This document shows positions 1-64,000 of a DNA stretch of 64,000 nt, piece after piece. The translations under genes were made by a program, and so were the position numbers. Numbering within the stretch: position 1 is the first letter of the stretch; every line of letters begins with the position of its first letter. Origin of the DNA: Hydrogenophaga sp. (GTDB lineage: Bacteria; Pseudomonadota; Gammaproteobacteria; Burkholderiales; Burkholderiaceae_C); NCBI GenBank assembly GCA_011391495.1, contig JAABQK010000002.1:1-64000 (forward strand), given 5' to 3'. The notes below the pieces were generated by a model, which did not search any database, was not told where the DNA came from, and was given only the letters and a program-made list of their open reading frames with translations.

Positions 1-98
1 GCAGGCGCTGTTTGGACAGGGTCAATACAAAAAGCGATGAACAAATTGCCAGAGCCTAAAGAACGGTCCTTCCCAGCGGGTACAATCAACAGCTTAGT

Positions 99-174
99 CG
101 GAGCGTAGCGCAGCCTGGTAGCGCATCTGCTTTGGGAGCAGAGGGTCGCGAGTTCGAATCCCGCCGCTCCGACA
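99..174 (+). tRNA. tRNA-Pro, anticodon TGG
   Basis: CGGAGCG/CGCTCCG acceptor stem, anticodon loop TTTGGGA, T-arm GAGTTCGAATCCC; 3' CCA apparently not encoded (ACA). Confidence 0.95.
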
Positions 175-188
175 ATTCATCAAGAAGC

Positions 189-216
189 AAAAAGGCCCAC
201 TCTGTGGGCCTTTTTT
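189..216 (+). terminator. Rho-independent terminator after tRNA-Pro
   Basis: AAAAAGGCCCACtctGTGGGCCTTTTTT hairpin with T-tract. Confidence 0.85.
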
Positions 217-229
217 GTATCACCCGTCT

Positions 230-304
230 GCCCGTAGCTCAACCGGATAGAGCAGCTGCCTTCTAAGCAGCAGGTCGGGGGTTCGAGTCCCTCCGGGCAG
301 GCCA
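230..304 (+). tRNA. tRNA-Arg, anticodon TCT
   Basis: GCCCGTAGCTCAACCGGATAGAGCAGCTGCCTTCTAAGCAGC...GGTTCGAGTCCCTCCGGGC; anticodon loop CTTCTAA. Confidence 0.93.
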
Positions 305-342
305 TAAATACCCTTTTAAATCAACGACTTACCAAAAACAGG

Positions 343-780
343 TCAGTCCAGGATATACCCAATTTGGACCATTTCTGGGGTCCCACTCTCCCCAATCTGA
401 CCCAGGAAGCGCTCCCAGTTGGCCAGCAGGTCGCGTGGACGCGCCTCACCTCGCGTGGCTTGTAGAAGACTTCACCTCTGTGGTCTCTCGACGGCCGGGG
501 GTGCCGGGCGTGCGCCGCATGTCCATGTCTGCGCCCTTGAGGATGCGGCAGATGTCCAATGCGCTGGGCCGCGTAAAGCGTATCCCTGAGCGGATGAAAG
601 CCCCCGTGCAGTGCGGTGCGGTAACTCAGCGCCGCCTTGGTGGCGTGCTCGGCCTGCACATCACACCCTGCAGCTGCTGGGACAGCTGATCGATGGTGGT
701 GACGATGTTCTCAATCGCCGTGCTGTCCTTGGCTTCCAGCAGCAGGACTGCGTTGACCACGCATCGCCTGGTTGGGGATC
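343..780 (-). pseudogene. Fic/DOC-family protein, N-terminal remnant with several frameshifts
   Basis: Minus-strand frames read successively as LLLEAKDSTAIENIVTTIDQLSQQLQGV, QAEHATKAALSYRTALHGGF, IRSGIRFTRPSALDICRILKGADMDMRRTPGT, GEVFYKPREV and RDLLANWERFLGQIGE, i.e. the Fic N-terminal pattern (AIENIVTT...ATK...YR.AL...I..IL.G....R..PGT...GEV.Y.P...LL.N.E.F) split over frames; catalytic HPFxxGNGR core absent. Confidence 0.75.
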
Positions 781-1164
781 GGCTCCGCTGCCTGCTTGAG
801 CTCGAGCAGCGCAGCACGCGTTGTCAGACCCCTGTCACCTCACCCGAGTGCCAGAACGGACTTGTGATGGAAGGCCTTTGGCGGCGGCAAGGGTTTCCCC
901 GGGCTGCAATCAGTCGTTTTATGCACTATATTGCACAACATCAGACAGCAGCGAGCGGGCTTCCCTCGCTGACAAAATGCACTATACGTCACACTCCATG
1001 CCAGCCTCCGCGACAACGAGCATCGGCCCCTCACCTCTGAAAAGCCTTCACTCACTTTCAAACCTGAATAGTTTAGATATCAAGTACGGGTAATTCAGTA
1101 TCCCCAAGACATGCCTGCCCGCATACAGTGAACCGATCTTTTTCCCACCAACAGGAGACCGAAC

Positions 1165-2352
1165 ATGACCACCCGCCGACTGATTCTCACCCGCAGCGCT
1201 GCCGTGATTGGCGCCGCATCCAGCGGTCTGCTGTTGCCGCAGATCGTGCGCGCGCAGTCCGACAAGCTTCGCGTGGGTTTCATGCTGCCGTACACCGGCA
1301 ACTTCGCACCGCTGGGCGTGGCGATCGAAAACGGCTTCCGCATGGCCTTGAACGAACAGGGCGGCAAGCTGGGTGGCCGGGAAGTCGAGTTCTTCAAGGT
1401 GGACGACGAATCCAACCCAGCGAAGGGCATCGAGAACGCCACCCGCCTGGTGCAGCGCGACAAGGTCGATGTGCTCGTGGGCACGGTGCACTCGGGTGTG
1501 CAGATGGGCATCCACAAGGTGGCACGTGAAAGCGGTGTGCTCAACCTGATCCCCAACGCCGGCGTGCACATAGCCACCCGCGGCCAGTGTGCACCCAATG
1601 TGTTCCGGACTTCCTTCACCAACTCCCAGCCCACGCTGGCACTGGGCAAGGCGATGGTCGATCGTGGCCACAAGAAAGCGGTCTGGATCACCTGGAGTTA
1701 CGCTGCTGGTGACGAGGCTTTCGAGGGATTTGAGCAGAGCTTCACCGCAGCCGGTGGCAGCATCGTCAAGAAACTGGGCCTGCCCTTCCCGAACATGGAG
1801 TTCCAGGCCCTGCTGACGGAGATCGCCTCGCTCAAGCCCGACGCAGTGGCCTGCTTCTTTGCTGGCCCCGGCGCAGCCAAATTCATGCGCGACTACGCCG
1901 CTGCCGGGCTCAGCAAGACGATCCCGCTCTACGGATCGGGCTTCCTGACCGAAGGCGTGCTGGAGGCCGCTGGTGAAGCTGCCAATGGCGTGATCACCAC
2001 CATGCACTACGCCGACTCGCTGGACACGCCACGCAACAAGCAATTCCGACTGGAATACGCGAAGGCCTTCAAGAGCCAGCCCGATGTCTACGCCGTGCAA
2101 GGCTACGACAGTGGCCAGCTGCTCGTGAAGGGCGCCAACGCCGTCAAGGGTGACTTCTCCAACAAGAAGGCCCTGTACGCCGCCATGGAGGGAGTCGTCA
2201 TCGACAGCCCGCGCGGCAAATGGACCATGAGCAAGGCCCACAACCCGATCCAGGACATGTACCTGCGCAAGGTGGAAAACAAGGAAAACAAGGTGATCGG
2301 TGTTGCGGCCAAGGCCGTGGCCGACCCAGCCACCGGATGTCGCATGGGCTGA
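1165..2352 (+). CDS. Branched-chain amino acid/aromatic-type ABC transporter substrate-binding protein
   Basis: Twin-arginine-like signal peptide plus Peripla_BP_6-type sequence (LRVGFMLPYTGNFAPLGVAIENGF...); first gene of a Liv-type operon. Confidence 0.92.
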   Translation: MTTRRLILTRSAAVIGAASSGLLLPQIVRAQSDKLRVGFMLPYTGNFAPLGVAIENGFRMALNEQGGKLGGREVEFFKVDDESNPAKGIENATRLVQRDKVDVLVGTVHSGVQMGIHKVARESGVLNLIPNAGVHIATRGQCAPNVFRTSFTNSQPTLALGKAMVDRGHKKAVWITWSYAAGDEAFEGFEQSFTAAGGSIVKKLGLPFPNMEFQALLTEIASLKPDAVACFFAGPGAAKFMRDYAAAGLSKTIPLYGSGFLTEGVLEAAGEAANGVITTMHYADSLDTPRNKQFRLEYAKAFKSQPDVYAVQGYDSGQLLVKGANAVKGDFSNKKALYAAMEGVVIDSPRGKWTMSKAHNPIQDMYLRKVENKENKVIGVAAKAVADPATGCRMG

Positions 2353-2431
2353 CACGCCCCTCCCCCCGCGTCACAGACCGGGCGCCCGGGCGGGCGCGGG
2401 TCTGTCGCTCGCCCAAAATCCACTCAACGCC

Positions 2432-3295
2432 ATGGACTTCGCCAATTTCCTGATCCAGCTGCTCAACAGTCTGCAGTACGGCCTGTTGCTGTTCATGCTG
2501 GCTGCGGGCCTGACGCTGATCTTCGGCATCATGGGTGTGGTCAATCTGGCCCACGGCAGTTTCTACATGCTGGGCGCCTATCTCGCCTGGTTCCTGGCCT
2601 CGCAGTTCGACAGCCTGGTGCTGGCCATCGTGGTCGGTACCGCGCTGGCCGTGGCCCTGGGCTGGCTGCTGGAGTGGCTGCTGTTCCGGCATTTCTACCA
2701 CCGCGACCACCTCGATCAGGTGCTGCTCACCTTCGGGCTGATCTACATCTTCGAGGAAGCACGCTCCATCCTGTGGGGCGACGATGTGCATGCGGTGCAG
2801 GTGCCCGAGCTCGTGAACTGGTCGATGCCGCTGACCGAGAACCTCTCGTACCCGGTGTACCGGCTGGTCATATCGGCGGTTTGCATCGCGCTGGCGCTGG
2901 GCCTGTACTTGCTGATTTCGAAAACCAGGCTGGGCATGAAGATCCGGGCAGGCGCCTTCAACCGCGAGATGACCGAAGCCCTGGGCATCAACATCCGGCT
3001 GATCCATGCCGTGGTGTTTGCCATGGGCGTGGCGCTGGCAGCCATCGCGGGCATGATTGCCTCGCCGATCTCCAGCGTCTATCCCGGGATGGGCAGCTCG
3101 GTGCTCATCATGTGTTTCGTCGTCGTCGTCATAGGAGGCATCGGCTCGGTGCGCGGTGCACTGGTCTCGGCCCTGCTGGTCGGCCTGGTGGACACCTTTG
3201 GCAAAGTGCTGGTGCCGCAGATTGCCGGCATGGCGGTCTACATGCTGATGGCCGGCGTCCTCCTCTACAAGCCCGAAGGGCTGTTCAAACAATGA
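2432..3295 (+). CDS. Branched-chain-type ABC transporter permease (LivH-like)
   Basis: MDFANFLIQLLNSLQYGLLLFMLAAGLTLIFGIMGVVNLAHGSFYMLGAY; ORF track start extended upstream of likely ATG 2432. Confidence 0.92.
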   Translation: MDFANFLIQLLNSLQYGLLLFMLAAGLTLIFGIMGVVNLAHGSFYMLGAYLAWFLASQFDSLVLAIVVGTALAVALGWLLEWLLFRHFYHRDHLDQVLLTFGLIYIFEEARSILWGDDVHAVQVPELVNWSMPLTENLSYPVYRLVISAVCIALALGLYLLISKTRLGMKIRAGAFNREMTEALGINIRLIHAVVFAMGVALAAIAGMIASPISSVYPGMGSSVLIMCFVVVVIGGIGSVRGALVSALLVGLVDTFGKVLVPQIAGMAVYMLMAGVLLYKPEGLFKQ

Positions 3296-3305
3296 GCACC
3301 CGCAC

Positions 3306-4298
3306 ATGAGTTCGCCCAAAGCCCAACTCGAACGATTGCCCAAGGGTGTGCAGGTGTTGCTGGCCCTGGGCGGCATTGCGCTGGCCGCCTTCCCGCTGGT
3401 ACCCCTGGAGGGATCGGACTTCTACCTGCAGATGCTGTCGCAGATGATGATCCTCGCGATCTTCGCCATGAGCCTGGACCTGCTGCAGGGGGTCACCGGA
3501 CTGGTGTCGCTGGGTCATGCGGCCTATTTCGGTCTTGCCGGTTACGCCCTGGCGTTTCTCACACCGGCGGACGTGCCTGTCAGCCTGTGGTGGTCCCTGC
3601 CGGCAGCCGCGCTGGGCGCCGGACTGGCGGCACTGGTGATCGGCTTCTTCGTCGTGCGCACGCATGGCATCTACTTCATCATGGTCACCATGGCGTTTGC
3701 GCAGATGGTGTTTTTCCTGTTCTTTGACAACAAGGAGCTGGGGGGATCGGACGGTCTCTACGTCAACTTCCGGCCCGACGCCAGCCTGTTCGGCTGGCAC
3801 GGCATCGACTTGGAGAACAAGACCACATTTTTCTACTTCACACTCGTGGTGCTGGTGGGGGTCTATGCCTTCTTGCGCCGGCTGCTGTTCTCGCCGTTCG
3901 GACGCGTGCTCGCCGGTATCCGTGTGAACGAGCACCGCATGCGCGCCGTGGGCTACGGCAGCTTTGGCTACAAGCTCACCGCCTTCACGCTGGCGGGCAC
4001 CCTCGCCGGCGTCGCAGGCTACCTGTGGGCCGCACAGACCGGCTTCGTGAACCCGGAACTGATGGGTTTCCACATGAGCGCGCACGCCATCATGATGGTC
4101 ATCCTGGGCGGCATGGGCAACTTTGCAGGCGCCATCGTGGGGGCATTCGCCTTTGAATTTGTGATGCACTTCTTCAAGGATCTGACCAAGCACTGGCAAC
4201 TGCTCATGGGCGTGTTCATCGTGCTGGTCGTGGTGTACGCGCCGCGAGGGCTGCTGGGCTGGGCCGATCGACTGCTCAAGAAGCGGGAGTCCCCATGA
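3306..4298 (+). CDS. Branched-chain-type ABC transporter permease (LivM-like)
   Basis: LivM-like: MSLDLLQGVTGLVSLGHAAYFGLAGYA; synteny. Confidence 0.92.
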   Translation: MSSPKAQLERLPKGVQVLLALGGIALAAFPLVPLEGSDFYLQMLSQMMILAIFAMSLDLLQGVTGLVSLGHAAYFGLAGYALAFLTPADVPVSLWWSLPAAALGAGLAALVIGFFVVRTHGIYFIMVTMAFAQMVFFLFFDNKELGGSDGLYVNFRPDASLFGWHGIDLENKTTFFYFTLVVLVGVYAFLRRLLFSPFGRVLAGIRVNEHRMRAVGYGSFGYKLTAFTLAGTLAGVAGYLWAAQTGFVNPELMGFHMSAHAIMMVILGGMGNFAGAIVGAFAFEFVMHFFKDLTKHWQLLMGVFIVLVVVYAPRGLLGWADRLLKKRESP

Positions 4299-5059
4299 GC
4301 GAACTGCTGCTCTCGGCACAGCACCTCACCAAACGGTTTGGCGGTCTTGCTGCGGTCAACGACGTGTCGGTCGACCTGTTCCGTGACCGCATCCACGCCG
4401 TGATCGGCCCCAACGGCGCGGGCAAATCCACCCTCACCAACCTGCTGTCAGGCGACCTGCCCGCCACCTCCGGCCGCATCACCCTCAACGGCAAGGAAAC
4501 AGTCGGTCATTCGCCGGAATCCATTTCACGTCTGGGTCTGGGTCGCAGCTACCAGAAGACGAACATCTTCTTGCCCTTCACCGTCTGGGACAACGTGCGC
4601 CTGGCCTCGCAATCACGCGAACGTCACGCACCCTGGAACCCGCTGCGCTGGATATCGGCCGCCTCCGCGATGGGCGCGGTCAACCTGCGCTGCGAACGGG
4701 CGCTGGAACTCGCCGGACTGACACAGCGTGCCCAGACGGTGGCCGGCACGATCAGCCACGGCGAACAACGCCAGCTGGAAATCGCCATGACGCTGGCCAC
4801 CGAGCCCACCGTGCTGCTGCTCGACGAGCCGCTGGCCGGCATGGGACAGGCCGAAGCGGAGAGCATGGTGGCTTTGCTGCAAAAGCTCAAGAAGGACCAC
4901 GCCATGATGCTGGTGGAGCACGACATGGACGCGGTGTTCGCGCTGGCCGACCAGCTGACCGTCATGGTCAATGGTCAGGTGATTGCCAGCGGCACACCCG
5001 AGCAGGTGCGCGGTGATCCGCTCGTTCAAGCGGCGTATCTCGGCGAGGAGCACGCATGA
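4295..5059 (+). CDS. ABC transporter ATP-binding protein (LivG-like)
   Basis: GPNGAGKST, LLLDEPLAGM; 4-bp overlap with previous gene. Confidence 0.93.
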   Translation: MSELLLSAQHLTKRFGGLAAVNDVSVDLFRDRIHAVIGPNGAGKSTLTNLLSGDLPATSGRITLNGKETVGHSPESISRLGLGRSYQKTNIFLPFTVWDNVRLASQSRERHAPWNPLRWISAASAMGAVNLRCERALELAGLTQRAQTVAGTISHGEQRQLEIAMTLATEPTVLLLDEPLAGMGQAEAESMVALLQKLKKDHAMMLVEHDMDAVFALADQLTVMVNGQVIASGTPEQVRGDPLVQAAYLGEEHA

Positions 5060-5772
5060 GCGCCACACCGCTGATCCAGGCTCTGGGCCTGCACACCCAC
5101 TACGGCGCCAGCCACATCCTGCGCGGTGTGGGCTTCACCGTCGGCCAGGGACAGACCATCGGGCTCATGGGCCGCAACGGTATGGGCAAGACCACCCTGC
5201 TCAAGTCCATCATGGGCATCGTGAAACCCAGTGCTGGCACCGTGCACATCAAGGGCCAGCCCATGACCGGGGCGTCCACCTTTGAGATTGCCCGGCAAGG
5301 CATCGCCTATGTGCCTGAAGGCCGCGGCATCTTCGGCAACCTGAGCGTGCGCGAAAACCTGGTGATGTCGGCCCGGGCGGGAACCCAGGGACAGCGCGAC
5401 TGGACCTATGACCGCGTGCTGGAAACCTTCCCGCGACTCGCCGAACGTCTGAACCACGGTGGCCAGCAACTCAGCGGTGGGGAGCAGCAGATGCTCACCA
5501 TCGGCCGCGCGCTGATGACCAACCCCGACGTGCTCATCCTCGACGAAGCCACCGAAGGCCTGGCGCCGCTGATCGCGCGCGAGATCTGGCGCATCTGTGG
5601 CCTGATCCGCGAATCTGGCATCAGCAGCATCATCGTGGACAAGAACTGGAAGCATGTGACCCAAATCACCGACCGCAACGTCATCCTCGTCAAAGGCGAG
5701 GTGGTGTTCGAAGGCAGCTCGGACGAACTGCTCGCCAAGCCCGAATTGCTGGAACAGTACCTGGGGGTGTAA
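5056..5772 (+). CDS. ABC transporter ATP-binding protein (LivF-like)
   Basis: GRNGMGKTTLLKSIMG, LSGGEQQML, LILDEATEGLAP; 4-bp overlap with previous gene. Confidence 0.93.
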   Translation: MSATPLIQALGLHTHYGASHILRGVGFTVGQGQTIGLMGRNGMGKTTLLKSIMGIVKPSAGTVHIKGQPMTGASTFEIARQGIAYVPEGRGIFGNLSVRENLVMSARAGTQGQRDWTYDRVLETFPRLAERLNHGGQQLSGGEQQMLTIGRALMTNPDVLILDEATEGLAPLIAREIWRICGLIRESGISSIIVDKNWKHVTQITDRNVILVKGEVVFEGSSDELLAKPELLEQYLGV

Positions 5773-5774
5773 GC

Positions 5775-5838
5775 CCACCCCTGCCGTGCCGCCCGCGCCC
5801 CCTCAAGGGGACAACGCAATGCGGCCATGTTCTGGCTT
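5775..5838 (+). repeat. Dispersed intergenic modular repeat, degenerate copy A
   Basis: GCGCCCCCTCAAGGGG module with flanking GC-rich segment. Confidence 0.4.
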
Positions 5839-5869
5839 GAAGATACCTGCCCCGGCGAGCGCGCTGCAC

Positions 5870-6652
5870 CTAAAGCAGCGGACGCAACTCACGCGCTGCG
5901 TCCAGCAGCAGTGGCAGCAAGTCGTGCCGCATCACCGCGGGCTCCAGACGGTCTGGTGATGCCACCACATTCAAGGCCGCCACCGTTTTTCCCTGCATGT
6001 TGCGCAGGGGAACGGCCAGTGCGTGGACCCCCAATTCATGCTCCTCGCTGGCCAGGGCAAAGTCGTCGGCACGAACCTGGGCCACGGCTTCGCGAAAGGC
6101 CTTGTGGTCCACTGTGGTTCTGGGAGTCAGTCGCGGCAACTCGCGCCCCTTGAGCCACGCGCTGAATCCGGCGCGTGGCAGCGCCGCCAGCAGCACCCGC
6201 CCGGTCGAGGTGGCGTGCACCGGCAGCCGAGCGCCCAGGTGCAGACCGTAGGCCATGAGTCGCTGACCACCCACCGAGGCGCTGCGCGCTACGATCACCA
6301 CCTCGTCCCCATCGAGCACCACGGCCGAAAAAGATTCGCGGGTCTGCGCCGCCAGCCGGTTGAGTGTGGGCTGCAGCAGGCGCGGCAGGCGCGCCGAGGC
6401 GAGGTAGCTGCCCGAGAAGCGCAGCACCTTGGCGGAGAGCCAGTAGTAGCTGCCGTCGGTCTCCAGATAGCCCAGATGTGCCAATGTGAGCAGGTGGCGG
6501 CGCGCCGCCGTGCGGGTGAGCCCGGCACGTTCGGCCGCCTGCGTCGCGTTGAGGCGCTGGCGCTCCGTGTCAAAGCTTTCCAGCACCGCCAGGCCTTTGG
6601 CCATTCCTTCGATGAAATCGGCCTTGGCAATGCCCGGAGAGATGTCGTTCAT
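5870..6652 (-). CDS. IclR-family regulator, PcaR/PobR-like
   Basis: N-terminal wHTH and IclR effector domain (VHATSTGRVLLAALP); divergent from pobA. Confidence 0.88.
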   Translation of the reverse strand: MNDISPGIAKADFIEGMAKGLAVLESFDTERQRLNATQAAERAGLTRTAARRHLLTLAHLGYLETDGSYYWLSAKVLRFSGSYLASARLPRLLQPTLNRLAAQTRESFSAVVLDGDEVVIVARSASVGGQRLMAYGLHLGARLPVHATSTGRVLLAALPRAGFSAWLKGRELPRLTPRTTVDHKAFREAVAQVRADDFALASEEHELGVHALAVPLRNMQGKTVAALNVVASPDRLEPAVMRHDLLPLLLDAARELRPLL

Positions 6653-6679
6653 GACGGGATTATGGGTGAAGGCGCGCCC

Positions 6680-8035
<1,356 letters not shown>

Positions 8036-8073
8036 CAGACCGCCTGGTCGGTCCAGCCGACTCGAACATGGAA

Positions 8074-8100
8074 GGGGCGCCTATGGCGCCCTTTTCTTTT
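8074..8100 (+). terminator. Rho-independent terminator after pobA
   Basis: GGGCGCC-TAT-GGCGCCC-TTTTCTTTT. Confidence 0.85.
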
Positions 8101-8249
8101 GGCCGACCGTTTTGCACGCCCTGGCCCAAAGCCCGCATCGCTGGGCACAACACCCCACACAAGCGCGGGAACTTACCGCTCCTTACATGGCACTTAATAT
8201 CTGTGTAAGTTGCACATTCCATAATCATCCACTTCATGCATCCACGGTC

Positions 8250-9122
8250 ATGACACCACTGCTTCCACCCCAAGCCCCGAATCCTCAGGCTGACCAGCAC
8301 GCATTGCTCCATGCGCTGGACAGCCTGCTGGAGCCATTGGCCTGGCTCTGCGTTAGCAAGACCATCTCGATACAGACGGTGGAAGAGCACCTGAGGCAAG
8401 CCTTCGTACGAGCGGCTCGCCAAGCGAGCGAAGGCGCCAACCCGGACCGTCTCAACAGCCGCATCAGCACACTGACCGGACTGACCCGGCGCGAGGTGAC
8501 CCGCATCCAGGGACTGGAACAACCCGCCAGACCGCCCAGCCACACCCCCGTCGCGGCGATCCTGACGCTCTGGCTTTCACTGCCCGACTACCAGAACGGA
8601 ACCGAAGGCCCCTTGGAGCTGCCCCGCACGGGAGCGGCACCCAGCTTTGAAGCGCTGGCCCAGAGCATCACCAAAGACGTTCACCCGCGCTCCCTGCTGG
8701 ACGCCATGACCCGCCTCCACCTCGTGGTGCGGGACGAGGCCTCCGACCGCGTGCGCCTCGTCCAGAACGCTTATGTGCCACGCAACGACTGGACAGAGAT
8801 GATGCGTTTTCTGGGGGCCAACACGGGCGACCACCTGCGCGCCGCGGTGGCGAACGTACTGGGCTCCGGAGACCAACATTTTGAACAGGCCCTGTACGCC
8901 GACGAGCTCTCGCCCGAGTCGCTGGTCAAGGCCCGCCAACTGATCAGCGATCAATGGCGCCGCCTGCTGACCGAGATGGTGCCCCAGCTGGAAGCCCTGA
9001 TGAAAGCCGACGCCGACGCTGGGCGTCCACAAACCCAAAGCCTGCGCCTGGGCTTGTATTCGTGGATGCAGGCCATGCCTGCATCCACAGCAATCAACCC
9101 ACAGACGGATTCCGAGGAATAA
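8250..9122 (+). CDS. DUF6502 family protein, putative DNA-binding regulator
   Basis: HTH-like segment LNSRISTLTGLTRREVTRIQGLE; start chosen at ATG 8250; 4 bp before the DUF5666 gene. Confidence 0.75.
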   Translation: MTPLLPPQAPNPQADQHALLHALDSLLEPLAWLCVSKTISIQTVEEHLRQAFVRAARQASEGANPDRLNSRISTLTGLTRREVTRIQGLEQPARPPSHTPVAAILTLWLSLPDYQNGTEGPLELPRTGAAPSFEALAQSITKDVHPRSLLDAMTRLHLVVRDEASDRVRLVQNAYVPRNDWTEMMRFLGANTGDHLRAAVANVLGSGDQHFEQALYADELSPESLVKARQLISDQWRRLLTEMVPQLEALMKADADAGRPQTQSLRLGLYSWMQAMPASTAINPQTDSEE

Positions 9123-9126
9123 AACC

Positions 9127-10320
9127 ATGCAGACCCATTTGTCTTACCGACTCCCCACCTTCAACCGCAGGCAAGCCCTGCTCGCTGTGTTGGGCAGCGC
9201 CTTCTTGCCCGGCTGCGGCGGCGGGACCGACGTCGCCGGGGTCAGCAGTGGCGGCACCGGTTCGTTCACCAGCGGCGTGATCGTTGGCCTCGGCTCCATC
9301 ATCGTCAACGGCATCCGCTACGACGACAGCACCGCCAGCGTGGCGATCGACGGGGTCACCAGCACCGCGACAGCCCTGCAACTGGGGATGGTGGTGCGAA
9401 TCCAGGGTTCGGCCGTCACGCCACCGACCACCGCCGGGGCACTGGCCACGGCGACGGCCACGAGCATCGCCTACGGCAGTGAATGGAAGGGGCCGGCGGA
9501 CGAGGTCAATGCCAGCGCCGGCACCTTCACCCTGTTGGGACAAACGGTGCGGGTGCTGGGCACCACCGTTTTCTCGGAGGGCAAGTTCGACGGCACGCTG
9601 ACGGGCAAATTCGTCGAGGTCTATGGCTTCGTCAACGCCAACGACGGCAGCCTGCAGGCCTCGCGGATCGAAGTCGAATCCGAGACGCCCGAGCGCTACC
9701 GCCTGAGCGGCATCGTCACCGACCTGAGCGCCACCTCCTTCCTGCTCGGCTCGGCCCTGATCAACCACGCCTCGGCCAGCAAGTCCGCCAACCTGCAGAA
9801 CGGACAATTGGTTCGGGTGGAACTGTTGACCACCCAGCAGGACGGCGCCTGGGTGGCCACCGAGATCAAGCTTGACGACTACAGCAACGAGCTGGAAGAC
9901 GACGACGAGGCCGAAATCGAAGGCGCCATCACCTCGTTCACCTCCGGCACCAGCTTCAGCGTCAACGGCATCCCCGTGGACGCCAGCCGCATCACACCGC
10001 CCGCCGGGCTGGCCCTGGGTGTTCGGGTGGAGGTCGAGGGGGCCATCAGCAGCGGCGTGGTGATCGCCGCCGAGATCGACATCAAGACGGACGACGAGGT
10101 CGAGTCGCAGGCCTTCGAGTTCCATGGCGCGATTTCCGCCCTGGACACCACCGCCCAGACGTTCGTGATTCGAGGCTACACCGTTCGCTACAACGGCAGC
10201 ACGACGTTCGAGCCCTCTGGCACCACATTGGCCGACGGTCTGTATGTCGAAGTCAAAGCCGAACTTCAGGCCAATGGCGACCTGCTGGCCACCAGGGTCG
10301 AAGTCAAAACCAACGACTGA
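9127..10320 (+). CDS. DUF5666 repeat protein, exported (Tat-like, lipobox-like FLPGC)
   Basis: NRRQALLAVLGSAFLPGCGGG leader; repeated beta-barrel-like units (VEVEGAI...V.AAEI, VEVKAEL..NGDLLATRVEVK). Confidence 0.78.
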   Translation: MQTHLSYRLPTFNRRQALLAVLGSAFLPGCGGGTDVAGVSSGGTGSFTSGVIVGLGSIIVNGIRYDDSTASVAIDGVTSTATALQLGMVVRIQGSAVTPPTTAGALATATATSIAYGSEWKGPADEVNASAGTFTLLGQTVRVLGTTVFSEGKFDGTLTGKFVEVYGFVNANDGSLQASRIEVESETPERYRLSGIVTDLSATSFLLGSALINHASASKSANLQNGQLVRVELLTTQQDGAWVATEIKLDDYSNELEDDDEAEIEGAITSFTSGTSFSVNGIPVDASRITPPAGLALGVRVEVEGAISSGVVIAAEIDIKTDDEVESQAFEFHGAISALDTTAQTFVIRGYTVRYNGSTTFEPSGTTLADGLYVEVKAELQANGDLLATRVEVKTND

Positions 10321-10388
10321 CCTGTCACGACGACATCCCCCATCACCACCGTCGCCGCGTGCGGCATCCACCCCAAGAAGGAAGACGC

Positions 10389-11246
10389 ATGAAGACCTCT
10401 CATTTCCCCGGCCGCCCCGGCGCCCGAGCGCGCCGCTGGCTGTCGCTGGCCGCGGCCGTCGCATGGGCCGCCTCGCTGTCCGCCTGCGGCGGCGGCAGCT
10501 CTGGCGCCAGTTCGACCAGCACCCAGGTTGCCACCTTCATCGACTCGGCCGTGGAGGGCCTGGCCTTCAAGTCGGCAAGCCGCAGTGGCCTGACCGACCG
10601 CCATGGCAACTTCCCCTACACACCGGGCGAGACCGTCACCTTTTCCATCGGCAACATGGTGCTGGGCAGCGTCACACCCACCGGCCACAAGGTCACGCCA
10701 CTGCAGATCGTTCCGGGCGCCACCAGCGCCACCGATGCGCGTGTGACGCGCATCCTGCGCACGCTACAGACCCTCGACAGCGACGGCAACCTGGAGAACG
10801 GCATCCAGATCACCGCCTGGGCGCGCGAAGTCGCCAGCCTCAAGCCCAGGATCCGCCTGGACGACGACAAGACCACCGACGACGACGTGAAAGAACGCCT
10901 GCCCAACGGGGACTACACCCGTACCGAAGACGAGGCCCGCCGGCACTTCGAGGACCACGAAGACGACGAGTCCAACGAGCACCTGGGCTACGACAGCAGC
11001 GGTTCGGGCTCCGGATCGCCGGTCGCTCAACCGGCCAACACCACCGGGCGCCTGCTCGCCTCCAACTGCTTCCAGTGCCACGGCACCCTGGGCCGGGGCG
11101 GCTTCGACAGCATCCGCGGTGGCGAGGCCAGCGAAGTCCGTGAGTACCTGGGCAAGGCAGCCAGCAGCGACATCATGGCCGCGCATGCGCAGGGCTACAC
11201 CCGCGCACAGCTCGACGCCATCGTCGCCTACCTCAACCAGCCCTGA
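10389..11246 (+). CDS. Monoheme cytochrome c lipoprotein with N-terminal surface-protein-like domain
   Basis: Lipobox LSAC; CFQCH heme motif (11067-11081); N-terminal GLTDRHGNFPYTPGETVTFSIGNMVLGS domain. Confidence 0.8.
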   Translation: MKTSHFPGRPGARARRWLSLAAAVAWAASLSACGGGSSGASSTSTQVATFIDSAVEGLAFKSASRSGLTDRHGNFPYTPGETVTFSIGNMVLGSVTPTGHKVTPLQIVPGATSATDARVTRILRTLQTLDSDGNLENGIQITAWAREVASLKPRIRLDDDKTTDDDVKERLPNGDYTRTEDEARRHFEDHEDDESNEHLGYDSSGSGSGSPVAQPANTTGRLLASNCFQCHGTLGRGGFDSIRGGEASEVREYLGKAASSDIMAAHAQGYTRAQLDAIVAYLNQP

Positions 11247-11261
11247 GCCAGGAGAAAAACC

Positions 11262-12686
11262 ATGACACAAAGCAAAGACATCCTGGCCCGCCGCCGCTGG
11301 CTGATGCTGGCTGGCGCCAGCGCGATCACCGCCCTTGTCCCTACTCTGGGCTGGAGCGACGACGATGAAGAGGAAGACGGTTCGGACGGCGGTAGCAACA
11401 CCGCCATCAGCCCCGCCTCCACCGGCCTGACCGGCAAGCTCGTGGTGGTGGGCGGTGGCATGGCTGGCGTCACCGCCGCCAAGTACCTGCGCCTGTGGGG
11501 CGGCAGTGGCCTGACCATCACCCTGGTCGAGCCCGCCACCACGTATGTCTCCAACATCATGAGCAACCTGGTGCTCAACGGCAGCCGCACGGTCACCAGC
11601 CTGGGCTACACCCACGGCAACCTCGGCACCAAGTACGGCGTGAACATCGTGCGCGCTGCGGTCATCGGCATCGACAAGGCCGCCCGCGTGATCACCCTGT
11701 CCGACGGCAGCCAGCTGCCCTACGACCGCCTGGTGCTGGCACCAGGTGTGGAGTTCGAAGACGCCTACGGCCTGACGCAGACCGACTACGAGACCCGCAC
11801 ACCCCACGCCTGGCGGGCCGGCCCGCAGACGCAGCTGCTGCGCGACCAGCTCGCCGCTATGCCCAACGGCGGCACCTTCGTCATGACCATCCCCAAGGCG
11901 CCCTACCGCTGCCCACCCGGCCCGTACGAGCGTGCCTGCCTGGTGGCCGACTTCCTCAAAACCTCCAAAGGTGCGGGCAGCAAGGTCATCGTGCTGGACG
12001 AAAACACGCCCGCCGACGCCGCCAACCCCTACTCCGCGATCCAGGCGGAAGTCCACACCTTCACACAGGCGTTCACCAGCACCCACGCCGGCATCATCGA
12101 CTACCAGTCCGGCGTGACGGGCATCCAGATCGACCCCGCCACCAAGGCGGTGAGCTACACCGACCGCATGGGCATCGCCCACTCGGTCAGCCCGCAGGTG
12201 GTCAACCCGATCCCGCCGCACCGTGCCACCGGCAGCAGTGCAACGGGCTGGCTCGCCCAGGCCGGACTGTCCAACAGCGCCAACGGCAAGTGGGCCGTGG
12301 TGAACGTGCTCAGCTTCGAGAGCACCGCGACGGGCGCTGCCGGCGTGCACATCATCGGTGACGCCTCGCAGTGCGGCCTGCCCAAAGCTGGCCACGTGGC
12401 CAACCAGGAAGCCAAGATCTGTGCCGACGCCATCGTGCGCGCGATGAGCGGCCAGCAGCCCGACCCCGCTCCCGTGGCGAACTCGGCCTGCTACTCGCCG
12501 ATCACCGCCACCACGGCCTCGTGGCTGACGGCGGTCTACCAGGTCGAAGGCGGCGCCTTCAAGGTGGCCAACGGCGGGGGCGTGACCGCGGGTGCCAAGC
12601 CGGTCGAAGCCAGCGGCCCGAGTGCAGAAAACTTCAAGGACATGAACACCTGGTTCAACGCATTGATGGGCGATTCCTTCGCCTGA
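11262..12686 (+). CDS. FAD-dependent oxidoreductase, FccB (flavocytochrome c sulfide dehydrogenase)-like
   Basis: Tat-like RRRWLMLAG leader, VVVGGGMAGVTAAKYLRL FAD motif, YRCPPGPYERAC, HIIGDAS.CGLPKAGHVAN, NSACYS. Confidence 0.85.
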   Translation: MTQSKDILARRRWLMLAGASAITALVPTLGWSDDDEEEDGSDGGSNTAISPASTGLTGKLVVVGGGMAGVTAAKYLRLWGGSGLTITLVEPATTYVSNIMSNLVLNGSRTVTSLGYTHGNLGTKYGVNIVRAAVIGIDKAARVITLSDGSQLPYDRLVLAPGVEFEDAYGLTQTDYETRTPHAWRAGPQTQLLRDQLAAMPNGGTFVMTIPKAPYRCPPGPYERACLVADFLKTSKGAGSKVIVLDENTPADAANPYSAIQAEVHTFTQAFTSTHAGIIDYQSGVTGIQIDPATKAVSYTDRMGIAHSVSPQVVNPIPPHRATGSSATGWLAQAGLSNSANGKWAVVNVLSFESTATGAAGVHIIGDASQCGLPKAGHVANQEAKICADAIVRAMSGQQPDPAPVANSACYSPITATTASWLTAVYQVEGGAFKVANGGGVTAGAKPVEASGPSAENFKDMNTWFNALMGDSFA

Positions 12687-12706
12687 ACCGTTTTCGGCTG
12701 TCACAC

Positions 12707-12733
12707 CCAACGGGCGACGCTGTCGCCCGTTGG
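12707..12733 (+). terminator. Strong hairpin ending the redox cluster
   Basis: Perfect 12-bp stem CCAACGGGCGAC-GCT-GTCGCCCGTTGG; weak T-tract. Confidence 0.65.
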
Positions 12734-12803
12734 CGTTTCTGCGCAAAGGCTTGCGGGTAAATTGCAGGGTCACGCACCCGCAAACCACGCCCCGAGACAA
12801 CGC

Positions 12804-13733
12804 ATGAGCCGCACACCCGCCCCCACCGCCCTCCCAGCTGCCAAACCGCTCAAGCCGCTGCGCGGCGTGCGCGTCCTCAGTCTGGCCCTCAATCTGCCCG
12901 GCCCGGCCGCGCTGATGCGCCTCAAAGCCATGGGCGCCACCTGCCTCAAGGCCGAACCACCCGGCCCCAAAGGCGCGGCCGCCGGCACCAGCGGCGACCC
13001 GATGGGCCAGTACAACCCCCAGGCCTACGCCACGCTGCACGACGGCATCAAGGTGCTGACCATCGACCTCAAGAGCGAACAAGGCCAGGCCCGGCTACAC
13101 AAAGAACTGGCCCGCACCGACGTGTTGCTCACCTCGTTCCGGCCATCGGCGCTGGTCAAGCTCGGCCTTTCCTGGAGAGCGCTGCGCAAGGCCTATCCGG
13201 CGCTGTCCGTGGTGGCGATCGTCGGTGCGCCGGGCGCACGCGCGGAAGAGCCGGGACACGACCTCACCTACCTCGCCGACGCCGGCCTGGTGACCGGGCT
13301 GGACCTGCCCGCGACCCTGTTTGCGGACATGGGTGGTGCACTCATGGCCAGCGAAGCCACGCTCAAGGCCGTGCTGCTGCAGAAGACCAGCGGCAAGGGC
13401 AGCTTCCAGGAAGTGGCCCTGGCGGACTCGGCGGCCTGGCTCGCCCTGCCCCGCAGCTGGGGCCTGACGCAGCCCCGCGGCGCCGTGGGCGGGGCGCATG
13501 CTGGCTACCGCGTCTACCCCTGCAGGGACGGACGCGTGGCGGTCGCAGCCCTTGAGCCCCATTTCGCGGCAGCGCTCTGCGCAGCGGCGGGTGTTCCCAT
13601 GGCCGACCTGCGCACCCTGTTCAAGCCAGCCACCCATGTGGCGATCGCCGCCTTCCTGGCAGGGCAAACGCGACAGCAACTCGACCGGCTGGCCATGGAC
13701 CACGACATTCCACTGCACACACTGGCGGCATAA
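12804..13733 (+). CDS. CaiB/BaiF-type CoA transferase
   Basis: LRGVRVLSLALNLPGPAALMRLKAMGATCLKAEPP, DLKSEQGQARL, GHDLTYLADAGL. Confidence 0.85.
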   Translation: MSRTPAPTALPAAKPLKPLRGVRVLSLALNLPGPAALMRLKAMGATCLKAEPPGPKGAAAGTSGDPMGQYNPQAYATLHDGIKVLTIDLKSEQGQARLHKELARTDVLLTSFRPSALVKLGLSWRALRKAYPALSVVAIVGAPGARAEEPGHDLTYLADAGLVTGLDLPATLFADMGGALMASEATLKAVLLQKTSGKGSFQEVALADSAAWLALPRSWGLTQPRGAVGGAHAGYRVYPCRDGRVAVAALEPHFAAALCAAAGVPMADLRTLFKPATHVAIAAFLAGQTRQQLDRLAMDHDIPLHTLAA

Positions 13734-13763
13734 TCTGGCGCTTTCAACCACACCTGCAGGTCG

Positions 13764-14438
13764 ATGCGAAAACAAGGAACGGTGGTTCGCTGGGACTCGG
13801 AGCGCGGTTTCGGCTTCATCCGCAGCCCGGATACCGTTGTCGAAATCTTCTTCCACCGGCGCGACTACAGCGAGAACCGCGCCCCGGCCGAGGGTCTTTC
13901 GGTCACGTTTGAAGAAATTCACGTGGGCGGCAAGGGTCCCCGTGCCCTTTCGGTGAGACCCACACCCAATGCCATCGAAAGCCCGGCGCCGCCGGTCGAC
14001 CTCGACGACCCGGTGGCCCTGTTGCCGCGCAGCCGCCCGGTGCAGCGCTCCACGCCACAGCATGTGAAAAAACGCGAGGAGCGGCTGTACTGGACGGCGC
14101 TGGGCCTGATGGGGTTCTGGCTGCTGCTGTGGCTGGTGGGCATCGGTCTGGGGCGGTTTCCCTGGGTGATCCTGACCGGCGTGATCATGATCAACCTGGC
14201 GACCTTCTATGTCTACTGGCGCGACAAGGAAGCGGCGATTCAAGGCGGCTGGCGCGCCAGCGAGAACCAGCTGCACGGTCTGGCGCTGCTGGGTGGCTGG
14301 CCCGGCGCCTGGTTCGCCCACCAGATCCTGCGTCACAAGTCCAGCAAGCAGGCCTTTCGGACGCTTTACTGGGTCACGGTGGCGGTGAATTTCCTGGCGC
14401 TGCTGGCCTGGATTTTCTGGCCCCAGTTCAGCGGCTGA
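13764..14438 (+). CDS. Cold-shock-domain / DUF1294 membrane protein
   Basis: N-terminal CSD (KQGTVVRWDSERGFGFI); C-terminal DUF1294 (LHGLALLGGWPGAWFAHQILRHKSSKQAFR). Confidence 0.88.
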   Translation: MRKQGTVVRWDSERGFGFIRSPDTVVEIFFHRRDYSENRAPAEGLSVTFEEIHVGGKGPRALSVRPTPNAIESPAPPVDLDDPVALLPRSRPVQRSTPQHVKKREERLYWTALGLMGFWLLLWLVGIGLGRFPWVILTGVIMINLATFYVYWRDKEAAIQGGWRASENQLHGLALLGGWPGAWFAHQILRHKSSKQAFRTLYWVTVAVNFLALLAWIFWPQFSG

Positions 14439-14459
14439 GGCCTCCGCCGCCTGGGTCGG

Positions 14460-16859
14460 TCAGCCAGGCTTGCGCCTGGATAAACCGCCTGGACGGGTCC
14501 CGCCCCCGGTCTGCCTGGGTGGCAAGCCGGTGTGCTGCGTCAGCAGGCGACCCTGGGTCGGCTGTGAGGGCCTGGCGCCCGGTTTGACCACCGCCGCCGC
14601 CCGCTCGCTGGGCTTGACGCCCACGGGTGTGCTGTTCTTGCGCCGTGCGCTCTGGTAGCCGCCATCCGTGAGTGGCTGGAAGGTGGGGATCAGGTGCTGC
14701 TTGCCGTTGCCAATCAGGTCCGCGCGGCCCATGGATTTGAGCGCCTCGCGCAGCAGCGGCCAGTTGTTCGGGTCGTGGTAACGCAAGAAGGCCTTGTGCA
14801 GGCGACGGCGCTTGTCGCCGCGCACAATGTCCACCCGCTCAGCCCGCGCATCGCGGTGGATGCCCTTGAGCGGGTTGAGGTTGGTGTGGTACATGGCCGT
14901 GGCGGTTGCCATGGGGCTGGGGTAGAAGGTCTGCACCTGGTCAGCCCGGAAGCCGTTCTTCTTCAGCCAGAGCGCGAGGTTCATCATGTCTTCGTCGCTG
15001 GTGCCAGGGTGGGCGGCGATGAAGTAAGGAATCAGGAACTGCTTCTTGCCCGCTTCCTCGCTGTACTGGTCGAACATCTGCTTGAAGCGGTCGTAGCTGC
15101 CAATGCCGGGCTTCATCATCTTGGACAGCGGACCCCCTTCGGTGTGCTCGGGCGCGATCTTCAGGTAGCCACCCACATGGTGCTGCACCAGTTCCTTCAC
15201 ATACTCGGGGCTCTTGACCGCCAGGTCGTAGCGCAGGCCGGAGCCGATCAGGATCTTCTTGATGCCGCGCAGTTCGCGCGCACGGCGGTAGATCCTGATC
15301 AAGGGGCCATGATCGGTGTGCAGGTTGGAGCAGATGCCGGGATAGACACAGCTCGGCTTGCGGCAGGCGGCTTCGATCTCCGGGCTCTTGCAGCCCAGCC
15401 GGTACATGTTGGCCGTCGGGCCACCCAGGTCGGATATGACGCCGGTGAAGCCTTCCACCTTGTCGCGGATGTCCTCCACCTCGCGGATGATGGACTCTTC
15501 CGAGCGGCTCTGGATGATGCGGCCCTCGTGTTCGGTGATGCTGCAAAACGTGCAACCGCCAAAGCAGCCACGCATGATGTTCACACTGAAGCGGATCATT
15601 TCCCAGGCCGGGATCTTGGTTGCACCGTCGTGCTTGCCGTGTTCGTCGGCATAGGCCGGGTGCGGGCTGCGGGCATACGGCAGGTCGAACACGTGGTCCA
15701 TCTCCGCCGTGGTCAGCGGAATGGGCGGCGGGTTGATCCACACGTCGCGCGCCGTCGCGCCCTCGCCATGCGCCTGCACCAGCGCGCGGGCGTTGCCGGG
15801 ATTCGTTTCCAGATGCAGCACCCGGTTGGCATGGGCATAGAGCACGGCGTCGCTTTTCACCTGCTCGAAGCTCGGCAGGCGGATGACGCTCCGGTCCCGC
15901 GGAGGGACCCTGAGCTTGTGCTTGCCCTGCAACGCGGGGTTGGGCATGAAGGTCAGCGGCTGAACCCTGGAGCCCGGAACCCCATCCGTTCGGGGGTCCG
16001 CCCGGGGAGCTGACGGGCGATCGTCCTTCGAACAGGTCTCACCCTGGGCCTGCGCCTGCTCGCTGGTCGTCAGGTAGGGGTTGACGTGGTCTTCCACGCG
16101 GCCGGGCTGGTCCACCTCGGTGGAATCGATCTGTATCCAGCCCTCGGCTGTGGGGTCGTGCGGGCGGCGGATGAAGGCGGTGCCGCGCACGTCGGTGATG
16201 TGCTCGACGGGTTCGCGCGCGGCGATGCGGTGCGCCACTTCCACCAGCGCACGCTCGGCGTTGCCGTAGAGCAGCAGGTCACACTTGGCATCCACCACGA
16301 TGGAGCGGCGCACCTTGTCGCTCCAGTAGTCGTAGTGGGCGATGCGGCGCAGGCTGCCCTCGATGCCGCCGAGCACGATGGGCACGTCCTTGTAGGCCTC
16401 CCGGCAGCGCTGGCTGTAGACGATGGCGGCCCGGTCGGGGCGCTTGCCGCCGACGTCGCCCGGCGTGTAGGCGTCGTCGCTTCGGATCTTGCGGTCCGCC
16501 GTGTAGCGGTTGATCATGGAATCCATGTTGCCCGCTGTCACACCCCAGAACAGGTTGGGCTTGCCCAGGGCCTTGAAGGCTTCGGCGCTGGTCCAGTCGG
16601 GCTGGGCAATGATGCCGACGCGAAACCCCTGCGCTTCCAGCACCCGGCCGACCACCGCCATGCCGAAGCTGGGATGGTCCACGTAGGCGTCACCCGTCAC
16701 CAGCACGATGTCGCAGCTGTCCCAGCCGAGCTGCTCCATCTCGGAACGGCTCATGGGCAGGAATGGCGCCACCCCGAACCGCTTGGCCCAGTAGGGGCGG
16801 TAGCTGGTGATCGGCTTGGCAGCACGCGCGAAAAAGGAGACGTCGACAGGGGCGTTCAT
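14460..16859 (-). CDS. YgiQ family radical SAM protein
   Basis: [18 protein letters not shown] Fe-S motif; full-length YgiQ-like sequence. Confidence 0.93.
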
Positions 16860-16987
16860 GGGCTCGGAAAGTTAACCTGGGAGTGTACGTTTTAAGCGCC
16901 CGATAAGACATCCGCTGGATAACTCTCCCTGTTGGGAAAAGGGCGTTACAGGATGATGCAGAAAGAATTACCCCCTTACTTGCCCGC

Positions 16988-17001
16988 TTGATCTGCATCA
17001 A
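16988..17001. promoter_or_regulatory. FNR/Anr-type binding site
   Basis: TTGATCTGCATCAA, exact TTGAT-N4-ATCAA; CAATAT -10-like hexamer 17023-17028 fits a -41.5 class II arrangement. Confidence 0.75.
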
Positions 17002-17059
17002 CTGCGCCACCCCGTTTGGGCCCAATATGGAGCCAAGCTGATACGGGTAGGGGTAAGTC

Positions 17060-17078
17060 GCCTCCGTTGAGGCTTTTT
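17060..17078 (+). terminator. Terminator-like hairpin in the leader of the 17109 gene
   Basis: GCCTC-CGTT-GAGGC-TTTTT about 30 bp before the start codon. Confidence 0.55.
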
Positions 17079-17108
17079 CGGCATTTCATTTTTATCCAAG
17101 GAGTTTTC

Positions 17109-17498
17109 ATGAAATCGCGTACTTTGATCAAGGCCATGGTGGTGGCTGTTTCGCTGAGCGGTGCAGGCATGCTCATGGCACAGGACCAGCTCAAAACGCA
17201 GGACAAAGACAAGCTGATGACCCAGGACAAGGACCAGCTGAAGACACAGGACAAGGACCAGTTGCGCGATCAGGATCGGATCTACGGCCACGAGCTGATG
17301 ACCGAGCAGGAGCGTGCCGCCCACCGAGATCGCATGCGCCAGGCCAAAACCCTGCAGGAGCGCGAGCGCATCCGTGAAGAGCATCGCCTGCAAATGGATG
17401 CACGTGCCAAGGAGCGTGGCGTCAAGATCATCCATGAAGGCCCGGGCGCGGGTGCAGCCGGTTCAGCTGGTGCGGCAGGCGGCAACGGCAAGAAGTGA
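17109..17498 (+). CDS. Exported Gln/Asp/Lys-rich repeat protein (uncharacterised)
   Basis: Signal peptide MKSRTLIKAMVVAVSLSGAGMLMAQ; TQDKDQLK 8-aa repeats; paralogous to next gene. Confidence 0.75.
   Translation: MKSRTLIKAMVVAVSLSGAGMLMAQDQLKTQDKDKLMTQDKDQLKTQDKDQLRDQDRIYGHELMTEQERAAHRDRMRQAKTLQERERIREEHRLQMDARAKERGVKIIHEGPGAGAAGSAGAAGGNGKK
17196..17267 (+). repeat. Three tandem 24-bp coding repeats (TQDKD[KQ]L[MKR])
   Basis: acgcaggacaaagacaagctgatg / acccaggacaaggaccagctgaag / acacaggacaaggaccagttgcgc. Confidence 0.85.
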
Positions 17499-17619
17499 GC
17501 CCACGGTGGTCAGAACTCACAAACCGTGACCACGGGACGCCGGCCGCTGTGCCGGTGTCCTCGTTCGGCGCCTGCGGATGCCCGCGTCGCGCCATGTTTC
17601 CATGTTTTGCAGGACCATC

Positions 17620-18003
17620 ATGAAACGACAAACCACGATCAAAGCGCTCGTCGCAAGCCTGGCCTTGACGGGTCTGGGTCTGGCCAGCGCGCAGGACCAG
17701 TTCAGGACGCAGATCCAGGATGTGTTGCGCACCCAGGACCAGCTGCAGGACCGGGATCGCATCTACCGCGACGACCTGCTGAGCGAGCAGGAGCGCATTG
17801 CCCTTACCGAGCGCCTGCGCCAGGCCAGAACCGAGCAGGAGCGTGAACGCATACGACTTGAGCACCGCGAAAAGATGGACATGCGGCTGCGGGCCATGAA
17901 CCAGGTGCAGAACCCCTCTGCCGGCAGCGGCACCGGTATGGGCAATCCCGGCAAAAATCAGGGGCCCATGATCATTCGGCCCAAAGGCAGCGGTCGACAA
18001 TAA
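17620..18003 (+). CDS. Exported Gln/Arg-rich protein, paralogue of 17109-17498
   Basis: MKRQTTIKALVASLALTGLGLASAQDQ...QDRDRIYRDDLLSEQERIALTERLRQARTEQERERIRLEHREKMD aligns with preceding gene. Confidence 0.72.
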   Translation: MKRQTTIKALVASLALTGLGLASAQDQFRTQIQDVLRTQDQLQDRDRIYRDDLLSEQERIALTERLRQARTEQERERIRLEHREKMDMRLRAMNQVQNPSAGSGTGMGNPGKNQGPMIIRPKGSGRQ

Positions 18004-18292
18004 GCGGCCAGCAACCGAACGCCGACACCTGTGCAGGCGTCGGCCATTCGCCCCGTAGCTGGCGGTGGGGCAGCCAGCAGCCTGACCCGGCCCTGCCGAC
18101 CCGGGTGGCGGAACCAGATCCAGAGCGTGCCAGCATGTTCGGAGGAGGCGGAACCCCATGCGCAGCCTCACCCGGATATGCAACACAAGCAACCAGAGGT
18201 ACCGTGCATCCCGTTACCACTCTTACGGTACTCATCAGAATGTAAGCCTCGTCGCCATTAGCATGACTGCTTCACTTTTTGAAGGAGCTGAC

Positions 18293-18841
18293 ATGGCACT
18301 GCACTTTGGCAAACGCGAGACCGAACAACCGAAACCCCTGAATCAGGGGATGGCCGCACAACGCTATGGCACCGTACCCAGCCCCAGCAATACCGTACCG
18401 GCCCCCACGCCTGCGGTGGCTGAAACCGCACCGGTTTCCCTGCCCGAAACCAGCGTTGCCAGCACAGTGCCCGAGGGCGGCAGCAAGCTCACGGTCGGCC
18501 CCAACATCAAGCTCAAGGGCGTGGAAATCACCGACTGCGACACCCTGGTGGTGGAAGGTCTGGTGGAAGCCACGATGGATTCGCGCGTGATCCAGATCGC
18601 CCAGCAAGGCGCCTTCAAGGGCTCGGCCGAAATTGACATCGCCGAGATCCACGGCGTGTTCGACGGCAACCTCACCGTCCGCCAGAAACTGGTGATCTAC
18701 GCCACTGGCAAGGTCACCGGAAAGATCCGCTACGGCAAGGTGGTGATTGAAGAAGGCGGTCAGCTGTCGGGCGACATCGAATGCTCGGTGGCGGCTTCCA
18801 CCAAGGTGAGCAGCAAGCCGGCCATGTCGCTGGCGGCCTGA
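18293..18841 (+). CDS. Bactofilin family (polymer-forming) protein
   Basis: VGPNIKLKGVEITDCDTLVVEGLVEAT...GSAEIDIAEIHGVFDGNLTVRQKLVIYATGKVTGKIRYGKVVIEEGGQLSGDI; GAAGGAG RBS. Confidence 0.9.
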   Translation: MALHFGKRETEQPKPLNQGMAAQRYGTVPSPSNTVPAPTPAVAETAPVSLPETSVASTVPEGGSKLTVGPNIKLKGVEITDCDTLVVEGLVEATMDSRVIQIAQQGAFKGSAEIDIAEIHGVFDGNLTVRQKLVIYATGKVTGKIRYGKVVIEEGGQLSGDIECSVAASTKVSSKPAMSLAA

Positions 18842-18974
18842 TACCCGTCCGGGTGCAAAACGCCTGCACCCGGACCCACAGCCCAAGCCCCCGTATGGCC
18901 ATCGCGCGCCGTCGGGGGCCGGGATGTGCAGCGGACATTTGCTCCGCCCCGGTCGCCCCGTTATCCTCGGTGGC

Positions 18975-20684
18975 ATGTACGCCGGTTTCTTTGGCCTCAA
19001 GCAGGCCCCCTTTTCCATTGCCCCGGACCCGCACTACCTCTTCATGAGCGAGCGCCACCGCGAGGCGCTGGCGCACCTGCTGTACGGCATCGAGGGGGGT
19101 GGCGGTTTCGTGCTGCTGAGTGGCGAGATCGGCGCTGGCAAAACGACCATCTGCCGCTGCTTTCTGGAACAGATACCCGCGCACTGCAACGTCGCCTACA
19201 TCTTCAACCCCAAACTTACCGTGGGAGATCTGCTCAAGACGATCTGCCACGAGTTTCGTGTCGAAGTGAGACACGAGGGCATCGGTCCGGCCACGATCAA
19301 GGACTACCTGGATCCGCTGAACGACTACCTGCTGCGCAGCCACGCGGCCGGCCAGCACAACATCCTCATCATCGACGAGGCTCAAAACCTCACCAGCTAC
19401 GTGCTTGAGCAGCTGCGCCTGCTGACCAACCTGGAAACCAGCGAGCGCAAGCTGCTGCAGATCATCCTGATTGGCCAGCCCGAACTGCGCCAGATGCTGG
19501 CCCGGCCGGAACTGGAGCAGCTGGCCCAGCGTGTGGTCGCGCGCTTTCACCTTGGCGCGCTCAACGAAGCCGAATCGCGCCAGTACATCCAGCACCGCAT
19601 GGCTGTGGCAGGCCTGCAAGGCCCGCTGCCGTTTTCAGACGACGCGCTGCGCCGCATCCACGCCATCACCCGCGGCGTGCCGCGCCGCATCAACCTGCTG
19701 TGCGACCGCGCCCTGCTGGGCGCATACGCCACCGGGCAAGCCAGGGTTGAACGCGCCGTGGTGGACAAGGCAGCCCGTGAGGTCTTTGAATCGGATGACA
19801 TGGCGCTGACCGCCCCGGCCAGGACACCCTCCATGCGCTGGGGCACACTGGCGCTGGGCGCACTGGGCGGAGCCGTCTCTGCCGCGGCCCTGTTTGCCCT
19901 GTGGACCCTCAGCAACCCGGCACCCACACTGCCCACCGTGGCCTTGCCACTCACGCCAGCCGACCCGAAGGGCAGCACCACGCAGGCGCGTTCTGCGCCG
20001 CCCCAGGGCGAGCCGCAGCTGCCGGCAGCCCGGGAGCCCGCTCTGGACCATCCAGCCGCAGCCGCCAGCCCGCCAGAACCCATGCCCGGGCCTCCCCCGT
20101 TGAGCGCCCTGCTGCGCAGCGAACGTGCGGCGCTGCGCGAACTCGGTCCGTTGTGGGGACAGGAGCTGACCCACGGCGATCCCTGCGCCAGCGCACTGCG
20201 CGCGCAACTGCAGTGCTACCGCACCACCCGCATGACCCTCCATGGCCTGCGGGAAATGGACCGCCCCGCTGTGCTCACGCTGCGCCTGCCTGGCGAGGAC
20301 ACGGGCTGGGCCGTGTTGACCGCGATCACCAGCGAGACCGCCACCCTGCGTGCAGGCGAGAGCAGCTGGCTGATGCCGCTCACCGCGCTCGCCGACGTCT
20401 GGCGCGGCGACTACGCCACGCTGTGGCGCACGCCGCCCGGACAGACGGGTCCACTGGGCAATGGCAGCCGTGGCCCGGCAGCCGAATGGCTGGGGCAACA
20501 GCTGAAGACCCTGCAGGCCCGGGGCCAGATGCCCGCTGCAAACGGGGACCTGAAAGCTGGCGTTCAGACCTTCCAGCGCAGCCAGGGCATTGACAGCGAT
20601 GGCCTGGCTGGCCCCATGACCTTCATGCTGGTCAACCGCGCCGTGGGCGTGGAAGAACCGCGCCTGCGTCCGGCCCAGCCCTGA
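18975..20684 (+). CDS. ExeA/GspA-like AAA ATPase with C-terminal peptidoglycan-binding domain
   Basis: MYAGFFGLKQAPFSIAPDPHYLFMSERHREALAHLLYG, GEIGAGKTT, C-terminal LKAGVQTFQRSQGIDSDGLAGPMT. Confidence 0.9.
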   Translation: MYAGFFGLKQAPFSIAPDPHYLFMSERHREALAHLLYGIEGGGGFVLLSGEIGAGKTTICRCFLEQIPAHCNVAYIFNPKLTVGDLLKTICHEFRVEVRHEGIGPATIKDYLDPLNDYLLRSHAAGQHNILIIDEAQNLTSYVLEQLRLLTNLETSERKLLQIILIGQPELRQMLARPELEQLAQRVVARFHLGALNEAESRQYIQHRMAVAGLQGPLPFSDDALRRIHAITRGVPRRINLLCDRALLGAYATGQARVERAVVDKAAREVFESDDMALTAPARTPSMRWGTLALGALGGAVSAAALFALWTLSNPAPTLPTVALPLTPADPKGSTTQARSAPPQGEPQLPAAREPALDHPAAAASPPEPMPGPPPLSALLRSERAALRELGPLWGQELTHGDPCASALRAQLQCYRTTRMTLHGLREMDRPAVLTLRLPGEDTGWAVLTAITSETATLRAGESSWLMPLTALADVWRGDYATLWRTPPGQTGPLGNGSRGPAAEWLGQQLKTLQARGQMPAANGDLKAGVQTFQRSQGIDSDGLAGPMTFMLVNRAVGVEEPRLRPAQP

Positions 20685-20690
20685 TCCACC

Positions 20691-21434
20691 ATGTCCTACA
20701 TCCTCGATGCACTCAAACGGGCCGACGCCGAACGCGAGCGGGGCCACGTGCCGGGTCTGCACACCCAGATGCCTGCGGGTGCCAGCGCCGACGCACACCG
20801 GACCCGGCGCGGGCTGCTCTGGTTCGCTGCTGCACTGGGCAGCGCCGCAGCGCTGGCCGCTGTGGCCTGGTGGTGGTGGCCGACCTCGGAGCCTGCAGCG
20901 CTGGCCCCGGTGTCCAGCACGATCAGCGCCGCGGATGAAAAGGCCCCGTCAGTACCGGTCGAGCCTGGGCCAGCCCCCAGTGCCGCCCCGCAACCGGCCC
21001 TTCCCATCCTGGCCCCACCGCCCCCGCGCAGCGAACCCGGCCCGGCAGCGCGCGCCGTCACAAGTCCAGCCCCGGTCGCGGTGCCGACCCCGACCGCAGC
21101 ACCGGCTGCGCCCGGCACGGTCACGGGCACAGCGGGCGCTGCGGCCCCCGCGAGCACCAGCCCGCTCGGCAGCAGCACGGCGCCCGCCGCGACCGGGCAG
21201 CCCGGGCCCGTGCTCAGCTTCGCCGAACTGTCGCCCGAGGACCGGGCGCGCCTGCCTGCCGTCAACGTCAGTGGCTCCACCTACTCCCAGAACCCCGGCC
21301 TGCGCATGCTGATCGTGAACGGCCGGGTCGTGCAGGAAGGCCAGGACATTGCACCTGGCCTCAGGCTGGAGACCATCGGGCCGCGCAACGCCGTGCTCAA
21401 CCACCAGGGCCTGCGCTACAGCATCGGATATTGA
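20691..21434 (+). CDS. General secretion pathway protein GspB-like
   Basis: MSYILDALKRADAERERGHVPGLH; Pro/Ala linker; C-terminal domain VSGSTYSQNPGLRMLIVNGRVVQEGQDIAPGLRLETI. Confidence 0.88.
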   Translation: MSYILDALKRADAERERGHVPGLHTQMPAGASADAHRTRRGLLWFAAALGSAAALAAVAWWWWPTSEPAALAPVSSTISAADEKAPSVPVEPGPAPSAAPQPALPILAPPPPRSEPGPAARAVTSPAPVAVPTPTAAPAAPGTVTGTAGAAAPASTSPLGSSTAPAATGQPGPVLSFAELSPEDRARLPAVNVSGSTYSQNPGLRMLIVNGRVVQEGQDIAPGLRLETIGPRNAVLNHQGLRYSIGY

Positions 21435-21460
21435 CGCGACCGAGCAACGAGAACACAACC

Positions 21461-22090
21461 ATGAGCCACAGCGCCCCCACCGCCGTCCTGCAAGCCAGTG
21501 GCCTTTGTTTCTCCTGGCCAGGCCGCCCCCTGTTCAAGGACCTGAGCTTCAGCATCCCGCCCGGTGTGAACCTCGTGCGGGGTGATGACGGCAGCGGCAA
21601 GAGCACCCTGCTGGCCCTGCTGGCTGGCGACCTGTCCGCCCAGGGCGGCACGCTCAGCGTCAATGGCGTCCGCCTGGACGAGCAGCACGACGCGTACCGC
21701 CACCAGGTGTTCTGGATCGACCCGCAGACCGAGGCGCACGACGCCCTGAGCGCCGCCGGGTACCTGGAGAGCCTGAGCCACCACTACCCCCGCTTCAGCA
21801 CGCAGGCCCTGGCCGAACTGGTGGAGGGCTTCGCGCTCGAACCCCACCTCGGCAAACCGATGTACATGCTATCGGCCGGCAGCAAACGCAAGGTCTGGCT
21901 CAGCGCGGCGTTTGCCGCCGGTACGCCCCTCACACTCATCGAAAAGCCCTTCGCTGCGCTGGACGCCCCGTCGAACCGTTTCCTGCTGGAGCTGCTGCGC
22001 AACGTGGCCAGCCACCCCAGTCGCGCCTGGCTGCTGGCCGACTACGAAGCACCCGACGGCGTTCCGCTGACGAGCGTGATCGATCTCTGA
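21461..22090 (+). CDS. ABC-type ATPase, orphan, degenerate Walker B
   Basis: GDDGSGKSTLLALLAGDL Walker A; LSAGSKRK signature; LTLIEKPFAALD at Walker B. Confidence 0.8.
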   Translation: MSHSAPTAVLQASGLCFSWPGRPLFKDLSFSIPPGVNLVRGDDGSGKSTLLALLAGDLSAQGGTLSVNGVRLDEQHDAYRHQVFWIDPQTEAHDALSAAGYLESLSHHYPRFSTQALAELVEGFALEPHLGKPMYMLSAGSKRKVWLSAAFAAGTPLTLIEKPFAALDAPSNRFLLELLRNVASHPSRAWLLADYEAPDGVPLTSVIDL

Positions 22091-22119
22091 AACAGGCCTT
22101 GCCGGGAATACGCGACCAC

Positions 22120-22491
22120 ATGCGAAAACTCCTGACCGCCATTTTTTTGCTGCTGAGCCATCCAGCCTGGGCCGAATGGCAATTCGTCGGGGGAAGCGAA
22201 CGGGCGGACTACTACATCGAAATCCAGACCATCTTGAAGGAGGCAGACAGGCGACAGGTGCTGGAACTGCTGGACCTGAAAGTGCCCGACAGCCGTGGCA
22301 ACCGCTCGTACCTTGCGCTCACCGAATACGAATGCCCGACCATGCGATCCAGGATTCTCCGGTCTGCCTGCTTCGATGGAGCGATGGGTGGCGGCAACAA
22401 GACCCATGAGCGGCTCTCCCCTGGCGACTGGCTGGCACCGGAACCCGGCTCGGCTGGCAACACCAAGATGAAACTGGTCTGCGCCCAGTAG
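22120..22491 (+). CDS. Exported surface-adhesin-E-like small protein
   Basis: Signal peptide; EWQFVGGSERADYYIEIQTILK...VLELLDLKVPDSRGNRSYLALTEYEC. Confidence 0.65.
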   Translation: MRKLLTAIFLLLSHPAWAEWQFVGGSERADYYIEIQTILKEADRRQVLELLDLKVPDSRGNRSYLALTEYECPTMRSRILRSACFDGAMGGGNKTHERLSPGDWLAPEPGSAGNTKMKLVCAQ

Positions 22492-22642
22492 CTGCGGAGC
22501 ATGGGCCGGGCCCGGGTCGCGGGGATCGGTGGCTGCTGAAGTTCTCGCGCCCGGGTGATCGCACTACCTCACACCAAGGCGCCTTCGCAGCCTCAACCTC
22601 TCCAGGCCTGCGCCCATTGCGGTGGACCTCTGAACGGACGGC

Positions 22643-22864
22643 TCAGCGACCATTTTTCTGGATGAAGGCTTCCGGCTCCTGGATCATTGTGTCGCGCTGT
22701 TCATCTGTCGGGCGCATGACGTTGCCCTGATCGCCGGTGAGGGTGACACCACCCGGCTGCTTCAGGACGAACAGACGGCTCCGGAAGACCTTGCACTTTT
22801 TCTGGGTCTCCACCCGGGCCGCCTCGGCTTGCCGCTGATCCCGCAGCCGCTCGGCCTGGCGCAC
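22643..22864 (-). CDS. Hypothetical protein, start uncertain
   Basis: Open frame continues upstream; charged N-terminus, C-terminal VTLTGDQGNVMRPTDEQRDTMIQ. Confidence 0.35.
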   Translation of the reverse strand: MRQAERLRDQRQAEAARVETQKKCKVFRSRLFVLKQPGGVTLTGDQGNVMRPTDEQRDTMIQEPEAFIQKNGR

Positions 22865-22954
22865 CTCGTCGCGCGCCTTCTGTTTCTGGATCCGTTGCTC
22901 GGTCTGTGGCCATGCAGCACGTGATTCCCGGCCCGTACCACCCCGGCAGGCGGG

Positions 22955-24118
22955 TCAACGCCCGCCCAGGCCCATCCCGCGCGAAATCACCTCTTTCATG
23001 ATTTCGTTGGTGCCGCCGTAGATGCGCTGCACGCGCGCGTCGGCGTAGGCCCGGGTGATCGGGTATTCCCACATGTAGCCGTAGCCGCCGAACAGCTGCA
23101 CGCATTCGTCCATCACCTTGCACTGCAGGTCGGAGCACCAGTACTTGGCCATGCTGGCGGTGGCGGTGTCCAGCTTGTCCACCGCCACCAATTCGCAGCA
23201 CTTGTCCACGAAGACGCGGGCCACCTGCACCTCGGTCTGGAGCTCGGCCAGCGTGTAGCGGGTGTTCTGGTAGCTGGCCACCGCCTGGCCGAAGACCTTG
23301 CGCTCTTTCACGTAGTCCACCGTCCAGTCGATCGCAGCCTGCGCCGAGGCCACCGCGCCGATGGCGATCTGCAGCCGCTCCCAGGGCAGTTGCTCCATCA
23401 GGCAGATGAAGCCGCGCCCTGCGAAGGCTTCACCACCCAGCAGGTTCCCGGCCGGCACCGTCACGTTGTCGAAGAACAGCTCGGAAGTGTCCTGCGCCTT
23501 CATGCCCAGCTTCTTCAGGCGCTTGCCCTTGCTGAAACCCGGCATGCCCTGCTCCACCAGCAGCAGGCTCGTGCCCTTGGCGCCCGCGCTCGGGTCGGTC
23601 TTGGCGACGACGATCACCAGGTCCGCATGCCAGCCGTTGGTGATGAAGGTCTTGCTGCCGTTGAGCAGGTAGCTGCCGTCGGCCTGCCGGATCGCGGTGG
23701 ATTTCACGCCCTGCAGGTCACTGCCCGCAGCAGGCTCGCTCATGGCGATCGCGCCCACCATCTCGCCGCTGGCGAGCCTGGGCAGGTATTTCTGCTTCTG
23801 TTCCTCGGTGCCGTAGTGCAGGATGTACGGCGCCACGATTTCGCTGTGCAGGCCGAAGCCGATGCCGCTCACGCCGGCACGCGCAATCTCTTCCATCTGC
23901 GCCACCGAGTACAGCTTGTCGGCCCCGGCGCCCCCGTAGGCCTCCGGCATGGTCATGCACAGGAAGCCGTTCTCACCGGCCTTGCGCCAGACAGCGCGAT
24001 CCACATAACCCTGCTCTTCCCAGCCCTCGTGGAAGGGCGCAATTTCTTTCTCCACGAAGCGGCGGAAACTGTCGCGGAAGGCTTCGTGGTCGGCATTGAA
24101 GAGGGTGCGGTCGATCAT
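22955..24118 (-). CDS. Acyl-CoA dehydrogenase
   Basis: AMSEPAAGSDLQG, YANDxR-type motif, QLFGGYGYMWEYPITRAYADARVQRIYGGTNEIMK. Confidence 0.95.
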   Translation of the reverse strand: MIDRTLFNADHEAFRDSFRRFVEKEIAPFHEGWEEQGYVDRAVWRKAGENGFLCMTMPEAYGGAGADKLYSVAQMEEIARAGVSGIGFGLHSEIVAPYILHYGTEEQKQKYLPRLASGEMVGAIAMSEPAAGSDLQGVKSTAIRQADGSYLLNGSKTFITNGWHADLVIVVAKTDPSAGAKGTSLLLVEQGMPGFSKGKRLKKLGMKAQDTSELFFDNVTVPAGNLLGGEAFAGRGFICLMEQLPWERLQIAIGAVASAQAAIDWTVDYVKERKVFGQAVASYQNTRYTLAELQTEVQVARVFVDKCCELVAVDKLDTATASMAKYWCSDLQCKVMDECVQLFGGYGYMWEYPITRAYADARVQRIYGGTNEIMKEVISRGMGLGGR

Positions 24119-24160
24119 GTGGATGGGTCCTTGGGAAATGTGACTGAAATGAAAAGGGGT

Positions 24161-24913
24161 TCAGGCCAGGCCGGTGGACAGCCAGCGCGCCCAGTCGGCC
24201 GCGCCGTTGCGATTGGCCCGGTCTGCTGCGCTCTGCCAGTCGTAGGCCACGGCGATCAGGGCCACCGTCCAACCGTTGCGCGCGTCGCGCTCGCACAGCG
24301 CGTAGCGCGCATGGGGCGTGCCGGTCTGGTGGATGTGAAAGGCGATGTGGTCATCGTCGAACGCTGGAAGTCCCACGCTGCCGGGGTTCACGCACAGCGT
24401 GTGCGGCGCCTGCGGCAGCTGCAACGTCCGCGGCAGGTGGCTGTGGCCGCAGAGCACGAGACTGGCACCCTGCCCCGCCGAACCGGCCAGGCGCCCGGCC
24501 ACTTCGATCGCGGTGGCCGGGCGCGAGCCAGCGGCTTCGACGGTTTCGAGCAGGTAGTCCAGATCGCTGTCGGGTCGGCCGTGGCACACCTGCACGCATC
24601 CTTCCAGCGCCAGGCTGGCCGGCAATGCCCCCAACCAGGCCCGCTGGGCTGCCGTGGTCTCTTCGTACGCGAACAGGTCGCTCGCGCCCCCGGCCACCTC
24701 GGCGCAGTGCAGCAACTGGCGTTCGTGGTTGCCGGCGATCGTGGGCAGCTGCAGCGCCATCAGGAGATCGGCCGTCTCGCGCGGCCAGAGCGGACCGCTG
24801 AGGATGTCGCCCCCGTTCACGATCAGGTCCGCCCCGCGCCGGGCGATGTCGGCCAGCACGGCGTTGAGCGCGGGCAGGTTACCGTGGATATCGGACATGG
24901 CGGCGATGCGCAT
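24161..24913 (-). CDS. Metallophosphoesterase
   Basis: [23 protein letters not shown]...GDIL...GNHERQ...CGHSH. Confidence 0.92.
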
Positions 24914-25059
24914 GGATGGACCGAACGGGTGTCGCTGGTTTGACGGTTGTGACCGCATTTTTGCAGAGCAGATGCTTGGTAAAAGTCTATACTGTTCCGG
25001 ACATTTCGCAAACCACCGCACCCGACGGTGCTTTCAGGCCCGTCCATCCGGAGACAGTC

Positions 25060-26265
25060 ATGAGTGAAGCATTCGTATTCGACGCCATCCGCACCCCCCG
25101 TGGCAAGGGCAAGAAAGACGGCAGCCTGCACGAGGTCAAGCCGGTCAACCTGCTGGCCGGTCTGCTGACCGAGCTGCAGCGCCGCAACGACCTGGATACC
25201 GCCGCGGTGGACGACGTGGTGATGGGCGTGGTCTCGCCCATTGGCGAGCAGGGTTCGGTCCTGCCCAAGGTGGCCGCGCTCAAGGCCGGCTGGGACTGGC
25301 GCTGCTCGGGCGTGCAGCTCAACCGTTTCTGTGCCTCGGGCCTGGAGGCGGTGAACATGGCCGCCATGAAGGTGAGGAGTGGCTGGGAAGACCTGGTGGT
25401 GGCCGGCGGCGTGGAGAGCATGAGCCGCGTACCGATCGGCTCGGACGGTGGCGCCTGGGCGCAGGACCCGGAAACCAACAGCGCGACTTTGTTCGTGCCG
25501 CAGGGCATCGGCGCTGACCTGATCGCCACCATGAACGGCTTCAGCCGAGCGGATGTGGACGCCTTTGCACTCGAATCGCAGAAGCGGGCCACCGCCGCTC
25601 GCGCCGCCGGTTACTTCGACCGCTCGGTGGTCGCCGTGAAAGACGCGCTGGGCCAGACCATCCTCGACAAGGACGAGTTCATCAAACCCGCCACTACGAT
25701 GGACGGCCTGGCCGGCCTCAAGCCCGCGTTCGAACAGCTCGGCGCCATGGGCTTCGACGCCGTGGCCCTGCAACGCTACCCACAGGTCGAGCGCATCCAC
25801 CACGTGCACCACGCGGGCAATTCATCCGGCATCGTGGACGGCGCGGCGGCCATCCTGATCGGCTCGGAAGCCGCTGGCAAGACGCACGGCTTCACGCCGC
25901 GCGCGCGCATCGTCGCGGCTGCGCTGTCGGGCGCGGACCCGACCATCATGCTCACCGGTCCCATGCCCGCCGCGCGCAAGGCGCTGGCCAAGGCCGGCCT
26001 CACGGTCGACCAGATCGACCTGTTCGAGGTGAACGAAGCCTTCGCCGCCGTACCGATGAAGTTCATGCAGGAGATGGGTGTGCCGCACGAGAAGGTGAAT
26101 GTCAACGGCGGTGCGATCGCGCTGGGGCATCCGCTGGGCGCCACGGGCGCGATGATTCTGAATACGCTGATCGACGAGCTGCACCGCCGGAAACTTCGGT
26201 ACGGACTGGCAACTTTGTGCGTCGGCGGCGGCATGGGTATCGCCACGATCATCGAAAGGGTCTGA
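25060..26265 (+). CDS. Acetyl-CoA C-acetyltransferase (thiolase)
   Basis: [47 protein letters not shown]. Confidence 0.95.
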
Positions 26266-26270
26266 CGACC

Positions 26271-26349
26271 CACCCCCGCGCCGCGCTTCGCGCGTCACCC
26301 CCTGTGAGGGGGCAACACCAGCGGCCCGGCAAAGCCGGTTCCGCGGCGT
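26271..26349 (+). repeat. Dispersed intergenic modular repeat, copy B
   Basis: CACCCCCGCGCCGCGCTTCGCGCGTCACCCCCTGTGAGGGGGCAACACCAGCGGCCCGGCAAAGCCGGTTCCGCGGCG. Confidence 0.75.
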
Positions 26350-26393
26350 TCTCGACCAGACACTCCGCCCGCAAGGCATCCCAGGAGCCCGAC

Positions 26394-28553
26394 ATGATCA
26401 CCCAGACCATCCGCTACGAACTCGCCAACGGCATCGCCACCATCACCTTCGACGAGCAGGGCTCGCCGGTCAACACCATGTGCCTGCAGTGGCAGGACGA
26501 CCTGGACGCCATCGCGGCCCAGGTGGTCAAGGACCGCGCGCAGATCCGGGGCATCGTGCTCGCCTCGGCCAAGAGCACCTTCTTCGCCGGCGCCGACCTC
26601 AAGGGCGTGATGCGCTCCACCGTGGCCGATGGCCCGCGCGTGTTCACCGAGATCGAACGCATCAAGCGCAACTTCCGAACCATCGAGACGCAAGGTGTTC
26701 CGGTGGTGTCGTGCCTCAATGGCGCAGCGCTCGGCGGGGGCTGGGAGGTGGCGCTGGTGGGACACCACCGCATCGCGGTCAACAACCCCAAGGTCCAGTT
26801 CGGCCTGCCCGAAATCACCCTGGGCCTGATCCCGGGCGGTGGCGGCATCACCAAGATGACCCGCGTGCTGGGCCTGATGGCCGCGCAGCCCTACATCCTG
26901 GAGAGCAAGCTCTTTGGCCCCGAGGAGGCACTGGAGATCGGTGTGGTGCACGAGCTGGTGAGTGCGCCCGAGGAACTGCTGCCGCGTGCGCTGGCCTTCA
27001 TCGAAGCCGCCCAGGGCAAGCCCGAGGCCTGCCAGCACGTCTGGGACCGCAAGGACTACAAGATACCCGGCGGCACGCCAAGCAACCCCAAGATTGCCGG
27101 CATGCTGACCGTGGCGCCCGCGGTGCTCAAGCAGAAGACCCGCGGCCTCTATCCTGCTCCGGAAGCGGCGCTGGCCGCCATGGTGGAAGGCGCGATGGTC
27201 GACTTCGACACCGCCATGCGCGTGGAAAGCCGTTACCTGGCCGGGCTGATGACCAGCACTGTGGCCAAGAACATGATCAACACCTTCTTCTTCAACATGA
27301 ACGCCATCAAGGGCGGGCAGTCGAGGCCGAAGGACGTGCCGCGGTACCAGCCGAAGAAGGTGGGCGTGCTGGGCGCGGGCATGATGGGATCGGGTATCGC
27401 CTACTCGCAGGCCACCAAAGGCATCGCGACCGTGCTCAAGGACGTGAGCATCGAGGCCGCCGAGAAAGGCAAGTCGTACACGACCAGGCTCACACAGAAG
27501 CGCGTGGACAAAGGGCAGATGTCGGCCGAGAAGCAGCAGGGCATCCTGACACTGATCACCCCCACCGCCAGCGCCGCCGACTTGAAGGGCTGCGACCTGA
27601 TCATCGAGGCCGTGTTCGAGCAGCGCGAGCTCAAGGCCATGGTGACGAAGGAAGCCGAGCCCATGCTGGCCGAGGGTGGCTTCTTTGCCAGCAACACCTC
27701 CACCTTGCCCATCAGCGGCCTGGCGCAGGCCAGCCGCGATGCGAAGAAGTTCGTCGGCATCCACTTTTTCAGCCCGGTGGACAAGATGAAGCTGGTGGAA
27801 ATCATCCGCGGCAAGGGCACCGATGATCAGACCATCGCCCGCGCCTACGACTACGTGCAGGCGCTGGGCAAGCTGCCCATCGTGGTGAACGACTCGCGCG
27901 GCTTCTACACCAGCCGCACCTTCGGCACCTTCGTCATGGAAGGCGCGGCCATGCTGGGCGAAGGCATCCCGGCGCCGGTGATCGAAAACGCCGCGATGCA
28001 GGCCGGCATGCCGGTCGGCCCGCTGGCGGTGCTGGACGAAACCGCGCTCTCGCTCTCGGTGCATGTGCTGGAACAGACCCGCATCGACTTCCAGAAGGAA
28101 GGAAAACAGTACGTCGCGACACCCGGCGAGACGCTGGTTGAGCGCATGGTCAAAGAACACCAACGCCCCGGGCGCGCGGCCGGCGGTGGCTTCTACGACT
28201 ACCCCGAGGGCCAGAAGAAAGTGCTGTGGCACGGGCTGAAGACCCTGTTCGAGAAGCCCGGCGTCGGATGGAACCTGCAGGACGTGAAAGACCGCCTGCT
28301 CTACCGCCAGGCGGTGGAGACGGCGCACTGCCTGGCCGAAGGCGTGCTGACCAGCGTGCACGACGGCAACATCGGCTCCATCTTCGGCATCGGCTTTCCG
28401 GCCTGGACCGGCGGCGCGCTGCAGTTCATCTACGGCATGGGCATCGACGCGTTCGAGAAGCGCTGTGCCGAACTGGCCGCCCAGTACGGCAGTGGCTTCG
28501 TGCTGGGCGACGCTGCGCGCGCCGCGATCCGACAGCACCAGCCGGTGTACTGA
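26394..28553 (+). CDS. 3-hydroxyacyl-CoA dehydrogenase / enoyl-CoA hydratase (FadB/FadJ-type)
   Basis: Crotonase N-terminus; [36 protein letters not shown]. Confidence 0.95.
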
Positions 28554-28600
28554 TCCGCGTCAGACCGGCGTCCGCGAGGACCGGTACACTTTTTCCCAGC

Positions 28601-28633
28601 AGCCGGCGCAGGCCTCAGCCCGCCGGCTTTTTT
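28601..28633 (+). terminator. Rho-independent terminator after the FadB/J gene
   Basis: AGCCGGC...GCCGGCT followed by T6. Confidence 0.75.
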
Positions 28634-28659
28634 GCGAACCCCAACCAGCCCCCTCCACC

Positions 28660-29403
28660 ATGAAACGTCTCGAAGGAAAAGTCAGCCTCATCACCGGCGC
28701 CGCCCAGGGCATTGGCCTGGCCACCGCGCTCAAGTTCGCGCGCGAAGGCGCGGTCGTCATCGTCTGCGACGTGAAGCAGGCGGCGGTGGACGATGCGGTG
28801 AAGCAATGCCAGGCCGAAGGTGCCACCGCGGTCGGCTTCGTCATGGACGTGACCCAGCGCGCCATGGTGGACGCGGTGGTGGCGCAAGTGAAGGAGCGCT
28901 TCGGCCGCATCGACGTGCTGGTGAACAACGCGGGCATCACGCAGGACGCCCGCCTGCAGAAAATGACGCTGGAGCAGTTCGACCGCGTGATCGACGTGAA
29001 CCTGCGCGGCGTCTTCCACTGCGCGCAGGCCGTGGCCGACAGCATGACCGCGCAGGGCAGCGGCGTGATCCTCAACGCCAGTTCGGTGGTGGGCATCTAC
29101 GGCAACTTCGGCCAGACCAACTACGCGGCCAGCAAGTTCGGCGTGATCGGCTTCACCAAGACCTGGAGCCGCGAGCTCGGCCCCAAGGGCGTGCGGGTGA
29201 ACGCGGTGGCGCCGGGCTTCATCAGCACCCCCATCCTGAGCACCATCCCCGACAAGGTGATCCAGGAAATGGAGCACCGCGTGCCGCTGCGCCGCCTGGG
29301 CCTGCCCGACGAGATCGCCAACGTCTACGCCTTCCTGGCGAGCGACGAGGCCAGCTACATCAATGGCGCGGTGATTGAAGTGTCGGGCGGCATGTCGGTC
29401 TGA
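28660..29403 (+). CDS. SDR-family 3-oxoacyl-ACP/acetoacetyl-CoA reductase (FabG-like)
   Basis: [33 protein letters not shown]. Confidence 0.92.
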
Positions 29404-29409
29404 CATGAA

Positions 29410-29495
29410 AGCCCCCTGCGCCGCTTCGCGTCTTCCCCCCCTGCTGCGCGGGGGAACGCACCCAGTGGCCGGGCATAGCCCGTTCCACGGGTGCC
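29410..29495 (+). repeat. Dispersed intergenic modular repeat, copy C
   Basis: GCCCCCTGCGCCGCTTCGCG...CCCCCCTGCTGCGCGGGGGAACGCACCCAGTGGCCGGGCATAGCCCGTTCCACGGGTG. Confidence 0.75.
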
Positions 29496-29548
29496 CTGGA
29501 GGGGGCACGCGCGCCGGAGGGAATGTCTTCTTCAACTTGGCGCTCTGA

Positions 29549-30139
29549 GTGAACCTGATGGATACCCCCAACCAGCCCCGCTCACACGCCGACCTGTTCT
29601 GGTCCTTCACCTGGCTGGCGCTGCAGGGTTTTGGTGGCGTGCTCGCCGTGGTGCAACGCGAGCTGGTGGAAAAGAAGCGCTGGATGACGCGCGAGCAGTT
29701 CGTGGAAGATTGGGCTGTCGCGCAAATTCTTCCGGGGCCCAACGTGGTCAACCTCTCCCTGATGATCGGCGGGCGCTACTTCGGCCTGCCGGGCGCACTG
29801 GCTGCGCTGGCCGGCATGCTGGCCGCGCCGCTGGTGATCGTCCTGCTGCTGGCCGCGCTTTACGGCAGTGTGGCCGATCTGCCCATGGCCCGGGGCGCGC
29901 TGCGCGGCATGGGCGCAGTGGCTGCCGGGCTCATCACCGCCACCGGCATCAAGCTGATCGCAGCGCTGGACAAGAACGCCATGGGGCTGGGTGTGTGCAT
30001 CGCCCTGGCCGCGCTCACCTTCGGGGCGATTGCGCTGCTGCGCTGGCCACTGGTCTGGGTGCTGCCGGGCATTGGCGGTGCGGCCTGCCTGTGGGCCTAC
30101 CGGGTGCTGGGGCTGCGCGACAGCCTCGAGGCGTCATGA
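29549..30139 (+). CDS. Chromate transporter, half-length (ChrA N-type)
   Basis: FGGVLAVVQRELVEKKRWMTREQFVEDWAVAQILPGPNVVNLSLMIGGRYFGLPGA. Confidence 0.9.
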   Translation: MNLMDTPNQPRSHADLFWSFTWLALQGFGGVLAVVQRELVEKKRWMTREQFVEDWAVAQILPGPNVVNLSLMIGGRYFGLPGALAALAGMLAAPLVIVLLLAALYGSVADLPMARGALRGMGAVAAGLITATGIKLIAALDKNAMGLGVCIALAALTFGAIALLRWPLVWVLPGIGGAACLWAYRVLGLRDSLEAS

Positions 30140-30732
30140 GCATGGCCCCCACACTCACGAACTGGGCAGACCTGTTCCTGCATTTCGCCTCGCTCTCGCT
30201 GCTGGCGGTGGGCGGCGCCATCACCACCGCACCCGACATGCACCGCTACCTGGTGGGCGACCACGGCTGGCTGAGCGACGCGCAGTTCACCTCGTCGATC
30301 GCATTGTCGCAAGCCGCACCGGGCCCCAACGTGCTCTTTGTCGCCCTGATCGGCTGGAACGTGGGACTCAACGCGGGTGGCGGCCCGTCGGCCGGCTTCA
30401 CGGCCTGGGCACTGGCCCTGCTGGGCGTGCTGGTGACCATGCTGGCCACCCTGCTGCCCTCCTCCGTGCTGACCTACACCGCCACGCGCTGGGCGCACCG
30501 CAACCGCGAGCGTCGCACGGTACGCGCCTTCAAGACCGGCATGGCGCCCATCGTCATCGCGCTTCTGGTGGCCACCGGCTGGCTGCTGAGCGCAGCCCAC
30601 AACCAGCCCGCGCGCGACTGGCCGCTGTGGCTGCTCACGGCCTGCGCCACGCTGCTGGTGTGGCGCACCCGCATCCACCTGCTGTGGATGATCGGCGCCG
30701 GGGCGGTGCTGGGCGCGCTGGGGTTCGTTTGA
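30136..30732 (+). CDS. Chromate transporter, half-length (ChrA C-type)
   Basis: AVGGAITTAPDMHRYLV...AQFTSSIALSQAAPGPNVLFVALIGWNVG; ATGA overlap with preceding half. Confidence 0.9.
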   Translation: MSMAPTLTNWADLFLHFASLSLLAVGGAITTAPDMHRYLVGDHGWLSDAQFTSSIALSQAAPGPNVLFVALIGWNVGLNAGGGPSAGFTAWALALLGVLVTMLATLLPSSVLTYTATRWAHRNRERRTVRAFKTGMAPIVIALLVATGWLLSAAHNQPARDWPLWLLTACATLLVWRTRIHLLWMIGAGAVLGALGFV

Positions 30733-30738
30733 CAGGGT

Positions 30739-31092
30739 TCAGCGCGGGCTCTCAAAGAATACCGCGTTGGTGTAGTCGCTGATCTCGAAATACACCTTCT
30801 TTTCGCCGCCGTCCACCTGCATGTTCAGGTTTTCGTCGAGCACGCCATAGCCGTAGCGGTAGGCGCGGGGCGTGTTGTCGTCGGTACCCAGGGCGGTGCT
30901 GATCTTGTCGATTTTCAGGAAACGGCGTACCACCTTGTCACCGGCGTAGACCTCCAGCACGCCGTTGGTGCCAGTCCAGTTCTGGATATCGCGGCTGATC
31001 TTGTTCTGCTGCTCCTGCGTGCAGGCGGCCAGCAGGCTCGCGCCCAGCACCAGAGAGGCCAGTGCAACACGGCGGGTGTTTGTGTGTGTCAT
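30739..31092 (-). CDS. Small putative lipoprotein
   Basis: Lipobox LLAAC; conserved-looking globular remainder. Confidence 0.65.
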   Translation of the reverse strand: MTHTNTRRVALASLVLGASLLAACTQEQQNKISRDIQNWTGTNGVLEVYAGDKVVRRFLKIDKISTALGTDDNTPRAYRYGYGVLDENLNMQVDGGEKKVYFEISDYTNAVFFESPR

Positions 31093-31824
31093 TCAATCCT
31101 CCAACAGTGATAGCAGGCATTGTGCCGCGCGTTCGCGCAGCACCCGATCGGCCACGGGGTCGAGTTCGGTCGGCTCGGGGTTGATGACCACCACCCGTGC
31201 GCCGCGCTGGTGGGCACCCAGCGCCAGGCCGGCAGCCGGATAGACCACGCCCGAGGTGCCGATCACCAGCATCAGGTCGCAGGCCTGCACGGCGGCCTCG
31301 GCAGCGGCCAGCGCTTCCGGCGGCAGGTGCTCGCCGAACCAGACCACGGCCGGGCGGCGCAGGTTGCCGCAGACCGGGCAGCGCGGCGGGTGGCCGTCTT
31401 CGAGCGCTTCCACCGAGCAGCAGGCCTGCTGGGCGTCCAGCCAGCGGTCTTGCAGCAGACTGCCGTGCAGGGCGATGGCGCCGACATGGCCAGCCCGCTG
31501 GTGCAGGCCGTCCACGTTCTGGGTGATCAGGCTCATGCGCCCGGGGTGGCGCTGCGCGAATGCGGCCAGCGCGTAGTGGCCAGCGTTGGGCTGCACCTCA
31601 CGCACCAGATCGCGGCGGAACTGGTACCAGTCCCACACGCGCTGCGGGTGGGCGCGAAAGGCTTCTTCCGTCGCCAGGTCCTGCGGGTTGAACTGCGCCC
31701 ACAGACCGGTCTGCGCATCGCGGAAGGTGGGCACGCCGGATTCGGCGCTCATGCCCGCACCGGTCAGCACCGCGATGTGGCGCGCATCGCGGATCCAGCT
31801 GCGGACACCTTGATCACTCAACAC
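31093..31824 (-). CDS. cobB: NAD-dependent protein deacylase, Sir2 family
   Basis: AVLTGAGMSAESGVPTFRD, TQNVDGLHQRAG, VIGTSGVVYPAA. Confidence 0.92.
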   Translation of the reverse strand: MLSDQGVRSWIRDARHIAVLTGAGMSAESGVPTFRDAQTGLWAQFNPQDLATEEAFRAHPQRVWDWYQFRRDLVREVQPNAGHYALAAFAQRHPGRMSLITQNVDGLHQRAGHVGAIALHGSLLQDRWLDAQQACCSVEALEDGHPPRCPVCGNLRRPAVVWFGEHLPPEALAAAEAAVQACDLMLVIGTSGVVYPAAGLALGAHQRGARVVVINPEPTELDPVADRVLRERAAQCLLSLLED

Positions 31825-31884
31825 CTACAACCTTCAGTAAAAAGAGAGCGGTTGGAGTGCAAGGGTTTTGTCGAGGCCAGCGTG

Positions 31885-32031
31885 GAACCGGCATTGCCGG
31901 GCCGCAGCGGGCGCCCCCTGGGGGGCTGAGGGCCGCGGCTCTAAGTCTGCCTACGCAGACTTGGACAGCCCGAAGTGACACCGGCTCCGACGGTGGCGCG
32001 GCCTGCAAGGCACGCCGAAGGCGGCGCGGGG
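31885..32031 (-). repeat. Dispersed intergenic modular repeat, copy D (inverted, expanded)
   Basis: GGAACCGGCATTGCCGGGCCGC, GCGCCCCCTGGGGGGC and distal CGCCGAAGGCGGCGCGGGGGG; extra hairpin AAGTCTGC-CTAC-GCAGACTT. Confidence 0.6.
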
Positions 32032-32034
32032 GGA

Positions 32035-32778
32035 TCAGGTTCTTTGGCGCAGCGCCTCGTACAGGCAGACGCCGCTCGCCACCGACACGTTGAGGCTCTC
32101 GACCGCCCCCTGCATGGGAATGCTCACCAGCTCGTCGCAGGTCTTGCGCGTGAGCTGGCGCATGCCGGCACCCTCGGCGCCCAGCACCAGCGCCACCGGG
32201 CCCCTCAGGTCCACCTGGTACAGCGTCTTGGGTGCGTCGTCACTGGTGCCGATGATCCAGATGTTGCGTTCCTTGAGCTCATTGAGGGTGCGCGCGAGGT
32301 TGGTCACCATGAAATACGGCATGGTCTCGGCCGCACCGCTGGCCACCTTTGCCACGGTGGCGTTGATGCCCGCCGCGTGGTCCTTGGGTGCGATCACCGC
32401 GTGTGCACCGGCACCATCGGCCACGCGCAGGCAGGCGCCCAGGTTGTGCGGGTCGGTGATGCCGTCAAGCACCAGCAGCAGCGGTGACACACCATCGGCT
32501 TCGAGCTTCTCGAGCAATTCGTCGAGCGAGTGCACCTGTGGTAATTCCTGCACCCGCGCGGCCACGCCCTGGTGACCGTGGCTGCCAGCCAGCTTGGCGA
32601 TGCGCAGGCCATCGGCCTCGATCAGGCGCACGTTGGCCTCTTTCACGCGGTCGATGAACTGCCGCATGCGCGCGTCGCGGCGCGTGGGCTCGAAATAGAT
32701 CTCGACAATGGATTGCGGCGCGGTTTTCAGGCGCACGCCCACGGCATGAAAGCCGAAAAGCACTTTGGAAGAAGACAT
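32035..32778 (-). CDS. rlmB: 23S rRNA (guanosine-2'-O)-methyltransferase RlmB
   Basis: LLVLDGITDPHNLGACLRVADGAG, VALVLGAEGAGMRQLTRKTCDELVSIPMQGAVESLNVSVA. Confidence 0.93.
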   Translation of the reverse strand: MSSSKVLFGFHAVGVRLKTAPQSIVEIYFEPTRRDARMRQFIDRVKEANVRLIEADGLRIAKLAGSHGHQGVAARVQELPQVHSLDELLEKLEADGVSPLLLVLDGITDPHNLGACLRVADGAGAHAVIAPKDHAAGINATVAKVASGAAETMPYFMVTNLARTLNELKERNIWIIGTSDDAPKTLYQVDLRGPVALVLGAEGAGMRQLTRKTCDELVSIPMQGAVESLNVSVASGVCLYEALRQRT

Positions 32779-32853
32779 GGCGGCATTATCCCCGGTGCAT
32801 GGGCTGCGCCGGCCCCGGCGCGCCATCGGACCCACAAGGACCGAGCGCGGCGT

Positions 32854-33543
32854 TCAGGCCTCTGCCTGCGCACCCTCGGCCACCTGGCCGGCCACGATGG
32901 TGATGCGCCGCTCGCAACGCTGTGCGATGGCGCGGTCGTGCGTCACCAGCACCAGCGTGGTGCCCTGTTCGCGGTTGAGTTCAAACATCAGTTCCATGAT
33001 GGTCGCGCCGGTGGCGAAGTCCAGGCTCCCGGTCGGTTCGTCGGCCAGCAGCACGGCCGGCTGAACCACAAAGGCACGGGCCAGCGCCACGCGTTGCTGC
33101 TCACCGCCCGAGAGCACCTTGGGATAACTGGCCAGCCGCTCGCCCAGACCCACACGCTGCAGCATGTGGGTGGCCGTGGCGCGGGCATCGCGCCGCCCCG
33201 CCAGCTCCAGCGGCAGCATCACGTTTTCCAGTGCGCTCAGGTTGCCCAGAAGCTGGAAGCTCTGGAACACGAAACCGATCTTCTGTGCCCGCAGCGCCGC
33301 GCGCTGGTCTTCGTCAAGCGCAAAAAGATCGACACCGTCAATGTGAACCGAGCCACTGCTGGGGGTATCCAACCCGGCCACGATCGACAGCAGCGTGCTC
33401 TTGCCCGACCCGGAAGCGCCGACGATGGCGGCGGTTTCCCCCTTGTTCAGGGTGAAATCGATATCGCGCAGAATGGTCAGCGTCCCTGTGGAGTCGGTCA
33501 CCGACTTGAACACATGCTGCACGGCAATCATCACATCCGACAT
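32854..33543 (-). CDS. ybbA: ABC transporter ATP-binding protein, YbbA-like
   Basis: GASGSGKSTLLSIVAGLD, LSGGEQQRVALARAFV, LLADEPTGSLD; divergent to tesA. Confidence 0.88.
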   Translation of the reverse strand: MSDVMIAVQHVFKSVTDSTGTLTILRDIDFTLNKGETAAIVGASGSGKSTLLSIVAGLDTPSSGSVHIDGVDLFALDEDQRAALRAQKIGFVFQSFQLLGNLSALENVMLPLELAGRRDARATATHMLQRVGLGERLASYPKVLSGGEQQRVALARAFVVQPAVLLADEPTGSLDFATGATIMELMFELNREQGTTLVLVTHDRAIAQRCERRITIVAGQVAEGAQAEA

Positions 33544-33557
33544 GGAAAGGCTTTCTG

Positions 33558-34235
33558 TTGAAACGACGTCACTTTACCGCGCTGACCTGTCTGGCTACCT
33601 TGCTGGGGTCTTACCCGCTCGCTGCCCCGGCCCAGGCGACCGCGAAGGCAGCAACAGCCAGGCCCGGCACCCCGGCCACCATACTGGTGGTGGGCGATTC
33701 GCTGAGCGCGGAGTACGGCCTGCAGCGTGGCAGGGGCTGGGTCGCCCTGCTGGAGGCCCGGCTCACCACCGAGCAGGTGCCGGCTCGTGTGGTCAACGCC
33801 AGCATCAGCGGCGACACCACCTCGGGCGGACGCTCGCGCCTGCCCGCGCTGCTTCGACAGCACAAACCAGCGGTGGTGGTGATCGAACTTGGTGGCAACG
33901 ATGCCCTGCGCGGCCTGCCGCTGACCATGACGCGTGACAACCTAGCCGCCATGGCCCGCACGGCGCGCGAGGCTGGCGCCCGCGTCCTGCTGCTGGGCAT
34001 GGAAATGCCACCGAACTACGGGGCGAAATACAGCCAGGAGTTCCGCCAGGTCTTCACCGCTGTCGCCAAGGCCGAGCGGGCGGCACTGCTGCCCTTCTTC
34101 CTGAAGGGCGTGGGGGACCGCCCCGACCCGACCGAGCTGTTTCAGAGCGACCGGATCCACCCCAACGAAACCGCGCAACCCATCATGATGGCCAACGTGT
34201 GGCCCGAACTGCGCAAGCTGCTGCCCCAACGATAA
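33558..34235 (+). CDS. tesA: Arylesterase / acyl-CoA thioesterase I (SGNH hydrolase)
   Basis: ILVVGDSLSAEYGL, ELGGNDALRG, HPNETAQ. Confidence 0.92.
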   Translation: MKRRHFTALTCLATLLGSYPLAAPAQATAKAATARPGTPATILVVGDSLSAEYGLQRGRGWVALLEARLTTEQVPARVVNASISGDTTSGGRSRLPALLRQHKPAVVVIELGGNDALRGLPLTMTRDNLAAMARTAREAGARVLLLGMEMPPNYGAKYSQEFRQVFTAVAKAERAALLPFFLKGVGDRPDPTELFQSDRIHPNETAQPIMMANVWPELRKLLPQR

Positions 34236-34241
34236 TCAGGC

Positions 34242-35318
34242 ATGCCCGTCCACCAACTGCCCGCCACCGAGGCCCTGGCCCGACTCGACAGCTTCGACAC
34301 CATCATCGACGCCCGCACCGAAGACGAATACGCCCTGGACCATGTGCCCGGAGCCATCAACTGGCCCACCCTGGACAACACCGAGCGCATCACCATCGGC
34401 ACGATGTACAAGCAGGTCAATGCATTCGAGGCCAAGAAGCGCGGCGCGGCCCTGTCGGCGCGCAACATCGCGGCCCACATCGAACGCGAGGTGATCGACA
34501 AAGCCCGCACCTGGAAACCGCTGGTGTACTGCTGGCGCGGTGGCAACCGAAGCGGTGCACTCGCCACCATCCTGGGCGCCATCGGTTTCAACGTCACGCT
34601 CGTTGAAGGCGGCTACAAGGCCTGGCGTTCCGCGCTGGTGGACGACCTGCCGCGCCTGTCCGAACGCCTGCACTACCGCGTGGTCTGCGGTCCCACCGGC
34701 AGCGGCAAGACCCGCCTGCTGCAAGCCCTGGCGGCGCAAGGTGCCCAGGTGCTGGACCTCGAAGCCCTGGCCAACCACCGCAGCTCGGTGCTCGGCCACA
34801 TACCCGGCGTGCCGCAACCGAGCCAAAAGCGCTTTGACAGCCTGATCTGGGACGCGCTGCGCCGCTTCGACCCGGCGCACCCGGTGTTCGTGGAAAGCGA
34901 GAGCAAAAAAGTGGGCAATGTGCGCGTGCCCGACGCACTGATCGACGCCATGCGCGCCAGCGCCTGCCTTGACCTGCAGCTGTCCAACGAGGAGCGTGTG
35001 GCGCTGCTGCTGGAAGACTACGATTTTTTCGTCACCGATCCGGATCTCTTTTGCCAGAGACTGGAAGCCCTCAGCGAACTGCGCGGCAAGGCCGTGGTGG
35101 GCGATTGGATCGAAAAGGTGAGAACAGGCCAGACTCCGGCTGTGGTCCTGCAACTGCTGACCGAGCACTACGACCCGATGTACGCACAGTCCATCGAGCG
35201 GAATTTCAAGCAGTACGGACAGGCCCTGCCCTGCGTGCTCAAGGATCGCTCGCGATCATCCCTGGCGGAACTGGCGCGCTCGCTGCTGGAGCGCGAAAAC
35301 CCCGCGAGCGCTTCTTAG
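34242..35318 (+). CDS. mnmH: tRNA 2-selenouridine synthase
   Basis: Rhodanese domain with YCWRGGNRSGA, then VVCGPTGSGKTRLL P-loop; SelU/YbbB architecture. Confidence 0.93.
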   Translation: MPVHQLPATEALARLDSFDTIIDARTEDEYALDHVPGAINWPTLDNTERITIGTMYKQVNAFEAKKRGAALSARNIAAHIEREVIDKARTWKPLVYCWRGGNRSGALATILGAIGFNVTLVEGGYKAWRSALVDDLPRLSERLHYRVVCGPTGSGKTRLLQALAAQGAQVLDLEALANHRSSVLGHIPGVPQPSQKRFDSLIWDALRRFDPAHPVFVESESKKVGNVRVPDALIDAMRASACLDLQLSNEERVALLLEDYDFFVTDPDLFCQRLEALSELRGKAVVGDWIEKVRTGQTPAVVLQLLTEHYDPMYAQSIERNFKQYGQALPCVLKDRSRSSLAELARSLLERENPASAS

Positions 35319-35324
35319 GGCTGC

Positions 35325-35528
35325 TTAGGCTGCGCTGCCGCCCGCGTCGCCAGCAGGGCCGCTGTCAGGACTTGCCGCATCGGGTGCGGCACCCGGCTCT
35401 GCGTCCAGCTCTTGCCCCGATTCGTCGTGGTGTTTGCCAGCTGCCTTGGCTTTGAGCTTTTCTTCCTTCTTTTTCTTCTTGGCGAGCTCGCGCTGGCGTT
35501 TTTCGTATCCGTAATTGGGAGTGGCCAA
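35325..35528 (-). CDS. Small conserved-looking hypothetical protein
   Basis: MATPNYGYEKRQRELAKKKKKEEKLKAKAAGKHH. Confidence 0.6.
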   Translation of the reverse strand: MATPNYGYEKRQRELAKKKKKEEKLKAKAAGKHHDESGQELDAEPGAAPDAASPDSGPAGDAGGSAA

Positions 35529-35561
35529 AACAGTCTTTCTGTGAACAGGTTGGAAAAAAGA

Positions 35562-36752
35562 TCAGGCGCTGAGTGTAGCCAGCGCCTGCGCAAGATCGGC
35601 ACGCAGATCGTCCACGGCCTCCAGGCCGACAGCGAACCTGACCAGGCAGCCTGTGTGGGGCCATGGTAGGCTGCGGATCGTGGGCACGTCGTAGGGAGCA
35701 CACAGACTGATGGGCCCCGCCCAGCTCCAGCCGAGCTTGAAGAGCTTGAGGTGATCGCAAAACGCATCGATCTGCCGCTGGCTGAACTGCGGGTCGAACA
35801 CCACGCTGAACAGGCAGGCGGCGGCATGCGCGTCGCGTTGAAAGCTGGCGTGGCCGGGCGAGCCGGGCAACGCGGGGTGGAGGACCTGCACCACGCCTTT
35901 CTGCTCTTGCATCCAGCGGGCGAGTTCACGGGTAGCAGCGTCTTGCGCGTGGTAGCGCAATGCCATCGTGGGCAGGCCGCGCAACACCAGCTCGGTGTCG
36001 TTGCCGCTCACCCCCAGGCCCAGACGCATGTGGGTCATCAGCACCTGCTGGTGCAGTGCTTCATCGCGTGTGACGACCGAGCCCATGAGGACGTCTGCAC
36101 CGCCGCTGGGGTATTTGGTGAGCGCCTGCATGGACACGTCCACACCCAGCTCGAACGCCTTGAAGGCGATGCCTGCGCCCCATGTGTTGTCGAGGGCGGT
36201 GAGCGTGTGCCTCCCGTCCTCCCGTGTTGCGTTGGCTCGCCGGACCACGTCCACCAGAGCTGGAATGTCGGGGTATTCCAGCGTGATCGAGCCCGGTGCC
36301 TCCAGCCAGACCAGCCGGGTGGCCGGGACGATCTTGGCGGCCAGGTCAGCCGGATCCAGAGCGTCGTAGTAGCGGCGGGTGATGCCCCAGGCGGCCAGTT
36401 CGACGCTGGCAAAGGCCTTGTTGGGGCCGTAGGCGTTGTCGGGAATCAGCAGTTCGTCGCCCTGTCGCAGAAACGCCATGTCGACCAGCGAGACCGCAGA
36501 CAGTCCGCTGGGAGCCAGCACGCAAAAACGCCCTCCTTCGATGGTCGCGATACGCTCTTCCAGAATGAACGTGGTGGGGGTACCGTGCAAGCCGTAGGTG
36601 TAGCCGCTCTTGTCTTTCCACTCCTGCGTGCGCAGCGCATGCACGTCGGGGAAGATGACGGTGGAGGCCTTGTGCACGCCTGGCGCAAACGCCTCGAAAC
36701 CCTCAGGCGGGCGGTAAGGATGGTGGATCAGGCGGGTGGAGAGGTCGCTCAT
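35562..36752 (-). CDS. metC: Cystathionine beta-lyase
   Basis: Cys/Met PLP enzyme: YTYGLHGTPTTFILEERIATIEGG, LDNTWGAGIAFKAFELGVDVSMQALTKYPSGGADV. Confidence 0.93.
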   Translation of the reverse strand: MSDLSTRLIHHPYRPPEGFEAFAPGVHKASTVIFPDVHALRTQEWKDKSGYTYGLHGTPTTFILEERIATIEGGRFCVLAPSGLSAVSLVDMAFLRQGDELLIPDNAYGPNKAFASVELAAWGITRRYYDALDPADLAAKIVPATRLVWLEAPGSITLEYPDIPALVDVVRRANATREDGRHTLTALDNTWGAGIAFKAFELGVDVSMQALTKYPSGGADVLMGSVVTRDEALHQQVLMTHMRLGLGVSGNDTELVLRGLPTMALRYHAQDAATRELARWMQEQKGVVQVLHPALPGSPGHASFQRDAHAAACLFSVVFDPQFSQRQIDAFCDHLKLFKLGWSWAGPISLCAPYDVPTIRSLPWPHTGCLVRFAVGLEAVDDLRADLAQALATLSA

Positions 36753-36778
36753 GTCAGGCCGTCGCCAACCGGGCCAGG

Positions 36779-36858
36779 GCACCGAGGAACCCGCTTGGCC
36801 GGGCCGCCAGTGCCGCCCCCTCGAGGGGGTAGCGCGCAGCGCTGCGGGGGGGTGTCAT
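36779..36858 (-). repeat. Dispersed intergenic modular repeat, copy E (inverted)
   Basis: CACCGAGGAACCCGCTTGGCCGGGCCGCCAGTGCCGCCCCCTCGAGGGGGTAGCGCGCAGCGCTGCGGGGGGGTGTCAT; reverse complement aligns to copy B. Confidence 0.75.
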
Positions 36859-36859
36859 G

Positions 36860-37384
36860 TCACAGTTTCCACTTCTCCAGCAGCTGCGCCGGACGCATGC
36901 TGTCGTAGCCCTCGAAGGGCTGGTGAATCCAGGGGTTGGTGGGCAGGTATTCCACCGAATAGTCTGGTGTGAAGGTGGACAGCTGTTTGGTCCAGATCAC
37001 GGCACTGCGCAGTTCCGTGATGGGCTTGTAGTTGTTCTTCAGCATGCCGATCACGGCGTTCAGCGTATGGCCGGAATCCGCCAGATCATCGACCAACAGC
37101 ACCTTCCCGGCGATTTCTCCCTTGGGGGTCGTGATGTACCGAGCAATGTCCAGCGATCCCTGCACCTTGCCGGCCTCGGCGCGGTACGAACTGGTGGACA
37201 TGATGGCGAGCGGCACATCAAAGATGCGGGACAGAATGTCGCCCGGACGCATGCCGCCACGGGCCAGACACAGGATTGTGTCGAACTGCCAGCCCGACTG
37301 GTACACCTTGAGCGCCAGCTTTTCGATCAGGTTGTGGTACTCGTCGTAGGAGACGTAGAGGTGTTTGCCGTCTTCGGTCAGCAT
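36860..37384 (-). CDS. Phosphoribosyltransferase
   Basis: VLLVDDLADSGHTL PRPP motif; FDTILCLARGGMRPGD. Confidence 0.9.
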   Translation of the reverse strand: MLTEDGKHLYVSYDEYHNLIEKLALKVYQSGWQFDTILCLARGGMRPGDILSRIFDVPLAIMSTSSYRAEAGKVQGSLDIARYITTPKGEIAGKVLLVDDLADSGHTLNAVIGMLKNNYKPITELRSAVIWTKQLSTFTPDYSVEYLPTNPWIHQPFEGYDSMRPAQLLEKWKL

Positions 37385-37442
37385 GGAGGCTCCGGAGGGG
37401 AAAGTGGTTTTTGATTCTGCACGAAAGCGGAGCCGCCAGCCA

Positions 37443-40017
<2,575 letters not shown>

Positions 40018-40117
40018 GGTGGGGACGCTGTTAAAAACGAGATTTTACCGGGCTGGCGAGAGCGCCCGTCTGCACGCCGGCGGGGACCTCCCGGCTAACG
40101 GCAAAGGCATCGGGAGA

Positions 40118-40306
40118 TCAGGCCGTCCACCACCAGAGCAACGCTCCAGCACACAGACTGCAGAGTCCGAAGAACCGGATCTGGCCGTCGTGCAGCTTGA
40201 GCATCTCAGAAAATACCCGGCGCCAGGCACCGGGCGCCACGAAGGGAAACAGGCCCTCGACCATAAGCACCAGCGCGAGCGCGGGCCAGAGCAGATCGGC
40301 AGCCAC
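40118..40306 (-). CDS. DUF2065 family small membrane protein
   Basis: ALALVLMVEGLFPFVAPGAWRRVFSEMLKLHDGQIRFFGL; position next to hflC. Confidence 0.88.
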   Translation of the reverse strand: MAADLLWPALALVLMVEGLFPFVAPGAWRRVFSEMLKLHDGQIRFFGLCSLCAGALLWWWTA

Positions 40307-40318
40307 GAACGGCTCGCC

Positions 40319-41203
40319 CTACTTGGCGACGCTACTGCTGCGCATGGCCTTGAAGAAGTCGGAAGACGGGTCGATCACCATCACGTCAGACTTGCCCGCG
40401 AAACTGGACTTGTAGGCCTCCAGGCTGCGGTAGAACTGGGCAAACGCCGGGTCGCGACCAAAAGCCTCGCCGTACAGGCCGGCGGCCTTGGCGTCGGCCT
40501 CGCCCTTGATGGTCTGGGCCTGCTTGTAGGCATCGGCCAGAATCACCTCGCGCTGGCGGTCGGCATCGGCGCGGATTTTCTCGCCTTCGGCAAAGCCGGT
40601 GGACCGCAGTTCGTTGGCCACGCGCTTGCGCTCGGTCTCCATGCGCTGGTAAACGGAAGCGGTGATGCTCTCTGCATAGTCCACGCGGGTGATGCGAACA
40701 TCCACCACGTCCATGCCCCAGGGCTTGTCTGCCCCGCTCACAGCGACCAGCACCGCGCGCTTGACGTCCTCCATCAGCTGTTCGCGGCGAGAAGACAGCA
40801 GCTCGTTGAGGGTTCGCTTGTTGACTTCCTGTTGAAAGGAATTTCGGACCACCCGGTTGAGCTGCAGCGCGCCCGCTGTCTCATTCAGACCCACGTTGCG
40901 GATGTAGCTCTGAGGCTCGCTGATGCGCCAGCGCACATACCAGTCGATCACCACACGCTGCTTCTCGGCGGTGAGCGTGGGCTCGGTATCGGTGCTTTCC
41001 AGCGTGAGCAAGCGCTTGTCGATGTAGGAAACGTTCTGCACCAGGGGAATCTTCCAGCCCAGACCGGGTTCGGTCACGACCTTCTTGATCTCACCGAGCT
41101 GGAACACCACGCCGAACTGACGCTGGTCCACGACGAAGAAGGTGGCACTGAGGAAGGCCAGGGCCACCAGGACGGAAGTGGCGATGAATCCAAGCTTGTT
41201 CAT
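40319..41203 (-). CDS. hflC: FtsH protease modulator HflC
   Basis: SPFH/HflC sequence and synteny. Confidence 0.96.
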   Translation of the reverse strand: MNKLGFIATSVLVALAFLSATFFVVDQRQFGVVFQLGEIKKVVTEPGLGWKIPLVQNVSYIDKRLLTLESTDTEPTLTAEKQRVVIDWYVRWRISEPQSYIRNVGLNETAGALQLNRVVRNSFQQEVNKRTLNELLSSRREQLMEDVKRAVLVAVSGADKPWGMDVVDVRITRVDYAESITASVYQRMETERKRVANELRSTGFAEGEKIRADADRQREVILADAYKQAQTIKGEADAKAAGLYGEAFGRDPAFAQFYRSLEAYKSSFAGKSDVMVIDPSSDFFKAMRSSSVAK

Positions 41204-41229
41204 AAGGGGTTTTCTCCGTGGGCCGGTAC

Positions 41230-42630
41230 TCAGCGGCTCTCGCGCTCACGCGAGCGCGCCGTGTTGTTGGTGCTGCCAACTGCGCTGGAGGCTGGCGCAG
41301 GACTGACTGGGGGCACGGCAGCGGGCGCCGCCACTCCGCCACTCTGGGCGGTGATCTGCATGATCTTGTCCAGTGGCAGGTACAGCAGATTGGAACCCGC
41401 CTTGGTATCGACCAGGACCTTGGTGACGTTCGAGTACATCTGCGCCATCGCATCCACATACATGCGTTCGCGCGTGACCTGGGGCGCTTTCTGGTATTCG
41501 GTGAGCACCGAGCGGAAGCGCTGGGAATCACCTTCGGCCTGGCCGACGATGCGGGCTCGGTAACCTTCGGCTTCCTGGCTCAGGCGGGAGGCCGCACCAC
41601 GGGCGCGCGGCACCACATCGTTGGCGTAGGCCTCGGCCTCGTTCTTCGCACGATCACGCTCCTGGCTGGCCTTGAGCACGTCGTCAAAGGCTGCCTGCAC
41701 CTGCTCGGGCGGTCGCACATGGGTCAGGTTGACGCCTTCCACGACCACGCCCACTTTGTAGCGGTCCAGGATGGTCTGCATCAGGTTGCGCACGCGCGGC
41801 GCGATCTGATCCCGCTCTTCAACCAAGGCTGCGTCCATCGCCATCTTGCCCACGACCTCGCGCACCGCAGTCTCGGCCGCCTTGATCACCGCACCCTCGG
41901 GATCACGGCTCTCAAACAGGTACGCGCGCGCATCGTTGAGACGAAACTGGACCACGAACTTGATGTCAACGATGTTCTCGTCTGCGGTCAGCATGGAAGA
42001 TTCGCGCAGGCCGGTGGCAGGCACGATGGCATCGCGACCCACGTCAACCGAACGCAACTGGGACACGAAGATGGTCTCATGGCGCTGCACCGGGTACGGC
42101 AGGCGCCACTTGAAGCCCGCACCCACCGTGCTGTGGTACTTGCCAAACTGGGTGATCACAGCCTGCTGGCCTTCCTGCACGATGAAAAAGCCCGTGCCCA
42201 GCCAGATCAGCACGGCCACGCCAGCCACCAGGCCGGCGCCAATGCCTGCGGTCTTGGGGCTGGGATTGAAATTCGGCATGCCGCCACCCGATCCGTTGCC
42301 TCCGCCCTGCCCTCCGCGTCCGCCCTTGCCACCGAACAAACCGCCCAGCTTTCGGTTGAAGTCACGCCAGAGTTCGTCCAGGTCCGGCGGACCCTGGTTC
42401 GGGCCTTGCGCCTTGGGTGGGCGCTGGTCTCGCGGAGGCTGCCGGGGCTCGTCATCGGGCCGGTTGCCGGAGGCATTGTGGGGAGCGTTTTCGTCCCGCG
42501 ACTCGTCACCACGACCCCAGCGGGGGTCGTTGAGGTTGAACATGCCCAACACTGCGCGCCGGCTCCGCCGGAGATAGCCGCTCAAGCCGTTTTCAGCGCT
42601 GGAGGCTGGGGATTGCAGATTCACATCCAT
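41230..42630 (-). CDS. hflK: FtsH protease modulator HflK
   Basis: Gly-rich N-terminus, FIVQEGQQAVITQFGKY, SPFH domain. Confidence 0.96.
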   Translation of the reverse strand: MDVNLQSPASSAENGLSGYLRRSRRAVLGMFNLNDPRWGRGDESRDENAPHNASGNRPDDEPRQPPRDQRPPKAQGPNQGPPDLDELWRDFNRKLGGLFGGKGGRGGQGGGNGSGGGMPNFNPSPKTAGIGAGLVAGVAVLIWLGTGFFIVQEGQQAVITQFGKYHSTVGAGFKWRLPYPVQRHETIFVSQLRSVDVGRDAIVPATGLRESSMLTADENIVDIKFVVQFRLNDARAYLFESRDPEGAVIKAAETAVREVVGKMAMDAALVEERDQIAPRVRNLMQTILDRYKVGVVVEGVNLTHVRPPEQVQAAFDDVLKASQERDRAKNEAEAYANDVVPRARGAASRLSQEAEGYRARIVGQAEGDSQRFRSVLTEYQKAPQVTRERMYVDAMAQMYSNVTKVLVDTKAGSNLLYLPLDKIMQITAQSGGVAAPAAVPPVSPAPASSAVGSTNNTARSRERESR

Positions 42631-42675
42631 GTGTTGCCAACTTTTTTCGAATCAAAACCATCACATTGTGCCCAA

Positions 42676-43860
42676 TCAGGGGCGCACCTTCACATTGCCG
42701 GTTATCTCCCCCGGGGTATCGGCGATTTCACCCACTTGCTGGCCCATGACCTGACGGGCCAGCAAGGAGCGCAGATCCGACAACCCAGCGCCCGTGTGGG
42801 CACTCACGAAGATTCGAGGGACCGAACGGCCGTCCAGTTCCATCACATCCACCAGCACCTGCGGCAGCTTGGCAGGATCCATGGCGTCGAGCTTGTTGAA
42901 GACCAGAATCTGAGGAACCTGGTCAGCCCCGATATCCTTGAGGACACCGAGCACGGAGGCGATCTGCTCGGGATGCGCCGGGTTCGAGGCATCCACCACA
43001 TGCAGCAGGAGGTCAGCATCCGCCGCTTCCTGCAGGGTGGCGGCGAAAGCGTCCACCAGACCGTGCGGCAGGTCACGGATGAAACCCACGGTATCGGAGA
43101 GCGAGACCGAACGGCCTGCCTCACCCAGGTACAACTGGCGGGTCGTGGTGTCGAGGGTCGCAAACAACTGGTCCGCGGCATAGGCTCGCGCCTTCGCCAG
43201 TGCGTTGAAGATCGACGATTTGCCGGCGTTGGTGTAGCCGACCAGTGAAATGGTGAACGCATCCCGGCGCTCGCGCTGGCGGCGCTGGGTCGCGCGTTGC
43301 TTCTTGACCTTTTCCAGCCGCTCCTTGGTGCGCTTGATGGCCTCGCCGATCATGCGGCGGTCCAGTTCGATCTGCGTCTCACCAGGGCCACCCCGCATGC
43401 CGATACCCCCGCTTTGCCGCTCCAGGTGGGACCAGCGCCGAACGAGGCGGGTGGACAGGTACTGTAGCCGTGCCAGCTCGACCTGGAGCTTGCCCTCGTG
43501 GCTGCGCGCACGCTGGGCAAAGATCTGCAGGATCAAGAGGGTGCGATCATTGACCGGCAGCCCCAGCTCCCGCTCCAGATTGCGTTGCTGGGCCGGACTG
43601 AGCGCCTGGTCGAACAGCACTTCGCTGGCGCCACTGGACTGGGCCAGCATTTTGATTTCTTCCGCCTTTCCAGAACCCACGAAGAGGGCAGGATCCGGGG
43701 CGCGGCGCTTGCAGGTCACCCGCTCGGCGACAGAGAAGCCGGCTGTTTGTGCCAGCAGGCCAAGTTCTTCCAGTTCGCTATCGAAATGGGGCAACCCGAA
43801 GTCCACCCCGACCAGAACGACTGATGGGGCAACTGGATTGTGGGGGGCGGAAGGATTCAA
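42676..43860 (-). CDS. hflX: GTPase HflX
   Basis: SLVGYTNAGKSSIFNAL, GGPGETQIELDRR. Confidence 0.96.
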   Translation of the reverse strand: MNPSAPHNPVAPSVVLVGVDFGLPHFDSELEELGLLAQTAGFSVAERVTCKRRAPDPALFVGSGKAEEIKMLAQSSGASEVLFDQALSPAQQRNLERELGLPVNDRTLLILQIFAQRARSHEGKLQVELARLQYLSTRLVRRWSHLERQSGGIGMRGGPGETQIELDRRMIGEAIKRTKERLEKVKKQRATQRRQRERRDAFTISLVGYTNAGKSSIFNALAKARAYAADQLFATLDTTTRQLYLGEAGRSVSLSDTVGFIRDLPHGLVDAFAATLQEAADADLLLHVVDASNPAHPEQIASVLGVLKDIGADQVPQILVFNKLDAMDPAKLPQVLVDVMELDGRSVPRIFVSAHTGAGLSDLRSLLARQVMGQQVGEIADTPGEITGNVKVRP

Positions 43861-43915
43861 AACAGATCAATCACCACCAACGCCGTGACCCGCACGGCGG
43901 CATTCAGAGACTGAA

Positions 43916-44167
43916 TCAAGAGGCTGGAGCTTCTTCCGGTGAAGCGGCAGAGAACTGCACCGGACGACCCGGCACGATGGTGGAGATGGCGTGCTTGTAG
44001 ACCATCTGGGTGACGGTGTTGCGCAGCAGCACAACGTATTGATCAAACGACTCGATCTGCCCCTGCAACTTGATGCCATTGACCAGGTAAATCGACACGG
44101 GCACGTGCTCGCGGCGAAGCTGGTTCAGGAAAGGGTCTTGCAAGAGTTGGCCTTTGTTATTGCTCAC
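43916..44167 (-). CDS. hfq: RNA chaperone Hfq, GTG start
   Basis: (V)[65 protein letters not shown]. Confidence 0.97.
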
Positions 44168-44251
44168 GATATGCTCCGTGTTCAAAAGTTGTTGATAAGG
44201 CTGGACCTTACCACACCGGCGCACCAGGAGTGGCGCGCCGCCGGGGGCGAC

Positions 44252-45586
44252 CTACTCCTTGAAGGGGTTGGTGGATGTCTTGAATTCGATGCGCAACGGC
44301 GTGCCCACCAGGTCGAAAGCCTTGCGAAAGCGCCCTTCCAGAAATCGCTTGTAGGCTTCAGGCACGTGTTCCAGCGAATTGCCGTGGATCACGATCACCG
44401 GCGGGTTCATGCCACCTTGGTGGGCATAGCGCATCTTGGGGCGGAACATGCCGCTGCGCTGCGGTGCCTGGAAAGCCACTGCCTCCATCAACAGGCGTGT
44501 GAGCACCGGAGTGGACATCTTGCGCATGGCTGAAGCATGCGCCTGGGCAATGGATTTCCACACCGGTCCCAGACCCTGGCGCTTCTTGGCTGATATCAGG
44601 TGCAGCGAGGCGAACTTGAGGAATGCGAGGCGGGTTTCTATCTGGCGCTCGATCTGCTCGCGCTGGTAGGCGTCGACCGCATCCCATTTGTTGATCGCCA
44701 GCACCACGGCACGCCCACTCTCCAGGATGAAGCCCGCAATGTGCGCATCCTGGTCGGTCACGCCCTGGGTCGCGTCCAGCAGCAGCAGGACCACGTGCGC
44801 GTTTTCGATCGCCTGCAAGGTTTTCACGACCGAAAACTTTTCAATCGCCTCGAATACCTTGCCTTTGCGGCGCAGACCAGCCGTATCAATCAGCTCGTAT
44901 TTCTGGCCATCCCGTTCGAAGGGGACCGAAATCGCATCGCGGGTGGTGCCCGGCATGTCAAATGCCACCAGCCGTTCCTCGCCCAGCCAGACGTTGATCA
45001 AGGTGGACTTGCCCACATTGGGCCGACCAGCCACCGCGAGACGGATCACACCGGTTTCGGCTTCTGCCTCATCGTCGTCCGCATCGGTAAGACCAGGAAT
45101 GGCGTCAAGCGCCACCTCCAGCATGGAACGCACGCCCTGACCATGCGCACTCGAGACCGGCATCACCTCACCCAGGCCCAGCTCGAAAAACTCGACCAGC
45201 TGAAGACCCTGGGTCATGCCCTCGGCCTTGTTGGCCACCAAGACCGTGGGTTTGCCCAAGCGGCGCAGGTACTGTGCAATTTCATGATCCTGCGCGCTGA
45301 TGCCAGCACGCGCGTCGACCACAAAAATCACCACGTCCGATTCGGCAACGGCCTGCCGCGTTTGCTTGGCCATCTCACGGTAAATGCCCTCGCTGGCATC
45401 GGGTTCGAAGCCACCGGTATCGATCACGATGTACTCGCGCGCGCCCAGCCGCCCGTTGCCGTAATGGCGATCGCGCGTGAGGCCGGCAAAATCGGCCACG
45501 ATGGCATCGCGTGAACTCGTCAGGCGGTTGAAAAGGGTGGACTTGCCCACATTGGGCCGCCCCACCAGGGCGATGACGGGTTTCAC
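44252..45586 (-). CDS. der: Ribosome biogenesis GTPase Der
   Basis: Tandem G domains [12 protein letters not shown] and [12 protein letters not shown]. Confidence 0.97.
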
Positions 45587-45700
45587 GAAACAATACCTTT
45601 CAACTGCATGGACCGGGACAAAGGTCCGGAGGGCGCACCATCACGCTCGGGCTTGCCCAGCGACCGGCAACCGGCAACCTGCAACCGGCAACGATCGCGC

Positions 45701-46843
45701 TTACTGGGGACGCCAGGCGTACACACCGCCGTTCAGCGTCTGCACCACCAAGGTCTGGCCGGCCAGCACCGGCGCACCGATCACTGGCGAGCCGTCGGTG
45801 GACAGGCGTGTCATTTCGCTGCCATCTTCGCGCGACAGCAGATGGACCAGCCCGGCACCGTCGCCAACAGCCACCACGCGCCCCACCGAAAGCGGTGCTG
45901 TCAGGTCACGGAATTTCAGCCGCTCGATGGTCCAGGCGGCGTCTCCATTGCTGCGCTGCCAGGCGCGCACGCGGCCGTCGGCTTCGCTGCCGAACACCAG
46001 CCGGTCGTCACCGTGCACGCCGGTTGTGCCTTGTGCCGGCTTGCTCCAGGCCAGACTGCCACGACTGGCATCCACGCAGCCCACAGCGGCGGAGTAGGCC
46101 CGTGCACAGACGCTGTTGCCCACGCGACTGACCGAGCCGACCAGATCCACCAGCCGTTCGACTTCGTTGGTCCCCCTCGCAGTGGCAATGGGAGCCTCCC
46201 AGCGAACCGCTCCGTTTTGGGGATTCAGGCCCGTTAAACGACCCGACAACCCGGCCACCAGGGTGTCCCCGACCGCCAGCAACACCCCCGCCTGCCGCAG
46301 CACCAGTGGCTCACCCGGGCGGGACTGCGTCCAGAGACGGGCGCCCGTCTGACCATCGAAGGCCGACACGGCCCGGTCGGCGGTCACGACAAACACGCGG
46401 CGCCCGGCCACCAGCGGTGCGGTGAACGAACGCGCAGACAGGCGCACGCGCCAGCTTTCCTTGCCAGCGAAGATGGCCACCAGCTCGTTTTCCTGCGTGA
46501 TCACCGCAGCGGTCTCACCGTCAGAACCGACACCGGTCGCCAGCGGTGCGCCCACGCTCAGGCGCCAGACATCCTTGCCCGACTCGGCGTCGAGAGCGGC
46601 CACGGTGCCTGACGCACCCACCACAAACACCCGCCCGCCGACTGCCAGCGGCGACACCACGGTGCCCGGCGCCGCACCCAGCTGGGTGGACCACACGAGC
46701 TGCGTCCCCATCAGCGCAGCAACAGGCGCCAGCTCGGCTGCTTTCGCCTTGTCCGGGCTGGAGGAACAAGCTGCCAGAAGCGCAACCGATGCCACCGTCA
46801 GAGCCAGCAAACCGCGTGACCAACGGTCGACCGAAGGATTCAT
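45701..46843 (-). CDS. bamB: Outer membrane assembly factor BamB
   Basis: Lipobox ALLAAC; PQQ-like beta-propeller; between der and yfgM. Confidence 0.94.
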   Translation of the reverse strand: MNPSVDRWSRGLLALTVASVALLAACSSSPDKAKAAELAPVAALMGTQLVWSTQLGAAPGTVVSPLAVGGRVFVVGASGTVAALDAESGKDVWRLSVGAPLATGVGSDGETAAVITQENELVAIFAGKESWRVRLSARSFTAPLVAGRRVFVVTADRAVSAFDGQTGARLWTQSRPGEPLVLRQAGVLLAVGDTLVAGLSGRLTGLNPQNGAVRWEAPIATARGTNEVERLVDLVGSVSRVGNSVCARAYSAAVGCVDASRGSLAWSKPAQGTTGVHGDDRLVFGSEADGRVRAWQRSNGDAAWTIERLKFRDLTAPLSVGRVVAVGDGAGLVHLLSREDGSEMTRLSTDGSPVIGAPVLAGQTLVVQTLNGGVYAWRPQ

Positions 46844-46857
46844 GATGGAAGGGATTT

Positions 46858-47532
46858 TCACCGGCCGGACTCCGTCACGGGTGAAAGCGAGGCGACATCC
46901 ACGCCCAGCGCAGCAAGCTTGATCTCAACCAGCTTGCGGTAATCGGCCCGATCGCTGAAACCGCGCCAGGCGCTCTGGTACTGCGCCCTCGCCTCGTCGG
47001 CCTTGCCCTGCGCCATGTAGACGTCACCCCGGCGATCAGCCACCAGCGGCTCGAATGGTTTGGGCACGGAAGCCTCAAGCGTCTTGAGGGCCGCGTCATA
47101 CGCCTTGGCCTCGATGTCCAGCCCGGCCAGCCGCAGGCGGGCCACCGCCTGGTACGCGCTGTCAGGCGACTCGTCGGCCACCCAGGTCAGCGCGGCCCTG
47201 GCGCTGTCAACTTTGCCGGCTTCGAAGAGCGTCTTGCCCGCCAGCAGTGCACCCTGCGACGCAAACGTGGTACGGCCGAACCCGTTTTTCATGTCGGCCA
47301 GTGCGCGTTCCATGCGCTCTGCATCGCGCGCCAGCGCGGCGCGCTCGATCTCGTCGTACAGAGCCGCCGCCTTGGAGGCCTGATCACGCTGCCAGTACTG
47401 CCAGCCATTCCAGGCGGCCATGGAACCCAACACCGCGATCAGCACCCAGGTGATCAGGTTGCCGTATCGGGCCCAGAAGTGTTTGATCTGGTCGAGCTGT
47501 TCCTGCTCTTCAAGGTCGAGATGTTTGGCCAT
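46858..47532 (-). CDS. YfgM-like tetratricopeptide repeat protein
   Basis: MAKHLDLEEQEQLDQIKHFWARYGNLITWVLIAVLGSMAAWNGWQYWQRDQ. Confidence 0.92.
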   Translation of the reverse strand: MAKHLDLEEQEQLDQIKHFWARYGNLITWVLIAVLGSMAAWNGWQYWQRDQASKAAALYDEIERAALARDAERMERALADMKNGFGRTTFASQGALLAGKTLFEAGKVDSARAALTWVADESPDSAYQAVARLRLAGLDIEAKAYDAALKTLEASVPKPFEPLVADRRGDVYMAQGKADEARAQYQSAWRGFSDRADYRKLVEIKLAALGVDVASLSPVTESGR

Positions 47533-47601
47533 GGGTCGTTGTCTGTGAATGTCGAGGGATTGTAGGGGGCGCCCAGCGGCGGATGCGGGGTCCGGCTTGG
47601 G

Positions 47602-48912
47602 TCAGTGCTGGCGCAGGCTGCCAGCCCAGGCCGAGACTCCCGCCAGCGGACGGGACACCTGCGCCAGTGGCTCACCAGCGCCCTCGCCCGGTCGCGGCCC
47701 ACGCAGGGGCTTGACCGACACCACACCTTGCTGCAGTTCGTCTGCACCAAAGATGAGTGCGAAGCGTGCGCCACTGGCATCGGCCTTCTTGAACTGCGAT
47801 TTCATGCTACCCATGCCCTCGGCGCTGCCCGCATGCATCTGCACGCTCACGCCGTGCTGGCGCAGCGCACGCAGCACCGGCATGACCAGCGGCACGCTGG
47901 ACGCATCGGGCACCACGGCGTAGGCGTCGGGCGCCGGCACTTCGGGCAGCCGGCCCTGCTCCTTGAGCAACTCCAGGATACGTTCCATGCCCAGGGCCCA
48001 GCCCACGGCCGGCGCAGCCTTGCCACCGATCTGCTCGAAGAGACCATCGTAGCGGCCGCCAGCGCACACCGTGCCCTGCGAGCCCAGCTGGGTCGTGACG
48101 AACTCGAACACGCTGAGGTTGTAGTAATCCATGCCACGCACCAGCCGTGGATTGATGCGGTACCCGATGCCGAGCGCATCGAGCAGGCTGCGCAATCGGT
48201 TGAAATGATCCAGCGACTCGGCCCCCAGAAAACCCATGAGGTGCGGAGCCGCGTTGACCATGTCCTGCATGGCCGGATTCTTGGTGTCCAGAATGCGCAG
48301 CGGATTGCTGTGCAGACGTCGCCTGGCGTCCTCGTCCAGCAGGTCGGCGTGCGACTCCAGGTAGGCAATGAGGGCCTGCCGGTGCGCCCGCCGCTCCTCG
48401 GCCTGACCCAGGCTGTTGATTTCCAGCTCGATGCCGGTCAACCCCAGCTCGGCAAAAAGGTCACAGGCCAGCACGATCAATTCGGCGTCCACATCCGGCC
48501 CCGCAAAGCCCAGCGCCTCGGCTCCGAACTGGTGGAACTGGCGGTAGCGCCCACGCTGCGGCCGCTCGTGCCGAAACATCGGACCCATGTAATACAGCCG
48601 CTTGCCGCCGTCGTACAGCAGCGAATGCTCCAGCGCGGCACGCACCACGCCGGCGGTGTTCTCGGGTCGCAAGGTCAGCTCCTCCCCGTTGAGACGGTCT
48701 TCGAAGGAGTACATCTCCTTCTCGACAATGTCCGTGACCTCGCCCAGGCCACGGACGAACAGGGCCGTGGGCTCGACGATGGGCGTGCGCATGTTGCGAT
48801 AGCCGTAGCGCCGCATCAGTGCGCGCAACGTGTCTTCCAGCCACTCCCAATGCGCGGATGCGGGCGGGGCGATGTCGTTCATGCCTTTGACGGCACTCAG
48901 TTTTTCTGCCAT
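47602..48912 (-). CDS. hisS: Histidyl-tRNA synthetase
   Basis: KGMNDIAPP, class II aaRS motifs, [12 protein letters not shown]. Confidence 0.97.
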
Positions 48913-48986
48913 GTGTGGTGCTTTCCGGCTGCTGCTGACCCGATGGCCATGGCGCCCGCTCGAGCGAGCCGGCGCCAGAACCGATG

Positions 48987-50294
48987 TCAGGCGGTACCGA
49001 ACCTCTTCTCGATGTAGTTTTCGACGATCTGCTGAAACTCGCTCGCGATGGCCGGGCCGCGCAGGGTGAGCGCCTTCTGCCCGTCGATGAAAACCGGGGC
49101 CGCCGGTGCTTCACCCGTGCCCGGCAGGCTGATGCCCAGGTCCGCATGTTTGCTCTCGCCCGGGCCATTGACGATGCATCCCATCACCGCCACCTTGAGG
49201 TTTTCCACCCCGGGGTAGCGCGCGCGCCAGACCGGCATGGAGCCGCGCAGGTAGTCGTCGATCTGCTTGGCCAGCTCCTGAAACGTGGTGCTGGTGGTGC
49301 GACCACAACCGGGGCAGGCCACCACGCTGGGCACAAAGGAGCGCAGGCCCAGCGCCTGCAGTATCTCGGACGCGATCAGCACTTCCTGTGTGCGGGCCTC
49401 ACCGGGCTGGGGTGTGAGCGAGACCCGGATGGTGTCGCCAATGCCCTGCTGCAGCAGCACCGAGAGCGCCGCGGTCGACGCCACGGCACCCTTGGTCCCC
49501 ATGCCTGCCTCGGTCAGCCCCAGATGCAGCGCGTAATCGCAGCGCTGGGCGAGCTCCCGGTACACGGCAATCAGGTCCTGCACACCGCTGACCTTGCAGG
49601 ACAAGACGATGTTGTTCCCGTTCAGGCCGATCTCTTCGGCCCTTTTCGCGGATTCGAGGGCCGAGGTGATCAGCGCTTCGTACATGACATGGCGCGCATC
49701 CCAGGGCTCGGCCCGCTGGGCGTTCTGGTCCATCAGCCGGGCCAGCAGATCCTGGTCCAGACTGCCCCAGTTGACGCCGATGCGGATGGCCTTGTCGTAA
49801 CGCGCCGCAATCTCCACCATCTGGGCAAACTGCCGATCACCCTTGTCGCCCCGCCCCACATTGCCGGGGTTGATGCGGTACTTGGAGAGCGCCTCGGCAC
49901 AGGCCGGGTAGTCGCTCAGCAGACGATGGCCGTTGTAGTGGAAATCACCAATCAGCGGCACCTGCACACCCATGCGGTCCAGTTGCTCCCGGATGTACGG
50001 GACGGCTTTGGCCGACTCATCGTTGTTGACGGTGATCCTTACCAGCTCGGAACCCGCTAGCGCGAGCTCCTTGACCTGGATCGCGGTCCCCACCGCATCG
50101 GCGGTGTCGGTGTTGGTCATGGACTGGACACGCACGGGCGCATCGCCCCCCACGGTCACGCGATGACCGCCCCAGACCACCACACCTTGCCGGGTCTGGC
50201 GTGTGAGCGCACCGGCCAGGGGAATCGGCCGATCGTTCATGGGGTGCAGCGCGACCATGGATGCAGCGTCGGCATGGGATGAGGCCATCTTCAC
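48987..50294 (-). CDS. ispG: 4-hydroxy-3-methylbut-2-enyl diphosphate synthase
   Basis: [57 protein letters not shown]. Confidence 0.97.
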
Positions 50295-51232
50295 TTCACC
50301 TCGAAACGGGCCACACTGTTGCGGACATAGGGCGTCACATCCAACGGCTGCCCCCTGACGGTCACCTGCACCGCGTCGGCGCGGCCCAGCACCACCGCAT
50401 ACGGCGGCGCGCTGGAAAAGTCGATCACGTCGCCCGTCTTGAGCATGCGCTTCATGACGACAACGCCCGAACCGTTGACCACCTCGACCCAGGAATCGCC
50501 CGTGGCCTGGATACTCAACAAGCGGCTGGGCGACGCGGGCACCGAAGCGGCCGGCTCCGCTGCGGTGGTTGGCGGACCCTGCGCGGGAGCCGCCTCGGTT
50601 GGGCTCAGGACAGGTGGGGACGGTGCAACACCCGGTGTCGCCGGCTCGGCAACAAGCTGGCTCTGCTCCGGTGGCATGGGCTTCACATCCAGGGGCACTG
50701 GCTCGACGGACGTCAACGTGGTACCCGTTGCCGGAAGCGACGGATCCGGCGTCATGACCTGGGCGGACCGGTCTGGAAACACCGCATCAGGCTGCGTTAT
50801 CCTGTCGGGCAGAAAAATCAGGACCAGGGCGCCCAGCATGAGTGCAATGGCACCGAGCACCGCAGGGCGGGAGAGCCAGCCCACAGGACTGGACGGGGCC
50901 GCACCCACAGGCGGCTTGAACGGGGCGTTGATGGCGTGCAGCGAATCACCCAGTTTCGGTGTGACGGCCTGCGGGATCTGAGCCAGTATGGGCGCTGGAT
51001 CCACCTTGAGATGGCGACAGGCGCTCGACGCGAGCGCCCGGGCGAACGTCATGTCGGGCAACTCGTTGTAGCGGCCGGCCTCCAGCGCCTCCAGTTTCTT
51101 GACGGGCACCTTCAGCGCTGCCGCGAGCGCTGCAATGTGCAGCCCAGCCGACTCGCGGGTTTGCCGCAACAGGAACGGCTGCCCCGTCGGGTTTCCGTCG
51201 TCCTCGCCAACACCCTGCCGCTGCTCACTCAT
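50291..51232 (-). CDS. rodZ: Helix-turn-helix / DUF4115 protein, RodZ-like
   Basis: [41 protein letters not shown]-terminal [26 protein letters not shown]. Confidence 0.9.
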
Positions 51233-52118
51233 CGAACGCACCCCGCTGGTAGGCCGTCCACTCGGGCGATTGCGGGTAGCGGCGCCCCAGTTGCTGTGCC
51301 AGCTGCTCCATGGCCGCCGTGTTGCGCAGTCGGCGCTCGATCTTGATGCCCAGCCACAGGGTTTCGGCATTTGCCAGTTCAGAGTTGTTCACCCTGCGAA
51401 TCGTGAATTGCGCCCGAGCGTCGTCTCCCCGGCGGAACAGCAGCGAAGCCAGGTTGTAGGCCACGTAAGGGTTTCCAGGGTCCAGCTCATAAGACCTGCT
51501 GAAGCTGCCTTCGGCCTCGGGACGTCGCCCCATGCGGAGCTCGCAGGTTCCCTTGAGCATCAGGGTTTTCGCCTGCCCGCCATAGACCGGGCTGGCAAGC
51601 GCCCGGGTGAAGGCCTGGATGGCTTCCACGTGGCGCCCCTGGTTGCAGACGAACCAGCCGTAGTTGTGCAGTGCGTCGGGATCGCGCGGATTGATCTGAA
51701 GGGCACGTTTGAAACTGTCTTCGGCCAGTCCGTTGTCGTTCAGGCGCATGTACACGAGACCCCGCAACACGTAGGCCGGACCGTAGGCCGGATCGGCCAT
51801 GAGCGACTGCTTGATTTCATCCAGCGCCACGGTCGTTTGCCCCTGCTCAAAATATCCGGATGCCAGCTCGAGCCGCAGCCGGGCACGTTTGCGTGCTTCG
51901 GGCTCGTCGGACTCGGTGATGGGTTCGGCTGTGGTGGATGTCGCCGAGGACCCGCCGGCAGCGCAGCCAGAGAGGGTGCCCTGCCCCATCAGCAGGAAGA
52001 ACAGCAACCCCATCCAAGCAGCACATCGGCGCATCGAATCCTTCATCGACCCGGCTGCTGGCCGGTCGCTTCTCCGGCCCAGCCGCGCCCATGGTCCGAT
52101 GGAAAGCGGGTGTGTCAT
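51225..52118 (-). CDS. pilW: Type IV pilus biogenesis protein PilW (TPR lipoprotein)
   Basis: Lipobox; [48 protein letters not shown]. Confidence 0.9.
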
Positions 52119-53263
52119 GTCTGTCTCTCTCCTGCTGGAATGAAGCGGATCGGGTGCTCGGTGGCCGCACGGCGCTGGGCGAGTCGGCTGGCCGCCTGGG
52201 TGCGGTCCAGCACATCACCGGCCAACTGGCCGCAGGCCGCATCGATGTCGTCGCCGCGGGTCTTGCGCACCGTCGTCACCACACCGCCTTCGTTCAGGAT
52301 CTGCCCGAAGCGCAACACCACGTCACGCGGTGAACATTTGAGCCCCGAATCGGGAAAAGGGTTGAACGGTATCAGGTTGATCTTGCATGGAACACCGCGC
52401 CCACCATGGCCCTTGACCAGCGCCAGCAACTGCCGGGCGTGCTCCGGCTGGTCATTCACCCCGTCGAGCATGCAGTACTCAAAGGTGATGAAGTCCCGCG
52501 GTGCTGCGGGCAGGTAACGCAGACAGGCGTCCAGCAACTCCGCAATCGGGTACTTGCGGTTGAGAGGTACCAGCGAATCACGCAGCGCGTCGTTGGGCGC
52601 GTGCAGCGACACCGCCAAGGCCACCGGCACGTCCTTCGCCAGACGATCGATCATCGGTACCACGCCGGAGGTGGACACGGTGACGCGACGGCGCGACAGG
52701 CCATAGCCATGGTCGTCCAGCATGACGCGCAGCGCGGGCACCAGAGCGCTGTAGTTTTGCAGCGGTTCGCCCATGCCCATCATCACCACGTTGGTGATCA
52801 CGCGATCGCTCCTGCCCAGGTGCTGGCGCAAGAAGAACTCGGCATGCCAGAGCTGGGCCAGGATCTCACCGGTGGTGAGGTTGCGGGAAAATCCCTGGTG
52901 GCCGGTCGAGCAGAACCGGCACCCCACAGCACAGCCAGCCTGGGAAGATATGCAGAGCGTGCCCCGGTCGTCTTCGGGGATGAACACGGTTTCCACCGCA
53001 TTGCCATCGCCCACGTCGAACAGCCATTTAATGGTGCCGTCGGCCGAGTCCTGGCGCGACAGCACCGGAAGGCCGGCAATGTGGCAGACCGAAGGGAGCT
53101 TCTCGCGCAGGCTGCGCGCAAGATCGGTCATCTCGTCGAAACGGGACGCCCCTTTTTGATGCATCCAGCGAAACAGCTGGACAGCGCGAAAGCGCTTTTC
53201 GCCCAGCTGTTCGCAAAAGGCGGCCAAGCCCTCGAGATCGAAGTCGAGCAGGTTGACCGTCAT
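52115..53263 (-). CDS. rlmN: Dual-specificity RNA methyltransferase RlmN
   Basis: [44 protein letters not shown]. Confidence 0.97.
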
Positions 53264-53282
53264 GTCATGGTGTTCGCGCGGA

Positions 53283-53708
53283 TCAGCGCGAGTAGACGTT
53301 CATGCCGGCGAAGAAGAACGCCACTTCGGCGGCGGCAGTCTCCGGGGCGTCGGAGCCATGCACGGCGTTGGCGTCGATGCTGTCGGCGAAGTCGGCGCGA
53401 ATGGTGCCGGCAGCAGCCTTCTTCGGATCGGTCGCGCCCATCAGGTCGCGGTTCTTGGCGATGGCGCCTTCACCTTCCAGCGCCTGGATCATCACCGGGC
53501 CGGAGATCATGAAATCCACCAGGTCCTTGAAGAAAGGACGCTCTTTGTGGACGGCGTAGAAGGCCTCGGCTTCGCCGCGCGACAGGTGGGCCATGCGAGC
53601 GGCCACGACCTTCAGGCCGGCTGCTTCGAAGCGGGCGTAAATCTGGCCGATGACGTTCTTGGCAACGGCGTCGGGTTTGATGATCGAGAGGGTGCGTTCG
53701 ATGGCCAT
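53283..53708 (-). CDS. ndk: Nucleoside diphosphate kinase
   Basis: [40 protein letters not shown]. Confidence 0.97.
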
Positions 53709-53851
53709 GGTGATCCTTGAATTATTGGAGTCGATGATGGAATCTTGCGACAGATCGCAAAGCCCATCATTCTACATTGCCCGCATGAATTTCACTCGGA
53801 AAGGCCCGACCTAGGCCAGTGGCGCACGAGCCGGCGGGCCCACGACGGGCT

Positions 53852-55198
53852 TCAGCGTCCGCCGGTGCGGCCACCGCCGCCGCGACGACGCCCACCCGAG
53901 GGAGGCCCGCCTCGGCCGGCCTCCTGCTCTCGCTTGCGCTGCAGGGCGTCCTGGCCGATGTAGCCGAACGAGGTTTTCATCGGGTCGGGCTGGCTTGCAC
54001 CACCCTGACCCGCTCCTTTGCCACCTCGAGGTTTCGCCGGTGGTGCTGCAAACATGCTGCTGCGACGCACATCCGGTGCCTCGCCACGACTACCGGGCGG
54101 GTTGCCGAAGTTGCGACCTCCCCCTTTGGCGCCCTGCCTGGGCGCCGGCTTGCCGCGCAAGCCTGGCTGGCGGCCGCCCGGGCGCGCAGGACGCTCGGCG
54201 CCCTCGCCGCCAGCCGACATGCCCGCAGCCGCGGTGAGACGGTCGATGTCGCGCTGGTCCAGTTCGACCCAGACACCACGTTTCAGGCCGCGCGGCAGCA
54301 TCATCGCGCCGTAGCGGATGCGGATCAGGCGACTGACCGCGTGACCCACCGCCTCGAACATGCGGCGGACCTCGCGGTTGCGTCCTTCGCCAATGGTGAC
54401 GCGGTACCAGCAGTTGGCGCCCTCGCCACCACCGTCCTCGATGCTGGCGAACTGGGCCACGCCGTCGTCCAGCCGCACACCGTCGAGCAGACGCTGTTTT
54501 TCTTCGTTCGACAGGGCGCCGAGCACGCGCACGGCGTATTCACGCTGGAGGCCAAAACGCGGGTGCATCAGGCGGTTGGCTAGCTCACCCGAGTCGGTGA
54601 GCAGCAGCAGGCCTTCGGTATTGAGATCGAGCCGACCGACCGACTGCCACTTGCCCTGGTACAACTTCGGCAGACGGCGGAACACGGTGGGCCGGTTCTG
54701 CGGATCATCGTGCGACACCACTTCGCCAGCGGGCTTGTGGTAGGCCAGCACGCGCGGGGGTGGCGGCGTCATGCGCACGCGCACCGGCTTGCCGTTGACC
54801 TTGATCACGTCACCAAACTGGATGCGCTGGCCAATATGGGCTGGCTCGCCGTTGACCGAAATTCGGCCTTCCAGGATGAGCTGCTCCATCTCGAGACGGG
54901 ACCCCATGCCCGCCTGCGCCAGCACCTTGTGCAGCTTGGGCGATTCGGCCTGCGGCGCAAGCACCCGCTTGGACGGCAGCGGCAGATCCTGCTCCTGCTC
55001 GGCGTCAAAAACGCCGCTGACCACGTCGTCGAACTTCAGGACTTCGGTGGCCTCGGCTCGCCGGGTCGCGGCGCGGCCACCCTCGGACACGGCGCCCTCG
55101 GCGGTAGCTGGCGCCTCAGAGGAAGCCTGGGGCGTCTCGTCGGCAGGCACCTCGGCATTCATCTCAGTGGGGTGGTTGGGGTTTTGCGCCGGGTTCAT
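53852..55198 (-). CDS. rluB: 23S rRNA pseudouridine synthase RluB with RGG-rich C-terminal tail
   Basis: S4 domain, [28 protein letters not shown]; ~120-aa Gly/Arg/Pro tail. Confidence 0.92.
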
Positions 55199-55910
55199 GG
55201 TGCTCCTCTGGGGACGGTTCCAACAGTTGCGGGTCGGAGAAGGGATCGGTGGACGGGATGTCGGGGCTGGCTTCGGCAGCCTGCGGCTGGATGGCTGGGA
55301 CCTCGACAGCATCGGCAGTGGGGATCTCAGCCGCGTCGGGCTGCAGGCTGACCGACAGGGACTCGAAGTCCAGCCGGTCCAGCGCAGACTCCTGCACCTC
55401 ACTGCCTTCGAGTGGCGGCAACTGGTCCAGCGAGGAAAGGCCCAGGTCGTCCAGGAACTGGCGCGTGGTCGCAAACAGGGCGGGGCGACCGACCGTCTCG
55501 CGGTGGCCGATCACCTCGACCCAGCCGCGGTCTTCCAGCTGCTTGAGGATCAGGGAATTGATGGTGACACCGCGGATGTCTTCCATGTCGCCGCGGGTGA
55601 CAGGCTGACGGTAGGCAATGATGGCCAGCGTTTCGAGCGTGGCGCGTGTGTATCTGGGCGGCTTCTCGGGGTGCAGACGGTCCAAGTAGGGGCGCATCTC
55701 CGGGCGGCTCTGAAAACGCCAGCCGCTCGCCACCTGCACCAGCTCCACCCCGCGCCCGGTCCACTCCAGCTGCAGTTCGGCCAGCAGGGTCTTGAGGGTG
55801 TCGGGAGAGACTTCCATGTCGAACAGCACGCTCAGCTCCCGCACGGTCAGCGGTTGGGGCGCACAAATCAAAGCCGTCTCGAGGACGCGTCGGGCATCCG
55901 TGGTGTTCAT
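55164..55910 (-). CDS. scpB: Segregation and condensation protein B
   Basis: [49 protein letters not shown]. Confidence 0.95.
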
Positions 55911-56121
55911 TGCTGGTGTCTGTCAAAAACCGGTATCCGGTTCGGCTGCGTGAAGATGCGGAACGGTGTCTGCGCTGCCGGCCCGGTTCGTGGGCGCTAT
56001 GACCAGGCGGGCAACAAACTCAGACCGTCGGGCGACAACATGCGGCTGGGGCGGTCAAGCCATGGGGCAACCATTGCAGGAGGCGAACCCGGCATCGGGC
56101 TCAAGCACCGCTGGAGTGGCT

Positions 56122-57162
56122 CTAGGCCAACTGGGCCTCATTGTAATGGAGCCCGGCATGCTCAAGCCCTGCCAGAAAATCGGCGGGGGGCACGCTGAAA
56201 AAACTCAGGGACTCACCGGTGGTGGGATGGGCCAGGCGCAGCCGCGCAGCGTGCAGCGCCTGCCGGTCCATGCCCCAGAGTGCCCGACCGCCGTACAGGG
56301 TGTCGCCCACCAGCGGGTGCCCGAGCCAGGCCATGTGAACCCGGATCTGGTGGGTGCGACCGGTATGCAGTTTGCAGACCACCAGGCAGGCCTGATCGGA
56401 ACTCTCCAGCAGGCGCACCGTGGTCTGCGCAGGCTTGCCGGTGCTGGCGTCGGAGCGAATCACCGCCATGCGCAGCCGGTGGTGGGGGTCCCGACCGATC
56501 GGCTGGTCCACGCCCTGCTCGACCGCCCCCTTCCAGCGACCGTGCGCCAGCGCCAGGTAGTGGCGCTGCACATCGCGCGCGGCGATGGCTCGCACCAAGG
56601 CCTCAACCGCCCGCCGGCTCTTGCCCACCAGCATGAGCCCCGAGGTGTCTTTGTCCAGACGGTGCACGATGCCTGCACGCGGCAGGCTGGCAGCCGCTGC
56701 ATGGTGGGCCAGCAAGCCGTTGAGCAGCGTGCCACTCCAGTGGCCTGCGGCCGGGTGAACCACCAGACCGACCGGTTTGTTGATCACCAGCAGATCGGCA
56801 TCTTCATAAACCACGTTCAGGTTCATGGCCTGTGGCACAAAGGCCTGGGCCTGCTGGGTCGGCCGCAACTCGACCTGCAGGCGATCGCCCGCTGCCATGC
56901 GGGCCGCCGGCTTGTGCAGCACGGTTCCGCCCGACTGCACCGCGCCATCGGCCATGAGTTGTTGCAGATAGGAACGCGAGAACTCGGGAATGAGTCTGGC
57001 CAGCGTTCGGTCAACGCGCCAGCCGTGCATCTCCACGGGTACTTCACACCAGCGGATTTCGCTCTCCACCAGCACCTCGTCGGCAAGCGGTGTGTCTTCG
57101 GACGCCGGATCCTCGGACTGCGGCGGCGAAATACCCCCCGTCGATATAATTTCGGTTGCCAA
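56122..57162 (-). CDS. rluD: 23S rRNA pseudouridine synthase RluD (start uncertain, TTG 57162 possible)
   Basis: GIVHRLDKDTSGLMLVGKS; divergent to bamD. Confidence 0.9.
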   Translation of the reverse strand: MATEIISTGGISPPQSEDPASEDTPLADEVLVESEIRWCEVPVEMHGWRVDRTLARLIPEFSRSYLQQLMADGAVQSGGTVLHKPAARMAAGDRLQVELRPTQQAQAFVPQAMNLNVVYEDADLLVINKPVGLVVHPAAGHWSGTLLNGLLAHHAAAASLPRAGIVHRLDKDTSGLMLVGKSRRAVEALVRAIAARDVQRHYLALAHGRWKGAVEQGVDQPIGRDPHHRLRMAVIRSDASTGKPAQTTVRLLESSDQACLVVCKLHTGRTHQIRVHMAWLGHPLVGDTLYGGRALWGMDRQALHAARLRLAHPTTGESLSFFSVPPADFLAGLEHAGLHYNEAQLA

Positions 57163-57196
57163 AGCCTGGTTGTTCCGTTCTAAAGGTGTTCGAGTG

Positions 57197-58000
57197 ATGC
57201 TTCTGTCCAGATTATCTGCTGTGTCACTGGTTGTCCTGGGTGCAACGCTTGCCCTCGGCGGGTGCAACACGACGCCCGTGGACCAGACGGCAGGCTGGAG
57301 CCCCAACAAGCTGTACAGCGAAGCGCTCGACGAACGCAACGCAGGCAATTTTGAAAAAGCCATCACGCTCTACGAGAAACTCGAAGGGCGGGCCGCCGGC
57401 ACGCCGCTGGCGCAGCAGGCGCAACTCGACAAGGCCTACACGCATTACAAGGCTGGCGAGCCCGCCCAGGCCCTGGCGGCCATCGAACGCTTCCTGCGGC
57501 TGCACCCCGCGAGCCCGGCGCTGGACTACGCGCTCTACCTCAAGGGCCTGGCCAGTTTCAACGACAACCTGGGACTGTTCGGCTCATTGGCCCGGCAGGA
57601 CCTGTCCGAGCGCGACCAGAAAGCCGCCAAGGAATCGTTTGAGGCCTTTCGCGAACTCGTGTCGCGGTTCCCCGATTCGCGCTACGCTCCCGACGCGCGC
57701 TTGCGCATGACCTACATCGTCAATTCACTGGCGCAGTACGAGGTTCATGTCGCCCGTTATTACTTCGAACGCGGCGCTTACCTGGCCGCCATCAGCCGGT
57801 CCCAGGCGGCCTTGACCGACTACACCGATGCACCGGCCCTCGAAGAGGCGCTGCACATTCTGGTGCAGTCCTACAACGCACTCGGCATGACCCAGTTGCG
57901 TGACGACGCCCGCCGCGTGATGCAGGCCAGCTACCCGCAAAGCGAGTACCTCAGCCGGGGCTTCAAGAAGCGGAGCGATCCGTGGTGGAAAGTCTGGTAG
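57197..58000 (+). CDS. bamD: Outer membrane assembly lipoprotein BamD
   Basis: Lipobox LGGC; TPR sequence typical of ComL/BamD. Confidence 0.95.
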   Translation: MLLSRLSAVSLVVLGATLALGGCNTTPVDQTAGWSPNKLYSEALDERNAGNFEKAITLYEKLEGRAAGTPLAQQAQLDKAYTHYKAGEPAQALAAIERFLRLHPASPALDYALYLKGLASFNDNLGLFGSLARQDLSERDQKAAKESFEAFRELVSRFPDSRYAPDARLRMTYIVNSLAQYEVHVARYYFERGAYLAAISRSQAALTDYTDAPALEEALHILVQSYNALGMTQLRDDARRVMQASYPQSEYLSRGFKKRSDPWWKVW

Positions 58001-60098
58001 ACACCAGGGCCTCCAACGCGCCCTGCATCTGTGCTTCATCCACCAGCCTGTGCATCGTGGGTAGTTCGGCCAGCAAGCGATTGCCATAAGAGCGTGTCAA
58101 CAGACGCCGGTCGGCGATGACCAAAATACCTTGATCCGATTCGGAGCGTATCAGCCGTCCCACCCCCTGTTTGAGGGACATGGCGGTTTCCGGCAGATAG
58201 CAGCCGTTGAATGCACTGTGCCCTGCGGCCTCCAGTTCATGCACACGCGCCTGGATGAACGGGTCGTCGGGCGGCGGGAAAGGCAGCTTGTCGATCACCA
58301 GCAGCTGCAGCACATCGCCTGACAGGTCCACGCCTTCCCAGAAGGCCATAGACGCCACCAGAACCGCGCCCACCACCGGATCGGGCGCAGCCGTCTGGGC
58401 TTGTCCGGCGAGGCGAAAGCGGGCCAGCAGCGCCCGCTTGGACAGCTGACCCTGTGCCAACACCTGCAGCGGGGCACAGCGTCCTTCAGACACCAGATCC
58501 TGAAGCTGAGCCGCCATGCGGCTGGCAGCGCGCAGCGTGGTGGTGAGCACCAGCGTGCGCCCGCCCAGTCGGGAGGCCCAGCGCGCCACCCTGTCGGCCA
58601 GCGCACGTGTGTGACCCGGATCGGAGGGCTCAGGCAGATCGTGCGGCACGTAGAGAGCTGCCTGTGCAGCATGGTCAAATGGACTGGACACGCGCAGGGT
58701 ACGCAAGCGGTCCAGAGCCTGCAAGCCAAGCCGCTGGGTGAACCAGCTCAACGATGCGTCGCTGCCCAGGGTGGCCGACGTGAAGACCCAGCTGCGTGCG
58801 CTGCCCGGTTCCGAGTCCAGCAGGGAAGAGAACAGCGGCGAACCATCCACCGGGGCTCGCGCCAGGCGCCAAGGCCTTGCTGCGGTGCCCCCGGCGCCCC
58901 ATTCCAGCCAGCGGACCACGGGGGTATTCGGGTGGGCATCATCGGGCTGCGTCAACACCCTCCATCCAGCGCCCAGGGCCTCCGTACGTTCGAGCAATTT
59001 TTGCAGCTCCGCTGCGGCGCCTGAGGTCGCCTCCAGCGCATCGCGTGTCGCGGTCAGCGCATGCTCGACCACGAGCACAGCACGCACCCAGTCGCTGACG
59101 GCCACACCGTGGGGACATCGCTCCATCCAGCGGCTTCGCACAGGCCCGGCAGACGGTGCCAATGGCAGCTGTGACACCGCGTGGGCGGCCTGCACGAGCC
59201 GCAACGCCAGGTGACCCCAGGGCCGCATCCCCCTGGCCCACAGGGCTCCCTGGGTGGACAGGTCGCGAGCCAGATCGTGCAACTGGGCCGAGCCCACCGA
59301 CTGACCCAGAAACTGGATGGCGATGTCGTTGAGCTGATGAGCCTCGTCGAACACCACCACATCGGTAGCCGGCAGCCGTTCGGCCACACCCGAATCGCGC
59401 AGCTGTTGATCGGCCAGAAACAGGTGGTGGTTGATCACCACCCAGTCGGCCTGCAAGGCCTCGCGACGGGCCCGGTTCACATGACAGTCGGCGACGCGGG
59501 GACAAGCGCTTCCCAGGCAGTTTTCCCGGGTGGAACTGATGATTGGGCGCAAGGGCGAGCGTTCATCCAGTCCCGACAGTTCCGCCAGATCACCGTTGCG
59601 CGAACCCAGCGCCCAGCGCTGCACCTGCTCGAGGGCAGAGGCCAGGCCCGGATCGTGCCGTCCGGTGGTTGCGCCTTGCCGCGCCTGCTCCAGGCGGTGC
59701 AGACACACATAACTGCCGCGCCCCTTGAGCAAGGCCGCGCGCACCGGCAGCCGCAGTGCCTGGCTCACAGCAGGGATGTCGCGACCGAAGAGCTGGTCCT
59801 GCAGCGCCTGGGTGGCGGTGGAGAGCAGCGCGCGCTGCCCACCCAGCAGCAGGGGCACCAGATAGGCAAAGGTCTTGCCCACACCGGTGCCCGCCTCCAC
59901 AACCAGACGCTCGCCTGCCTCCATGGCCTGCACCACGGCCAGCGCCATCTCCAGCTGGCCAGCACGCGGGTTCAGACCACCGCGCGCTCGCGCCAGAGCG
60001 CCGCCTGGTGCCAGCGCATCCCGCACGCGGTCCGCCAGCGGCGTCAATCGCGCACCGCCGCCAGCATCGCACCGCCGACGGTGGACAGGGAACAACAC
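57963..60098 (-). CDS. DinG/YoaA-type ATP-dependent DNA helicase
   Basis: VEAGTGVGKTFAYLVPLLL; DEAH; CLGSACPRVADCHVNRAR Fe-S motif; GVGRLIRSESDQG. Confidence 0.93.
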   Translation of the reverse strand: MLFPVHRRRCDAGGGARLTPLADRVRDALAPGGALARARGGLNPRAGQLEMALAVVQAMEAGERLVVEAGTGVGKTFAYLVPLLLGGQRALLSTATQALQDQLFGRDIPAVSQALRLPVRAALLKGRGSYVCLHRLEQARQGATTGRHDPGLASALEQVQRWALGSRNGDLAELSGLDERSPLRPIISSTRENCLGSACPRVADCHVNRARREALQADWVVINHHLFLADQQLRDSGVAERLPATDVVVFDEAHQLNDIAIQFLGQSVGSAQLHDLARDLSTQGALWARGMRPWGHLALRLVQAAHAVSQLPLAPSAGPVRSRWMERCPHGVAVSDWVRAVLVVEHALTATRDALEATSGAAAELQKLLERTEALGAGWRVLTQPDDAHPNTPVVRWLEWGAGGTAARPWRLARAPVDGSPLFSSLLDSEPGSARSWVFTSATLGSDASLSWFTQRLGLQALDRLRTLRVSSPFDHAAQAALYVPHDLPEPSDPGHTRALADRVARWASRLGGRTLVLTTTLRAASRMAAQLQDLVSEGRCAPLQVLAQGQLSKRALLARFRLAGQAQTAAPDPVVGAVLVASMAFWEGVDLSGDVLQLLVIDKLPFPPPDDPFIQARVHELEAAGHSAFNGCYLPETAMSLKQGVGRLIRSESDQGILVIADRRLLTRSYGNRLLAELPTMHRLVDEAQMQGALEALVSTRLSTTDRSAS

Positions 60099-60235
60099 CT
60101 GCAGGCAGCCACCGCCCTACCGCGCCCCATGAGGCCACGATTTGAAAGAAGGCGGAGCGTGCCGCAAAGATAAATGGTTACCATAGAAAACAGAAAATTC
60201 TTTCCGGCACTGGTCACTTCAGCCCTATTTCCGAT

Positions 60236-60994
60236 ATGTCCAAAGGCTACCGCATCCAAGCATCCACCGGCATCCACCGGGGGGACCGCGATTACCAGCA
60301 AGACCAGGTGTGCCTGCTGCACCATCCCCGCAGCAGCGGCTGCCTGCTGGCCGTGGTGGCCGACGGCATGGGCGGACGCAGTGGCGGACGCAAGGCGTCC
60401 GACCAGGTGATGCTCACTGCCCGTCAGCTGTTCGAACGCTACGACCCCGAAACCGACGATGCGGACTCGCTGCTGCGTCAGATCGTGGAGGAATCGCACC
60501 TGGTGATCAAGCTCACCGCTGTGTCGGCCGAACAGGAGCCACACAGCACGGTCGCCGCCTTCCTCATCAACCCGGGGGGCGACTGCCACTGGGTGCATGC
60601 GGGCGATTCACGCATCTACCATTTCCGCAACGGCAAGATGGTGTTCCGCACCATGGACCATTCGTACGTGCAGACCCTGGTCAACCAGGGTGAAATCACC
60701 GAAGAAGAGGCGCTGGACCACCCGCACTCCAACATCCTCATGGGCTGCCTGGGCACCGACAACGACCCACCGGTGGACATCCATGTCGTACCCCACCTCG
60801 CCCCTGGCGATGCCATCATGTCCTGCAGCGATGGCGTCTGGCACTACTTCACCCCGGAGGAGTTCTCCAGCACCATCGCCATGCTGTCGCCTCGCGAAGC
60901 CTGCGAGTTCCTGATCCAGAAGGCGCGCTCCCGGGCAAAGGGCATGGGCGACAACCTGTCGATGACCATCGTCAAACTCGAACCCTTGAACTGA
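60236..60994 (+). CDS. PP2C-type serine/threonine phosphatase
   Basis: HRGDRDYQQDQ, VVADGMGGRSGG, MSCSDGVW. Confidence 0.92.
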   Translation: MSKGYRIQASTGIHRGDRDYQQDQVCLLHHPRSSGCLLAVVADGMGGRSGGRKASDQVMLTARQLFERYDPETDDADSLLRQIVEESHLVIKLTAVSAEQEPHSTVAAFLINPGGDCHWVHAGDSRIYHFRNGKMVFRTMDHSYVQTLVNQGEITEEEALDHPHSNILMGCLGTDNDPPVDIHVVPHLAPGDAIMSCSDGVWHYFTPEEFSSTIAMLSPREACEFLIQKARSRAKGMGDNLSMTIVKLEPLN

Positions 60995-61120
60995 ATTTGG
61001 GTTGTAGACGGCTTGGTTGCAGGCTACGTGCGGGCGCGGTCCCTGGCCGCTCCTTGGGCGGCTCTGTTCCTGCACAGGTCCTGCGACGAATCCCCTCACC
61101 CATGCGCTGCCGAGCTCCAC

Positions 61121-62218
61121 TCAGGTCAAGCCCGTGTCCACCATCCGGTGCTCCAGAGCCAGGAACTCCGCAGACTGCATTTCACTCAGGCGCGAGACGG
61201 TGCGAGGGAATTCGTGCGACATGGGGCCCTCGGTGTACAGCTGCTCGGGCGGCACGGCAGCCGACATCACCAGCTTGACCCGCCGGTCGTAGAGCACATC
61301 GACCAGCCAGGTGAACCGACGCGCCTCGGATGCCTGGCGCACCTGCATCTGCGGCACGTTGGACAGCAGCACCGTGTGGAACTGGGTCGCGATTTCCAGA
61401 TAGTCGTTCTGCGAGCGGGGCCCGCCGCAGAGCGTGCGGAAGTCGAACCAGATCACCCCGCCTGCCCGGCGCACGGCGCGGATCTGCCGAGACTCGATCT
61501 GCATCACGGGGTCTTCATCGCCCATCGCAGCCAACTGGTTGAAGGTCTGCTCCATCGCAGCGTCGGCAGCAGGCCCCAGCGGGCAGTGGTACAGGTCCAC
61601 CAAGGCGAGCGTCCGCTGACGGTAGTCGGTGCCGTTGTCCACATTGATCACCTCCAGCTTCTGCTTGAGCAACTCGATGGCCGGCAAGATGCGGTCGCGG
61701 TGCAGGCCATCGGGGTACAGGCCATCGGGGTGGAAGTTGGACGTGGTCACGAAACCCACACCGGCCTTGAACAGGGCGTCGAGCAGGCGGTGCAGGATCA
61801 TGGCGTCGGTCACGTCCGCCACATGGAACTCGTCGAAACAGAGCAGTTTGTAGCGCCGGGCCATGCGCAGTCCCAGCTCATCCAGCGGATTCACCGTTCC
61901 CTGCAGCTCACGCAGCTCGCGGTGCACTTCCCGCATGAATTCGTGAAAGTGTAGCCGCGTCTTGCGCTTGATCGGCACGGCGTTGAAGAAGCAATCCATG
62001 AGAAAGCTCTTTCCCCGCCCCACCCCGCCAAACATGTAGACCCCGCGCGGAATCTCCGGCTTGACGAACATCTTCTTCAGAGCGTTCGAGCGGCGCTGCT
62101 TGTAAGTCGCCCATTCGGCAGCGCAGCGTTCCAGCGCGTCGATGGCCCGCTGCTGGGCGGGGTCGGTGGTGTAGCCGCGCTCCTTGAGCGCGGCTTCGTA
62201 GGTGCTGCGGACCGACAA
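61121..62218 (-). CDS. zapE: Cell division protein ZapE (AFG1-like ATPase)
   Basis: GVYMFGGVGRGKSFLMDCFF; CFDEFHVADVTDAMIL. Confidence 0.95.
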   Translation of the reverse strand: MSVRSTYEAALKERGYTTDPAQQRAIDALERCAAEWATYKQRRSNALKKMFVKPEIPRGVYMFGGVGRGKSFLMDCFFNAVPIKRKTRLHFHEFMREVHRELRELQGTVNPLDELGLRMARRYKLLCFDEFHVADVTDAMILHRLLDALFKAGVGFVTTSNFHPDGLYPDGLHRDRILPAIELLKQKLEVINVDNGTDYRQRTLALVDLYHCPLGPAADAAMEQTFNQLAAMGDEDPVMQIESRQIRAVRRAGGVIWFDFRTLCGGPRSQNDYLEIATQFHTVLLSNVPQMQVRQASEARRFTWLVDVLYDRRVKLVMSAAVPPEQLYTEGPMSHEFPRTVSRLSEMQSAEFLALEHRMVDTGLT

Positions 62219-62231
62219 GGGCGAACCCGGA

Positions 62232-63659
62232 TCAGAAGTTCAGGGTTCGCTTGTCCACCGCGAGTGCGGCTTCCTTGGTCGCTTCCGACAGCGAAGGATG
62301 CGCGTGGCAGATGCGGGCGATGTCTTCGGCACTCGCCTTGAACTCCATCGCCACCACCGCTTCGGCAATCAGCTCGGATGCCATTGGTCCGACGATGTGC
62401 ACGCCCAGGATCTCGTCCGTCGTCGCGTCTGCCAGGAACTTCACCATACCTGTCGTGTCGCCCAGCGCGCGTGCGCGGCCATTCGCGAGGAAGGGGAAGG
62501 TGCCGGCCTTGTACGCCACGCCGTCCGCCTTGAGCTGCTGCTCGGTGCGGCCGACCCAGGCGATCTCGGGACTGGTGTAGATGACCCAGGGGATGGTGTT
62601 GAAGTTGACGTGTCCGTGCTGGCCGGCGATGCGCTCGGCCACGGCCACGCCTTCTTCTTCCGCCTTGTGCGCCAGCATCGGGCCACGCACCACGTCACCC
62701 ACTGCCCAGACACCCGGCAGGCTGGTCCTGCACTCGGCATCGACCACGATGGCACCGCGCTCATCGAGCTGGAGACCCACGGCTTCGGCGTTCAGGCCGA
62801 TGGTGTTGGGCACGCGACCGATCGAGACGATCAGCTTGTCGGCATCCAGCGTCAGGGCTTCGCCCTTGGCGTTGGTGTAGGTCACGCTCACGCCCTTCTT
62901 GCCGGTCTTGATGTCGCCGACCTTCACGCCGAGCTCGATCTTCAGGCCCTGCTTGTCGAAGGCCTTCTTGGCTTCCTTGGCGATCTGCTCGTCCACCGCG
63001 CCCAGGAAGGTCGGCAGACCTTCGAGGATGGTGACGTCCGCGCCCAGACGGCGCCAGACCGAACCCATTTCCAGACCGATCACACCCGAGCCGATCAGCA
63101 CCAGCTTCTTGGGCACAGCGCCGATGCGCAGCGCGCCGTCGTTGGACAGCACGGTTTCTTCGTCGAAAGGCGTGCCGGGCAGTGCGCGGGCATTGGAGCC
63201 CGTGGCGACGATCACCTGCTTGCCCACCAGCGTCTCGGGCTTGTCCCCGGTCACCTGGATCTCGTAGCCGCCCTCCACGGCCTTCACAAAGGAACCTCGG
63301 CCGTGAAAGAACGTGATCTTGTTCTTCTTGAACAGGTACAGGATGCCGTCGTTGTTCTGCTTCACGACGGTGTCCTTGCGGCCGACCATCTTCGCCACGT
63401 CCATCGTCACCTTGCCGGTGCTGATGCCATGGTCGGCAAAGTGGTGGCTGGCATGCTCGAAGTGCTCACTGGACTGCAGCAGCGCCTTGGAGGGGATGCA
63501 ACCGACGTTGGTGCAGGTGCCGCCCGGAGCCGGGCCGCCGGCCGGGTTTTTCCATTCGTCGATGCAGGCGACCTTGAAACCCAGCTGGGCGGCGCGAATG
63601 GCGGCGATGTAACCACCGGGACCGGCACCGATGGCGATCACATCAAAAGATTGGGACAT
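62232..63659 (-). CDS. lpd: Dihydrolipoamide dehydrogenase
   Basis: [35 protein letters not shown]. Confidence 0.97.
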
Positions 63660-63686
63660 GTTGAAACTCTCGTGTTGGGGCCGGCC

Positions 63687-64000
63687 TCATTCGGCAGGCA
63701 CAAAAATCCACAGCAGGATGTAGAGCACCAGGCCCGTACCCCCGGCAAAAAAAAGCACCGCCAGCAGCAGGCGCCAGATCCAGGACTCCACACCGGTGGC
63801 GGAGGCGATACCGCCACACACCCCGGCGATCCACTTGTCGGAAGTGGAGCGGCGCAGGCTGTTGAGCGACTGCGCCAGCTTCGACGGAGACTCCGCACCC
63901 GACCCGATTCCCAGCAGCCGGGCTTTCGCCCGTTCGAACTCTTCCGTGGACAGGCTGCCGCGCTCGCGCAGCTGTTCCAGCTTCAGCAGTTCGTCGGCCA
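63687..64000 (-). CDS. SHOCT/PspC-domain membrane protein, 5' end truncated by window
   Basis: ADELLKLEQLRERGSLSTEEFERAKARLLG...DKWIAGVCGGIASATGVESWIWRLLLAVLFFAGGTGLVLYILLWIFVPAE. Confidence 0.85.
   Translation of the reverse strand, partial: ADELLKLEQLRERGSLSTEEFERAKARLLGIGSGAESPSKLAQSLNSLRRSTSDKWIAGVCGGIASATGVESWIWRLLLAVLFFAGGTGLVLYILLWIFVPAE

Follow-up and report, generated by a model that had tools for sequence, protein, structure and literature searches.

The window, by which we mean the whole 64-kb stretch of DNA that was analysed, contains four consecutive plus-strand genes separated by gaps of 4, 68 and 15 bp. Gene 1 (8250-9122) encodes a DUF6502 protein of 290 residues (PF20112, E 3e-20), proposed here to be a DNA-binding regulator, and gene 2 (9127-10320) a DUF5666 lipoprotein with four PF18914 repeats (E 1e-43). 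Gene 3 (10389-11246) encodes a lipid-anchored chimeric cytochrome c with one CXXCH motif and matches to PF13442 and PF00034 near the cut-off, and gene 4 (11262-12686) an FccB-like flavoprotein scoring above the cut-off for both PF21706 (E 6e-29) and PF09242. When checked, the reading frames, positions, gaps and Pfam domains agreed with an earlier sequence-only reading of the locus.

Upstream, a terminator-like plus-strand hairpin closes a pobA-type gene (8070-8096; 12-bp stem followed by a U-run, dG -21.3, z -3.3), bearing out the boundary proposed earlier. The hairpin proposed as the downstream boundary (12708-12732, plus strand) does form a stable fold (dG -25.7, z -4.8), but its U-run is weak, and we describe it as a possible terminator. 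A scan of the locus for sigma-70 consensus promoters found none, and a plasmid search gave no match. Leaders read in the sequence agree with the suggested export of the products of genes 2 to 4: an RR leader and lipobox (LPGC) on the DUF5666 protein, a lipobox followed by a Gly linker on the cytochrome, and a Tat-like RR leader, with an invariant Arg11, on the flavoprotein. Only one DUF6502 locus and one DUF5666 locus are present in this genome.

The AF2 model of the DUF5666 protein (pLDDT 73.5) consists of consecutive OB-type barrels. Foldseek matched it to S1 (1.5e-8) and to cold-shock, CusF and PilY2 folds, and single domains resemble CusF and PilY2, with TMt values of up to 0.73 for CusF; a profile search against PDB sequences gave no match. 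The repeats thus share an OB-like barrel with periplasmic CusF and PilY2 and with S1 and cold-shock domains, but differ in forming a tandem lipoprotein array that has no apparent CusF-like copper site. A CusF-like copper chaperone was ruled out despite the fold match, as the repeats are almost devoid of Met and His. The protein is an exported tandem-OB-fold lipoprotein that probably has an accessory or binding role; the modelled architecture would suit either the scaffold or the ligand-binding function suggested for it before.

DUF6502 and its candidate operator

DUF6502 is present in 119 of 301 sampled genomes of the family, and no published function for it was found in the literature searched. 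A low-confidence AF2 model (pLDDT 65) contains helix-turn-helix (HTH) and winged-helix-like segments, the N-terminal HTH (TGLTRREVTRI) being encoded at 8442-8519 on the plus strand. Foldseek returned no significant fold match for this model (best E 0.3), and a DUF6502 profile found no match among PDB sequences. The modelled HTH-wing arrangement and the palindromic sites near promoters recall winged-helix regulators such as MarR, IclR and MecI. DUF6502 differs from these in having no significant sequence or fold match, and they appear only in its Foldseek list, all of which is weak and non-significant.

Palindromes precede many DUF6502 genes. Most read TGGGAW-N3/4-WTCCCA (A-type, or GGGA class), and those of the window's subclade TGTG-N7-CACA (B-type, or TGTG class). 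Sites of these patterns were found in 31 of 70 DUF6502 upstream regions, compared with 0.5% of shuffled sequences and 2.3% of random stretches from the same loci; about half of the upstream regions had no site matching either pattern. The window's candidate operator, TGTGTAAGTTGCACA (8202-8216, no strand assigned), ends 33 nt 5' of the gene 1 ATG and is the sole TGTG-N7-CACA in the 64 kb, and the same type of palindrome also lies 5' of related DUF6502 genes. In Thiothrix the palindrome sits at the expected position of the -10 element, an arrangement that would suit repression.

The palindrome type co-varies with the HTH of the adjacent DUF6502. Where the motif was readable, the B-type site accompanied RRE in 9 of 10 cases, as in the window, and the A-type site accompanied RKE or RKD in 31 of 31; the co-variation falls mostly on one DUF6502 clade, that of the TGTG class, so that it does not represent many independent events. 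Because the operator class follows the recognition helix, the sequences support DUF6502 as the putative reader of the palindrome. The first set of upstream regions served to define the pattern classes; the cytochrome-promoter, PCC3-promoter and eight-genome tests described below were separate from that set.

The palindromes could instead be sites of another regulator or of a nucleoid protein, with DUF6502 not binding DNA at all. DUF6502 does, after all, have no significant fold relative, and the TGTG...CACA half-sites resemble those of other regulator families of the CRP/FNR-like kind. That explanation has to contend with the match between operator type and HTH sequence, and with five genomes (G043, G052, G082, G186 and G400) in which, at no more than one mismatch, there is a single DUF6502-proximal site; we consider it improbable. 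The HTH-like character given to gene 1 earlier is consistent with the low-confidence model, the palindromes upstream of DUF6502 genes and the HTH co-variation, and we treat DUF6502 as a putative cytoplasmic DNA-binding regulator.

A divergent flavocytochrome c pair

Gene 4 had been likened to the flavin subunit of flavocytochrome c sulfide dehydrogenase (FCSD). Its Pfam domains and its best PDB relatives, the flavin subunits of 5n1t, 3vrd and 1fcd (E 1e-62 to 1e-64), agree with this. The haem domain of gene 3, whose CXXCH motif (CFQCH) is read at 11067-11081 on the plus strand, has a sole PDB match, the Thioalkalivibrio flavocytochrome c cytochrome subunit 5n1t_B (E 6e-6). Judged by these matches, genes 3 and 4 encode FccA- and FccB-type proteins. 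Like FccAB, the pair comprises a flavoprotein with FCSD central and C-terminal domains, a Tat-like leader and both catalytic cysteines, beside a monohaem cytochrome homologous to 5n1t_B. The plus-strand codons of Cys217 (11910-11912; FccB Cys161) and Cys410 (12489-12491; FccB Cys337) are kept in 105 of 105 aligned sequences.

The pair differs from FccAB in several respects. Gene 4 falls, in two trees built from 105 and 109 sequences, within a clade that stands apart from all sampled canonical FccB with 100% SH-aLRT, the opposite of the clustering that would have made it an ordinary FccB. Since the flavoprotein loci were gathered by similarity to the window sequence, sampling within this clade is biased towards the window. 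The clade is marked by an NSACYS signature and by Trp421, found in 65 of 65 members, whereas 33 of the 40 sequences outside have His. The FAD-linking cysteine (FccB Cys42) is kept in 39 of 40 sequences outside the clade and lost in 46 of 65 within it, including gene 4, which has Asn98 in its place. The same genome carries a second, canonical FccAB adjoining soxC, soxA, soxX and soxB, and its FccB falls outside the gene 4 clade.

The cytochrome departs from FccA in two ways: it is a lipoprotein, and it carries a long extension at its N-terminus. From its N-terminus gene 3 consists of the lipobox and Gly linker, an SslE/AcfD-like segment, an acidic linker and a C-terminal monohaem FccA-type domain. 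The SslE/AcfD-like match covers residues 44-97 and scores below the model's cut-off; membership of the SslE family was rejected on these grounds and the match is treated as a resemblance only. The earlier view, which set the cytochrome apart from canonical FccA, therefore stands for the N-terminal extension and fails for the haem domain. Unusual N-termini are frequent among cytochromes of the clade (lipobox and Gly linker, Ig- or pilus-like domains, acidic Ca-repeat-like stretches), and in the closest Zoogloea relatives the extension reaches about 350 residues. A lipid anchor was seen on the cytochrome in 18 clade pairs, on the flavoprotein in 9 and on both in none, a distribution that is statistically weak. 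By sequence, then, the products of genes 3 and 4 are a divergent FccAB flavocytochrome c pair, further distinguished by the linkage of their genes to DUF6502 and DUF5666.

Linkage of the two gene pairs

Beta- and gammaproteobacterial genomes have about 11 loci at which members of the gene 4 clade are linked to genes for DUF6502 and/or DUF5666. The full co-directional four-gene order occurs at seven: the window, G052 (where an RTX gene interrupts it), a Zoogloea MAG, Thiothrix UBA5583, T. lacustris, Cocleimonas and G761. In T. fructosivorans DUF5666, cytochrome and flavoprotein genes run together at a contig edge, and in Thiobacillus, Methylomonas and NOR5-3 the linked genes take other orientations; several Thiothrix show the linkage. 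A conserved unit thus exists in other genera. The four genes do not constitute one obligate system, since each pair mostly occurs without the other. DUF5666 lies behind or alongside DUF6502 at 31 of 40 gammaproteobacterial loci and at most of the 20 examined in the order, usually without the redox pair, and none of the 40 gammaproteobacterial DUF6502 loci had a flavoprotein neighbour. Apart from generic families, the one further neighbour that recurs beside DUF6502-DUF5666 is a beta-barrel-like protein, seen at 6 loci.

All linked flavoproteins belong to the one clade, and none of about 40 canonical FccB loci had DUF6502 or DUF5666 alongside. Because the tree requires nine gains or losses, the linkage is facultative, having been recurrently gained or repeatedly lost. 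DUF6502-DUF5666 is a separate, widespread gene pair that has recurrently joined the divergent flavoprotein clade.

Could the locus be no more than an ordinary sulfide dehydrogenase (FccAB) that follows a DUF6502-DUF5666 pair unrelated to it, their proximity being functionally meaningless? The two pairs are usually apart, the catalytic residues of gene 4 are canonical, and fccAB showed no conserved neighbours in a published survey of its contexts (PMC6382920). Yet the linkage is seen in about 11 of some 70 clade members, spread over several genera and more than one orientation, where chance would give about 0.2-1% (inferred from DUF6502 density, with binomial values computed). Matching operators also stand 5' of physically separate cytochrome-flavoprotein units. 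In NOR5-3 a palindrome (9255-9270 in that sequence) lies just 5' of the start, at 9314, of a cytochrome gene that is not part of the DUF6502 operon. In Thiothrix UBA5583 the first pair has one at 527-542, ahead of a cytochrome start at 575. Methylomonas has a shared divergent palindrome 5' of the cytochrome, and in G260 the palindrome precedes a cytochrome-flavoprotein pair about 106 kb from a DUF6502 gene with a matching site. Most members of the flavoprotein clade had neither a linked DUF6502 nor an operator; this includes those of G082 and G186, though the DUF6502 genes of these two genomes carry B-type sites. On the counts and the operator sharing together we reject the idea that the two gene pairs adjoin by chance, and we retain a functionally meaningless arrangement as an unlikely explanation.

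Candidate operators at PCC3 clusters and a proposed regulon

Eight genomes were scanned strictly with a flank-extended pattern at no more than one mismatch. Each contained 1-5 distinct sites, and the reversed pattern, used as control, gave 0. In the window's own genome the scan found a site 5' of an inner-membrane-protein gene; it differs from the window site at two positions, and the window pattern alone at two mismatches performs at chance level. The gene opens a cluster on contig C1 and encodes about 300 residues in which WX3HX13H and SGXXG motifs can be read. It is followed by cytochromes with 24 and 36 haems and by a candidate porin of about 800 residues, the C-terminal part of which is beta-barrel-like. 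By these sequence features the cluster matches the published porin-cytochrome cluster PCC3, in which a porin and two large multihaem cytochromes are encoded together with an inner-membrane protein (He et al. 2017, PMC5566968). PCC3 shares with the window operon its operator type and its DUF6502/DUF5666 neighbours; the porin, multihaem cytochromes and inner-membrane protein are all absent from the window operon.

The association extends to other genomes. An operator lies within 900 bp upstream of 8 of the 24 PCC3 inner-membrane-protein genes found in 22 genomes (1.7% for shuffled and 3.8% for random sequence), and DUF6502 and/or DUF5666 adjoins PCC3 in 6 of the 22 genomes. PCC3 and DUF6502 co-occur with an odds ratio of 4.6 (p 0.001). 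The orthologous PCC3 cluster of G260 also has a site ahead of it, about 3 kb from the cytochrome-flavoprotein pair of that genome. Two observations are new here: palindromes lie 5' of DUF6502 genes, their type co-varying with the DUF6502 HTH, and DUF6502-type palindromes also precede unlinked cytochrome-flavoprotein pairs and PCC3 clusters.

We consider it fairly likely that the locus is a DUF6502-controlled operon for an envelope-bound flavocytochrome, probably one arm of an electron-transfer regulon. DUF6502 would sense a cue and act on the candidate palindrome at 8202-8216, controlling its own operon as well as other electron-transfer genes in trans. The conserved residues suggest that the Tat-exported flavoprotein would oxidise sulfide, or a related reduced sulfur compound or thiol, at the Cys217-Cys410 disulfide and FAD, and would hand the electrons to the lipid-anchored monohaem cytochrome; the DUF5666 protein may hold or present a partner. 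Since the operator is found ahead of PCC3 clusters too, both in this genome and in related ones, DUF6502 probably governs a wider regulon that moves electrons across the periplasm and outer membrane, with PCC3 included and the present operon as one of its arms.

The same operators, common to PCC3, leave room for a different role, in which genes 3 and 4 mainly exchange electrons with the PCC3 conduit, and so with an extracellular partner, either a donor or an acceptor (for instance iron, minerals or solid sulfide), rather than oxidising soluble sulfide; the flavoprotein would then be a redox relay or a thiol-disulfide partner. The proximity of the two clusters in G260 fits this role, as do the N-terminal parts that are recurrently fused to clade cytochromes, which are of lipoprotein, Ig-like or Ca-repeat-like type and come with acidic linkers, and the canonical FccAB that the genome already has beside its Sox genes. 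Many genomes, however, have the clade with no evidence of PCC3: each occurs in 22 of the 301 family genomes and the overlap is small. This role seems to us doubtful, if worth keeping in view, and sulfide or thiol oxidation by an envelope-bound flavocytochrome is the reading we favour.

More broadly, and tentatively, DUF6502 could be an unrecognised family of DNA-binding regulators for envelope electron transfer that reads both palindromes and coordinates DUF5666, the divergent lipid-anchored flavocytochrome c and PCC3, so that beta- and gammaproteobacteria would have an extracellular electron-transfer regulon linked to sulfur. The analysis proposes functions open to test for DUF6502 and DUF5666, both common domains of unknown function, and supplies a candidate operator for which any genome can be searched. 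PCC3, a proposed extracellular electron conduit for which no regulator was found in the literature searched, is tied to a divergent flavocytochrome c clade, and this clade does have some conserved neighbours where the fccAB survey found none (PMC6382920). The DUF6502 family may control the movement of electrons through the envelope of some bacteria.

Clade cytochromes and gene surroundings

Cytochromes of the divergent FccAB clade are recurrently fused to varied N-termini (lipoprotein, Ig-like or acidic repeat), as at loci L132 (8762-9973), L133 (8723-9952), L163 (8808-9863) and L138 (5728-6519). Between the DUF5666 and cytochrome genes of G052, a genome with the four-gene order, sits a gene for an RTX-repeat protein with 13 HemolysinCabind stretches (L053, 5391-7022). 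DUF6502-DUF5666 pairs are repeatedly followed directly 3' by an exported beta-barrel-like protein (L120, L123, L125, L129, L140 and L268), the L140 copy being OMP_b-brl/DUF3187-like. In Thiothrix (L158, L161 and L165), DUF1924 and DHC cytochromes, cytochrome b561-like proteins and a two-component system lie near the cytochrome-flavoprotein pair.

Further DUF6502-type sites

Two additional DUF6502-type palindromes, the candidate operator, were found in G260 (L287 and L293) 5' of small exported proteins of unassigned function, possibly extra regulon members. Such a palindrome also lies 5' of a PCC3-like (porin-multihaem cytochrome) cluster in the source genome (contig C1, about 50-58.7 kb, L283), which comprises an inner-membrane protein, 24-haem and 36-haem cytochromes and a candidate porin of ~800 aa.

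Canonical FccAB in the source organism

On contig C9 of the same genome (L054), soxC, soxA, soxX and soxB adjoin canonical FccAB. Because of this gene adjacency, the Hydrogenophaga sp. probably oxidizes thiosulfate and possesses a second flavocytochrome c.
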